Of a DNA stretch of 54,089 nucleotides, positions 1-54,089 are shown piece after piece. Each line of letters begins with the position of its first letter. The stretch's first letter is position 1. Location: contig JAPOOU010000144.1 in the NCBI GenBank assembly GCA_026713245.1, forward strand, positions 1-54,089, written 5' to 3'. The notes beneath the pieces are model-generated. The model did not search any database. It was not told where the DNA came from and worked only from the letters and a program-made list of their open reading frames with translations. The DNA comes from Chloroflexota bacterium (GTDB taxonomy: Bacteria > Chloroflexota > Anaerolineae > Aggregatilineales > Phototrophicaceae). The position numbers and the translations under genes were made by a program.

Positions 1-286
1 GGAGCTTAGTAAGCCATTATGAGCTATTATGAGCTTTTGTTCTTATGCAGCGGTGACAGAGCTTGGTCGTAAATCGTGATTTTCAACAGAGTCTGATAGG
101 TCGCCCCTACAAGGCTCACTTTTCGTTGCGCGACTTACCTGGACTTACTGAGAGCACAGAGAAGAGTCTTTCATTTATAAAATTGTGAAATTGCGCTGCT
201 ATTTTGGATGCCGGTACAGGCATTTTTACCCATTAGCGCCAAGATCCTACGAGGAGTTCTGCCTTGAATAAAATCAAACTCGGTGT

Positions 287-345
287 TGACGGTCAGTGTC
301 GACGGGCTGTGTCTACGCGCCCTACGCGAGCCTCGGCGCCCTCGG
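287..345. repeat. intergenic repeat family A (GACGGTCAGTGTC...GTGTCTACGCG(A/C)CCTACGCGA)
   Basis: Same motif at 4136-4183, 47299-47340 (same orientation) and 37111-37165, 37421-37490, 48833-48880 (inverted). Confidence 0.6.
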
Positions 346-414
346 TGGTTACGGAAAATGTGCTGCGATTGCTCGGCGCGCTGGAGCGCGTGTGATTGAC
401 TATACTAATGCCTG

Positions 415-1083
415 ATGTATAATCAGCGAACCTTATGTATTAATTCTGTTGCGCGCGAAATGAATAGAAACGACTCTAGTGAATGGGTCAGCCTGCGACG
501 CGCCGCCGAAATACTCGGAGTGCATCCGGCGACGGTCCGCAACTGGGCGGAGAGCGGCAAGTTGCCCTTTCGGCGCACGGCTGGCAAACACCGGCGCTTC
601 AACGTGAACGACTTGCAGCACCATGCCCAATCCCAGGGCGATGTTCAGCCCGTGGAGCTGCAGGTGATCATTCAAAACGCCCTGGGTCAAACACGTATGC
701 AAGTGGGCGGATCTCAATTGGAGCAAGCGCCTTGGTATATCGCCATGAGCGATGACAGCAAGCAGCACTTGCGAAAGCAGGGCAGGCGCGTATTGGAATC
801 CATACGTGACTACGTAGCGGCGGGCGCGCCAGACAGTGGTCTGTCGGTGGCTATCAGACTGGGGAAAGACTACGCGACGCAACTGATCGAAGACGGACTA
901 AGTTTGCCGCAAGCCCTGCGCGGGTTCTTTTATTTTGGAGATTTTGTCCTGGACTCGATCTTGACCTGGTCGGAAGTTTCGCAGCCGCGCAATTCCTCGG
1001 AATGGTCGATGCATTTGCGCCAGGTCAATACCTTCATGCATGCTATGCTGCTCTCCATCGTCGAATTCTATGAAGCGGACTGA
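415..1083 (+). CDS. MerR/excisionase-type helix-turn-helix regulator with C-terminal helical domain
   Basis: N-terminal SLRRAAEILGVHPATVRNWAESGKLPFRRTAGKHRRF is a typical HTH_17/MerR motif; C-terminus is a helical region of unknown family; overlaps dprA start. Confidence 0.75.
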   Translation: MYNQRTLCINSVAREMNRNDSSEWVSLRRAAEILGVHPATVRNWAESGKLPFRRTAGKHRRFNVNDLQHHAQSQGDVQPVELQVIIQNALGQTRMQVGGSQLEQAPWYIAMSDDSKQHLRKQGRRVLESIRDYVAAGAPDSGLSVAIRLGKDYATQLIEDGLSLPQALRGFFYFGDFVLDSILTWSEVSQPRNSSEWSMHLRQVNTFMHAMLLSIVEFYEAD

Positions 1084-1966
1084 TGTTTCATCAAGGACAC
1101 AGTGGCTAGCGCTCAGCCTCTTGCCAAACATTGGCGCCAAGACCCTGCGCAATCTGCTCGCGCATTTTGACTGTGACCTGACCGCCGTCTTCAGCGCGGA
1201 CACGACTGAGTTGCGCAAGGTGCCGGGTATCGGCGCCAAGACCGCCCGCGAATTAAAAAACGCAGACCTCGCCAGGCTCGCGGATGAGCAGGCGCAATGG
1301 GAGGGCTGTGGCGTCCAGACGTTGACCGCGAATGACGCCCTGTATCCCGCGCGTCTCAAGGATGCGGATGATCATCCGCCGACGGTTTTCCTACGTGGTT
1401 GTCTTCAGCCGGAAGCCTGGAAGAATTGCTTGTCAATCGTTGGCACGCGCTACCCGTCGCAAGTGGCGAAGCTCCTGACGCTGCAACTGTCGATGAAACT
1501 GGCGCGGGCTGGCGTCACGATCGTTAGCGGCCTGGCGCTGGGCATTGATGCCGCGGCGCACGCCAGCGCCCTGGAAGTCGGCGGAACAAGTATCGCCGTT
1601 CTCGGCAGCGGCGTCCTCAACGTCTATCCGCCGCAGAACAGGTTGATCGCGGGTCGGATTCTCAAGTCGGGCGCCTTGCTAAGCGAGGTGCATCCGCGCC
1701 TGGCGCCCAACGCCCAGCGCCTGGTATCTCGCAATCGCATCATCAGCGCGCTTGGCGAGGCTGTGATCGTCGTCGAGTCCGACGCTGACGGAGGCGCCAT
1801 GCATAGCGCCCGTTTTGCCCGCGACCAAGGACGCAAGGTATTCACCTTTCGATTGCCTGCAAGCGGCAACCGGCAGTTGATGCGCGACGGCGCCGCTGTG
1901 CTGCCCAGCGACCTGGATCAAGCCCTCGGCTACTTGCTCAGTTGGATCGGCAAGCCCGATAGATGA
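1070..1966 (+). CDS. dprA: DNA-processing protein DprA (DNA protecting protein)
   Basis: HhH motif (VPGIGAKTARELK), Rossmann core SIVGTRYPS...TIVSGLALGIDAAAHASALEVGGTSIAVLGSGVLNVYPPQN; start placed at internal ATG 1070 (MKRTDVSS). Confidence 0.88.
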   Translation: MKRTDVSSRTQWLALSLLPNIGAKTLRNLLAHFDCDLTAVFSADTTELRKVPGIGAKTARELKNADLARLADEQAQWEGCGVQTLTANDALYPARLKDADDHPPTVFLRGCLQPEAWKNCLSIVGTRYPSQVAKLLTLQLSMKLARAGVTIVSGLALGIDAAAHASALEVGGTSIAVLGSGVLNVYPPQNRLIAGRILKSGALLSEVHPRLAPNAQRLVSRNRIISALGEAVIVVESDADGGAMHSARFARDQGRKVFTFRLPASGNRQLMRDGAAVLPSDLDQALGYLLSWIGKPDR

Positions 1967-2061
1967 ACCTGCGCAGGGGGCCCGATTGACTTTTTCGTCT
2001 CCGATGCCGCATGGAAACAGCGTTTGCCGTCTAGTTATCGATTGGATACTGGAGATTCGCA

Positions 2062-2158
2062 TGTAGCCGCTCGGCGGCAGCGAAATGGTCCCAGGAATGT
2101 CGCGCTCACGCAAAATCGTAAGCCATCCCGTCGCATGAGCGACGCGGTTTACGTAAAC
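2062..2158. repeat. intergenic repeat family C (GCCGCTCGGCGGCAGCGAAA...CGTCGCATGAGCGACGCGGTTTA)
   Basis: Matches segments at 43574-43660, 47192-47278 and, partially, 54023-54084. Confidence 0.65.
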
Positions 2159-2214
2159 AGTAGCGTACTGAATTCGGTTGAAACTGAGAACAACAGCCAC
2201 CTGACAGCCGGTAG

Positions 2215-2235
2215 GGGCGATCCGATGGATCGCCC
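2215..2235. repeat. REP-like hairpin (GTAG)GGGCGATCC-GAT-GGATCGCCC
   Basis: Perfect 9 bp inverted repeat. Confidence 0.7.
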
Positions 2236-2408
2236 GACGAATAGCTGCTGAACGAATATCGGGCGGCTCACCGCTGCGGGTAGACACCTACTAGGAGGTC
2301 TGTCGCCCCTACCAGATCGTTGGTATTTTGGGTTAAGGATCTCGTGTCGCGGATTGGTTACGAAGTATTCAAACTGAAAAGGATACACTACATTCGCGAA
2401 TAGAACAT

Positions 2409-2438
2409 TTGACATACAAACATATGTTCGTGTATACT
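2409..2438 (+). promoter_or_regulatory. lexA promoter with embedded SOS box (CAAACATATGTTCG at 2417-2430)
   Basis: TTGACA (2409-2414), 18 nt spacer, TATACT (2433-2438); spacer contains CAAACATATGTTCG, one mismatch from palindromic CGAACATATGTTCG (GAAC-N4-GTTC-type LexA box). Confidence 0.75.
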
Positions 2439-2520
2439 ATGATATAGTTGGAAAAATGAATGCTCCAATAGCAGCGCAGGTTGGCGATCAGTTGGGCAGG
2501 TGAGATGCGGGGGTTAACCC

Positions 2521-3201
2521 ATGAAGGACTTCAAGAAGCTGTCGCGACGGCAGCAAAACATGCTTCGGTTCATGTCCGAATACACGGGGAAACGCGGCTT
2601 CCCGCCGACGATCCGCGAAATCGGAGAAAGGTGTGATATCGCCTCGACTTCGGTGGTCAACTACAACCTCAACAAACTGGTTGACGCCGGGTACTTGCTA
2701 CGATCGGGGAAGGTGTCGCGCGGGCTGCGCATCATAGGCGATATTCCCGGCGTCACGCCTCTGCCCAGACTTGGGACAAACAGCAACTCTCCACGCGTCG
2801 CGCTGGTCGGGCGGATTGCCGCGGGCGAACCGATTTCCCTGCCGGAAGATATCGGGCATCATATTGACGAAGATGACTACGTCGCTGTCCCGCAGGAATT
2901 TCTGCAGGGCTTCGACGAGAACGAAGTATTCGCCTTGACCGTTCGCGGCGACTCGATGATTGACTCGATGATCCAGGACGGCGACATCGTTATTCTGCGA
3001 CAGCAGAGTACCGCAGATAATGGCGAAATGGTTGCGGCCTGGCTGCCCGAGGACAGCGAAACGACGCTCAAGCACTTTTATCGTGAATCTGATTCCATTC
3101 GGCTGCAACCGGCGAACGCGGCTTATGATCCGATTTTCGTTCACCCGGCGAATTGCCAAATCAAGGGAAAAGTACTGTCTGTCATGCGCAGCTACGGCTA
3201 G
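2521..3201 (+). CDS. lexA: LexA repressor (SOS regulator, S24 autoprotease)
   Basis: wHTH LSRRQQNMLRFMSEYTGKRGFPPTIREIGERCDIASTSVVNYNLNKL, cleavage-type site GRIAAGEP, active-site region RGDSMIDSMIQDGDIVIL. Confidence 0.93.
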   Translation: MKDFKKLSRRQQNMLRFMSEYTGKRGFPPTIREIGERCDIASTSVVNYNLNKLVDAGYLLRSGKVSRGLRIIGDIPGVTPLPRLGTNSNSPRVALVGRIAAGEPISLPEDIGHHIDEDDYVAVPQEFLQGFDENEVFALTVRGDSMIDSMIQDGDIVILRQQSTADNGEMVAAWLPEDSETTLKHFYRESDSIRLQPANAAYDPIFVHPANCQIKGKVLSVMRSYG

Positions 3202-3225
3202 CCGCTATACGCCGCAAAACAAGGA

Positions 3226-3969
3226 CTACTTGGCCAGTTCCCGGCGCGCGCTCTGGCACAGACGACTTCCTCCCGCTTCGAGCCACAAATCGAGCGTCTC
3301 GCTCCGGGCGCTTCCGGCCGCGGCGTCACTATATATGCCAACACCCCAGCGATAATAGTTTTGCGTCTCCCGCGGCCAACGTTCACGCGGCTGGCTGATA
3401 GCGCCGGGTCCGCCATTGTAACAGGCTAGAGCCAGTCCAATCACGCTGTCCGAGGCGCCAAAACAATAATTCAGATAGGTCGCGCCGCGCCGGGCATTGG
3501 TATCGGGATCCAGCATGTCTTCGTCGGCGGAAAAATGAAAAGGCATGACCTGGAACAAGCCACGCGCGCCGGCGCCGCTGACGACAGTAGGGTGGCCGCA
3601 AGATTCGATTTGCATAATCGTCGCCAGCAGGTCGCGATCCACGGTGTATTGATATGCCCATTCGTTGATTTTGCCCGACCAATGCTGTACAGAGGGCGCG
3701 AAGAATGCGGGCAACTGGCCCTGATTGCCCGGCCGCATAACGGCTATTCCGCGTTTGGCAAGATGAGCGGCATCGTCCCAGACCGGCATCGTCGCCATAA
3801 CAAGCGCCAGGACGACGGGCAGCCAAAGCGGGATGTAGAAGACTTGATTTCGCTTAATGAGCAGAGGGCCGCGGCGAAGCTGTCGCCGGCACAGCCCCAG
3901 CAAACGCAGCAACTGATCGCGGATGACTCGAAACTGTCTTTTGAGCAATTGCGTTGATCGCCGCGTCAT
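3226..3969 (-). CDS. lytic transglycosylase, SLT domain, membrane-anchored
   Basis: YTVDRDLLATIMQIESCGHPTVVSGAGARGLFQVMPFHF...DPDTNARRGATYLNYCF...ALACYNGG is SLT (GH23-like); N-terminal hydrophobic helix. Confidence 0.85.
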   Translation of the reverse strand: MTRRSTQLLKRQFRVIRDQLLRLLGLCRRQLRRGPLLIKRNQVFYIPLWLPVVLALVMATMPVWDDAAHLAKRGIAVMRPGNQGQLPAFFAPSVQHWSGKINEWAYQYTVDRDLLATIMQIESCGHPTVVSGAGARGLFQVMPFHFSADEDMLDPDTNARRGATYLNYCFGASDSVIGLALACYNGGPGAISQPRERWPRETQNYYRWGVGIYSDAAAGSARSETLDLWLEAGGSRLCQSARRELAK

Positions 3970-4534
3970 AATCTATTTACCCTGACTCGCCCCACCAGCA
4001 ATGGTAGAACAGCGCTTTGACGCCTGTCAATCCCGCCGGCTTTCGTGCGCGCAAATCTGACTATTGGCAATTAATCACCGAGGACACCGAGATTTAACCT
4101 CTTGCCCGCCACAAATGTAGCAACGCAGGGGTGTTTGACGGTCAGTGTCGGCGGTCAGTGTCTACGCGACCTACGCGACCCGTTGAATCGCATGCAAATC
4201 ACAAGTCATTTTCACGGGCGACTCACAAGTCGCTGTTGAAGAACCTCTTCAGCCCCCACCGGGGTCCCATAAAGAGGGAGGGGCTTTAACGGCTCATTAT
4301 CGGTCATAACGCTCCCCTTCCCTCCTTGTGGGGCCAGGGGCCGGGGGATGAGGGGTGGAAATACAGCTGCATACACCGCAGTTCCGAATAAGCCCTACAT
4401 ACTCCAGATATGTGTGACATGCGACATATAATTGTTCTGGCGCGTTTGCCTTGTCAAATGGTCCGCTGTCAATAGAATGGCTCTCGCTTTTGCGCTACAC
4501 TATCTGCCATGCTTACCATGCCAAGAGACAAACC

Positions 4535-6412
4535 ATGAGCAAACTGCCGTTTCGTGACCGTCTACAATTGCCCCGGCCGTTGCTGGCGGATGGCGCGATG
4601 GGCACGATGTTGCATCAAGAATCTGACGCCCGCGCCGACGCCTGCTTCGATGCCATGAATGTCGAAGCGCCCGAAGTGGTGCTCGCCGTTCACAAAGCTT
4701 ATATCGAAGCCGGGGCCGATCTTGTCGAAACGAATACTTTCGGCGCGAATGTTTTCAAACTTGGCAATGCCGGTCGCGCGCCCTTGGTCGAACGCTACAA
4801 CCAGCGTGGGGTCGAGTTGGCGCGTTTGGCGATAGCGGAAAGTGGCCGGGGCGATCTCTATATCGGCGGTTCGGTCGGTCCTTTGGGCGTCGGCGTTTCT
4901 CCCTATGGTCGACTGTCGCAGGAAGAAGCGATTGAGGCTTATACCGAACAACTGACCGCATTGGTCGCGGCGGGCGTCGACGTCATCGTCTTTGAGACCT
5001 TCAACGAACATCGCGAGCTGATATTGGCGGTCAGGGTATTGCAGGACATAGATCCGAACCTGCCCGTTATCGCGCAGAGCACCTTTTATCACGAGAACCT
5101 AAGTTACGCCGGTTTCCCGCCGGCGCGGGTGGCGAACGATCTGTACAAGGCGGGCGTTGACGTCATCGGCGTCAATTGCGGCAGCGGGCCGGCTGGCATC
5201 GCCGAGGTGCTGCAGCAGATGTCTTATGCCATACCGGAAGCGCGCTTTTCCGCCATGCCAAATGCCGGTTTCCCCGAGGTGACGGGCGGCAGAATCCTCT
5301 ATCCGGCAAGCGCCGAGTACTTCGGCGATTGCGCCGCGGCGCTGGTCGAATTCGGCGCTTCGATCATCGGCGGTTGCTGCGGCACCCGGCCCGAACACAT
5401 CGCGGCCATGCGCGCCGCGCTCGACGATCCTTCCGGTCATGTCGTTGACTTGCACGTGAGTGACGTCTATGTTCATCACGAGGTGATGGATCCCGACCAT
5501 CCGACCGAGTTGTCCGATCGCTTGAGCGATGGCCAGTTTACGGTGACCGTCGAGATGGCGCCGCCCCGCAGCTATCACACTGAAGCCCTGTTGCGGGCGG
5601 CGCGCCGATTGCGGTCGGCGGGCGCCGACTTGATTAACGTGGCCGATACCCCCGCCGCCCGTATGAAAATGAGCGCTTGGGCGGTGGCGCATCTGCTGCA
5701 ATCGCAGATCGGCATCGAAACGGTTTTGCACTTCCCCACGCGAGGACGCAATATGCTGCGCGTGCAAGGCGATTTGCTGGCGTCGCACGCCCTGGGCCTG
5801 CGCAATCTGTTCGTTGTCATGGGCGACCCCACCCGGATCGGCGATTTTCCCGATGCCAGCGATGTCTATGATGTGGCGCCCTCCCGTTTGATTGATGTCA
5901 TCAAAGGGGGCATGAATCAAGGCGTGGACATGGCTGGGCACAGCATCGGCAAACCCAGTAATTTCACGGTGGGCTGCGCGCTTAATATGGGCGCGGACGA
6001 TATCGACCACGAGATTAGAATTCTCAAGAAAAAGCTGGAAGCCGGCGCCGATTTCGCGCTGGGTCAAGCGATTTTCGAGCCGGGGCGTATTCAGCGCTTC
6101 CATGAACGCTTCTTGGAGCTGGAGGGCCGACCCTTCGAGCTGCCCGTGCTGATAGCGATCATGCCCTTGCACAGCCCGCGCCAGGCTCGTTTTTTGAATA
6201 ACGAAGTTCCCGGTATCACTATCCCCGAAGCCATCATGAGGCGCGTCTCGCAGGCTGGGGACGACGCGCCGAGCGCCGGTGTAGAGATCGCTAAGGAGTT
6301 GCTGGATCAAATGGCTGGTCTGGTGCAAGGCGCTTACATCATTCCTTCCCACAGCGACTACGATCGCGCGGCGGAAGTCGTCGCTTATATCAAAGGAAAC
6401 GAGAGGACATAG
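4535..6412 (+). CDS. bifunctional homocysteine S-methyltransferase / methylenetetrahydrofolate reductase
   Basis: N-terminal LLADGAMGTMLHQ...GGCCGTRPEHIAAM (homocysteine S-methyltransferase, Cys zinc ligands) fused to C-terminal MetF-like TVEMAPPRSYHTEALLRAARRLRSAGADLINVADTPAARMKMS; start placed at 4535. Confidence 0.88.
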   Translation: MSKLPFRDRLQLPRPLLADGAMGTMLHQESDARADACFDAMNVEAPEVVLAVHKAYIEAGADLVETNTFGANVFKLGNAGRAPLVERYNQRGVELARLAIAESGRGDLYIGGSVGPLGVGVSPYGRLSQEEAIEAYTEQLTALVAAGVDVIVFETFNEHRELILAVRVLQDIDPNLPVIAQSTFYHENLSYAGFPPARVANDLYKAGVDVIGVNCGSGPAGIAEVLQQMSYAIPEARFSAMPNAGFPEVTGGRILYPASAEYFGDCAAALVEFGASIIGGCCGTRPEHIAAMRAALDDPSGHVVDLHVSDVYVHHEVMDPDHPTELSDRLSDGQFTVTVEMAPPRSYHTEALLRAARRLRSAGADLINVADTPAARMKMSAWAVAHLLQSQIGIETVLHFPTRGRNMLRVQGDLLASHALGLRNLFVVMGDPTRIGDFPDASDVYDVAPSRLIDVIKGGMNQGVDMAGHSIGKPSNFTVGCALNMGADDIDHEIRILKKKLEAGADFALGQAIFEPGRIQRFHERFLELEGRPFELPVLIAIMPLHSPRQARFLNNEVPGITIPEAIMRRVSQAGDDAPSAGVEIAKELLDQMAGLVQGAYIIPSHSDYDRAAEVVAYIKGNERT

Positions 6413-6418
6413 CTGACG

Positions 6419-7249
6419 ATGAGCCGCCGGACGCAGGCGAGGCAGCGGAAAGGAAGTGGGGCGCGATCTCCCCGAAGAGCGGCCAAGACGGTGGTCCGAA
6501 ACTGCGGAATCGGTGAAGTCGATCTGCGCGTTGCGATCATCGACAGTGACCGCTACGCGCTGAATGCCATAAACGCTTATCTCGCCTGGGATCGTCGGAC
6601 GCGAGTCGTCTTGAAGACGGACTATTTGGCCGAGCTTAGGGCCAAGCTTGATGAATGGCGCGAGTTTGCATATCCGGATGTGGTGATTCTCGATGCCAAC
6701 TATATAGATGGCGTTGGCAGTTTATTCTCCGCCATAAGCGAACTGCGCCGGTCGATTCCAGGCGTGATGGTGATATGTCTGGCGCAGATAGTTGACTTGA
6801 ACAGGATGTTTGAAGCGATTAATGGCGGCGCGCGCGCTTTTTTCCTAAAGGATGACCTTAGGCTGCATATCGGTTGGGCGCTCTATTTTTCGGCGATTGT
6901 CGACAAGCGCTGTTTCTTCATCAGCAGCGGCTTGGTCGATGCCTGCAAAAAGCTCAGCCATGCGCGCCTGCGCGATACAAAGTTGCTGCCCGGACCGCGA
7001 AACTACCCGGGATTAACCCCGCGCCTGCGCGAGGCGATCATACTCTATGCCATCGAAGGCATGCGTCCGCGACTGATCGCGCACGAGATGGGCATCAGCG
7101 AGATCACAGTGCGCGACTACATCAAGAAGGCTTATCGAATCCTCGAATCCGCCGCCGACGATTGCGACTATCCCGCGGACATGAGCCAGCAGGAAGTCGC
7201 CTTTATGCGCTTAACCGCGCTGGATGCAATCGCAATCGAATGTGATTAG
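6419..7249 (+). CDS. response-regulator-like protein with receiver and LuxR-type HTH
   Basis: VAIIDSDRYALNAI...DVVILDANYIDG...FFLKDDL receiver features; C-terminal LTPRLREAIILYAIEGMRPRLIAHEMGISEITVRDYIKKAYRIL LuxR HTH. Confidence 0.72.
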   Translation: MSRRTQARQRKGSGARSPRRAAKTVVRNCGIGEVDLRVAIIDSDRYALNAINAYLAWDRRTRVVLKTDYLAELRAKLDEWREFAYPDVVILDANYIDGVGSLFSAISELRRSIPGVMVICLAQIVDLNRMFEAINGGARAFFLKDDLRLHIGWALYFSAIVDKRCFFISSGLVDACKKLSHARLRDTKLLPGPRNYPGLTPRLREAIILYAIEGMRPRLIAHEMGISEITVRDYIKKAYRILESAADDCDYPADMSQQEVAFMRLTALDAIAIECD

Positions 7250-7281
7250 GCAGGGGAAGGGAAATCGGGCCTGTCTTTGGA

Positions 7282-8313
7282 TCAGGTTATCTGCGAACAG
7301 GTCTCGGATGGATCTGGATCCTCGGGCTCGGCTTTGTCGATGGCTTCTGGGGGCCGCGTATTGCGCACCTGTTTTCGGGTCAGCAGTACCGACTGATCGT
7401 CTTCGCTTTTCAGCGCCTCGGGTACGTGTACGCGCTCCTCTTCCAGGTAGGTCTTAAGCGCGCCGCTGAATGACTGCACGGGCGCTCGATCGCCATATTG
7501 ATGGCGCAGATCGAGCAGATTGTTCATCAGCCACAGGAATAGATCGCCCTCGGTACGCGCTGTATGCTTGCCCTTGGCTAGCTCAAGCACACGGTATTTG
7601 CGAATCAATTGAATAGCCGGCTCATAGACATGGTGATACCAATCGGCGGTCACTTCTTCCGTCGTCAAGGGATGGCCTTCGACTTTTTCCTGGACGCGTT
7701 CGTGCAGGAAGATATAGCCCATCAACTCGTGATAACGCGCTGGCGCGGTAAGTTCAATCGACTCGTGACCAGGCACCGCGCGCGACAAGCCGGTTTCTTC
7801 CAGGAAGTTGGCATAGGCCTCCACGGTCTCGATTTCCCGGTCGCTCATTCTCGGCCGCAGCGGCACTGTCGTGGGCAACTCGATCACATGCGCCTGTATC
7901 GTCTTGCTGCCCAGCTGGTGCGCCACAGAAACGCGGTGATTGCCGTCACGGACGAAATAGACTTCGCCGACCTTGTAAAGCTCGATTGGCGGCGGGCCTT
8001 CCAGGCTATTCGCCAGGGCGTAAATCCGGCTCCAGCGCTCTTGCATCTCGGCTTTCTTGGGCAGAAATGACGCCGTAAAGTCCTTGTAGCGCCCGACGCT
8101 GCCTGCGATCTGATTCAACGGCACATCGTGTACGCCCTGGTAATGTTCCTCATGAAGATGCAAGCGGCTGCGAATTTCGTCAAAGTTCAGCAACTCGTTA
8201 TGTTTGCCAGTGAAATGGTGCAGTATTTCTTGCCAGAACGCCTTGTTGCGTACCGAGCGGAATTTGCTTATCCCTTCGTTGTAGCTGGTGCGGAACGTAT
8301 TCTCGTTTGCCAT
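7282..8313 (-). CDS. DUF4032/ParB-like domain protein
   Basis: VPLNQIAGSVGRYKDFTASFLPKK...PPIELYKVGEVYFVRDGNHRVSVAHQLG is the ParB-like signature; start placed at MANENTF (8313) preceded by GAGGACAGG. Confidence 0.72.
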   Translation of the reverse strand: MANENTFRTSYNEGISKFRSVRNKAFWQEILHHFTGKHNELLNFDEIRSRLHLHEEHYQGVHDVPLNQIAGSVGRYKDFTASFLPKKAEMQERWSRIYALANSLEGPPPIELYKVGEVYFVRDGNHRVSVAHQLGSKTIQAHVIELPTTVPLRPRMSDREIETVEAYANFLEETGLSRAVPGHESIELTAPARYHELMGYIFLHERVQEKVEGHPLTTEEVTADWYHHVYEPAIQLIRKYRVLELAKGKHTARTEGDLFLWLMNNLLDLRHQYGDRAPVQSFSGALKTYLEEERVHVPEALKSEDDQSVLLTRKQVRNTRPPEAIDKAEPEDPDPSETCSQIT

Positions 8314-8678
8314 CCTGTCCTCTTTCATTCCAGTGATATCGTTTACGTAAGCGACATCACCGTCCATCTTCTCAAGACTGTTGGCGATCCGTACCGGCAC
8401 TTGATTCATCATCCGTCCGTACAGTGAGTCCCCAACAGCGAAATAAATCACATCAACAACTGTCAGGGCAACACTTCTACGGCATATACACACTATAACA
8501 TATCTTCTGTTGCAGTCCGCAGAATCCGCACTGGACCTGTTTGTGGTTCTGTTGATCGCAGCCAAATAGCGAAGGAATGGGAAATAGAGGAAAACTCTAT
8601 TGAGATGTTATGATATAGATGGGCTGGCATCTCCCGATCTTACCTCTATTTCCGGGGCAATCCGACGTGGACCAGGCT

Positions 8679-9386
8679 ATGCGTACCCGCTTGAACCAGA
8701 TCAACCAGGCATTCTATGCCAGGGTGGCGGCAGAATTCGATGCGACGCGAAAGCGAGCTTGGCCCGGCTGGTTTCAGGCGCTTTCCAGAATCGACTCGCC
8801 GATCCAATCTGTGATAGACATTGGCTGCGGTAACGGACGCTTCGCCCTGTTTCTTTCGGAGCGTCAGCCGACCTCTTTTGATTACACAGGCATCGACAGC
8901 AGTCAAGGTTTGCTCGGATTGGCGCGCGCCAGACTCTCCAGGCTCGGGCAGGCGGAGATACGATTGATCGAACATGACCTGGTTGAAGATGAACTTCCGG
9001 ATATGCAAGCCCAGTTGGTCGTCCTCTTTGGAGTCCTGCATCATATACCGGGTTTTCGGCAACGCCGGGAGCTGCTAGTTCGCTGCGCGGAGTTGCTAGG
9101 ACCGGGCGGCCATTTGGTTTTCGCGGCCTGGCGCTTCTATGAAGAAGAACGCTTCCAGGCTCGGATCGTGCCCTGGGATAGCGACTTTCCTGTGGAATAC
9201 AACGACTATCTTTTGGATTGGCGCCGCGGCGAGCGCGCCCTGCGATATTGTCATTACGTTGATGACGCCGAACATGACGATCTTGTCGCGGCGACAGCTT
9301 TGTCAGCCAAAGCCGATTTTCGCGCCGACGGGGCGAACGGGACGCTCAATCGTTATACCGTGTTGAGTAGCGGAAAAGAGGGATGA
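8679..9386 (+). CDS. class I SAM-dependent methyltransferase (Trm9-like)
   Basis: VIDIGCGNGRFALFLSE (motif I), LVVLFGVLHHI, LLGPGGHLVFAAWRFYEEERFQ; FDATRKRAWPGW N-terminus resembles tRNA wobble methyltransferases. Confidence 0.75.
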   Translation: MRTRLNQINQAFYARVAAEFDATRKRAWPGWFQALSRIDSPIQSVIDIGCGNGRFALFLSERQPTSFDYTGIDSSQGLLGLARARLSRLGQAEIRLIEHDLVEDELPDMQAQLVVLFGVLHHIPGFRQRRELLVRCAELLGPGGHLVFAAWRFYEEERFQARIVPWDSDFPVEYNDYLLDWRRGERALRYCHYVDDAEHDDLVAATALSAKADFRADGANGTLNRYTVLSSGKEG

Positions 9387-9418
9387 ACAGAAGAACACCC
9401 CTCTTGTATTGACGAAAA

Positions 9419-10699
9419 CTAGCAGCCGCCGCGCCTTAAGATGTACGCTGCGGTCGCACCGTGATTGTCGCCCTCATTGGTTTCCGACACCTGATTGTGG
9501 ATATCGAGGAACAGATTCACGTGATGCTCTTCCTCAACATATTGGTTCTGTGTCAGGCGTCCGAAAGCGGACCTTGACTGGCCAGCGGGAATCGGAGGGT
9601 AGCCGATCTGCGTGGTTACTTGCCCTTCGCCGGTACCCCTGCGTGAGTCTCTAACTTCGACGTTGAATCCCCCAGAATCGCCATTGCCATTGTTGTGGAT
9701 CATGACGTGAATGGTGTAAGTCTCGTTGCAAATCGCTGGGTGAGGCTCCATCCGTATCTCGCCAAAGACCAGGTTGGGGCCGCTGGCGGGCGCGGCGGGC
9801 GCGGCGGGCGGCGCTTCTACCGGTATCGCCGTCGGTATGGGAATCGGCGTCGGTGGCAATGGAGGCGGCGCGATGCGCTCCAGATTACTCAGATCGCCTT
9901 CAGCCCTGACGATGTTTGGATGTATGAATCCGCGGGCTCCATTGTCCAGCTCGATGAAGTACCAACTGGTGCCGCGGCTGCTAGTGCCAAGGATTTTGGC
10001 GCTTTTCCCCTCGAGCAAGAATCCGACGACCTGATACAAGGTATTGTCTCCGGCGCGGACATTGCTATTGACCTGAGCGACCACGCGCGGCGAATCGTCG
10101 AGGGCCTCATCAACGGGTTCTGATTCTTGCTCGGCGGTCGGATCTTGCGGCTCCTCAACTTGCGGCTCCTCAACTTGCGGCTGCTCAACTTCCGGCTGCT
10201 CCTCAACTTCCGTCTGCATCTCAACTTCCGTCTGCGTCGTTTCTTCAACAAAGGGCGGCGGATTGTTCTCGACGCGGATCGGGCTTAGACGCACGTATTG
10301 AGGACCGTCCCCAGTGTTAATTTTCAAGCGCAACTCGTAAAGACCGTCACGCGCCATCATCGTATTCCAGGTACCGAGAATATCGTCGACGACGCTCAAA
10401 CGCTGCGGTACAGTTCCCGGTGACCACGGTTCTTCTGGCTGGTCGTCCGTATCCATCTTGTCGACAATCAGTGGACGGAATTCGACGAAAAAGCTCAAGA
10501 TATTCGGCAGGTTCACCGTACCGCGAATATCAACGCTGTCGCGCACCACATATACCGGGGGCGGGAAGCTGATGTTCACGTCGGGGTTCACCATCATTTC
10601 GTCGTACGGTTCAATCACGCTGTTGCCGTCCTGTCCTAGCGCCAGGGGAACCAACAGCAACATTACGATTATCAGGAATCCTGGAAACCTTGCTCGCAT
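9419..10699 (-). CDS. secreted protein with bacterial SH3 and CARDB-like domains
   Basis: Signal peptide MRARFPGFLIIVMLLLVPLALGQ; SH3b VNSNVRAGDNTLYQVVGFLLEGKSAKILGTSSRGTSWYFIELDNGARGFIH; C-terminal CARDB-like YTIHVMIHNNGNGDSGGFNVEVR; Glu/Gln/Pro-rich repeat linker. Confidence 0.78.
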   Translation of the reverse strand: MRARFPGFLIIVMLLLVPLALGQDGNSVIEPYDEMMVNPDVNISFPPPVYVVRDSVDIRGTVNLPNILSFFVEFRPLIVDKMDTDDQPEEPWSPGTVPQRLSVVDDILGTWNTMMARDGLYELRLKINTGDGPQYVRLSPIRVENNPPPFVEETTQTEVEMQTEVEEQPEVEQPQVEEPQVEEPQDPTAEQESEPVDEALDDSPRVVAQVNSNVRAGDNTLYQVVGFLLEGKSAKILGTSSRGTSWYFIELDNGARGFIHPNIVRAEGDLSNLERIAPPPLPPTPIPIPTAIPVEAPPAAPAAPASGPNLVFGEIRMEPHPAICNETYTIHVMIHNNGNGDSGGFNVEVRDSRRGTGEGQVTTQIGYPPIPAGQSRSAFGRLTQNQYVEEEHHVNLFLDIHNQVSETNEGDNHGATAAYILRRGGC

Positions 10700-11044
10700 T
10701 ACTTCACCTCCTGAGAAATAGGCTTAAACCGCCCGGAACATGTCCGTTCGCCAAGTGACGCATCAAGCACGTTGGCCGGATTATCGTTACTGGCGCCGAC
10801 TGGCAATAGATCATAAGCGCGGTCTACTGTTGGCAAGCCTTTATCTTTGCACAATTTATGATAAACCGAAACGAGATTAGCTGCCCGCCGCATTGCCTAC
10901 GAATCCGCATCGGAGTTCATAATTAAGACTATTGATCTTGTTGAATTCAGGGCGCCTGCCAAAGCCAGAGACCCTTTGTCAGGATCTCATCATAGCCCTA
11001 AAAGATGATACAATAACCGCCATTGATCACTGTGCAGGGCGACT

Positions 11045-11782
11045 ATGGAACCCGTTGTCATAGTTCGTATTCAAGATCTGCTGAAGACATATACTGAAGG
11101 CGGCCACCGACGCCTCGTGTTCAATTGCGTCAATATCGAAATTGTCCAAGGCGAGTTCTTTGTCATGCTCGGCAAGAGCGGCAGCGGCAAGAGTACCTTG
11201 CTCAACATGCTAAGCGGCATCGACAGTCCCGATGACGGTCGAGTGCTGATCGACGGCGTCGATATCACGGGAATGAGTGATACGCAACAGACACTGTTCC
11301 GCCGCGACTATATCGGCATCATATTCCAGTTCTTCAATTTGATACCGATGCTTACAGTCTTGGAAAACATCACGCTGCCCCAGGAACTCCGTCGCGACCG
11401 CAGCAAGGAGAATGAAATGCGCGCCCGCGCATTGCTCGAACGCGTTGGCCTGGCGGACCGCGCGGATTCCTTCCCGGACAAGCTCAGTGGCGGCGAGCAG
11501 CAACGTGTTGCCATCGCCCGCGCGCTGGTACACGAACCGAAGGTATTGCTGGCGGACGAGCCAACCGGCAATCTCGACGAAGATACCGGGCAACAGATCT
11601 TGCAGCTCTTGCTAGAACTGACGCGAGAAGCGGGCAAGACCTTGATCATGGCGACCCACAATCCGGAGATTGTGCCCTTCGCCGATCGTGTCTGCCGCAT
11701 TCACGAGGGACGGCTCTACGTCAGCGACAGCCACGCTTTTGATAGCATGTCGGGACCTGTCGAGATGGCCGTCGAGGGCTAA
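11045..11782 (+). CDS. ABC transporter ATP-binding protein (LolD/MacB type)
   Basis: Walker [13 protein letters not shown], signature [15 protein letters not shown], Walker [14 protein letters not shown]-loop MATHN. Confidence 0.9.
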
Positions 11783-12131
11783 GACATCTTCTGCGCGATG
11801 CAGGATTCCGTTGCATTGCCAGCCAAATTTCATAGAAACTTATGATATGCGATTTGTTAGAGAAAAAGGTACAATATTCTTGAGCGCGAGCGATCGCTGC
11901 CGCCAACGGCGGCGCGTAGCGCTGCTCGGGCAAGCGGAGGAAAACACGGAAATATACGAAGACACGAGCAGTGTACAATCCGGAGTGATACAGTCGATTT
12001 GATGGTAAACCCGAAAAGAGGAATACCGCATTCGCAGACAGTTTTTTGCCGCCCCATATGTTAGTGCCGGTCTGATTATTGAAAGAGTCCCGGGGCATCG
12101 TTTCAACCGAGCAGGCGAAAGGCAGACGCCA

Positions 12132-12572
12132 ATGATCGACCCAGATAGCCCGAACACCGTTCACGTGATCCTTACCGAGTTGCGTGATATCAACAAAGAC
12201 AGGCGGCGCACGGCAGTAATCAAGCTAGGCATGCTTGGTGGCGACAAGGCTGTGCGAACGCTCATGGATATCGTGGAAAACCAGCAAGAAGATTTGATCG
12301 TGCGCGGGCGAGCCGCGCTCATGCTCGGCAAGTTAAGGGACGATCGCGCGGTTACTGCGCTAATCCACGCCCTGGACGCACCCGGGTTTCAGACCCCGTA
12401 CAACGCCGCGATCGCGCTGGGCAAGATCGGTGATCCGCGCGCCATTGATGCTCTTCTCAACTTCGCCGATAGCAGCCGAGACAAGACTAGACAGGCCGCT
12501 CTGCAGGCGCTGCGCCAATTGGGATACGAATTCGAGCGCCCGCTATATGCGGACGGGCAACCCAAGATCTGA
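12132..12572 (+). CDS. HEAT-repeat / PBS-lyase-like repeat protein
   Basis: Repeats such as RGRAALMLGKLRDDRAVTALIHALDAPG / TPYNAAIALGKIGDPRAIDALLNFADSSRDKTRQAALQALRQLG. Confidence 0.78.
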   Translation: MIDPDSPNTVHVILTELRDINKDRRRTAVIKLGMLGGDKAVRTLMDIVENQQEDLIVRGRAALMLGKLRDDRAVTALIHALDAPGFQTPYNAAIALGKIGDPRAIDALLNFADSSRDKTRQAALQALRQLGYEFERPLYADGQPKI

Positions 12573-12649
12573 TTGTCGGCGCGAAGCGCGCGACAAGTTA
12601 ACTGAACCCGGCAGCAGGCCCCCCACATTCGCCGTCGACGGAGAGGCAT

Positions 12650-14182
12650 TTGTCCATTCAGAACAAGCTTGCCCGCCCAAGTTCGCTCCTAGCCCTGTTA
12701 ATGCTGATAGCCTATGGCCTTCGACTGCTCCTGATCATAAACGGCGGACAGCTATTTCATCCGGACGAGCTCCGCTACTACCGCTCCATAGAAACGACAA
12801 AACACATATTCAACGCCGATTTCAAAAATGCCGCCAAGACACTTTTGAAATACGAGTTCCATCAAGGCATTGCGCTTGCCAAGCTCGTCCCGGCACTGTT
12901 TCACCGGCTAATCCACAGCCTTAACCACGACGACAACTTGCTGTGGAAAGATCTATGGCACACGCCACCTCAGAATTTCCGTTTGCCCGCGCTGATCTTT
13001 GCGCTGCCTTCCGTTCTTTGCATTGGCATGATTTATCTGATCGGGCGACAGGCTGGCGCCAATGAAGGCGAAGCGCTATTGAGCGCCTATCTGCTAGCGA
13101 CTTCCCAGTCGTTTTTCTTCTTTGCCAAGCATCTTCTTCCCTATGACATTGCAACTCTCATCGGATTAATCGCCATTTACTTTGCGTTTCGCCTGCGCGG
13201 CTGGCGCATAATGAACGCGTTATTCGTCGGTTGGCTGGCGTTTCTCGTTTTCTGGATTTACAACGGTTACATCACCTTGACCATCACCATAGGCATTTTG
13301 TACTGCGTTCTTTTGGCTGCGGACCCGCGCGACGCCATTCGCAGAGCTATTGGCATGGCGGGCGGCGCCCTGCTGTTTTTCCTCCCGATCGTACTCTTCA
13401 ACCTGGTTATCCTGAACGAAAATGTCGTTCTGCAGATGATGACCTTTTCCGAAACCGTCGATCACGGGTCGTTTTCCGAAGGCCCGATCTTCCCGTTTCT
13501 GTATTTCCGCGATGTTGAAGGCGCAATGAGTATAGTCTGGATATTCGGGCTGGTCTTGGCCGCATGGGCTTGGCGCGGCCGCTGTCTTTCGAATGACCGT
13601 CGGCGCGCCTGGACGTGGTTTGCCTGTCTATTCAGTCTCTATCTGATGCTCTCGCTATTGTCCGCGGGTTTGCAGCTTTTTGTTGTATACGGCCGTGTGG
13701 TACGCTCGCTAGTGCCATTTATCGCACTGGCATGCGCCTATGGCTATTCAGCGTGCTATTTGCGCTTTGGGCGCGGCGTTCTCACATTGTTAGTTGTCGG
13801 CCTTGGCGCCCTGTCGATCGCCAATTTTGTTCCGGCGATCGCGCAGCAGTATCCTTTGGAAGTCGCTTGGGAGGTGTATCAGACTTACGAAGATGTCTCG
13901 TTCGAGACGACCGTTGAAACAAGCGAGAATCCGGTATTCAGTTGGTGGGATCTGCGGCCGGAGGCGCCTGATGCCCGCTACCGATTGTTCAATGCAGCCA
14001 ATTACTACCCGATAGGAGACATCCGCGGCGACCTGCCTGAGGGGAAAATTTTGCTGGAAGTCTCCCATCCCTTCAACTATAAACCGTGGCAATACGAAGG
14101 CATGACCCCGGAAATGCGAGAAATAGTCAACCGGAGCGACTTCAAGATTTGGTTGATCGACACCGAGCCGCCCCCCGATTGA
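12650..14182 (+). CDS. polytopic membrane protein, GT-C/ArnT-PMT-like, paralog 1 of 4
   Basis: Multiple TM helices; N-terminal luminal HPDELRYYR acidic DE motif; conserved C-terminal HPFNYKPWQYEGMTPEMREIVNR shared with neighbours. Confidence 0.7.
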   Translation: MSIQNKLARPSSLLALLMLIAYGLRLLLIINGGQLFHPDELRYYRSIETTKHIFNADFKNAAKTLLKYEFHQGIALAKLVPALFHRLIHSLNHDDNLLWKDLWHTPPQNFRLPALIFALPSVLCIGMIYLIGRQAGANEGEALLSAYLLATSQSFFFFAKHLLPYDIATLIGLIAIYFAFRLRGWRIMNALFVGWLAFLVFWIYNGYITLTITIGILYCVLLAADPRDAIRRAIGMAGGALLFFLPIVLFNLVILNENVVLQMMTFSETVDHGSFSEGPIFPFLYFRDVEGAMSIVWIFGLVLAAWAWRGRCLSNDRRRAWTWFACLFSLYLMLSLLSAGLQLFVVYGRVVRSLVPFIALACAYGYSACYLRFGRGVLTLLVVGLGALSIANFVPAIAQQYPLEVAWEVYQTYEDVSFETTVETSENPVFSWWDLRPEAPDARYRLFNAANYYPIGDIRGDLPEGKILLEVSHPFNYKPWQYEGMTPEMREIVNRSDFKIWLIDTEPPPD

Positions 14183-14397
14183 AGCAGGAATATGGGGCGA
14201 GGGGTGGTTACGCGCGCCGCACTTGGGAGTTATTCACGTAAAGGGAAACATGATCATTGCTCATGCAGTAGAGAATGAAGAGACGGTGTTCGATTGCGTG
14301 CCGAGGAGTAGCAAGTTTCGATTTGCAGCAGGGGCGTGAAGGTTTAATATAGTCAGGTGGGCGAACCAACTGTAGAGCAGCATACACAGGCAACGCT

Positions 14398-15915
14398 ATG
14401 ACCTTGAGTTTGCGCGCGACGCATGCCTTGTCACTAATGATGCTGGCGGCTTACCTGCTGCGTCTGTTACTAATCGTCAACGGCGGCCAATTCTATTTCC
14501 CCGACGAGAGTCGCTATCAACGTCGCTCTGTCAACGCTGCGGAGTCTCTGTTTCAGGCAGACTTTCGCAGCGCAATTGACCAAGTATTGGCCTACGACAA
14601 ACATCACGGTTTTACCGCCGTCGGGCTTGTTCCTGCTATCGTTCATCGCGCGATCTTTTATTTGAACCCGCCGCCCGGCTTTTCCTGGACAACCTACTGG
14701 CTAAGTCGCGACAATGACTATCGTGTCTCGGCGCTGATATTCGCGATTCCTTCGGCGCTTTCAATCGGCTTGATTTACTTGCTTGCGCGTCGAGCCGGCG
14801 CTGGCGAAACTGAAGCGCTGATCGCGGCATTCTTGCTGGCGGCGTCCAACACCTTTTTTATCTTTTCCAAGCACTTCTTGCCCTTGGATTCCTCGCTGCT
14901 GATCGGCCTGGCAGCTCTCTGGCTCGCAATTGACAAGCGCGAAACAAGCCCAAAGCATGCGATTGCGGTTGGAATCGCGACCTTCCTATGCGTATGGGTG
15001 TATTATGGCCATATCACGTTTGTCCTTATGATCGTCATGATCTTCTGTGGTTATTTTGCTCCCAATTTGCGCGCTGCAGCAAGTCGAGCGTTCGGTATGG
15101 CCGCTGGCGCCCTGCTGATAGCGATGCCGTTATTCCTCTATAGCAGCTTTGTCCTTGATATCGACATCGTTTCTGAGGCAATCGAGTTTTCGGAATCTGT
15201 AGCACAAGGCGAGTATTTCGATGGCAGCGTTTTTCCCATTCTGTACTTGGGCAATGCAGAAGCCGGCATCGCCCTGGTTTGGATGATAGGAGTCATCATC
15301 GCGGCTGGTATGCTCGCTCGCCAACCGCGATCACCTGACCTGCAGCGAGTCAAATTGTGGTTCGCTATCCTGATTACTCTGTACTTGCTGATGGTTCTAT
15401 TCTCTGCAGGGTTGCAGATGTTTGTTGTTTACGGCCGTATCGCGCGAACGCTTGTGCCGTTCCTGGTCATGTTAAGCGCGTTTGCACTTACGCCGTGTTT
15501 GATGAGCCGTGGCAAGAAAGCGTTCGCAGTCTTTGTTGGCGTAATCAGCATTCTTGCGCTCGCCAATTTTGTCCCGGCGATCAGACTAGAGTACTTCATT
15601 GAAGTTGCCAAGCGAGCCGAACAGGATTACGGCGAATTGTCATACGAGACAGAGTTGAGCTATCCAGCCTTGCCCTTCGGGGTATATGGAGAAGAGAATC
15701 CGCTTTTGCGCTATAAGCTTCTTAACGCGGGCTACTATTATCCGATAAGCGAACCGCGCGATCTTCCGCAGGGAGAAGTTCTTATGCAGGTCGCGCATCC
15801 CTTCAATCACAGACCCTGGCAATATGAAGGCATGACGCGGGAAATGCGCGAAATCATTAATCGGGATGGATTGTACATCTGGATCATAGACCAGGATTCG
15901 TCGTCCGAAGAGTAG
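14398..15915 (+). CDS. polytopic membrane protein, GT-C/ArnT-PMT-like, paralog 2 of 4
   Basis: FPDESRYQR motif and HPFNHRPWQYEGMTREMREIINRDGLYIWIIDQD tail, aligned end-to-end with paralogs 1, 3 and 4. Confidence 0.7.
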   Translation: MTLSLRATHALSLMMLAAYLLRLLLIVNGGQFYFPDESRYQRRSVNAAESLFQADFRSAIDQVLAYDKHHGFTAVGLVPAIVHRAIFYLNPPPGFSWTTYWLSRDNDYRVSALIFAIPSALSIGLIYLLARRAGAGETEALIAAFLLAASNTFFIFSKHFLPLDSSLLIGLAALWLAIDKRETSPKHAIAVGIATFLCVWVYYGHITFVLMIVMIFCGYFAPNLRAAASRAFGMAAGALLIAMPLFLYSSFVLDIDIVSEAIEFSESVAQGEYFDGSVFPILYLGNAEAGIALVWMIGVIIAAGMLARQPRSPDLQRVKLWFAILITLYLLMVLFSAGLQMFVVYGRIARTLVPFLVMLSAFALTPCLMSRGKKAFAVFVGVISILALANFVPAIRLEYFIEVAKRAEQDYGELSYETELSYPALPFGVYGEENPLLRYKLLNAGYYYPISEPRDLPQGEVLMQVAHPFNHRPWQYEGMTREMREIINRDGLYIWIIDQDSSSEE

Positions 15916-15972
15916 CCCGGCCGATGCGAATTCTCGTATATTGGAGTAATAGTTTTCCTTCAGGAGTCGCAC

Positions 15973-17547
15973 TTGACCAGAGATAGTCATTCTTTGAACG
16001 ATCGTTCAGGATTCTCATCAGCAGCTTTCGTGTTCTGGTCAAAACGCCTTCTTCCTAAGCATGCGCTGCTGATCATCATGCTCGCGGCCTACCTGCTGCG
16101 ATTATTGCTCCTCGCCAACGAGGGACAATTCCGTTTTGTCGACGAAAACCGTTACCGGCGCGCGACACATGCCGCGGATTTGATCTTTCAAGGCGATATC
16201 ACAGGCGCATTTCAAAGCCTGCTCATTTACGGGCAACATCCAGGATTCACAGTCGCTGGCCTTATACCGGCTCTCTTTCATCGCGCGGTTTATCAACTAG
16301 TACCCCCAAGTGACGAGACTTGGGAAGACTATTGGTATAGTCGATATAGCGACTTTCGTATTTCTTCGCTGTTATTCGTCATACCTTCGGTGTTGGCAAT
16401 CGGCGTGATTTATCTCATCGCTCGTCAGGCCGGCGCCCCGGAAAGCGAGGCTTTGCTCGCGGCGTTTATGCTGTCGGCCTGCAACACCTTCTTTATGTAT
16501 TCGCAGCATTTTCTTCCTTACGACATATCGATTCTGTTAGGGCTTTGCGCTCTGTTGCTCGCGATTCGTCCGCACGAACCCGGCTTCAAATATGCGATGG
16601 CAGTCGGTGGTTTGGCATTTCTAACTTTCTGGGTTTATAACGGATATCTCACCTTCGTCATCATGTTGGGCCTGATCTACTGTTTCTTTATCGATCGCGA
16701 TCCTCGTATAGCTATCCTGCGCGCGTTAGGAATGTTGACGGGCGCAGCGGCGATTTTGGCTCCAGTATATTTCTTCAATCTTTTGATCATGGATATAAAC
16801 ATTGTTGACCAGTTGAGCGAATTCTCGGCAACGATCACTCATGGAGAATACGCAGAAGGTATTGTGCTTCCATTCAAGTATTTCGCGCACGCCGAAGGGG
16901 GCATTGCTCTGATTTGGTGCGCGGGCTTGGGGATCGCGGCTTGGAGGATATGGCGTAATCGGACATCAGAGGCAAGGCATCGCGTGTTTTTGTGGATTGC
17001 CTGTCTGCTGCATCTCTATTTTCTGATGTCATTTCTTTCAACTGGCTTAGAAATGTTTGTCGTCTATGGACGGGTCGCGCGTACGATGGTTCCCTTCATA
17101 GTCTTGCTTTGCGCATACGGTTTTGAGCCGCTATTTATACGCTACGGAAGCCGAGCGACAGGGATTTCTGTCGCAGTAGTTAGCTTGTTGGCTCTCGCCA
17201 ATTTCGCCCCTATCATTAGTCTGCATCACTACCGTATGGTGCAACGCCATGTCTACAGCAACTATAAGGGTGTCTCATTTGAGTCAACCTTTGGGCCCGA
17301 TAGCAAAGCCCATGGCTATCGCGGCGCCTATGTACCGACCGAAAGATTCAAACTGGTGAATGCTGGCGTCTTTTATCCAGTCACCGAAATTACCGAGCGC
17401 CCGGCGGGAAAGGTGCTGCTCGAAATCCCACATTACGCGAAAGTCAAGGCTTTGCAATACGAGGGTATGACGGCCGAAGTGAGAGATCTTTTCAACAACA
17501 ACGACCTGAAAATGTGGCTGATCGACACTGAAAACCTGGATGGCTGA
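15973..17547 (+). CDS. polytopic membrane protein, GT-C/ArnT-PMT-like, paralog 3 of 4
   Basis: FVDENRYRR motif; diverged tail ALQYEGMTAEVRDLFNNNDLKMWLIDTE. Confidence 0.7.
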   Translation: MTRDSHSLNDRSGFSSAAFVFWSKRLLPKHALLIIMLAAYLLRLLLLANEGQFRFVDENRYRRATHAADLIFQGDITGAFQSLLIYGQHPGFTVAGLIPALFHRAVYQLVPPSDETWEDYWYSRYSDFRISSLLFVIPSVLAIGVIYLIARQAGAPESEALLAAFMLSACNTFFMYSQHFLPYDISILLGLCALLLAIRPHEPGFKYAMAVGGLAFLTFWVYNGYLTFVIMLGLIYCFFIDRDPRIAILRALGMLTGAAAILAPVYFFNLLIMDINIVDQLSEFSATITHGEYAEGIVLPFKYFAHAEGGIALIWCAGLGIAAWRIWRNRTSEARHRVFLWIACLLHLYFLMSFLSTGLEMFVVYGRVARTMVPFIVLLCAYGFEPLFIRYGSRATGISVAVVSLLALANFAPIISLHHYRMVQRHVYSNYKGVSFESTFGPDSKAHGYRGAYVPTERFKLVNAGVFYPVTEITERPAGKVLLEIPHYAKVKALQYEGMTAEVRDLFNNNDLKMWLIDTENLDG

Positions 17548-17606
17548 CAGAATGTCCCTGGCGCTGTATTGTGAAAACCGAGGCTCTGGATTGGAAGCTC
17601 GATGTA

Positions 17607-17675
17607 ATGGACCATGTGATAATCGTGGATGCCATCCGCGGTCCGTTGGGACACGTTAGTAAAGTCGCGCTATAG
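17607..17675 (+). pseudogene. relic of a thiolase 5' end (22 codons then stop)
   Basis: Translates as MDHVIIVDAIRGPLGHVSKVAL*, matching the N-terminus of the intact thiolase at 19421 (MVEVVIVDAIRSPLGKRNGW). Confidence 0.65.
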
Positions 17676-17712
17676 ATTCGTCAACCCCCACAAAACATAG
17701 CTTCCCGAACTT

Positions 17713-17727
17713 GTTCTAATTTAGAAC
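17713..17727. promoter_or_regulatory. perfect palindrome GTTCTAA-T-TTAGAAC, possible operator
   Basis: 15 bp perfect inverted repeat about 95 bp upstream of paralog 4. Confidence 0.35.
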
Positions 17728-17822
17728 ATAAGTCATTGGCCAGCGCTTGTCGTAATATTTGACTGCTGGTAAAGTGTAAGAATTGACAATAGAGAAGCCT
17801 GTATTGGCGGGACACAGGGACA

Positions 17823-19364
17823 TTGTCTTCGCGGGGGATCTTAAATATATCGATTCGTTTTCGACCCGTCCACGCGCTGCTAATTGTCATGTTCATTGCC
17901 TTCGCGCTAAGGCTGCTCCTGCTTGCCGACGGTGGTCAACGATATTTCCCCGACGAACACCGCTATTATCATTTCACAATTGCTTTCGCTGACACCATAT
18001 TTGAGGGAGACGTATTAAGTGGATTCGGCAGCCTGCTGGAATATCGGACGCATCCCGGCGCATATGCTGCGACAATTATTCCGGCATTCATTCATCGTAT
18101 AGTTTTTGAACTGAGCGCCGACAATGAATTAACTTGGCGAGATTACTGGAAAGATCAAACTGGGGACTTCCGATTTTCCGCGATTTTCTTCGCGATTCCC
18201 TCAGTGCTTTCAATCGGCCTCATTTATTGCATTGCCCTAAGGGCGGGCGCTGATGATTTAGAAGGTCTAATAGCAGCGTTTCTGCTCGCGGCATCCAATT
18301 CCTGGTTTATTTGGTCGCGACATTTTCTCACATACGATGTTTCTATGCTTTTCGCGCTCGCCGCCCTCTACGTCGCTTTGCGTCCGCGTGAGGTAGACCT
18401 TCGAGGCGGGCTTCTGACAGGGTTTTTCCTTTTTTGTGCGTTCTGGATATATACGAATCATGTGTTCCTGGTGTGTACAATCGGATTTTTGTACTGTCTG
18501 CATCTGGCTAGCAATCCACGGGTGATGATCGTAAGGCTATGCTTTGTATCGATCGGCGCCTCGCTACTGCTGATTCCGATTCTGATTTACAACTATGCTG
18601 TCTTGAATATCGATGTATTCGCGGGATTGCTCTCACAGGTGGAGGGGATTACTCAAGGCAGATACGAGGAAGGAGCAGTTCTTCCTTTTATTTATCTTCT
18701 GGAGACGGAAGGCTTGGTATCTCTGGTCTGGGTTCTTGGACTCATGTTGGCGTCCTGGGATGTTTTAAGCCGCCGTCCGAACAGGCGGCGACACCGTATC
18801 ATGCTTTGGCTTGTGGCATTGGTTGTTCTCTACGGACCGATGGCGCTTCTTTCAACAGGACTGCATGTTGTCGTTCTATTTGGACGAACTGTTCGCACAC
18901 TTGTGCCCTTTATCGCGCTGATCTGCGCCTTTGCATTTGCGCCGCTCGCCAAGCGGTGTGGTTACAGGCTAACAGCTTTGAGCGTTGCGGGCATAACCGT
19001 AGTGGCCTTGATGAACTTTATAGGGGTGATTAGCCAGCAGTATCACATGGAGCTGACCCGTCAAGTCCGCGACGAATATGGAGCGGTGTCCCTAACCACA
19101 ACGTTTAGTCCGCCGTCAAGGAGCCATCCATTCAAAAATCCTGTCCTCGAAGGGGCGCGATATGAGTTCGTGAACGCCGGTTATTATTATCCAATTACGG
19201 AAATGACGGACCTCCCGGACGGTAAAGTCCTATTGAAAGTCGCGCATCCCTTCAACTACAAGCCTTGGCAGTACGAGGGCATGACACCTGAAATGCGCGA
19301 AATAATCAATCGTGACGGGCTGTACATGTGGCTCATTGACAAAGGACCTTCCGTAGAAGAGTAG
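17823..19364 (+). CDS. polytopic membrane protein, GT-C/ArnT-PMT-like, paralog 4 of 4
   Basis: FPDEHRYYH motif; HPFNYKPWQYEGMTPEMREIINRDGLYMWLIDKG tail. Confidence 0.7.
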   Translation: MSSRGILNISIRFRPVHALLIVMFIAFALRLLLLADGGQRYFPDEHRYYHFTIAFADTIFEGDVLSGFGSLLEYRTHPGAYAATIIPAFIHRIVFELSADNELTWRDYWKDQTGDFRFSAIFFAIPSVLSIGLIYCIALRAGADDLEGLIAAFLLAASNSWFIWSRHFLTYDVSMLFALAALYVALRPREVDLRGGLLTGFFLFCAFWIYTNHVFLVCTIGFLYCLHLASNPRVMIVRLCFVSIGASLLLIPILIYNYAVLNIDVFAGLLSQVEGITQGRYEEGAVLPFIYLLETEGLVSLVWVLGLMLASWDVLSRRPNRRRHRIMLWLVALVVLYGPMALLSTGLHVVVLFGRTVRTLVPFIALICAFAFAPLAKRCGYRLTALSVAGITVVALMNFIGVISQQYHMELTRQVRDEYGAVSLTTTFSPPSRSHPFKNPVLEGARYEFVNAGYYYPITEMTDLPDGKVLLKVAHPFNYKPWQYEGMTPEMREIINRDGLYMWLIDKGPSVEE

Positions 19365-19420
19365 CCAAGCCGCTGGGCAACTGGTATATTGCTTTCAACT
19401 GTAGCGGGGAGGGAAACTCT

Positions 19421-20584
19421 ATGGTCGAAGTTGTCATCGTCGACGCCATTCGCAGTCCTCTGGGCAAGCGCAATGGCTGGCTGCGCGAGCAGCATCCTGT
19501 CAAGCTGGGATCTCACGTCGTTAGAGCGCTGCTAGAACGTAGCGGACTGGACGGAGCCGTAGTCGACCATGTGATCTTCGGTTGCGTCAGCCAGGTCGCT
19601 GAGCAGACACTCAACATTGCTCGCAATGTCGTGCTGGATGCCGAGCTTCCCGTTGAGGTGCCAGCTACGGCGATCGATTTCCAATGCGGCAGCAGCCAGC
19701 AGTCGATCCATCTCGCTGCGGCAATGGTGAGTTCGGGGCAAGCGGATACAGTCATCGCTGGTGGCGTGGAAAGCATGACGCGGGTGCCGATGGGTTCGAG
19801 CCTGGGCATTGGCGGCGCATCGCCGTTTACGGACAACATTATGGAGTCCCACAATATGATCCCGCAAGGCATCGCCTCGGACGAAATCGCCGCAAAGTGG
19901 GGCATCACTCGCCTGGAAATGGATGAATTGAGCCTGACGAGCCACCGACGGGCCTGGAAAGCCACCGAAGCCGGCCTGTTGAGAAGAGAAATCGCGCCTG
20001 TTCAGGGTGTTGATGATGCGGGCAACTCGTTCCTGGTCGAGCGAGATCAAGGCATTCGCCCCTCGACGACGCTGGAAAAAATGGCGCAACTCGAGCCCGT
20101 ATTTACGCCGGACGGCGTCACCACCGCCGGCAACAGCAGTCAGATCAGTGACGGAGCGGCGGCTGTCCTGGTGATGAGCGCTGCAAAGGCGGCGCAGTTG
20201 TCCTTAGAACCGCGCGCGCGCATAGTGGAGGCGACAACTGTCGGCAGCGACCCGCATCTGATGCTTACCGGGCCGATACCCGCCACAGAAAAGGTGCTGC
20301 GGCGCGCCGGAATGGCCCTCGGGGAAATTGACCTCTTCGAGGTCAACGAGGCATTCGCGTCGGTACCGCGGATCTGGGAGCGGGACGTCGGCGGCGATCT
20401 CAGTCGTGTCAACATTCATGGCGGCGCCATCGCCCTGGGGCACCCGCTGGGCGGGTCCGGCGCGCGATTGATGACCGCGCTGATCAACGCGCTGGAAACG
20501 ACTGGCTCGCGTTTTGGCTTACAGACCATGTGCTGCGGCGGCGGCATGGCGACCGCGACCATCATCGAGCGGATCGAGAGCTGA
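19421..20584 (+). CDS. thiolase (acetyl-CoA acetyltransferase family)
   Basis: VEVVIVDAIRSPLGKRNG, DFQCGSSQQSIHLAA (nucleophile Cys), NVNEAFASVP, HGGAIALGHPLGGSGARL, CCGGGMATATIIE. Confidence 0.92.
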   Translation: MVEVVIVDAIRSPLGKRNGWLREQHPVKLGSHVVRALLERSGLDGAVVDHVIFGCVSQVAEQTLNIARNVVLDAELPVEVPATAIDFQCGSSQQSIHLAAAMVSSGQADTVIAGGVESMTRVPMGSSLGIGGASPFTDNIMESHNMIPQGIASDEIAAKWGITRLEMDELSLTSHRRAWKATEAGLLRREIAPVQGVDDAGNSFLVERDQGIRPSTTLEKMAQLEPVFTPDGVTTAGNSSQISDGAAAVLVMSAAKAAQLSLEPRARIVEATTVGSDPHLMLTGPIPATEKVLRRAGMALGEIDLFEVNEAFASVPRIWERDVGGDLSRVNIHGGAIALGHPLGGSGARLMTALINALETTGSRFGLQTMCCGGGMATATIIERIES

Positions 20585-20650
20585 CGCGGCCCGGTCCTGG
20601 CGGGCGGCAAAGTCGTTGCACTGGAAATTCAGCGATTACTGCGTTGGCGC

Positions 20651-21934
20651 TTAACCTGTCTGGCCGACAGGCGCGGGCGTCGGGCGTACGCCAACGCCGA
20701 CAGGCGCGCTCTCGTTGCCGACGCCGGCGCTTGTCCCCGGCGACGTAACCGTCTGGTTGGGCGCCGGGCACAACTCATTTGCCTTGTCGCGTTTGTCCGC
20801 GATGGTGGCGCGGCCGATAGTCGTCACTGCCGGCTGCAATGCCAAGGCTGCCTCGTACTGGTCGCGCGCCCGGCAGTGATCACCCCGGAAGGACAGCGCA
20901 TCCCCGTAATTTCGATGCGCCCCCTGCAATTCGGTCATGATCTGGCCGTTCAAGTAATTCCCGAGGCGATGTTCGTAGGCGATGATACTGAGAAGGCGGA
21001 CGGCTTCGCCAGGATTGGCGATCTTCAATTGCAGGCCTCTCAGGTAGAGTTCGGCAACAGTGCGCTCGTAGTTTAACCCTTCGAGATCGCCGTAGTTTTC
21101 AGCGCGTCCCGTCGTCAAGATCGCCTCGGATAATCTTCCGCCGCGGAAGAGCCTGGTCGCTTGGGACGTGAGCGCGGCAAACAAGAGTTCGCGCACGCGA
21201 TCACGTTGAAAGCTCTGGTCAAGCGCGATAATGGCATCCAGCGTGTCCACTGCGCGCTGGTATTCCTGCGACACGATATTTGCCTGCGCCTCCAGCAGCA
21301 AAGCTTCCAAATCGTATACCGGGCTATCCTCTATTGTCGCCGCCGCAATCGCCGCTCGAGACGGCATGGTGGCAGTGGGCTGGACCGGCTCTGTTGGCTG
21401 TGGAATAGCGGTCGGCTGAGACCGTTGATAAAGGGCGGTCGCCGCTGGGATGATTTCGCTGAGGCAGGGCGGCGCCGGCGTTATCATGAGCAAAAAAGCG
21501 AGCCTTGTCCGCAACAATTGCTGGTTGCCGGCGTCCATATCAACCTGAATGCGCTCGCACTGTTCTCTCGTATCCGCTTCTCCAGTGGCGGTCGCGTTTT
21601 CGCGCGCGACTGCGATGCCGGAATTCCAGCCGGCATAGGCGGATGCCAAGGCGATCAGGGCCGCGAGGACGGTGCAGACGAATACAACCATTGCCCAGAG
21701 CAGACAGCCCAGGCCTTGGCGCGAAGCGCGCCTCTCGTCGTGATTCGTGATCTGCCCGGGCTGGTACGGATTGCCGGGTTGGTGGTCTGCTGATGATTGC
21801 GTCAAGCGAGCGGGTCCCGTCCCTAGGCGGAGAAGCGGCGAGTATTGTAGCCGACGGTCATGTTCTGCGCTAGCCGACGCCTGCCCGATTGCCCGGTGCG
21901 GTAGCGTATCGAAGTCTGTTGAAATATAGAACAA
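20651..21934 (-). CDS. membrane-anchored repeat-containing protein of unknown function (TPR-like)
   Basis: TM segment GCLLWAMVVFVCTVLAALIALASAYAGW; proline-rich linker; helical repeats such as ALLLEAQANIVSQEYQRAVDTLDAIIALDQ; true start uncertain. Confidence 0.55.
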   Translation of the reverse strand: MFYISTDFDTLPHRAIGQASASAEHDRRLQYSPLLRLGTGPARLTQSSADHQPGNPYQPGQITNHDERRASRQGLGCLLWAMVVFVCTVLAALIALASAYAGWNSGIAVARENATATGEADTREQCERIQVDMDAGNQQLLRTRLAFLLMITPAPPCLSEIIPAATALYQRSQPTAIPQPTEPVQPTATMPSRAAIAAATIEDSPVYDLEALLLEAQANIVSQEYQRAVDTLDAIIALDQSFQRDRVRELLFAALTSQATRLFRGGRLSEAILTTGRAENYGDLEGLNYERTVAELYLRGLQLKIANPGEAVRLLSIIAYEHRLGNYLNGQIMTELQGAHRNYGDALSFRGDHCRARDQYEAALALQPAVTTIGRATIADKRDKANELCPAPNQTVTSPGTSAGVGNESAPVGVGVRPTPAPVGQTG

Positions 21935-22288
21935 CAGCCGCCTGACAGCCGGTAGGGACTACTTCTGTGAGTCGCCCGCATAACATGCAAAAAGGCGCAA
22001 GTTATGTCACGGTAGTCCGGTCATAAAAGCCTGTCATGTACTCAGCGTCTCACGGGGGAAGTTGAACCCAGCGCCGATTCACAATCTCATACCGCCAAGC
22101 CGCCCCGGCTTATCGAGTCAGAAATAATTCATGCCGCGGTCACAACGCGAATTCAATGGACTGCGAACAGCCGGATAATACTCGGCGACTGTGGGGCTGT
22201 ATTGAGGGTTTAACGGGTGTATACGGGTTGATAAGCGGGTCTTTAGGGCTTGTTGCTGCGCCGCCGGCATTAGGCGCGCGGTCGTTGC

Positions 22289-23128
22289 TCAGATCAACCT
22301 TGTCTGCAATTGCGGCAAAAGAACCTCGCTGATCTTCAAATCATGCCGCTGTCGATCAAGGAAATAGCTGACCGATTCGTAACCGACGCTTTCGAGCTTG
22401 TCAAGCGCTTTGTCGAAGTCGGCGCCTACACGGTACGCGTCATGCGAGTCGGAGCCGAGCACGACCGGGATATTTCGCCCCGCCATCTCCCGCAAGATCT
22501 CCATGCCGGGATTCATTTCCGGGTAGGGTTTGTTGACGCCGCTAGTATTGAGTTCCATAGCGATGCCGGCGCGCGCAACGCGATCCAGAGCGCGACGAAT
22601 CGTATCAAGATGATCGGCGACGTCGTATTGTTTGGGATGCACGATCTTGACGATGTCGGGATGGCTAAGACAGTCGAACAGGCCGGATTCCGCCGCATTT
22701 GTCAGGTTCTCGAAGTAGCTCCGTTCGTATGCCAGGCGCGACGCGCCTTCGAGATAGATCGCTTGGTATTCCTGAGTCTGTGGGTGGACCGAGCCCAGGA
22801 TATAGCTGAAATCGGCTTTCTTGTGCAAATCCTCCAGCCAACTCTCCATACCGGGCATGTAATCGCTTTCCAGGCCCAGGCGCACATCGACGCGCCCCGC
22901 AAAATCCTCGCGCGTTTTTTCGATCATGGCCACATATTGAGGCAGTTGATTGATGCTCATGCGCGCGCCGGGGTTCCAGCCAAAAGGCATGGGACTGTGG
23001 CAAGTGAAGCTGATGCCGCGCAAGCCCTTCTTCTCGGCTTCCGCCGCGTAATCGGCGGGAGCGCCACGGGCGTGTTTGCACAGGGGAGTGTGCATATGAG
23101 AATCGTACATGTTTGGCTCAATGGGCAT
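22289..23128 (-). CDS. PHP-domain phosphatase, histidinol-phosphatase family
   Basis: DSHMHTPLCKHARGAPADYAAEAEKKGLRGISFTCHSP; LGLESDYMPGMESWL; SHPDIVK; VLGSDSH. Confidence 0.85.
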   Translation of the reverse strand: MPIEPNMYDSHMHTPLCKHARGAPADYAAEAEKKGLRGISFTCHSPMPFGWNPGARMSINQLPQYVAMIEKTREDFAGRVDVRLGLESDYMPGMESWLEDLHKKADFSYILGSVHPQTQEYQAIYLEGASRLAYERSYFENLTNAAESGLFDCLSHPDIVKIVHPKQYDVADHLDTIRRALDRVARAGIAMELNTSGVNKPYPEMNPGMEILREMAGRNIPVVLGSDSHDAYRVGADFDKALDKLESVGYESVSYFLDRQRHDLKISEVLLPQLQTRLI

Positions 23129-23306
23129 GGCGGCTCCAGGGACTGAATGCGGACGCAACAACGGCGCCCATTTTGGCCTAGAAGCGGGGAGATGTCTATT
23201 GCGGGTTTGATGCCCTATTAGTTCGACATGGTTGCCAGCAGGCGCCTGCGATGTCGGTTATCGCGTTAGAGATTGTGATCAACTGGATTAAGGCCGTCGC
23301 ATGTCC

Positions 23307-23672
23307 TCAGCTCGTCGCCGCCCGCACAATGTCTGCGATCCTGGCTTCGGTCGCCTCGTCCAACTCGGGCTCGGCAAGGAACCAGGCGTTGGCGATGAGC
23401 TTGTCGGGCGCATCCTCGTCGATGAGTATGTTCGCTTTTTCGGTGAGGCCAAAGGTGACATAATCGTCCATACGAATGAAAACCAGGACCGGACCGCTCT
23501 TGGCGTAGCCTGGCATGCCGTACCACAGTCTCGGCTTGAGATCGGGATTGGCCGCCATGATGATTTCATGCAGGCGCTGGCCTATCGAGGCCTGGGCGCC
23601 GAACATTTGCGGGATTTTCTCGAGTACCGCCGCTAAATTGTCGGCATCCTTCTGCGCTTTTTTGGTTGCCAT
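23307..23672 (-). CDS. DUF1801-family protein
   Basis: LHEIIMAANPDLKPRLWYGMPGYAKSGPVLVFIRMDDYVTFGL is the DUF1801 pattern. Confidence 0.75.
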   Translation of the reverse strand: MATKKAQKDADNLAAVLEKIPQMFGAQASIGQRLHEIIMAANPDLKPRLWYGMPGYAKSGPVLVFIRMDDYVTFGLTEKANILIDEDAPDKLIANAWFLAEPELDEATEARIADIVRAATS

Positions 23673-23832
23673 ATAAGCTCCTTTTCTTCAAGCAAGAACA
23701 CCATAGAGACCTGTGCGCATATGCAGAAGTATTCGGGAAGATTCTTCATTAGTCAAGTTGTCGCTACTGGCGGATTGCCGCTGCCCGGGGGCGAGGCGCG
23801 CGAACCGAGGCGTAGACGCGTTCCGGCGCCAC

Positions 23833-25368
23833 TCAGGTAAACCGGGACAGCCGGCGCATGTTCCGTCGATTGTCTCGGTAGAGATCGCGATAAATGGAAT
23901 AGAGTTCGTCGTAAATCGCTTTCCTCCCCGAGTTGGGCAGAATGCGGCGGTCAATCCGCACCCAGGCGTCGTGTAGAGGAGCGAAATCATCAAAAATGCC
24001 GGCCGCCATTCCGGCCAGGTAGGCATCGCCATAAGCCGCGCCAATCGTTTGGCGCGGTATGTCTTGCGGCAAGCCCGCGACGTCGCTGCATATTTGCAGC
24101 CAAAGCGGATCCTGCACGCCGCCGCCGATGGCAACCAGGCGCTGCGGCCGAGCCTCGATTTCACTCATGGCTTCAATGTTGTGGCGCAAGCCATAGCCGA
24201 TGCTTTCGAGAAGGCTGCGGTAGAGATGCGCGCGACTGTGGCTGAGGCTCAAGCCGAAGATCATGCCCTTGGCATGCACATCGTTAATGGGGGTGCGCTC
24301 GCCGCTGAAATAGGGCAGGGTGATCAAGCCGTCGCTGCCGGCGTCGATGCGCGAGGCGATCTTTGAAAGCAAGGCGAAGGCGTTCACGCCTTCTTCCTCC
24401 GCTCGCTGCCGCTCGGCATGTGCCAGTTCATCGCGGAACCAGGTCAGCAGCGCGCCCGATGTCGACAAGCCCGCCGCCAGAATGGCGCTGCCCGGCACAA
24501 TACCCACGGAGGCCCAGAGATCGCGGTGCGGGCGATAGGCTGCCGTGGTCTGGATGAGGAAAAGCGTCGTGCCGTACATCACCATCAGATCGCCGGTGTT
24601 GGTCGCCCCCGCGGCAATCGCCTCGGCGAGCGCGTCGGCCGTGCCGGCAGCGACAGGCGTGCCGAGGGGGATTCCAGTCTCATCGGCGGCTTGCGCTGTG
24701 ATCGCGCCGGCTTGCTCCCCGGACCAGAGTGTCTCCGGCAACCATTCTATGGGACAAATCCGCTCGACCCAGTCCCGGCGCCAGGCCAGTTGATGCACGT
24801 CGAAGAAGGGAGCGAAGTAAGGCGCGACATAGTTGTCGACGACAAAGCGGCCGGTCAGGCGGTAAACAAGGTAGGTTGACGCGGTGACGATCTTGCGGGT
24901 GCGCTCGAATAGCTCGGGCTGATGGCGGCGGTACCAAAGTACTTTGGGGCCCACTGACTGCGCCGAGAGCGATTGACCGGCGCGCGCGAAAATCTCATCT
25001 TCTCCCAGTTCCGCTGTCAGGTCGTCGATCTCTTGACCGGCGCGGGTGTCGATGCCGTAGAGGATGGAGGGACGCAGTGGATTGTAGCTTGAGTCGAGCG
25101 GGAGCATGGTGGGCGCAATTGCGCTGGTGGCGACGCCGGCGATGCGCGCCGGATCAATAGCCGCAGTGTCGATCAGAGCGCGGGAAATCGTACAAAAGTC
25201 GCGCCACCAGACAGCGTCCGCATCTTGTTCCGCCCAGCCGGGCTGCGGGATATCAAAGCCGTGCGGCGTCGTGTGCTCGGCGAGCGCCTGGCCATCAAGG
25301 CCGACCAGTACGCCCTTGGAACTGGAAGTGCCAATATCAATGCCCAGCAGCAGCCGATCGTCCTTCAT
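23833..25368 (-). CDS. FGGY-family carbohydrate kinase (xylulokinase-like)
   Basis: LLLGIDIGTSSSKGVLVGLDG; PGWAEQDADAVWWRDF; YFSGERTPINDVHAKGMIFGLSLSHSRAHLYRSLLE; LVAIGGGVQDPLWLQICSDVAG. Confidence 0.88.
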   Translation of the reverse strand: MKDDRLLLGIDIGTSSSKGVLVGLDGQALAEHTTPHGFDIPQPGWAEQDADAVWWRDFCTISRALIDTAAIDPARIAGVATSAIAPTMLPLDSSYNPLRPSILYGIDTRAGQEIDDLTAELGEDEIFARAGQSLSAQSVGPKVLWYRRHQPELFERTRKIVTASTYLVYRLTGRFVVDNYVAPYFAPFFDVHQLAWRRDWVERICPIEWLPETLWSGEQAGAITAQAADETGIPLGTPVAAGTADALAEAIAAGATNTGDLMVMYGTTLFLIQTTAAYRPHRDLWASVGIVPGSAILAAGLSTSGALLTWFRDELAHAERQRAEEEGVNAFALLSKIASRIDAGSDGLITLPYFSGERTPINDVHAKGMIFGLSLSHSRAHLYRSLLESIGYGLRHNIEAMSEIEARPQRLVAIGGGVQDPLWLQICSDVAGLPQDIPRQTIGAAYGDAYLAGMAAGIFDDFAPLHDAWVRIDRRILPNSGRKAIYDELYSIYRDLYRDNRRNMRRLSRFT

Positions 25369-25381
25369 TAGCCCCGCATTT

Positions 25382-26413
25382 CTACTCTAAGTCGACGGGT
25401 TTGCCGGTACGCGCCGATTCTTCGACTGCGCAGAGCACGCGCGTGACCAGCGCCGCTTCGGCGCCCGTCGCCAGCACGGGCTTGTCCTGAACAACGGCAT
25501 CGACGAAGCGGGCGATAGCTTCCAGCACGAAGCCGCTCATGCGTGCCGAACTGGCGTCGAGCGTGAAACCCAGTACATCGGGCAGACTGACCGAATCGCG
25601 CGTGTACTTCTCGACAGTACGGTGATCGGAGGTGTTGATGTAGAGCACGCCTTCGCTGCCCAATACTTCCATCTTGAAGTTGAAGACATTGGGCTCGGTC
25701 TCGGGCAGGATCCAACTGTTCTCAAGCGTGACGACCGCGCCCTTTGCGAACTCAACAATAGCGACATGGAAATCTTGCGTATCGACGCCTTGGCCGCGCA
25801 AGACGCCCGAACGACTGACGGCATAGACGCGAACTGGCTTGTCATTCAGCAGCCAATGGGACATATCAAATGTGTGACTGGCCAGGAACCAGAGCGCCGA
25901 GCTCTTGTCTGCCCAGGGCAGCATTTGCCTGGGCACAAATGTCGTATTGCTCAGGCGAGCGTAAATGTATTTGAGATCGCCGAGTTCGCCGTCCAGAACA
26001 CTTTGCCGCGCCTGAACAAACGGCGGATTAACGCGGTTGTGAAAGTCGACCATGAGCTTGACACCGGCTTTTTCGACAGCTTCCAGGATGGCGTCAGCAT
26101 CTTCGACGGTGGTGGCCAGCGGCTTTTCTACCAGGATATGTTTGCCGGCCTTTGCAGCGGCCACGGCCAGATCGCGATGCGCGAAATCGGGCGTGGCGAT
26201 GGATACGGCGGCGATATCGTCCCGCGCCAGCAGTTCGCGATAGTCGGTGTAAACGTGGGGCACGCTGTATCGCTCCGCGATTTCGCGCGCCCTTTCCTCG
26301 TCCAGATCGCAGACGGCGAGCAGGTCCGCTTGTGGCATATTATGGTAGACGTGCGCATGCCAGGCGCCGCCGACAATGCCCGTCCCGATCACGCCGAATC
26401 CTGTTTGACTCAT
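25382..26413 (-). CDS. Gfo/Idh/MocA-family oxidoreductase
   Basis: GVIGTGIVGGAWHAHVY; AVSIATPDFAHRDLAVAAAKAGKHILVEKPLATTVEDADAI. Confidence 0.92.
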   Translation of the reverse strand: MSQTGFGVIGTGIVGGAWHAHVYHNMPQADLLAVCDLDEERAREIAERYSVPHVYTDYRELLARDDIAAVSIATPDFAHRDLAVAAAKAGKHILVEKPLATTVEDADAILEAVEKAGVKLMVDFHNRVNPPFVQARQSVLDGELGDLKYIYARLSNTTFVPRQMLPWADKSSALWFLASHTFDMSHWLLNDKPVRVYAVSRSGVLRGQGVDTQDFHVAIVEFAKGAVVTLENSWILPETEPNVFNFKMEVLGSEGVLYINTSDHRTVEKYTRDSVSLPDVLGFTLDASSARMSGFVLEAIARFVDAVVQDKPVLATGAEAALVTRVLCAVEESARTGKPVDLE

Positions 26414-26568
26414 GTCAACTCCTTCTCGATGAAAACGTGAATCACAAACTCATGTCATTACCGGTATTATTAGCTGTTTTCGAGTTTGCCTAGCATTTGC
26501 TTGAAATTTGCTTCGACATCCCTTATACTGGCGACTGACGCGTGGATGCCATTTTCCAAGGAACCTTC

Positions 26569-26877
26569 ATGGACATTGAAGACAAGTTAAACCAGCACGA
26601 ACGCAGCATTGGGTGGATCGAGGGGAAATTAGAATCCCTGGCCACAAAAGAATTCGTCCGTAAGGAAGTCAATGACGCCGTCAAAGCGATCGATGCAAAG
26701 ATTGATGCGTTGAATACAGACATAAGCGACCAGATAAAACAATTGAGTAATAATATTGAGAAAGAGCGTAGCTGGCGCATGAAAGTCACTGGCGGCGTCA
26801 GTATTCTGGCGCTGGTCTTGGTTGCTATTTCCAGTCTAGTGACGACTCTCGTTAGTCTTGGCATCATCACCGCCTAA
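26569..26877 (+). CDS. small coiled-coil protein with C-terminal transmembrane helix
   Basis: Heptad-like region MDIEDKLNQHERSIGWIEGKLESLATKEFVRKEV then MKVTGGVSILALVLVAISSLVTTLVSLGII; start placed after AAGGAACC. Confidence 0.6.
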   Translation: MDIEDKLNQHERSIGWIEGKLESLATKEFVRKEVNDAVKAIDAKIDALNTDISDQIKQLSNNIEKERSWRMKVTGGVSILALVLVAISSLVTTLVSLGIITA

Positions 26878-26948
26878 TGTAACCATATTTCACGCGTGAC
26901 GCCACAAAGCCAAGCCTGCCGATATGTTTGCCACCGGGCGACGGACGG

Positions 26949-27779
26949 CTAGCCCTTCACCGCGCCAAATGTCAAGCCGCGCACCACGTAGCGCCCCAGA
27001 ACCAGGAAAATGAGCATTGGCGGCAGCATGGCCACTACGGCTGTCGCCGCGATCTGATTCCAGTAGACGCCAGTAGAGGCGAAAAAGCTGATGGTGCCGA
27101 CCGGCAGCGTCGTCGTGCTTTGCTTGCTGAGAATGAGCGGGAAAAGCACGTTGTTCCAACTAAAGACGAAGGTGAACATGGACGTGACGATGATGCCGGG
27201 CAAGGCAAGCGGAATTATGATGCGGAAGAAGGCGGACAAGCGCGTGGCGCCGTCGACCCAAGCGGCTTCTTCCAAATCAAGCGGCACTTCGTCCATGAAG
27301 CTCTTGAGCAGCCAGACCGAGAAAGGAATCGCCAGCGTCTGCAAAGTGAGGATCATCGCCTGGTAAGTGCCGGCCCAGCCGATGCGCGACATGAGGATGA
27401 AATAAGGGATGACAAAGACGATCGGAGGCGCGATCAGCAGGCTGATGTACCAGTTCATGATGAAGTCCTTGCCGCGCAGGGCGAAACGCGAAAGCGCGTA
27501 AGCGGCCGACATGGCAAAAGGCAAGCTGAGCAAGGTGGCCCCCGTGCTGACGATAACGCTGTTGAACACTTGCGGCCGGTTGTTGCCCGGGTCAACGAAT
27601 GTACGCTCGAAGGATTGCAGCGTCGGCTCGAAGAAGAGCTGCGGCGGGATGGTATAGGCTTCGCTGGGATGCCGGAACGCCAAGAGGATGAACCAGAGAA
27701 TGGGACCGAGGAAGAAGATCATGACCAGCGCCATGAGCGCGTAAATTACAATACGATGCCGGGTCCGCAGCGTCTTCAT
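26949..27779 (-). CDS. carbohydrate ABC transporter permease (MalG-like)
   Basis: EEAAWVDGATRLSAFFRIIIPLALPGI EAA loop; six-TM profile. Confidence 0.9.
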   Translation of the reverse strand: MKTLRTRHRIVIYALMALVMIFFLGPILWFILLAFRHPSEAYTIPPQLFFEPTLQSFERTFVDPGNNRPQVFNSVIVSTGATLLSLPFAMSAAYALSRFALRGKDFIMNWYISLLIAPPIVFVIPYFILMSRIGWAGTYQAMILTLQTLAIPFSVWLLKSFMDEVPLDLEEAAWVDGATRLSAFFRIIIPLALPGIIVTSMFTFVFSWNNVLFPLILSKQSTTTLPVGTISFFASTGVYWNQIAATAVVAMLPPMLIFLVLGRYVVRGLTFGAVKG

Positions 27780-27782
27780 GAC

Positions 27783-28673
27783 CTACCATTCCCGCTTGCG
27801 GAAGATGAATATGATGTACAGATTGATGATGACGGTGACGATGATGACCACCAGCCAGGTCATGGCGGCGGTCAAGCCGATGTTGTAATTGACCAGACCT
27901 TCGCGATAGAGATTGAAGCTGAGCGTGCGCGACGAGGTGCCGGGTCCGCCGCCGGTCAAAACGAAGACCAGATCAAAGCTGTTGAATAGCTGCATGAAGC
28001 GGATCATGACCAGGAAGGCGGCAATGGGGCGCAGCAGCGGCAGCGTTATCGACCAGAACATGCGCCAGGGGGAAGCGCCGTCCACTTGCGCCGCTTCCTT
28101 GACTTCTTCCGATATCGACAGCAAACCAGCATAAAGCACAATTGCGAAAAAGGGCGTCCATTGCCAGGTATCCACCATGCCGATGGCAAAGAGGGCGCTG
28201 CCGGCGTAACCCAGAATACCTTGCGGCGGCACGGGAAAGCCAATGCCTTCCAGCAGCCAGGGCAGCAATCCTCCCTTGGGCTCCAGCAAGTAGCGGAAGA
28301 GAAAACCCGCCACCACCGGCGCCAGTGTGGTCGGCATAATGAGCAGAGCGCGGCAGAAGCCCATGCCGCGCAAGTGGGTATGCAGCAGGAGCGCGACGCC
28401 CATCCCAAGCCAGAATTGCGCCAAAGTGCCCAGACCAGCCAGCAGAAGCGTGTTCTTCAGCGCTTCGGTAAAGGGCGTGACCTGGAAGACCATGCGATAG
28501 TTGTCCAGGCCGGAGTGATAAAGCGGGACGGCGCTGGTCTGCAAGTTCCAGAACCAGAAGCTGTTGCGCAGGGCGAAGCCCAGCGGATACAAAATCAGCG
28601 CCAGCAAAATGATGATTGACGGCGCGAGCAGCAGGTATGGCAGTCGTCTGTTGAGATTGTGGCGGTTCTGCAA
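27783..28673 (-). CDS. sugar ABC transporter permease (MalF/UgpA-like)
   Basis: EVKEAAQVDGASPWRMFWSITLPLLRPIAAFLV EAA loop; adjacent to MalG-like permease. Confidence 0.9.
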   Translation of the reverse strand: MQNRHNLNRRLPYLLLAPSIIILLALILYPLGFALRNSFWFWNLQTSAVPLYHSGLDNYRMVFQVTPFTEALKNTLLLAGLGTLAQFWLGMGVALLLHTHLRGMGFCRALLIMPTTLAPVVAGFLFRYLLEPKGGLLPWLLEGIGFPVPPQGILGYAGSALFAIGMVDTWQWTPFFAIVLYAGLLSISEEVKEAAQVDGASPWRMFWSITLPLLRPIAAFLVMIRFMQLFNSFDLVFVLTGGGPGTSSRTLSFNLYREGLVNYNIGLTAAMTWLVVIIVTVIINLYIIFIFRKREW

Positions 28674-28687
28674 ACCCCTCCCCCCAA

Positions 28688-28715
28688 CCCCCTCCCCAAT
28701 GCATTGGAGAGGGGG
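28688..28715. repeat. intercistronic near-perfect hairpin CCCCCTCCCCAATG/CATTGGAGAGGGGG
   Basis: 14-position inverted repeat with one mismatch between binding-protein and permease genes. Confidence 0.7.
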
Positions 28716-28769
28716 AGTTGAAGCGCAAATACGATGGAAATGAGTTGTGAAAGCGCTCGTCGATCCGTG

Positions 28770-30242
28770 TTACATAGAGGACAAGCTGGCGATCAATGCC
28801 TTGGTGTTATCCAGCGTATCGTCGAAACTCTCGACATTGTACGGGATCATTTGGTTGCCGCTCAAGATGTTCTGGAAGAGCGTCTGCGTGGTCTCCAGCG
28901 CCTGTTCCGGCGTGACTGCGCCGGTCATGGCCTGGTTGATCTGCAAGCCATAAACGCCTTCCAGCGAGGTGTAGATCGGCGCCGGCGGACGCGCCACCTT
29001 GGCATCGCCCAGCTTCATCATCTCAAGCTGTGTGCCCAGGAAGGGATATATCGCGTTCAAATCGGCATCGTCGTAGTTGGACTTGCGGCTGAAATCGGCG
29101 AATTGATGACCCGCGACATTGACCTGTCCCATCGCCTTCTGGCCATCGGAACCGGTCGCCCACTTGATGAACTGCCAGGCGGCGTCTTGGTTGGCGGAGG
29201 TGGAGGGCATACCCAGGGACCAGCCGCCGAGGCTGACGACTTGATCGCCGCCGGCGGTCCGCGTCGGCAGCACGGCTGTCTCGAACTTGTCGACCACTGG
29301 CGAGGGCGTGCCGGTCAGATAGCCATCGTTGTTGACCAGGTAGAAATAGGGCGTCCAGTGATAGAACATGCCGATATCGCCTTGCGAGAAGCGCGTGCCG
29401 GCATCAAACCAGAGGTAGTTGATCGATTCGGGCGGCGACCAGCCATATAGGCGGTTCCAGTCGTGCAAGGCAGCGAGGTTGGACTCGCTGTTGATGGTGG
29501 GGCTGAAGTCCCAGGGCGCCTCGGGGAATTGTGTGAACCAGCGTGTGCCGTAGCTGGCGGAAAGCCCCGTGTACATGTGAACGACGGGCACGGGCTGCGC
29601 GCCGATGACCGTGGTGCCGTACATTGAAGTGCCATCGAGGTCCATGCCGTTGATCTGGTCGAGGATGCCGAAATAGTCTTCCCAGGTCCAGTCGCCGGCG
29701 TCGGCCACGGACGAGGGCAGCGGATCGAGGCCGGCCGCTTCGAAGAGATCGGTGCGGTACATGATGCCCTGGGCGTAGGAGGCGATGGGCAGCGTCCAGA
29801 CGTGATTGCGCCAGGTGCTCAAGGAATAGAGGCATTCCGGCACGAAGTCGTCGACGGCGGAATCGGAATCGGCCGATATGAATTCATCCAGCGAGCGAAT
29901 CCAGCCATTGTCGGCATATTGGCTGATCCACATCTGGTCGACCGCGATAACATCGGCATCCGCGCTTTGGGTGAGGAATGCGTTGATCAAGCGCGCTTGC
30001 AAGGCCGTATAACCCAGGGACTCGATATTGACGCCGATGCCAGTCATTTCGGTGAATTGATCGACCACGCTTTGCAGGGCCAGATCCCAGGGATCGCCGA
30101 CCGTCAAGACGTTGACGGTGGTATCGCTTTGGGCGGCCACGCGCGGAAGATTCGCCAAAGGCGACAAGCCCCCGGCGACAGCAGCGCCGGCCGCGCCACT
30201 CACGCGCAGAAAATCGCGGCGACTCAAGTTTTTCTTGGACAT
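28770..30242 (-). CDS. extracellular solute-binding protein (family 1), Tat signal
   Basis: MSKKNLSRRDFLRVSGAAGAAVAGG twin-arginine signal; body typical of sugar-binding SBPs; start placed at 30242. Confidence 0.88.
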   Translation of the reverse strand: MSKKNLSRRDFLRVSGAAGAAVAGGLSPLANLPRVAAQSDTTVNVLTVGDPWDLALQSVVDQFTEMTGIGVNIESLGYTALQARLINAFLTQSADADVIAVDQMWISQYADNGWIRSLDEFISADSDSAVDDFVPECLYSLSTWRNHVWTLPIASYAQGIMYRTDLFEAAGLDPLPSSVADAGDWTWEDYFGILDQINGMDLDGTSMYGTTVIGAQPVPVVHMYTGLSASYGTRWFTQFPEAPWDFSPTINSESNLAALHDWNRLYGWSPPESINYLWFDAGTRFSQGDIGMFYHWTPYFYLVNNDGYLTGTPSPVVDKFETAVLPTRTAGGDQVVSLGGWSLGMPSTSANQDAAWQFIKWATGSDGQKAMGQVNVAGHQFADFSRKSNYDDADLNAIYPFLGTQLEMMKLGDAKVARPPAPIYTSLEGVYGLQINQAMTGAVTPEQALETTQTLFQNILSGNQMIPYNVESFDDTLDNTKALIASLSSM

Positions 30243-30323
30243 CGTAAACTCCTTCTTGCTGTGTCTGTAAGTAAGTGACAAATTGCGATGGGATTTTTCA
30301 GTATAGGCCTCCTTGCCCAAGTT

Positions 30324-31403
30324 TCAGATCAAGATCTTGCCATCCGCCAATACAGGCGCGCCATCGACAAAGACCGCGCCAGTCTGACGCAGGTCCTTGA
30401 TCAAATCCCAGTGAATGCTGGACTTATTGACACCGCCGCATTCGGGATAGGCTCTGCCCAGCGCCAGATGGATCGTGCCGCCGATTTTTTCGTCAATAAG
30501 TATATCCTTGCAGAAGCGGTTGACGTAGGGATTCATACCAAACGCAAACTCGCCCAGCTTGCTCGAGCCGGCGTCCGTCCCCAGAATGCGCCGCAGGAAG
30601 TCTTCGTTCGACGAGGCGCTGGCGTCAATGAGCTCCCCATCTTTCCAAGCCAGGCGAATGTCATGCACCAACTGGCCGCCGAGCACGCCGGGCAGCTCGA
30701 AGTGGATCTTGCCGTTTAGCGTCTTGTTGACCGGCGCGGTATAGATCTCGCCGTCGGGCAGGTTGATCTTGCCGTCGAAAACCTTCCATTGCCGCCCGCG
30801 CACGGAAAATTCGAGGTCGGTTTCATCACCGCTGACGATGCGCACGGTCTCGCCCCCTGCGAGCTGTGCGGCTTGCCGCTGCCACTGTTTCGCGGCGGCG
30901 GGATAATCCATCAGGCAAGCGGCGAAGAACATGTTTTCGATGGTTTCGAGGTCGGTCTCGGCTTGTCGCGCCAACTCTCCGTTAGGCACGCGGACCAGGC
31001 ACCAGCGCGTCTTCTCCCAGCGCAGGGTCGAGACTTTGCCCATGGCCGCTTGATTGGCCGCCAGCGCCGCCGCCGGGATGTCGTCGTGCATGCGCAAATC
31101 GTAAGCGCCGCGCAAGCCGAAGTAGACATCGGCCCAGTCCATGCCGTAAGCCTCGATTTCCGGCAGCCAGTTAAGCTGTTCGGCTGAGCCGAATTCGAGC
31201 AGGCAGTGGCGCAGTTTTTCCGAGAGCAATTGCACTTGCGGGTAAGCGCCGGCTTGGATGCAGGATTCGTAGACGGCATGAGCCAGGGGAAAAGTTTCAA
31301 TTTCGCCCATGGCGATCATGACGCGCTGGCCGGGCTGGACGGCGGCCGAGTAGTGTACGAGGACATCGGCGACGGCTTTCCAGCGGGGGTCGGTTGCGGG
31401 CAT
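30324..31403 (-). CDS. aminopeptidase, M29 family (thermophilic metalloprotease)
   Basis: VLVHYSAAVQPGQRVMIAMGEIETFPLAHAVYESCIQAGAYPQV; LDLG-type region KLGEFAFGMNPYVNRFCKDILIDEKIGGTIHLALGRAYPECGGVNKSSIHWDLIKDLR. Confidence 0.88.
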   Translation of the reverse strand: MPATDPRWKAVADVLVHYSAAVQPGQRVMIAMGEIETFPLAHAVYESCIQAGAYPQVQLLSEKLRHCLLEFGSAEQLNWLPEIEAYGMDWADVYFGLRGAYDLRMHDDIPAAALAANQAAMGKVSTLRWEKTRWCLVRVPNGELARQAETDLETIENMFFAACLMDYPAAAKQWQRQAAQLAGGETVRIVSGDETDLEFSVRGRQWKVFDGKINLPDGEIYTAPVNKTLNGKIHFELPGVLGGQLVHDIRLAWKDGELIDASASSNEDFLRRILGTDAGSSKLGEFAFGMNPYVNRFCKDILIDEKIGGTIHLALGRAYPECGGVNKSSIHWDLIKDLRQTGAVFVDGAPVLADGKILI

Positions 31404-31649
31404 GGCTGGTTTCCTGTGGGTGCTGTTGCTGGGAGTATAGCATGGGGCTGGGGGTGGGGGCGAAACACTGAGCGTAATGTCGCCCGGACGCGCCCGACGG
31501 CATCATCCACAGGATGCTTTTAAGCACCCCATCTCAAAATACCAGAGGCGGCGGACGTCGACTTATTGCCCAGAGAATTTGACCGGTGGGAGTGAGAAGT
31601 TTGGACAATAAGCCGAATGGATCTATGCCAATGTGCTTGGCCAGATTCT

Positions 31650-32480
31650 TCAATCGAGCTTGGTGATGCTGTAGGACCAAGATTTTGCATGCCAACCTCT
31701 AGCCACACTGAGGTCGCCTATCTTCAGAGTCCCCTTAATATGACAACGGCGCTTTACTTCAAGCTGTGTAGGCATACTAAAGTAGCGCCCAAAGGTACCA
31801 AAACATTTGTAACCGTCAGGCTTACTGCTCGCCACATATAGCGAAGCAGAATCCGGCCCTTGATGTTTCTCAAATCGGTAAATACCTGCTTCAAACATGA
31901 CCTCAACTGGAATATGTGCAGCGCCTATACCACTTTCTGACCACCCATTTGCCTTTGAAACCGATGGCAGTTCTTCCGATTCTCTCCTGATTGAGAATGC
32001 CCACGACTTGTCATTGTTTTGGGAGAAGTTATTTCCAATGTCTACTTCAAGGGTCGCATGAATGGAGCATTCTCGCTCCACGCGTACCGATGAAGGGAAG
32101 GTTACTTCCTCCCAGGTAAAGCAAGAATTGGGTACGCTTACAATCTCTTTCAATTGAGCGTAATTGTCTGCACCGGACGACCATAATTGAGAATATAAAC
32201 TGTACATCCCTCGACTCAACTTAACGGATATTGATAATTCAGACGGCCCTTGTCCCTCTGCAGACCAAATTGGCCCGCTCTGGGTTGCAGTGGGCGCAAG
32301 CGTCTCCGCAGGCTTTAGACAGTCTTCACCCTTGACACTAAGATAGGCTGTCAAGCTGTTGCCATGCGCCGCATGAATCTTTCTCAATGCTTCGCAGATC
32401 GCGTCGTCTTGCCCCGAAACCGCTCCCGCGATTGTGGCAAGAAAGACCAGACAGATGACTGTGCGTATGTACTTCGACAT
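31650..32480 (-). CDS. secreted protein of unknown function
   Basis: Signal peptide MSKYIRTVICLVFLATIAGAVSGQ; no family recognised; AT-richer than neighbours. Confidence 0.55.
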   Translation of the reverse strand: MSKYIRTVICLVFLATIAGAVSGQDDAICEALRKIHAAHGNSLTAYLSVKGEDCLKPAETLAPTATQSGPIWSAEGQGPSELSISVKLSRGMYSLYSQLWSSGADNYAQLKEIVSVPNSCFTWEEVTFPSSVRVERECSIHATLEVDIGNNFSQNNDKSWAFSIRRESEELPSVSKANGWSESGIGAAHIPVEVMFEAGIYRFEKHQGPDSASLYVASSKPDGYKCFGTFGRYFSMPTQLEVKRRCHIKGTLKIGDLSVARGWHAKSWSYSITKLD

Positions 32481-32616
32481 TAGAATATCTCCTATTACTT
32501 GCTACGGGAGAATAGCATAAGGATGGAGAGTTGGCGAAAAGCCAATAAGAATCTAATTTTACGCAAACCAAAGCGTAAAACCAACAACCTCACCTTAATG
32601 TACTCACGCAACTAAA

Positions 32617-32642
32617 TAGCGAAACCCCGGTTTCCCGGGGCT
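32617..32642 (-). terminator. GC-rich hairpin GCCCCGGGAAACCGGGGTTTC, likely intrinsic terminator
   Basis: CCCCGG...CCGGGG inverted repeat directly downstream of the minus-strand ORF ending at 32677. Confidence 0.5.
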
Positions 32643-32676
32643 TCCGATATTAAAGGTCATGGACTCTGCGATACAG

Positions 32677-33099
32677 TTACATATTCTCCCCGCCTATATC
32701 TCGCCAATGGTCTATTGCCGACTCAAGGAAATCCTCGACCATGGCAAAATCTTGCTCATATTCAGCAATTTGTTTGGCTTCCATTGCAGGTGCTTCCGAC
32801 CACCCATCATTCAGTAGCCATTCGTGTACGTGTTCGGGATTGTATTCCACACCTGATTTTATCAAACGGCGGAACGTAAGCACAATTCGTCTGCGGTCGT
32901 TGGGGTGCATTGGAGGAACTGTATTGCAATCTCTTAGACGGATTAGCGCTCCCAATACAGCAGTATCTAGGTTTGAGTCCAATTTGATGCCCCTTACTCC
33001 TGATTCAGAATCTATTATACATCGCTTGTCAAGAGGTGTCTGGTATGGATATTTTATTAGATAACTCTCATAATTTCCATCGTTTTGGTATGTCCGCAT
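32677..33099 (-). CDS. hypothetical protein
   Basis: 140 aa ORF with plausible composition; no family recognised. Confidence 0.45.
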   Translation of the reverse strand: MRTYQNDGNYESYLIKYPYQTPLDKRCIIDSESGVRGIKLDSNLDTAVLGALIRLRDCNTVPPMHPNDRRRIVLTFRRLIKSGVEYNPEHVHEWLLNDGWSEAPAMEAKQIAEYEQDFAMVEDFLESAIDHWRDIGGENM

Positions 33100-33168
33100 T
33101 CACTGTGATGCGACAAGTTTTTCGCACTCTGAATTGAACAGTACTTCTGAGATACAAGATTTGGTCCA

Positions 33169-34980
33169 CTACACAATCTCACCCTCGGCGCGGGGCTGGC
33201 CGAGGTATTGCCGCTCCTGCTCGACGATCTCCGGATCCAACTTCACGAAAAGCGGCGACGGCTCCCGCAGCTTCTGACCCGGCGAAAGGTCGCTCGTTTT
33301 CCATTCGCCCATCGCCTTCCCCCCGTCATAAACCAGCGCCAGGTGATCGCGCGTTTCTTCGCTGTAATTCTCGATCGATAGCTCGCCGAAGAGCTGCCCG
33401 TCGTAACCGAGCATCTCGTGCACTTGCTGGGAACTGAATGGCGTGAAGGGGGCGAAGAGGATTTTCAGGTTGTCGATGCAGCGCAGCGCGGCGTAAACCG
33501 AGCGCGCGGCGTCGGCGCGGTCGGCTTTGATCATCTTCCAGGGTTCGCGCTCGTTGAGCCAGGCGTTGACATCGCGCGCCAGGCTCAGCGTCTCTTCCAG
33601 CGCTTCTTTCAGTCGCACTTGCTCCAGCAGCGCGCCGACCGAGTCGAAGCCGGCTTCGGTTGCCGCGATGATGTCGCGGTCGGCGGCGGTCAACTCATCA
33701 TAGGCGGGGACAGCGCCATCAAAGCGCTTGAAAGCGAAACCGAGCATGCGATTGACCAGATTGCCCCATGCCGCAAGCAATTCGTTGTTGACCCGCGCCA
33801 GAAAGCCTTCCCAGGAAAAGTCGCTGTCTTGCCGCTCGGGGAAGCTGCGCGCGACATAAAAGCGCAGGGCGTCGGCTTGGTAGCGCTCCAGCAGGTCGGG
33901 CAGCCAGACCGCCCAATTGCGCGAAGTCGAGAATTGCTGGCCCTCGATATTCATGAATTCGTTGGCGGGCACATCGTAGGGCAACTGCAGCGGGATCTCG
34001 CCATAGTCGGGATCATTCTGGTTGTAGATGCCGTCTATGCCGAGCAGTTCCGCCTGCCAGATGATGGTATGGAAGGGGATATTGTCCTTGCCGATGAAGT
34101 TGTAGATTTTTGCTTCCGGGTTGTACCACCATTTCTTCCATTCGTCGGGCGCCCCGATATTCTTCGCCCATTCTATGCTGGCGGTGAAATAACCCATGAC
34201 CGCGTCAAACCAAACGTACAGCCGTTTGTCTTCCCAGCCTTCCAGCGGTACGCGCACGCCCCAATCGATATCGCGGGTGATGGGCCGTCCGCGCAGCCCA
34301 TCCTTGACGAAGTTCTGGCTGAATGTGCTGACGTTGGGTCGCCAATGGTGCGCGTGCGCCGCGAGGTAGGCCAGGATCTCCTCGGTGAACCCGCCAAGAT
34401 CGAGAAAATAATGCTCGGATTCGCGCGGTATCAACTTGTCATCGGGATTGTTGAGGCTATGCGGATCAATCAACTGGATGGCGTCCATCAGATTGCCGCA
34501 GTTTTCGCATTGATCGCCGCGCGCGCCGTCATAACCGCAGATATAGCAAGTGCCTTCGACATAGCGATCGGGCAGAAAGCGCTTTTCGCTCTCGCTATAG
34601 AGCAGGGTCTGCTTCTCTTTGTACAGGTGGCCGCGTTCCAGCAGCGTGATAAAAATGTCCTGCGCTACTTGATGATGATTCTCGGTGTCGGTGTGGGTGA
34701 AGAGATCGTAGCTGACGCCGATCTTGCGCTGCGTCTGCAAGAAGCGTTCATGATAATGTTCGAAGACCGCGAGCGGCGTCGTGCCGCGCTTGTCGGCTTC
34801 GACTGTGATCGGCGTGCCGTGGCTGTCCGATCCGCTGACCATCAGCACGTGATTCCCCCGCAAGCGGTGGTAGCGCGCGAAGATATCCGCCGGCAGATAG
34901 GCGCCCGCCAGGTGCCCGATATGCAGGTCGCCATTGGCGTAAGGCCAAGCCACCGATACGTGAATATATTGTGCTGACAT
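33169..34980 (-). CDS. metG: methionine--tRNA ligase
   Basis: VSVAWPYANGDLHIGHLAGAYLPADIFARYHRLRG (HIGH), zinc Cys set CYICGYDGARGDQCENCG, QQFSTSRNWAVW (KMSKS-equivalent region); start placed at MSAQYIHVS. Confidence 0.93.
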   Translation of the reverse strand: MSAQYIHVSVAWPYANGDLHIGHLAGAYLPADIFARYHRLRGNHVLMVSGSDSHGTPITVEADKRGTTPLAVFEHYHERFLQTQRKIGVSYDLFTHTDTENHHQVAQDIFITLLERGHLYKEKQTLLYSESEKRFLPDRYVEGTCYICGYDGARGDQCENCGNLMDAIQLIDPHSLNNPDDKLIPRESEHYFLDLGGFTEEILAYLAAHAHHWRPNVSTFSQNFVKDGLRGRPITRDIDWGVRVPLEGWEDKRLYVWFDAVMGYFTASIEWAKNIGAPDEWKKWWYNPEAKIYNFIGKDNIPFHTIIWQAELLGIDGIYNQNDPDYGEIPLQLPYDVPANEFMNIEGQQFSTSRNWAVWLPDLLERYQADALRFYVARSFPERQDSDFSWEGFLARVNNELLAAWGNLVNRMLGFAFKRFDGAVPAYDELTAADRDIIAATEAGFDSVGALLEQVRLKEALEETLSLARDVNAWLNEREPWKMIKADRADAARSVYAALRCIDNLKILFAPFTPFSSQQVHEMLGYDGQLFGELSIENYSEETRDHLALVYDGGKAMGEWKTSDLSPGQKLREPSPLFVKLDPEIVEQERQYLGQPRAEGEIV

Positions 34981-35172
34981 CGCGTTTCCCCTTTTCAGCG
35001 AGCCTTTCGTCATCGGCTCCGTGTGCAACTCAGTGCCAATAAAAAACCGCCTGTCGACGACAGACGGTATCAAGTTTAGGCCAAGTATCACCTAGGCGAA
35101 CGACAGCCTCCGTCTGTCCCGGGGGACGGTCGGCATCCGCATAGGCATTACAGCGCTCGTTCCTACAACCAT
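34981..35172 (-). promoter_or_regulatory. metG structured leader: candidate transcription attenuator / riboswitch
   Basis: Terminator hairpin 35047-35067 followed by U tract; upstream 35110-35118 perfectly complementary to the terminator 5' arm; enclosing GAACGA/TCGTTC stem (35098-35103 / 35157-35162). Confidence 0.5.
35041..35067 (-). terminator. intrinsic terminator in metG leader
   Basis: Minus strand CCGTCTGTC-GTC-GACAGGCGG-TTTTTT, 9 bp stem with one G-U pair. Confidence 0.8.
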
Positions 35173-35178
35173 GCGGTG

Positions 35179-35208
35179 AGTGTAACATGGCGCTTCTTTT
35201 CCCGTCAA
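35179..35208 (-). promoter_or_regulatory. sigma70-like promoter for metG leader
   Basis: Minus strand TTGACG (35208-35203), 18 nt spacer, TACACT (35184-35179). Confidence 0.55.
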
Positions 35209-35232
35209 GCGCTTGATCATCGGTGGGGCGCT

Positions 35233-36723
35233 TTACAAAACCGCCCCCCGCTCGACGCCGCCATACTCTTTCACCAGCGCTTGCCAAGCCAGACCGATCC
35301 TGCGGAAGCCCTCGCTGATCACATTCGGCTTATGAATGCCGTAATTCAATCGCATGGCCTGCGAGCCGCCGTCGCCGGTGTAAAACATGCTGCCGATGGC
35401 GAAGGCAACATCATGCTGGATGGCGCTGATGAAGGTTTCCGCCGCGCTGGGACCATCGGCGGGCAGCTCCACCCACAGGTACAAGCCCCCTTGGGGCGAA
35501 TACCAGGCGCTGCCGGGCGGCAAGTGCCGTTCGGCGGCAATTAGCGCCGCATCGCGGCGGCGGCGCAACTCCAGGCGATTATGTTCCAACTGTTTGGCCA
35601 GGACGCCACGCTCCAACAGCAGGTGAATGGTGCGCTGGTTCAAGCCCGAGGTGGAGATATCGGCCGCTTGTTTGACGCGCACGAGTCGCTGGTAGTATGG
35701 TCCGGCGGCGATCAAGTAGCCGATGCGCATGCCCGGCAGCAGCATCTTGGTGAAGGCGTTGGCGTGGATGACAACACCGCTTTCGTCCAGGGCTTTCAAT
35801 GGTGGCAGGGACTCGCCATCAAAGCGGAATTCGCGATAGACTTCATCTTCCAGGATGGGAATGCCATGTTGTTCGGCCAGGCGAACGAGTTGACGACGGC
35901 GGTACATGGGCATCAGGTGCCCGGTGGGATTCTGGAAACTGGGCATGACATAAATCAGGCGCGGACGATGGCTTTCCAGCGCCTGGGCCAAAACGTCGAT
36001 GCGAATACCCTCTTCGTCGATGGGAATGCCCTGGATCTGCACGCGGCGGGCCCCGGCAATATCCATGATGCCGAGATAGGTGGGGCTGGCTGTGACCAGT
36101 GTTTCGCCATCGCTCATCAGCGATTGCAGGACGAGATCGATGGCTTGCTGGGCGCCGCCCGTAATCAGCACATCATCGTGACGACACTCGATGCCGATGG
36201 CGCGCACATAATCGCGCACGGCGACCCGCAGCGGCAAATAGCCTTCCGGCACTTCATACGAGAGGGCGTCGGCGCCATCGCGTTCGATGACGTGGTTGAT
36301 GGCGTCTTGCATGTGACGGATGGGGAAGAATTCCTTGGGCGGCGCGCCGTGGCCGAAATTGATAACGCCGGGCTTGCGCGCGAGACGCATCATGTCGCGG
36401 ACGGACGAAGCGCGGCGCGATGTCGCCCGGCCCGGAGGTGGCGCGCCATCGACGCGTTGGGATATTTCACGTTCTCTGGCGACGAAGGTGCCACGTCCGG
36501 CATGCGCGCTGAGAAGACCCGACTCGCGCAGATCGCCATAGGCGCTGACCACGCTGATGCGGCTGACGCCGAGTTGACGGGCGAGATCTCGACTGGCGGG
36601 CAGACGCGCCCCCGCTGGCAATAGCCCCCGGTCGATATGCCCCCGAATTTGTCGAATGAGTTGTCGATAAATCGGCTCTTCGCTCTCGCGGTCGAGGGAG
36701 ATGCTGAAGGTTGGATTTTGCAT
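35233..36723 (-). CDS. MocR/PdxR-type regulator: GntR HTH fused to class I aminotransferase
   Basis: PIYRQLIRQIRGHIDRGLLPAGARLPASRDLARQLGVSRISVVSAYGDL wHTH; aminotransferase VLITGGAQQAIDLVLQSL, YVMPSFQNPTGHLMP, HANAFTKMLLPGMRIGY. Confidence 0.9.
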   Translation of the reverse strand: MQNPTFSISLDRESEEPIYRQLIRQIRGHIDRGLLPAGARLPASRDLARQLGVSRISVVSAYGDLRESGLLSAHAGRGTFVAREREISQRVDGAPPPGRATSRRASSVRDMMRLARKPGVINFGHGAPPKEFFPIRHMQDAINHVIERDGADALSYEVPEGYLPLRVAVRDYVRAIGIECRHDDVLITGGAQQAIDLVLQSLMSDGETLVTASPTYLGIMDIAGARRVQIQGIPIDEEGIRIDVLAQALESHRPRLIYVMPSFQNPTGHLMPMYRRRQLVRLAEQHGIPILEDEVYREFRFDGESLPPLKALDESGVVIHANAFTKMLLPGMRIGYLIAAGPYYQRLVRVKQAADISTSGLNQRTIHLLLERGVLAKQLEHNRLELRRRRDAALIAAERHLPPGSAWYSPQGGLYLWVELPADGPSAAETFISAIQHDVAFAIGSMFYTGDGGSQAMRLNYGIHKPNVISEGFRRIGLAWQALVKEYGGVERGAVL

Positions 36724-37420
36724 AGGGGTCTACTCTAATTGATATTTGAGTTGTATTGTAGCAAGCCCTACAGTCCAATTTTATAACCATCTAAGTCCAT
36801 TTTGGATAGTTGGATGGTTGTTTTTGCTACATGTTTTTTCCGACCATCTTGCCCGCGCAAGGAGCGGGCAGTTTTCGACAGGCGGTTGATTGCGAGGCGT
36901 GAGCGCTCTGTGAGGCGCAATGTGCCCTCAAATGCTCGGAAGATGCCCTCATTTTGCCCCCCTTTTTGGGTGACAGTATAGATACAGTATGTGTACGGGG
37001 GGGGGTACCCCCTCCCCAGATCGGAAGCTGGGGACAGGCCAGGTTGACAGCGGCAGGCTGTCGGCAGGAAACCGGGAAATTCTGTAGCGATTGCGGGCGA
37101 GCCAGGGGTCACGTAGACATAGACCTTCGGGCGCGTAGGTCGCGTCGACACAGACCGTCGACTTTGTCCGCCGGCCCGCCCCTCCAGATATTCGTCATAA
37201 GAGATGCCTAGCGATCGACGTAGGTTCGGCTTTGAAGTTTGTCCGTCTTTGTCCATTTGCGGACCCGGCAATATCGTTTTGGGACAATAGCGCTTCATTT
37301 TGAACAATGTCGCTTGGTTTGAGCCGGGGGCGGGTTTGAAAAGCCGCGGTCCAGGCTGGGCGGCTGCGTGTGTTGCAAAGCAAGGATACAGTAAGGCGGG
37401 GAGAAAAGGGCGACTATATG

Positions 37421-37490
37421 GTCGCGTAGGGCGCGTAGGTCGCGTAGACACTGACCGCCGACACAGCCCGCCGACACTGACCGCCGGTCG
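37421..37490. repeat. intergenic repeat family A, inverted copy
   Basis: GGTCGCGTAGGGCGCGTAGGTCGCGTAGACACTGACCGCCGACAC...GACACTGACCGCC. Confidence 0.6.
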
Positions 37491-37857
37491 CGGTTTCGGC
37501 ATAGAGTCGCGGGCTAGCGGGAGGGGCGGCGAGTCAGCTGACGGAAAGTGTCCGCTCCTCAGCAGTGAGTTGGGGAGGGGTGTAAACAGTTCAGAAAAGA
37601 CCATTCTTTAAGACGAAATCCTATTTTCAACAGCGTCTGGTATGTCGCCCCTACATTGCGACCTTTCGTCGAGTTTCGCATGACTAACTTGGAACTACTT
37701 CTGTGGTGAATTTTGCCTTGAATCTGCGACAGTTTGAGGAACTATGATTTTGATGCGATTGTCCTGCTAACGAATGGCAAGCGACAACTGATTATGGTAG
37801 AGTGGATTTGTCAGTTGCTTCAATGTTGTTCGTTATTTCAATTCACGGTGGCTCATC

Positions 37858-38817
37858 ATGAAAAGAGCAAGTTTGGCATTTCTCCTGGTTTCCTTTTCAC
37901 TCTATTTCCTCTCGTTTTTGCAAAAGGCAAGCATACAAGCCCAGAGTTGTCCCGATCTAACTATTACCTATTCCGTCAAAGGTTTGAGCGTGACCTTTAC
38001 AGTGGAGCATGCGACCGATGACGCTCGATCTATTACCGACGGTAGCTGGACATTTGGGGATGCGGCCACCGGCACCGGCGTAACTAGCAGCCACACTTAT
38101 GAGGCTTATGGAAGCTATAACGTGAGTGTTACCGCGAGCGTCGCGGAAACAAGTGAGACGTGCAGCGCGAGTAGGAAGATTAGACTCGCCCGCCGCTCTG
38201 CGAAGCGCGATACGCCGCCCCGAGCGACACCCACGCCAGCGCCAACACCTACCTTGGCTCGAACCTGCCTGTCCCTGCCGAGCAGCATCCGTATCACCAC
38301 GACCGGGATTACCCAATGTCAGCAGGTTGACGCCGGCGGGGGTGGGAATTCTTCGGTGATTGAAGCCGGCATTATCGATGCCGTCGATGTCTTTAGCGAT
38401 ATGGGAGCGGGGGCGGAGGTCTGCTTCCGCGCCTTCGGATCGCTGATCTTGCTGGACGCGACTACCGCGCCCCGCGCGCGGATGGCGCTGCCGTCTTATG
38501 AGAAAGACGGCATGACTTGCGGCTGGCTGGACCGGCCCGGCACAGTCGTGTTGATTTCCCCGGTGGAAACCAGACCCGCGACCGCGACCGCGACCGCGAC
38601 CGCAGTTCCGAGCAAGCGCCTGGAAGACTGCATGGTCACCTTGACCGACATCCTCAACTTCCGTGACCGTCCTGGCGGGAACATAATTATAGAGCTTCCC
38701 GCCTTCATCACCCTGACCGCCCTCATGCGTACAGCGGGCTGGTTTGAAGTCGATCTGCACGGTGAAAAAGGTTGGATCAGCGCCGATTATGTGAACGCGA
38801 TCGGGAATTGCGGTTAA
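37858..38817 (+). CDS. secreted protein with PKD-like and SH3b domains
   Basis: Signal peptide MKRASLAFLLVSFSLYFLSF; PKD-like SWTFGDAATGTGVTSSHTYEAYGSYNVSVTASV; SH3b LNFRDRPGGNIIIELPAFITLTALMRTAGWFEVDLHGEKGWISADYV. Confidence 0.72.
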   Translation: MKRASLAFLLVSFSLYFLSFLQKASIQAQSCPDLTITYSVKGLSVTFTVEHATDDARSITDGSWTFGDAATGTGVTSSHTYEAYGSYNVSVTASVAETSETCSASRKIRLARRSAKRDTPPRATPTPAPTPTLARTCLSLPSSIRITTTGITQCQQVDAGGGGNSSVIEAGIIDAVDVFSDMGAGAEVCFRAFGSLILLDATTAPRARMALPSYEKDGMTCGWLDRPGTVVLISPVETRPATATATATAVPSKRLEDCMVTLTDILNFRDRPGGNIIIELPAFITLTALMRTAGWFEVDLHGEKGWISADYVNAIGNCG

Positions 38818-38856
38818 GATCATCCAGCAGGATTCGACAAGAGTTAGGGCTGTGCA

Positions 38857-39588
38857 ATGGCGATACGCGGTGACACGGCAGGCACAGAAAAGCGCTACGT
38901 GCTGGATATGCTGCCGGCTCAATGCAATCGCATTCTGGAAATCGGTTGCGGCGACGGACGTCTGACCTGGCAGTATGCCGAGTTGGCTGATTCGATTGTC
39001 GCTATCGACGTGACACCCGATACCTTGGCAGAAGCTTTACGGGAGCGGCCGGAGCGATTCCGCGAATCGATAAGCATCCTGGAAGCGAGTGGCGTTCATC
39101 TGCCCTTCAAATCCGACAGTTTCGATCATGCGCTTTTTTCCTTATCCCTGTGATGAATTGAGCCAGAGGGCATGGTCCATGCCCTGGAAGAGACGCGCCG
39201 GGTGCTGCGGGAGGGGGGCAGCTTTCTTGACCTGCGCCCAGCCAGCAAGAATCGGCGGGTTGAACTTGAAGTCTCCGGCGCGCGCTTCCACATTGGCGAG
39301 ATCGATTCCTCCGCTACATTTGCCGATCAGTGGGCGGCCGACGCGGCTCTGGAGATCTTGCTGGATCAGGGCCTGATCGCGCCAGAGCACGATGCGCAAT
39401 TCCTGGTGACCACCGACCTGGACAGCGTCGAAGACTTGCGCGCCTATGCGGCGACATTGCGTCGCAGCGTCATGGCGGAGGAATTGCCGGAGCGCATCGA
39501 GTCGCTAATAGCCGGGGAAGCCCAGGACATCCTCATCCACACCCGCCGGGAGATGATAATCAGAAGGTATCGCTGCCTGGAACCTTGA
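38857..39588 (+). CDS. class I SAM-methyltransferase with two adjacent in-frame UGA codons (candidate UU selenoprotein, otherwise pseudogene)
   Basis: ORFs 38857-39153 and 39172-39588 are in the same frame; read through TGA TGA gives ...RILEIGCGDGRLTWQYAELADSIVAIDVTPD...FDHALFSLSL-UU-IEPEGMVHALEETRRVLREGGSFLDLRP..., a continuous methyltransferase fold. Confidence 0.6.
39163..39187 (+). promoter_or_regulatory. SECIS-like hairpin CCA-GA-GGGCATG-GTC-CATGCCC-TGG
   Basis: 7 bp perfect stem (39168-39174 / 39178-39184) plus 3 bp outer stem across a GA bulge; apical GGUCC/GUC; loop begins 18 and 21 nt after the two UGA codons. Confidence 0.5.
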
Positions 39589-39886
39589 AACTCGCCGCGC
39601 GTCGGCCGGGACTTTGGACAGAATTCCGAACACTCGCGATGCAGTCGCTTCGCATTATTCTGTTGAGACTACTTTAATTTGAATTTCTCGGGACGTGGAT
39701 TCTTAGTTGGCGCGGTCGGTTTGCAGGGCGGTATCAATGGAGGCGCGCGGCATATCATGTTGCCTGCGATCAACGACAGACCGCTGAGATAATTCTACTT
39801 GCCCAGCGAAAAGAATTTGTTACACTCGGAGCTACGGCGTCCTGTCGTGAATTGACCTGTTGAAGATTCAGTTGTTGGAGGACTCT

Positions 39887-41152
39887 ATGTTCCGCAAATT
39901 GGCTTTATTGTCACTGGTTTTTGCACTTGTAGGAGTTCTGATCGCGCCGGTCGCGGCGCAGGACGAAATCGTATTTGGCGTTGTTTTGGTGGGTCCGAAT
40001 GACGATCGGGGTTGGAGTACCTCGCATTATGAAGCCGGGCTCTATGTCGAAGAGAATATGCCCGGCGCCACAATGCTCTTCTTCGAGAGTTTGAATCCGG
40101 CGGATTCGCCGGAAACCACGTTGATGGACGTGGTTGAGTTCATGGTCGACGAGAAAGCATCGGTCATTTTCACCACCTCGGACAGCTTTGAAGAAGATAC
40201 CAACGTGGTGGCGGCCGCCTTCCCCGATGTCACCTTCATCAACATCACCGGTAGTAACGCGATCGCAGGCAGTTCGGTTGCCGAGGGCGAACATGCCATC
40301 ATGCATGAACTGCCGGAAATGGCGCCGGCCAATGTCGGCAACTTCAACGTGTATATGGAATTGCCGCGCTTGATCGCCGGTTGCGCCGCGGCGCTGACCA
40401 GTGAGAGCGGCAGCATCGGTTATCTGGGCGCGCTGATCAATCCCGAGACGCGTCGTCTGGCGGCGTCCAGCTATTTGGGCGCGCGCTACTGCGCGGACAA
40501 CTACCGCGATGACATGTCCGCCGACGACATCAGCTTCGAGGTAGTTTGGATCGGTTTCTGGTTCAATATCCCGGGCGTGACGCTGGACCCGACCGAGGTG
40601 GCGACCGGCTTCCTCGACGGCGGCGCCGATGTCATCATCTCCGGCATTGACACCACCGAGGCGATCACGGTCGCTGGCCAGTACATGGCCGAGGGCGATA
40701 CCAGCTACGGCGTGCCCTACGGCAATGTCAACGGCTGTTCCGAAGCGCCGGACGCCTGCCTGGGCGCGGCATACTACAATTGGGGTCCTGCCTATCTCGA
40801 TGTTGTCAAGCGCGTCGCCGATGGCAGTTGGTCGCAGGAATGGCTGTGGCTGGAGCCGAAGTGGGACGAGATCAATGATGACGGCCTTTATACCGATGGC
40901 GATACCAGCGTCGCCGGATACAAATTCGGAAACGCCTTGAGTATGGAAACGATTGAGAGCCTGCAGGCCTTCGCCCAAGAGATCCATGACTTCCAGACCG
41001 ACCCCATGCATTCCGGCGAGATGTTCTTGTGGAGCGGACCGCTGAACTTGCAAGACGGCACGGAATTGGCCGGCGACGGCGAAGCTGTGACCTTGCTGGA
41101 TATCTGGTTCGTCCCGCAATTGCTGGAAGGCATGGTCGGCGCAAGCGAATAG
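39887..41152 (+). CDS. BMP-family ABC transporter substrate-binding protein
   Basis: IVFGVVLVGPNDDRGWSTSHYEAGLYVEENMPGATM; VIFTTSDSFEEDTNVVAAAFPDVTFINITG; GYLGALINPETRR. Confidence 0.85.
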   Translation: MFRKLALLSLVFALVGVLIAPVAAQDEIVFGVVLVGPNDDRGWSTSHYEAGLYVEENMPGATMLFFESLNPADSPETTLMDVVEFMVDEKASVIFTTSDSFEEDTNVVAAAFPDVTFINITGSNAIAGSSVAEGEHAIMHELPEMAPANVGNFNVYMELPRLIAGCAAALTSESGSIGYLGALINPETRRLAASSYLGARYCADNYRDDMSADDISFEVVWIGFWFNIPGVTLDPTEVATGFLDGGADVIISGIDTTEAITVAGQYMAEGDTSYGVPYGNVNGCSEAPDACLGAAYYNWGPAYLDVVKRVADGSWSQEWLWLEPKWDEINDDGLYTDGDTSVAGYKFGNALSMETIESLQAFAQEIHDFQTDPMHSGEMFLWSGPLNLQDGTELAGDGEAVTLLDIWFVPQLLEGMVGASE

Positions 41153-41262
41153 CGCTAAGCATGTATTACGGGCGGTCTGATTCTGGATCGCCCGTCTCGT
41201 TTTCGCTGCCGGCCTCTGCAAACATCATGTTTGCGAGGGGCAAATTGTGATATAATCTCAAT

Positions 41263-41517
41263 GTGCATCAAACAGACAGGGGAATGGATGTGGCTAGTGA
41301 ATCAATGACGAATTCGCTATCGGACTTGGCAACGCGCGTAACAAAGATCGAGGCCGGTCGCGAAGCGGAGCGTCCGCACATGGCCACAAAGGCGGATATA
41401 ATATCAATGGAAGCGAAGTTGATTCGCTGGATCGTAGGTACCGGTATCGCGCTGTTTGCCGCGCTTGTTGCTGTCGCAACGCCTATCGTGCTGTACATCA
41501 TCAGCCGGCTCTCCTAA
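41263..41517 (+). CDS. small coiled-coil protein with C-terminal transmembrane helix
   Basis: SLSDLATRVTKIEAGREAERPHMATKADIISMEAKLIRWIVGTGIALFAALVAVATPIVLYII. Confidence 0.55.
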   Translation: MHQTDRGMDVASESMTNSLSDLATRVTKIEAGREAERPHMATKADIISMEAKLIRWIVGTGIALFAALVAVATPIVLYIISRLS

Positions 41518-41554
41518 AGTAGTACATTTACCCCCGCTAATTAGACATTAAGCG

Positions 41555-42886
41555 ATGCGAAATTTCCTCTTGCTCTTTTGGCTTTGCTTGGGGACGATTT
41601 TCGGCGCTTCGGCGCAGGAAGAGCCGCCGCTATTGCTCTCGAACACGCGGGTGGGGACGCAGGCGGACGGATTCGGCGGGGAAAGGCCCGTGGTCTCCGG
41701 CGACATTTACAACTACGGCAGCCAAGCTTACGCCAATATCAATCTCCTGGTTGACGCCTATGACGCCGACGGCGAACTGATTGGCGAGGGATTTGGTTTC
41801 CTGGTGGATGCCTGTGGAACGGCATTGCTGGGCTATGCTCTGCCCCCGGAAGGTCTTCAGGCCTTCAGCGCGCCATTCGAGCTATTTGAAGATGGCAGCG
41901 TGTCCAACGTGCAAGTGCGGATCAAGGCCGATGCTGTTGATCACAGGCTGGGGGCGGCGGCCACGTCCCCGGCGTCGCGCTTGATCGCGCGTGCCGAAGC
42001 GGTGCAGCTCCAATGGCTGGATGACGAGACGCTGCTCTACGGGGTGGGCTGCGCCGGCGCGGTCTTCACTGAACTGGAGTGGTGGCGCTACAGCGTCCCT
42101 GACCACGCGCTCTCGCTGACTGAACATCCGGCCGCGCAACATATCAACGCTCCGATGATCGAGCGCAGCGGCGCGGCGATGATCACACAATCGGGCGACC
42201 AGAATCCCGATCTGTTTTACGGCTCGCAAATGACGTTTCCGCCGAAGGCCCGGCGCGTCGTCTACCAGAACGACCTGCACACCATCCTCTCCGCCGAGCC
42301 GGACGGCAGTTTCAAGCGGCTGATCCACGACGCGCTGCACAAGCACAGTCTGCGCGGCTTCATTTGGGCGGAAAAGCCCAGTGTATTTTTGGCCTATTAC
42401 TTCGGCGCCTACGGCGAGCCGGTGCATTATTTCACCGGCGATGTCGAGGGAAAGACGCTGATGGGTCGTCTGGAAGATCTGGAACCGTCCCTGATCGTGC
42501 CGGGTCCGGCGGCCGATGGACTGTCAGCGGTGGTCGGCTGGCGGATCGACGATCGGGAAGGATACTACCTGCGCTACGCCTACGGGAGCCGGGAACTGCT
42601 TTTCGAGGCGGCATTGCCGGGCAACAACTATCCGGCGCCGATTGTCACGCGGCAGGGCGAGCGGCGATTGATCTACGTCATTCGCGATGTGGACGGCGTA
42701 CCGAGCTTGCAATGCTTCGACCGCGGGACGAAGGAGTTGCGGACGCTGACGCCCCTGCCCCTGCGCTTGACGCGGGAGTCGCGGTCCTGGTCGGCGCTGT
42801 CGCCGGACGGGAGCAAGCTGGCGCTGGCGGCCAATGGGACCGACGGCGGGGTTTGGTGGGTGGATTTGGCTGGGGGCTGCGGGTAG
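41555..42886 (+). CDS. secreted protein, beta-propeller-like C-terminus
   Basis: Signal MRNFLLLFWLCLGTIFGASAQ; WD40/TolB-like WSALSPDGSKLALAANGTDGGVWWVDL. Confidence 0.6.
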   Translation: MRNFLLLFWLCLGTIFGASAQEEPPLLLSNTRVGTQADGFGGERPVVSGDIYNYGSQAYANINLLVDAYDADGELIGEGFGFLVDACGTALLGYALPPEGLQAFSAPFELFEDGSVSNVQVRIKADAVDHRLGAAATSPASRLIARAEAVQLQWLDDETLLYGVGCAGAVFTELEWWRYSVPDHALSLTEHPAAQHINAPMIERSGAAMITQSGDQNPDLFYGSQMTFPPKARRVVYQNDLHTILSAEPDGSFKRLIHDALHKHSLRGFIWAEKPSVFLAYYFGAYGEPVHYFTGDVEGKTLMGRLEDLEPSLIVPGPAADGLSAVVGWRIDDREGYYLRYAYGSRELLFEAALPGNNYPAPIVTRQGERRLIYVIRDVDGVPSLQCFDRGTKELRTLTPLPLRLTRESRSWSALSPDGSKLALAANGTDGGVWWVDLAGGCG

Positions 42887-42952
42887 AATCTCACCACAAA
42901 AGACGAAGAGCGCGAAGATAAGATTTATGTTATAGCGTCGAGGGCGCAGAAA

Positions 42953-43282
42953 CTATGGATAGTTTTTCACGACGCGGCGGATTTCCGCATCAGGCAAATC
43001 AGCAGTTTGCGTCTTCGACCAGATTAGCAGAAGGAATACAGTATCCTCTTTCACACGGTAAATGACACGAAAACCGCCGCGTGTCCCGATTCTGGCGGAA
43101 GTGTTAGGTATTCTGGCTTTGTAGACATCTGCCGCACCGATATTTGGCAACTTTCTGTCCTGAGGACGGGGACCATTCAGTAGCGAAAGTGCCAAATTTT
43201 TGACGTCGCGATCAGCTTGACGATACCTCTTGAGGAGTTTCCGGATTTGGGCTTCGAACTCCGTCGACGTTCTGATTATCAT
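42953..43282 (-). CDS. RelE/ParE-like toxin
   Basis: MIIRTSTEFEAQIRKLLKRYRQADRDVKNLALSLLNGP...VYKARIPNTSARIGTRGGFRVIYRVKEDTVFLLLIWSKTQ typical of RelE-superfamily. Confidence 0.78.
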   Translation of the reverse strand: MIIRTSTEFEAQIRKLLKRYRQADRDVKNLALSLLNGPRPQDRKLPNIGAADVYKARIPNTSARIGTRGGFRVIYRVKEDTVFLLLIWSKTQTADLPDAEIRRVVKNYP

Positions 43283-43478
43283 TAGCTTCGGCTTCGCGCT
43301 CCAAGCGCAGTTCTTCCAGGAATTCCCCCACGGGTCGCGTTTCGCCGCGGGCGACTTGCTGCAAGCTGCGTTCGAGGCTGCGCAGGAGTTCCTGCTGTTC
43401 GGGGCTGAGATTAGGGCTGGGAGCGTCTGGCTCTGGCGTCTGCGTTTTTGCCGGTTCAGACTGTCTCATTGGATCCAT
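43212..43478 (-). CDS. putative antitoxin overlapping the RelE-like toxin
   Basis: SPEQQELLRSLERSLQQVARGETRPVGEFLEELRLERE; upstream of and overlapping the toxin start by 71 nt. Confidence 0.55.
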   Translation of the reverse strand: MDPMRQSEPAKTQTPEPDAPSPNLSPEQQELLRSLERSLQQVARGETRPVGEFLEELRLEREAEANDNQNVDGVRSPNPETPQEVSSS

Positions 43479-43573
43479 GCGATTTCGCCTATCCTATTCT
43501 GCGCTAAGGTTATAATATTTCGGCGGCCTTTGCAAGCGCGTTCGCCACAGCGGGCACAGTGATTTATTGAACT

Positions 43574-43660
43574 ACAGCCGCTCGGCGGCAGCGAAAAAGT
43601 CCGCCGCGCTCACACAAAATAACAAGCTTTCTCGTCGCATGAGCGACGCGGTTTATTAAA
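43574..43660. repeat. intergenic repeat family C copy
   Basis: CAGCCGCTCGGCGGCAGCGAAA...CGCGCTCACACAAAATAACAAGC...CGTCGCATGAGCGACGCGGTTTA. Confidence 0.65.
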
Positions 43661-43722
43661 AAAGAGGCACAGAAGTAAATCCAAGTAAGTAATGCAATTC
43701 TAATACTTGTATGGATTCGTAG

Positions 43723-43742
43723 GGGCGAGCCTTGGCTCGCCC
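43723..43742. repeat. REP-like hairpin GGGCGAGCC-TT-GGCTCGCCC
   Basis: Perfect 9 bp inverted repeat within a GTAGGGGCGA-type element. Confidence 0.7.
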
Positions 43743-43766
43743 AATGTTAATTGATTTCCACAGATC

Positions 43767-43787
43767 GGGCGACTCAGCGAGTCGCCC
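43767..43787. repeat. REP-like hairpin GGGCGACTC-AGC-GAGTCGCCC(CTAC)
   Basis: Perfect 9 bp inverted repeat. Confidence 0.7.
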
Positions 43788-43968
43788 CTACCGTTTTACT
43801 TATTTAGTTAGGTTTACTGAGAACGCAGAGAAAAGGGCGTTGGAATGGCCGAACTCATCCGTGACGGCAAATTCCATAAAGACGTCAAGCGAGTCGCGAC
43901 GCCGCGCCAGCTTGACCTCTTCGCCAGCGACGAATGGTGGGTGGGTTTGGCCGGGGGATGCGGTTAGT

Positions 43969-44664
43969 TCAAGCCCCCAAAGCCCACTCGACCGCGGCCA
44001 GCGCATGCAAGTAAGTCGTATCGTAACTGGGGATGGGGCAATCTTCCGGCTTGATCAGCAAGCCGATTTCCGTGCAGCCGAGAATGACCGCTTCTGCGCC
44101 ATCCTCTTGCAGCTTGTCGATCACCGCTTGATATAAGGCGCGCGACTCCGGGTTGATCAGTCCCCGCACGAGTTCTTCGTAGATGATGCCATGCACGATG
44201 TCGCGGCCCGCCGCGTCGGGAATCAGCACGCGCAAGCCAAAGCGGTCTGTCATGCGCCCTTTGTAAAAGTCCTGCTCCAAGGTGTAGCGCGTGCCGAGCA
44301 AGCCGACGGTTCCCAGCCCGCCGCCCAGGATGACCTCGGCGGTGGCGTCGGCGATGTGAATCAGCGGTTGATCGACGGCGGCCGCAACGTCGTCCGCCAT
44401 GCGGTGCATGGTGTTGCTACAGATGACGATGCAGTCCGCGCCGGCGCCTTCGAGGTTTCGCGCTGCGGCGATCATGCGCGCTGTGGCCGCCTCCCAATCG
44501 CCGGCTTCTTGCAGGGCTTCGATTTCGGCGAAGTCGAAGGAGTGCATCAGGCACTTGGCGGAATGAAGGCCGCCCAGGCGCTTCTGCGTTTCCTGGTTGA
44601 TGATGCGGTAGTATTCGATGCTGGATTCCCAGCTGAGCCCGCCGATCAGCCCGATCGTTTTCAT
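43969..44664 (-). CDS. aspartate/glutamate racemase family protein
   Basis: KTIGLIGGLSWESSIEYYRIINQETQKRLGG; IVICSNTMHRMAD; EAVILGCTEIGLLI. Confidence 0.9.
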   Translation of the reverse strand: MKTIGLIGGLSWESSIEYYRIINQETQKRLGGLHSAKCLMHSFDFAEIEALQEAGDWEAATARMIAAARNLEGAGADCIVICSNTMHRMADDVAAAVDQPLIHIADATAEVILGGGLGTVGLLGTRYTLEQDFYKGRMTDRFGLRVLIPDAAGRDIVHGIIYEELVRGLINPESRALYQAVIDKLQEDGAEAVILGCTEIGLLIKPEDCPIPSYDTTYLHALAAVEWALGA

Positions 44665-44690
44665 GGTCGCTTCTCTTCAGTGGCGACAGC

Positions 44691-44711
44691 GGGCAACTCA
44701 TCGAGTCGCCC
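44691..44711. repeat. REP-like hairpin GGGCAACTC-ATC-GAGTCGCCC(CTAC)
   Basis: 9-position inverted repeat with one A-C mismatch. Confidence 0.6.
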
Positions 44712-44744
44712 CTACCGACAAGTTACGCATTCTCTCGTTTCACG

Positions 44745-45884
44745 CTAAAGTCGTCCTAGCTGATGCAAACTGATATCATGCCGCGTCGAGCCGTTCTGCG
44801 CCAGATCGGCCATGATCTCGCCGATGACGCTCGCCATTTTGAAGCCATGACCGCTAAAGCCCGCGGCCATCGACACTTGCGGCGCGCCGGGAAGCGTATC
44901 CAGGACCCAATGTTCATCGACGGTATTGGTAAACATGCAAGTGGACATGCGCAAGGTTTCGCCGGCCCCGGCGGGAAAATAGCGCTCGGCGAATTGGCGC
45001 AGCAGAGCTTCATCTTCGGGATATGTACCGCGGTCAACTGTGTCGGGATCACAGCTTTCTTCGCGGTGATGCCAGCGCCCGAACTTCATGCCCGGCGTCG
45101 CGCCGTTTGGATTGAATTCTGGGAAGCCGTAATAGCGCCCTTCGTCGACCAGCGCGTTCCAAACCGGAAAGCGCTCCGGCCTGAAGAGCTCCGGCTGCTT
45201 CGCGCGCAGCCAGATCAGCACCTGGCGTTCCGGGACGGCTTTGCCCCGCAACGCCGGGATCAGCTTGTAGGCCCAGGCGCCGCCACAAACGACGAGCTTG
45301 TCGGCGCTGTATTGTCCGCGCTCAGTCCGCACGCAGAGACGTTCATCATCGAGGACCTCCCAGCCGGACACCCGCTCGCCGGCGCGTATGCTAGCGCCGT
45401 GCCGTTGCGCCAGTCGAGCATAGGCGGCAATACAACGTTCGGGAACGAGCAAGCCGCCCTGGGGCTGATAGACCGCCATCGTATCGCCCGGCAGCCGGTA
45501 TCCTGGAAAGCGCTCGCTCAGTTGCCGGCTGTTCAGGACCTCGTAATCGAGATCGTGTTCGAGGCAGCTTTGCAAGCTGCCGGCGAAGACATCGCTGTCT
45601 TCGGGCCCCATATCGATGCTGCCGGTTCGATAAAAGAGTCTTTCGCCCGCTTCGCTTTCCAGTTGATCCCAGAGTTCATAAGCGCGTCTCAACAGCGGCA
45701 CATAGGACGGATCCTCATAGTATGCCAGGCGAATGATGCGCGTCAGACCGTGAGACGAGCCCATTTCGTGCGGAACCTCGAATTGCTCTATGCCAAGCGC
45801 CTTCCAGCCGCGCCTGGCGAGGTGATAGAGCGCCGCGCTGCCCATCGCGCCGATGCCGATGACAATAGCGTCATAATGCTTCAT
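44745..45884 (-). CDS. FAD-dependent oxidase, sarcosine / N-methyltryptophan oxidase family
   Basis: YDAIVIGIGAMGSAALYHLARRGWKALGIEQFEVPHEMGSSHGLTRIIRLAYYEDPSYVPLLRRAYELW; start at 45884, overlapping upstream stop (TAATG). Confidence 0.9.
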   Translation of the reverse strand: MKHYDAIVIGIGAMGSAALYHLARRGWKALGIEQFEVPHEMGSSHGLTRIIRLAYYEDPSYVPLLRRAYELWDQLESEAGERLFYRTGSIDMGPEDSDVFAGSLQSCLEHDLDYEVLNSRQLSERFPGYRLPGDTMAVYQPQGGLLVPERCIAAYARLAQRHGASIRAGERVSGWEVLDDERLCVRTERGQYSADKLVVCGGAWAYKLIPALRGKAVPERQVLIWLRAKQPELFRPERFPVWNALVDEGRYYGFPEFNPNGATPGMKFGRWHHREESCDPDTVDRGTYPEDEALLRQFAERYFPAGAGETLRMSTCMFTNTVDEHWVLDTLPGAPQVSMAAGFSGHGFKMASVIGEIMADLAQNGSTRHDISLHQLGRL

Positions 45885-46888
45885 TAACTGTTCGCCTCCC
45901 GCGGCAGCTTGGCGAAGAGATCGACGCCAAATTGCCGAAAGGTATCGATCATGTCGATCAGCACCCAATTCTCGCTGAGCAAATCTCCCTCGCGTCGCCA
46001 GAAATCCATTACGCGGAACTCAATGCGCGCGCCCGTGGGAGGGCGCCCAAGGTAATTGCCGCTGTGCGTGGCGATGACCTCGCGCCAGCCGGCGGTGGCG
46101 GCATAAATACCGTCGGCGAACATGGGCGATTCCCAGACGACTTGACGATCGGGAAAAGCGCGCAGCCAGGGCAACTGATGATTCTCTTCGAATTCATTCA
46201 GGTCGCGCGTGGCGCCGATGCCGGCGGGACCAAACCAGTGCATGTTGTCGTGCCAGTAGCGCGAGAATTGCATACTCTTCTTGTGCTCTTGGTCAAAACT
46301 GTTCATTCCCTGGAAGAGCATATCGTAGGCGATTTGGAAAGTCTTTGCCGATTCGGCGGGCGGCTGGTCAGCTAGCTGGACGCCGTCGGCGGCGCGCGGC
46401 GGCGGCACGAATCCGGCCAGGCCGAGACTCGGCGGAAGGGGATCGCAGCCGGCTTGCTGCATTACTTCAATCAGGTCATAAAGCGCGTAGGCCTTATTTA
46501 TCTTGCCAGCTTCAATCTGGTAAAATTCGCCAAAGCGGAGGTAAGTTTGCCGGTCATTTGGGGCGATGCCCAGCCATTCCCGCTCGAAGCGGCCGAACAG
46601 ATAGCCGCTGCTGGCGACCCAGTATTCAGCTTCGCACGTGCCTCCGAGCAAGATATCGACGCGACGCCGAAGGCCGGAAAAGCTCGCAAACAAGGGTCCC
46701 CAAAATGTCTGCCAAAGCGCGTCAATGCCCACCTGGGTATCGAAGGGGGCGCAGCCATGCCAGAGCACATCGTCCGCGAAATAATCATGCAGCGACGCGG
46801 ACGAATGGCGGAAGCGCTCGACCTGCGTTAAGAATTCATAAACAAGTCTTTTGTTCGCCAGGGTTTGCTGTCCCATATCGAAAGACAT
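45884..46888 (-). CDS. double NTF2/SnoaL-like protein, paralog 1
   Basis: Two NTF2-like halves; MHWFGPAGIGATRDLNEFEENHQLPWLRAFPDRQ. Confidence 0.72.
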   Translation of the reverse strand: MSFDMGQQTLANKRLVYEFLTQVERFRHSSASLHDYFADDVLWHGCAPFDTQVGIDALWQTFWGPLFASFSGLRRRVDILLGGTCEAEYWVASSGYLFGRFEREWLGIAPNDRQTYLRFGEFYQIEAGKINKAYALYDLIEVMQQAGCDPLPPSLGLAGFVPPPRAADGVQLADQPPAESAKTFQIAYDMLFQGMNSFDQEHKKSMQFSRYWHDNMHWFGPAGIGATRDLNEFEENHQLPWLRAFPDRQVVWESPMFADGIYAATAGWREVIATHSGNYLGRPPTGARIEFRVMDFWRREGDLLSENWVLIDMIDTFRQFGVDLFAKLPREANS

Positions 46889-47191
46889 CCTCCATTATGC
46901 ATTTAGAGCGCCGCCGCTCGCATTCGCGATAACTATGAGCAGGCGGGCGGGCGCGCCAAGATTCCAGGACATGGCTCTCGTGCCGGGCGCCGTACAAGTT
47001 AGCCAACCACCGAGGATACTGAGAGCTTAGAGGTTGTTCCAAAAAGCTGACGAGAAGTATATATCATCAATGATTGTCAGGCAGCGTAATAATCTCCGCG
47101 GACTGAGCGCACTTCAATGTCGTGGCGGAAAGGGCCAAGGCAGTCGTACCACAATCAGTATACGTCAAGTATCGCACAAGTCTGGCAAAAT

Positions 47192-47278
47192 GTAGCCGCT
47201 CGGCGACAGCGAAAAGGAATCCCGCGCTCACGCAAGATCGTTATCCTTCTTGTCGCAAAAGCGCCGCCGTTTCCGTAG
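47192..47278. repeat. intergenic repeat family C copy (degenerate)
   Basis: GTAGCCGCTCGGCGACAGCGAAA...CGCGCTCACGCAAGATCGTTA...TTGTCGCAAAAGCGCCGCCGTTT. Confidence 0.55.
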
Positions 47279-47589
47279 ATAGGGGCTTATGGTAGTTTGT
47301 GTCTGCGGTCAGTGTCTACGCGCCCGACGCGACCCTCACTGTCCTCGGGGATTAATCGCCAATAATCTGAAATGCCCCCGCGGACCGCGGAATTTGCAAT
47401 TGCCGCCACAACATGTTAAGGTATTGCACTTGTCGAAAACGTTTTCGAGTCGGGCCGTTTCGACACGCGCTGCCCCCCGTATCACGTCTTCGAACTCATT
47501 CATTCAAAGAGCGCAGCGTAAGGCCGTCAGACTCTCAATATTGCAGCAATTTCGAACAAACAGATGCAAAAGATAATTCAGGTGAGCAA

Positions 47590-48705
47590 ATGGCAGAAGA
47601 CAAGCGAGCTTCAAAGAAATTGGATGTGAAGAATATCTGCGACGAGGAGCAAAAGCGGATTACCTTGCCGAAGCTGGTTGACATTCAGTTTATGGACGAT
47701 GCGGACGGCGGGTCGGCGCAGCCAATGGAGGGTTACAACCCGCGTTACAAAAACATCGTCGATTATATTATCGGCGTCACGCATGAGATTTGGGAAGAGC
47801 ATGGCATCGGCAAACTGTATGAGTATTACGCCAATACGGTTAAAATGCATACGGCGAACGGATTGAAGTTTGGGCGCGAGGCGGTCATCGCAGCCACTAT
47901 CGAATCGCAGGCCTCCTTCCCCGATCGACGTCTGTTTGGCGAAGAAGTGATCTGGAGCGGCAACAATGTCGATGGTTTTTATACGTCGCACCGGCTGCGG
48001 CATGAGGGAACCAATCGAGGCTGGACGCCATATGGTCCGCCAACGGGCAAACGCGTCAGTTATCGCGCCATCGCCGATTGTGTCTGCGTACAAAATATGA
48101 TGGTGGAAGAGTGGATCTCGCGCGATGAGTTGACGCTGATCATGCAGTTGGGCTTGGATCCGCTGCCGACCGCCAAAGAGATGGTAGCCAAGGAAAAGGA
48201 CAGTGACCTGCAATTGCGCGTCCCCGGCGATATCGACCATCGGGTTGGGCAGCTTCCGCCGGAACCCTGGCCCGAAGCGCAATCCGAGCACTTTGATCCG
48301 GAAGACTTCATCGGCCGGATGATGCATGAGATTTGGAATTGGCGAATGCTCAATAAGGCGCGCGAATATTATCATGAGAACTTCGTCTTTGACGGCCCGT
48401 CGGGGCGCTCGTTCAAGGGCATTGGCGAATTTCAGACTTACGCGCTGTCGCTGCTCTCCCCATTCCCCGATCTTTCAATTCACCTCGATCACTTCTGCCA
48501 TGTCGGGGATGAACGCGCCGGTTACCGCGTGGCCACGCGCTGGTTGATGCGCGGGACGCACACAGGTTACGGCGTATATGGCGAGCCGACGGGCAATCCG
48601 ATCCGGCTGATGGGTTTCAGTCACCATGTGATCAGGGACGGCCGCATTGAAAGCGAGTCGACCGTGTTTGACGAATTCGTCTTGCTCAAGCAGATCGTCG
48701 CTTGA
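47590..48705 (+). CDS. double NTF2/SnoaL-like protein, paralog 2
   Basis: FVFDGPSGRSFKGIGEFQTYALSLLSPFPDLSIHLDHFCHVGDERAGYRVATRWLMRGTHTGYGVYGEPTGNPIRLMGFS; start placed at 47590. Confidence 0.75.
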   Translation: MAEDKRASKKLDVKNICDEEQKRITLPKLVDIQFMDDADGGSAQPMEGYNPRYKNIVDYIIGVTHEIWEEHGIGKLYEYYANTVKMHTANGLKFGREAVIAATIESQASFPDRRLFGEEVIWSGNNVDGFYTSHRLRHEGTNRGWTPYGPPTGKRVSYRAIADCVCVQNMMVEEWISRDELTLIMQLGLDPLPTAKEMVAKEKDSDLQLRVPGDIDHRVGQLPPEPWPEAQSEHFDPEDFIGRMMHEIWNWRMLNKAREYYHENFVFDGPSGRSFKGIGEFQTYALSLLSPFPDLSIHLDHFCHVGDERAGYRVATRWLMRGTHTGYGVYGEPTGNPIRLMGFSHHVIRDGRIESESTVFDEFVLLKQIVA

Positions 48706-48928
48706 GCCGGGTTTAGGAATCCTTCGCCTCCCGGTCCCCCGTCCCTCATCTCCAAGGCGAGCATCACTGGGAAAAAGGGAGAGCGAATAGCGCGGCGTAT
48801 AGGCGAGTGTTCACCAAGGCGGGCGACTCGCAGGGTCGCGTAGGTCGCGTAAACACAGACCGCAGACACCGAAAGTCTGTAGTTCCTACCTGTTTCGATT
48901 TGGCCATTAGCTAGATGGACGAGCGGCA

Positions 48929-50047
48929 ATGACACCTGCGACGGATAAGTATTTCACCACGTCGTTTCAATACAGTCCGGTTGACCAGGCGCAAAACATC
49001 ACCAATAAGCGCCGCGTGATCGATATCACGCGCGCGCTGAGCGAAGCGCCGCTTGCTGACCTGCCGGAAGTCGCGCGGGGCGGATACGAGCGAGACGTCT
49101 CGCTCAATGTGACGCACCCGATTAATGAACTGACGGGAATTGCCGCCGGCCTGCAAGGGTTGTGGCTGCCGCTGCGGCGATCCCTGCCGGATATGGAGCG
49201 GCGCGATCACTTCGTGGCGGGCGGGCGCTACCGCGACGCGGACTGGATCGCTTGTATGGGCCACTTCATGGGCAATTTCGAGCGCGATCTGCTGGGCATA
49301 CCGGCCACGCGCGGCGTAGTCTGCCTGCGATATTGCGAGGGGCACGAACTGCGCGATGGCAAGATCGCCACCAGTTATATCTTCATCGACTTCCTGGATT
49401 TGATGCGGCAAGCCGGTTACGTACCGATCGCGCCCAGTCTGGGCAGCGAGATGCGCTGGATGCCGCCGCAAACGCTTGATGGCGTTATCTTAAGTCCGCA
49501 AGACGAAGCTCGCTCCAGGAAGACCATCGAGACCATTCTCAAGATGCACGCTGCCCTGGGCTATTACAGCGGCAAGCCGCCGACGCGCGCCGTGCTCGAC
49601 GAAATGGAACAGGTCAAGCACTGGCACAAGAATTTCATGTGGTATGGACCGTCGGGCATCGGCAGCACTCGCGGCTTGAAAGGTTTCGAAGACTATCATC
49701 AGATTCCTTTTCTGGTGGCTTTTCCCGACCGAGGCGGATCCGAACAGGGGCATTTTATACGCATTGGCGACGGTTATTTCGCTGTGACCGGCGGCTGGGG
49801 TTATCTGCGGGCGACACACACCGGCGGCGAATTATTCGGCGTCCCGCCGACCGGGACCCCGCTCAAAATGCGCGTGATGGACTTTTATCGCTGCGACGAC
49901 GAAACCATTGTGGAAAACTGGGTTCCCATCGATGTGCCGCATATACTGCTGCAGATGGGCGTTGATGTCTTCGGGCGCATGCGGCATCAGTTCCGCCAGC
50001 ACCAAGCTATCAGCGCCAGCGAATGGCTGGTCAATTCAGAAGGCTGA
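48929..50047 (+). CDS. double NTF2/SnoaL-like protein, paralog 3
   Basis: FMWYGPSGIGSTRGLKGFEDYHQIPFLVAFPDR...GGWGYLRATHTGGELFGVPPTGTPLKMRVMDFYRCDDETIVENWVPIDVPHIL. Confidence 0.75.
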   Translation: MTPATDKYFTTSFQYSPVDQAQNITNKRRVIDITRALSEAPLADLPEVARGGYERDVSLNVTHPINELTGIAAGLQGLWLPLRRSLPDMERRDHFVAGGRYRDADWIACMGHFMGNFERDLLGIPATRGVVCLRYCEGHELRDGKIATSYIFIDFLDLMRQAGYVPIAPSLGSEMRWMPPQTLDGVILSPQDEARSRKTIETILKMHAALGYYSGKPPTRAVLDEMEQVKHWHKNFMWYGPSGIGSTRGLKGFEDYHQIPFLVAFPDRGGSEQGHFIRIGDGYFAVTGGWGYLRATHTGGELFGVPPTGTPLKMRVMDFYRCDDETIVENWVPIDVPHILLQMGVDVFGRMRHQFRQHQAISASEWLVNSEG

Positions 50048-50109
50048 GTCCCGGCCGACGCAGCCTCCGAGTTGGGCGGACGCAAGCCCGGAACGGTAGC
50101 CAGACGAAA

Positions 50110-51126
50110 ATGTCGATTCACAACCGAAACAAGGAATTCATCGGGAGGCTGCGCGCCGCGCTCTACGATATTGACGCGCGCAACCTGCAGCGGCAGTTGC
50201 GAGAGCTTTTCGCCGCCGACTGCAAAGCGCGCCTCGCGCACCCGCTTGAATCTCTGCATGGCGTCGACGCGCTCTATGAAAGGGCCTATCTGCCGCTGCT
50301 AAATGCCGCGCCCGATCTGGAGCGGCGCGATTTCATCGTCATGGCCGGCGCGACCCGGGGACAGAATTGGGTCGGCTGCGCCGGGCATTATGTGGGTGTC
50401 TTTGAGCAGTCCTGGTTGGATATCCCCCCGACCAAGCACTTGATGGCGATGCGCTATCACGAATTCTTTCGCATCGAGGACGAGCGGATCGTAGAATTGC
50501 AGGCGCTATGGGATATCCCGCAGGTGATGATGGCGGCGGGCGCCTGGCCGCTGGCGCCGAGCCTGGCTGTCGAGTGGATTGTGCCCGGGCCGGCGACGAC
50601 TGACGGCATCATCACGAGCGACTATGACGAGGCGGGATCGGCGGTTAGCGTACGGCTGGTCGGCGATATGCTGAGCGCGCTCGGGAATTCGCCCCAAGGT
50701 GAAGCCGCCATGGCGCTCGACCGTTACTGGCATCCCAAGATGATGTGGTATGGACCGGCGGGCATCGGTTCCATGCGGCGGATTTCGGGTTTCCGCCACT
50801 GGCACCAGATCCCCTTCTTGAAGGCGATGCCGGACCGCGCGGCTCTGATGGACAAGGGCATCTTCTTCGGCGACGCCGCGTATGTCGGCTTCACGGCTTT
50901 TCCCGGCATGACCATGACCATCAGCGGCGACGGCTGGCTGGGAATCGCGCCTTCCAAGCAAGCGATCACCATGCGCAGCTTGGATTTCTGGCGCTGTGAG
51001 AAGGGCATGATCCGCGAGAACTGGGTCTTGGTCGATCTGCTGGATGTCTATCATCAGCTTGGCGTCGATGTCTTCGAGCGCATGCGGGAGTTGACGGCCG
51101 CGCGGCGCCCGGATTTTGCGATCTGA
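50110..51126 (+). CDS. double NTF2/SnoaL-like protein, paralog 4
   Basis: MMWYGPAGIGSMRRISGFRHWHQIPFLKAMPDRA...MRSLDFWRCEKGMIRENWVLVDLLDVYHQL; start placed at 50110. Confidence 0.75.
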   Translation: MSIHNRNKEFIGRLRAALYDIDARNLQRQLRELFAADCKARLAHPLESLHGVDALYERAYLPLLNAAPDLERRDFIVMAGATRGQNWVGCAGHYVGVFEQSWLDIPPTKHLMAMRYHEFFRIEDERIVELQALWDIPQVMMAAGAWPLAPSLAVEWIVPGPATTDGIITSDYDEAGSAVSVRLVGDMLSALGNSPQGEAAMALDRYWHPKMMWYGPAGIGSMRRISGFRHWHQIPFLKAMPDRAALMDKGIFFGDAAYVGFTAFPGMTMTISGDGWLGIAPSKQAITMRSLDFWRCEKGMIRENWVLVDLLDVYHQLGVDVFERMRELTAARRPDFAI

Positions 51127-51136
51127 TGATACCCAA

Positions 51137-51688
51137 CTATTGAGGTTGCGCGTCCCCCGGCAGATTCGCGATCAGCGGATTGTTGCGATCGCGAATTGAC
51201 AAGTGCGGTTCTTTGACGCCCCAGTCGATGCCGACCTGCGGATCGTCCCAGGCGATGCCGTATTCGTCCCCGCCACCATCATAATAATTGTTAACGATGT
51301 ACATGAGCGTGCAGTCGGTCAGCGCGGCGAAACCGTGGGCCACGCCTTCGGGGATGAATATGCCTAGTGGATTGTCTTCGCCGATGTCGATGGTCGCGGA
51401 TGCCAGGTAGGTCGGCGAGGACAGGCGCAGATCCACCAAGCCCACGCGGATACGTCCTCTGGTAGCGTACCAATAGTCAACCTGTTTGAAGTGGTAATGC
51501 AAGCCGCGCAAGACGCCGGCCTTGCTGTCGCTGCGGTTGTTCTGCAGGCGATCCCAGTTGACGCCCGGGAACCACTCAACGCGGAAGGTCTCCATGAAGC
51601 GCCCGCGTTCGTCGCCGAAAGCGTTTAGCGCTACGGTCATGACGTCGCGGATGGGCTCGAATGGTTGGGTGGGAGAAACTGGCACCAA
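51137..51688 (-). CDS. dTDP-4-dehydrorhamnose 3,5-epimerase family protein
   Basis: DERGRFMETFRVEWFPGVNWDRLQNNRSDSKAGVLRGLHYHFKQVDYWYATRGRIRVGLVDLR...PLGIFIPEGVAHGFAALTDCTLMYIVNNYYD. Confidence 0.88.
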   Translation of the reverse strand: MVPVSPTQPFEPIRDVMTVALNAFGDERGRFMETFRVEWFPGVNWDRLQNNRSDSKAGVLRGLHYHFKQVDYWYATRGRIRVGLVDLRLSSPTYLASATIDIGEDNPLGIFIPEGVAHGFAALTDCTLMYIVNNYYDGGGDEYGIAWDDPQVGIDWGVKEPHLSIRDRNNPLIANLPGDAQPQ

Positions 51689-51762
51689 GTGTCCTTTTCA
51701 CATTGTCCGATTCGCATTGTAACCAGAAACAGTTGATCGCGCTTTAAGGTCTTACGCAGGAA

Positions 51763-53643
51763 TCAAGATAACGCCTTTGCCGCAAAGCGCAGCATCAATT
51801 CTTGATGTTCGATGTTTTGCTCGATAGCGCGGGAGCCGTGGCCGGCGTCGAACCAGTGAACGTCGATAGACTTGCCCAGGTCCTTCAGTTTTTGCTCGAA
51901 GACTTTCATCTGTCTCGCCGGGCAGCGCGTATCGTTGGCGCCTTGAATCACAAGCAGATCGGCTTGGAAGTTCCGCGCATAAGTGATCGGGGAGGACTTC
52001 TTGTGCGCTTCCGGCTTGTCCTCCGGCGTGCCGCCAAACATACTGCGCTGATAGCCGCGCAGGGTACCGGCCTGATCTTCGTACATCAGGGTCCAGTCGG
52101 CGATGGCCACCATCGCCATGCCGCCCGCCCAGAGATCAGGTCGTTTACCCAGGGAGAGCAAGGTCAAGTACCCGCCATATGAAGCGCCGGTCTTTAGGAA
52201 CGCGCCGGGATCGGCGATGCCATTGGCGATCAGCCAGTTGACGCCGGCCGCGATGTCCTCAACTTCAAGTTCACCCAGATTGCCGTCGATGGCGTGCTGG
52301 AAGTCGTAGCCGAAGGTGGTGGAGCCGCGAAAGTTGGGGCTGAAAAAGGCGAAGCCGTGATCAAGCCAGGATTGGGCCTCCGGCGACCAGGCATTGGTCC
52401 GCACGGCGGTGGGACCGCCATGGGTATGCACGATGGTAGGGAACGGACCTTCGCCGGGCGGCGTCGCCAGCCAGGCTTGAATCGGCGTCCCGTCGCCGGA
52501 GCGGTATGTGACCGAGCGCCAGGGAATACTCTCGGGCAAGTCCGACTTGAGATCAATTACATCGCGCAGATAGTCTCCGGTCGCCCCGTCGATTTCAATC
52601 AAGCCTGATGGGCTCGCGGCATCGCTCCAGTGCAGGAAAACATTGCCGTTTTGCGCGAAATAGCCGGCGGCGCCCCCCGAGCCGGGCGGCACGTTCAGCG
52701 GGTTCACTCGGTCCTGCGCGATGTCGTAGATAAAGAGCGTATGCAGCGCCTGATGCACTTGATGTAGCAGCAGACGCGCGCCGTCGGGCGACCAGTCCCA
52801 GACTGTCACATCGCCCCCGAAGCGCTCGGACTGGATATCAAGCCGTTGACCGCTACGCGGGTCCCAGATAAAGGGTCGGTGGAAGCCGCTCGCGTTGGAA
52901 GAACCGGCGAAGCGCATATCCGCCGCCAGGGGAGAAAACCGCGCCGGTAGGATGCCGCTGCCGGCGCCGTCCCAGAGTTCAGCGATGACTTCGCCGCTGG
53001 CGATATCGTAAGCCGCCAGCGCCAATTCGGCCACGCCGGTCTTTTCGGTCGAGGCGATGATGGCGATCTCGGCATCGTGTGAAAGGAAGGGACCGGCGGA
53101 CAGTGAACTCGTCCGATAGCTGAAGATCGGCTCGCCGACCGGCGGATTATTGTAGAGGAGAATCTGGAAGCCGTCTTTCGCGGCAGCGGTAAAACCAAGC
53201 GCGCTGCCGGACGCGCTCAAGCTGAAAAAATGCGAAGCATAGGCGGGCAGGTCCGCTGTGATGTCTACAGCTGCGCCACCGGTGAAAGGGATGCGAACAT
53301 AGTGCCCGATCTCGTCGCCCCCATTGTCTTGCAGGAAATAGACGCTGTCGCCGTTATTTGAGATATGACCGCTAACAATGCCGGCAGGCTCATCGGTCAA
53401 CTGCCTCAGGTCGTTGTTTACTGTGTCCCAGGCGTAAAGTTGATAAACACCGTCTTTGTTGCAGCAGAGCAAGCCGCGTTCAGGGTTGTTCGCGGCGATT
53501 TTGGTCCAGGCGATGCCGGGCGCGCGGTAACGTTTTTTCCAGGGCGCGTCGTCGCTCAGGTTCAGTTCAATTGTCACAAGCAGGACCCTTCGGACTCTCC
53601 ATAGTTTCGGCATCATCATAGACGGCGGACGCCGCCGGCGCAA
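51763..53643 (-). CDS. S9-family prolyl oligopeptidase-like peptidase
   Basis: C-terminal IVHTHGGPTAVRTNAWSPEAQSWLDHGFAFFSPNFRGSTTFG...TGASYGGYLTLLSLGKRPDLWAGG...VIQGANDTRCPARQM...DAGHG; true start probably downstream of 53643. Confidence 0.88.
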   Translation of the reverse strand: MRRRRPPSMMMPKLWRVRRVLLVTIELNLSDDAPWKKRYRAPGIAWTKIAANNPERGLLCCNKDGVYQLYAWDTVNNDLRQLTDEPAGIVSGHISNNGDSVYFLQDNGGDEIGHYVRIPFTGGAAVDITADLPAYASHFFSLSASGSALGFTAAAKDGFQILLYNNPPVGEPIFSYRTSSLSAGPFLSHDAEIAIIASTEKTGVAELALAAYDIASGEVIAELWDGAGSGILPARFSPLAADMRFAGSSNASGFHRPFIWDPRSGQRLDIQSERFGGDVTVWDWSPDGARLLLHQVHQALHTLFIYDIAQDRVNPLNVPPGSGGAAGYFAQNGNVFLHWSDAASPSGLIEIDGATGDYLRDVIDLKSDLPESIPWRSVTYRSGDGTPIQAWLATPPGEGPFPTIVHTHGGPTAVRTNAWSPEAQSWLDHGFAFFSPNFRGSTTFGYDFQHAIDGNLGELEVEDIAAGVNWLIANGIADPGAFLKTGASYGGYLTLLSLGKRPDLWAGGMAMVAIADWTLMYEDQAGTLRGYQRSMFGGTPEDKPEAHKKSSPITYARNFQADLLVIQGANDTRCPARQMKVFEQKLKDLGKSIDVHWFDAGHGSRAIEQNIEHQELMLRFAAKALS

Positions 53644-53852
53644 GGCGAGCTATGCGCGGGGAAAGTTCACTCCCTGTAGCGGTCCTATAAATCTGGACAC
53701 ATTTTCCCCAGAATTTTGGGTGGGTTTTGGTTTGTGGGAGGAAAATGCTGGACAGGACCAGCGTGCTTGCAAGAGAGCAGGCAAGCGACTGACGGCAGGC
53801 GGCATACCCGCCGGGCTTACTGTGGCAGGTCTGGTTTGATTTGTGTTTGAAC

Positions 53853-53904
53853 TTTGTCCGACTTTGTCCGTTTTGCGGACAAAGAAAACTTTTTTTCGGA
53901 CAAA
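53853..53904. repeat. duplicated inverted repeat: TTTGTCCG x2 followed by CGGACAAA x2
   Basis: TTTGTCCG at 53853-53860 and 53863-53870; CGGACAAA at 53876-53883 and 53897-53904. Confidence 0.7.
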
Positions 53905-54089
53905 GCGCCAGTCGCCTTGGCAGATCGGGCTGCTTGCGCAGTCCTTGTGGCATGAGACGAGCAGCTTCAAGCGCGACCCGGCTTGATATTGGCACAGAGC
54001 CGCCCGGCGCGTAACTGGCGGAAAGATTTGACAGGCTCAGGCAAAATAGTAAGCCAGCTTGTGGCATGAGCGCCGCGGTAAACATAAAC

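Follow-up and report, generated by a model that had tools for sequence, protein, structure and literature searches.

A methyltransferase gene with tandem in-frame TGA codons

The window analyzed here is the whole 54,089-nucleotide stretch of DNA from a Chloroflexota bacterium (contig JAPOOU010000144.1). On its forward strand, read-through translation of positions 38857-39588 yields one open frame that is interrupted solely by TGA TGA at 39151-39156. From 38857 on, no stop other than these tandem codons precedes the terminal TGA of the methyltransferase gene at 39586-39588. The first-pass annotation had described two ORFs in one frame split by TGA TGA, and its coordinates and frame are confirmed: ORF 38857-39153 and ORF 39172-39588 share a frame, and the ATG at 39172 is an internal Met codon within a hairpin rather than a start codon. 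The features are as follows.

38857-39588, + strand: class I SAM-dependent methyltransferase gene, 243 amino acids, with two internal codons assigned to selenocysteine (Sec) (read-through translation; Pfam match across the TGAs; equal-length orthologues).
38932-38970, + strand: motif I (ILEIGCGDGRLTW), the SAM-binding loop (G30, G32, G34, and R35 invariant among diverse members).
39151-39153, + strand: first TGA, predicted Sec residue 99 (TGA in 77 and Cys, as TGT, in 2 of the 79 distinct family sequences; Cys in five Actinomycetota members).
39154-39156, + strand: second TGA, predicted Sec residue 100 (TGA in 67 and Cys, as TGT or TGC, in 12 of these 79 sequences).
39168-39184, + strand: putative SECIS-type hairpin GGGCAU-GGUCC-AUGCCC, common to both UGAs (pairing, compensatory changes, bSECIS criteria).
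39172-39588, + strand: 3' half of the methyltransferase gene, mechanically a separate ORF (same frame; dN/dS like that of the upstream part).

The encoded protein qualifies as a class I SAM-dependent methyltransferase by its Methyltransf_25/Methyltransf_11 domain, its motif I, and its class I fold. Specifically, the domain match reaches 59 bits (Pfam gathering thresholds 27 and 21.2) and covers residues 26-123, spanning the TGAs. Pairwise dN/dS is 0.09-0.26 upstream of the TGAs and 0.13-0.25 downstream, values from which purifying selection is inferred to act on both sides of the tandem codons.

The gene neighborhood was compared between families, and no conserved neighbor was found. With nothing in common between families, we read the neighborhoods as inherited synteny that does not indicate the substrate. 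Downstream, at 39860-41152, lies a gene for a PnrA-like ABC substrate-binding protein (Bmp, PF02608) with no permease genes next to it, and such a protein follows the methyltransferase in 17 of the genus neighborhoods that were fetched. In another family (locus L128), a Bmp-type ABC transporter gene set is found nearby. Members of family f9 have a uracil phosphoribosyltransferase-like gene (recognized by eye, without a profile) and a zinc alcohol dehydrogenase gene upstream. Separately, the window encodes a ParE-like toxin (PF05016; 42953-43478, - strand) with a small overlapping upstream ORF, likely a toxin-antitoxin pair.

Family distribution and exchange of TGA for cysteine codons

The gene is present in 32 of 34 genomes of the genus, at 47-88% identity to the source copy, with exactly two in-frame TGAs in each case. 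Its orthologues match the source protein in length. TGATGA occupies identical codons in all 33 genus loci read out, a set that includes some genomes represented in two collections. The genus consensus around the pair is [LW]S[FL]-UU-I-xxx-GMV(H)AL. No intact UGA-free copy was found among these close relatives. Two genomes of the same genus (G009 and G013), both of which keep selB and are fairly contiguous assemblies, lack the family gene, which is thus dispensable or lost there.

A first profile was built on the genus, further members were found in the phylum, and a second profile (A2) was built from 15 diverse members. Applied to 400 Chloroflexota genomes, A2 yields 52 full-length matches scoring 142-338 bits. 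They come from 47 genomes, which represent 10 families, and each contains one or two TGAs. Scores are sharply bimodal. Below the family, one frameshifted copy aside, only partial, generic, TGA-free matches of at most 76 bits remain, and no full-length TGA-free match is listed in these 400 genomes. Those TGA-free matches that were examined are generic methyltransferases. The frameshifted copy (G087) lies in two pieces scoring 81 and 85 bits; no other member that was read out is clearly disrupted. Of 347 Actinomycetota genomes sampled, 7 contain a family member, always with a TGA. Searches of plasmids (tblastn) and of viral contigs (scan) returned only partial, low-identity methyltransferase matches.

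From the window alone, the two TGAs might be taken for pseudogene mutations or for a sequencing or assembly error, given that they split one ORF in two. Comparison among genus genomes and families rejects this reading, and we accord it a negligible chance. Both TGAs recur at the same codons in 32 genus genomes of considerable divergence and across the 10 families, dozens of independent assemblies agree on them, and dN/dS lies well below 1 on either side.

Where a TGA is replaced, the substitute is Cys. The 79 distinct Chloroflexota sequences comprise 65 with TGATGA, 12 with TGA-Cys, and 2 with Cys-TGA, so that Cys occurs at either UGA position, a point that the first-pass annotation had proposed to check. 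Among the Actinomycetota members, Cys-Sec occurs five times, Sec-Cys once, and Sec-Sec once. Cys-Sec, which prevails there with a hairpin of the same kind, is the reverse of the Sec-Cys order that is commoner in Chloroflexota. On a tree of 69 rows, at least 10 state changes among UU, UC, and CU are required, and well-supported branches make at least 6 separate occurrences of UC unavoidable. A Cys-Cys homologue was sought in the 400 Chloroflexota and 347 Actinomycetota genomes and none was found. Copy number also varies: five genomes carry two family copies each. In one genome (G447), one copy is Sec-Sec, and the other is diverged and Cys-Sec.

The downstream hairpin and the predicted decoding of both UGAs

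Just past the TGAs, CCA (39163-39165), GGGCATG (39168-39174), a GTC loop (39175-39177), CATGCCC (39178-39184), and TGG (39185-39187) form a hairpin whose loop starts 18 and 21 nt past the two TGAs (17 and 20 nt if the loop is taken as 5 nt). These coordinates, the pairing, and the spacing agree with the first-pass annotation. The perfect 7-bp stem described there is not conserved in full. There are homologues with G at the position of C39178, so the conserved element is a 6-bp stem (39168-39173 with 39179-39184) capped by a 5-nt GGUNN apex.

Because the hairpin always lies equally far from the TGAs, the 79 sequences can be aligned without gaps. Across them, the 6-bp stem is paired in 99.6% of cells, compared to a mean of 96.1% in shuffles, none of which (0 of 1000) is as high. 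Sliding the stem register by 1-3 bases reduces pairing to 24-56%. In a set of 34 diverse sequences, pairing is 99.0% versus 93.1% when shuffled (0 of 500). Changes on both sides of a pair occupy 15 cells of this set versus a shuffled mean of 2.9 (0 of 500), and double changes are found in five of the six pairs. The exchange of GGC...GCC for AGC...GCT exemplifies the pattern: a Gly-to-Ser change is matched by its partner base, nearly always through a silent change in an Ala codon, with one sequence excepted. Stems that have been wholly rewritten still pair (AGUGUC...GACACU and GGACGU...ACGUCC). Within the genus, synonymous variation is zero at the stem codons E104 (GAG), H108 (CAT), and A109 (GCC, 30 of 30); at other Ala positions of the gene, GCG predominates, and synonymous variation returns outside the stem.

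The folding energy is unexceptional (z = -0.72; MFE -12.7 to -13.3 kcal/mol). Thus, it is conservation and covariation, not stability, that mark the hairpin as more than chance, and from these substitution patterns we conclude that its structure is maintained in evolution. The published bSECIS model calls for an apical loop of 3-9 nt with G in the first two loop positions, an upper stem of 4-16 bp, a UGA-to-loop spacing of 16-37 nt, and an MFE of -7.5 kcal/mol or lower (PMC13188914). All four bSECIS criteria are met, with a 5-nt (or 3-nt) loop reading GGUCC (or GUC), a stem of 6-7 bp, and conforming spacing and MFE.

The source assembly (4.87 Mb, 300 contigs) encodes the complete Sec machinery, that is, all four of selA, selB, selC, and selD. 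In profile searches, selB exceeds its curated cut-off, and selA and selD exceed theirs. The selD gene is of the Sec type, with its own in-frame TGA after LATCAG, and the tRNA-Sec scores 75.6 bits (gathering score, 47). An Rfam search of the selB locus gave no match, and a simple fold at the selD UGA of this genome revealed no obviously similar hairpin. Co-occurrence of the machinery with the family gene adds little, since selA is frequent in the phylum: it is found in 321 of 400 genomes in the whole sample and in 45 of the 47 family-bearing Chloroflexota genomes. In two genomes that possess the TGA-containing gene, the searches detected no selA and no selB; both are fragmented MAGs, of 220 and 890 contigs.

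The genomic criteria for a bacterial selenoprotein are satisfied: the UGA is conserved in orthologues, Cys occupies the position in homologues, and SelA, SelB, SelD, and tRNA-Sec are encoded in the genome. Comparison thereby establishes, at the genomic level, a read-through gene with conserved TGAs, Sec/Cys exchange, a covarying hairpin, purifying selection on two sides, and a complete machinery. We hold with high confidence that both tandem UGAs are decoded as Sec, placing residues 99 and 100 side by side, a prediction for which there are no protein-level data. The proposal that both UGAs specify Sec was already made in the first-pass annotation and now has support from conservation, exchange, covariation, and machinery. 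Of the four grounds for refutation listed there, three were put to comparison (missing selB/selC, no Cys in homologues, and an intact UGA-free orthologue in close relatives), and none of the three holds. On this reading, SelB and tRNA-Sec would decode both codons, directed by the single SECIS hairpin downstream.

Could the UGAs instead be read as another residue, such as Trp, or be passed by general read-through? The frame is indeed open across the TGAs. However, the substitutes at both positions are Cys codons (TGT or TGC) and never TGG, on which ground we reject decoding as Trp. The methyltransferase gene itself terminates in TGA, and the full Sec machinery and the covarying SECIS also speak against any such reading. 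We regard any such non-Sec reading as highly improbable.

A further possibility is that only one UGA is efficiently decoded as Sec. The second would then act mainly as a brake, or a mixture of full-length protein and 98/99-residue products would arise, with a regulatory role under selenium limitation. In vivo UGA recoding in E. coli has been reported to be 30-40% efficient (PMC4513850). On that figure, two UGAs in a row should be decoded poorly unless the hairpin is unusually effective. The U-C and C-U forms likewise imply that a single Sec is enough in some lineages. Nonetheless, UU far outnumbers the other states and does not vary among the 32 genus genomes; a second UGA that was costly and redundant would not be kept in this way. 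We consider inefficient decoding of one UGA unlikely and retain the assignment of Sec at both positions.

The dyad in the fold, its possible roles, and known systems

A structure model of the source protein (mean pLDDT 86) adopts the class I methyltransferase fold, with low confidence around the Sec loop (block mean 72). It places the Sec pair between strand 89-94 and helix 103-116. RebM, AtmM, and TleD are among its best fold matches. In a HMMER alignment, the Sec pair falls opposite RebM His140-His141, which we presume to be catalytic, a role that our literature search did not retrieve; the Cys-His of TleD also aligns with the pair. In class I methyltransferases, the loop after beta-4 usually contacts the acceptor. 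From the model and alignment, we infer that the Sec-Sec dyad resides in this loop (motif IV), where it would occupy the position of the RebM-type His-His and face the acceptor next to the methyl group of SAM. The suggestion in the first-pass annotation that the two Sec residues replace a Cys-Cys pair remains undemonstrated: no Cys-Cys homologue was found in the genomes sampled, and generic Chloroflexota relatives have H-H (4), C-F (2), C-S (1), or other residues at the pair position.

The function of the dyad can only be inferred, and the metal, metalloid, or thiol methylation suggested in the first-pass annotation likewise has the standing of an inference. We favor a role of the two selenols as soft ligands or nucleophiles, a preference that amounts to slightly less than half of our belief among functional models; acid-base catalysis or a redox switch ranks only a little lower. 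The two selenols would hold or activate a thiophilic acceptor (a metalloid, a metal, or a thiol or selenol compound) for methylation; alternatively, the dyad would provide acid-base catalysis or a diselenide redox switch.

In one specific form of the ligand idea, the dyad is the metalloid-, metal-, or thiol-binding pair of an ArsM-like detoxifying or volatilizing methyltransferase. In its favor, a vicinal selenol pair is a soft ligand, arsenite is the substrate of several selenoprotein methyltransferases already known (PMC13188914), and some family members are weakly similar to ArsM models. Yet the fused ArsM models score far below cut-off, and no arsenic or mercury genes were recognized near the gene. 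Nor does the family have an invariant cysteine outside the dyad; ArsM uses further Cys residues. We view this proposal as credible, with its chances somewhat under even. Alternatively, the dyad could take the RebM-type His-His role as base or nucleophile, or it could form a diselenide or selenylsulfide redox switch. Here, the exact alignment with RebM H140/H141 and with the H-H of relatives is suggestive, and retention of at least one Sec in every case suits both uses. Against these roles, a selenol is a weak base, and there is no structural or biochemical evidence for either. These roles, too, are tenable and fall modestly below an even prospect.

Beyond the favored ligand role, we tentatively entertain, just short of an even bet, a broader picture. 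Specifically, these selenoenzymes would form a widespread and apparently obligate family. An adjacent Sec-Sec would replace a catalytic His-His and perform chemistry beyond the reach of an all-Cys enzyme, in line with the lack of a Cys-Cys form in the sampled genomes, and one short SECIS would serve two UGAs.

With respect to known families, no NCBIfam model (June 2026) reaches its cut-off for the source protein. A review table from 2026, which covers 119 families and subfamilies of prokaryotic selenoproteins, lists Sec methyltransferases with UxxG and CxxU motifs, and the adjacent Sec-Sec motif is absent from it. On these comparisons, the proteins constitute a new selenoprotein methyltransferase family with a predicted adjacent Sec-Sec dyad, a prior description of which is not fully excluded. 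A selenoprotein family is thus added, across Chloroflexota and parts of Actinomycetota, whose gene a standard-code reading splits into two ORFs.

The nearest analogs each differ from the family. MduS (NF045649) is likewise a class I methyltransferase domain with two Sec residues. However, its motif is CxxU rather than UU, its model length is 338 rather than about 243 amino acids, and the source protein scores a weak 32 bits against a cut-off of 380, so identity with MduS is rejected. The Sec arsenite methyltransferases (NF041536, NF041537, and NF008823) and the methyltransferase/UXPK-star family (NF047649) also combine class I methyltransferase domains with Sec. Their motif is UxxG, and three of the four have fused domains, of which there are none here. 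ArsM identity is rejected on scores of approximately 24-26 bits against cut-offs of 460-575 (three fused models) and on the lack of invariant Cys residues other than the dyad. The best NCBIfam match is CpaM, the corrinoid protein-associated methyltransferase (NF043040), which all 15 of the diverse members match. CpaM identity is rejected at 58.5 bits versus a cut-off of 180, and no corrinoid gene was recognized nearby.

The putative SECIS resembles that of E. coli fdhF: in both, a short hairpin closely follows the UGA, its apex contains GGU, and the spacing is similar. It differs in serving two adjacent UGAs, in its stem, and in having no bulged U. The family raises the question of how a single short hairpin could suffice for SelB to decode two successive UGAs. 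Finally, RebM, AtmM, and TleD (3bus, 6uv6, and 5gm1) have the same fold, and the aligned RebM and TleD residues occupy the place of the Sec pair. Unlike the family described here, they have no Sec, and they act on natural products, for example indolocarbazoles or teleocidin. This comparison raises the question of what makes vicinal selenols necessary in a methyltransferase when its relatives manage with histidines.
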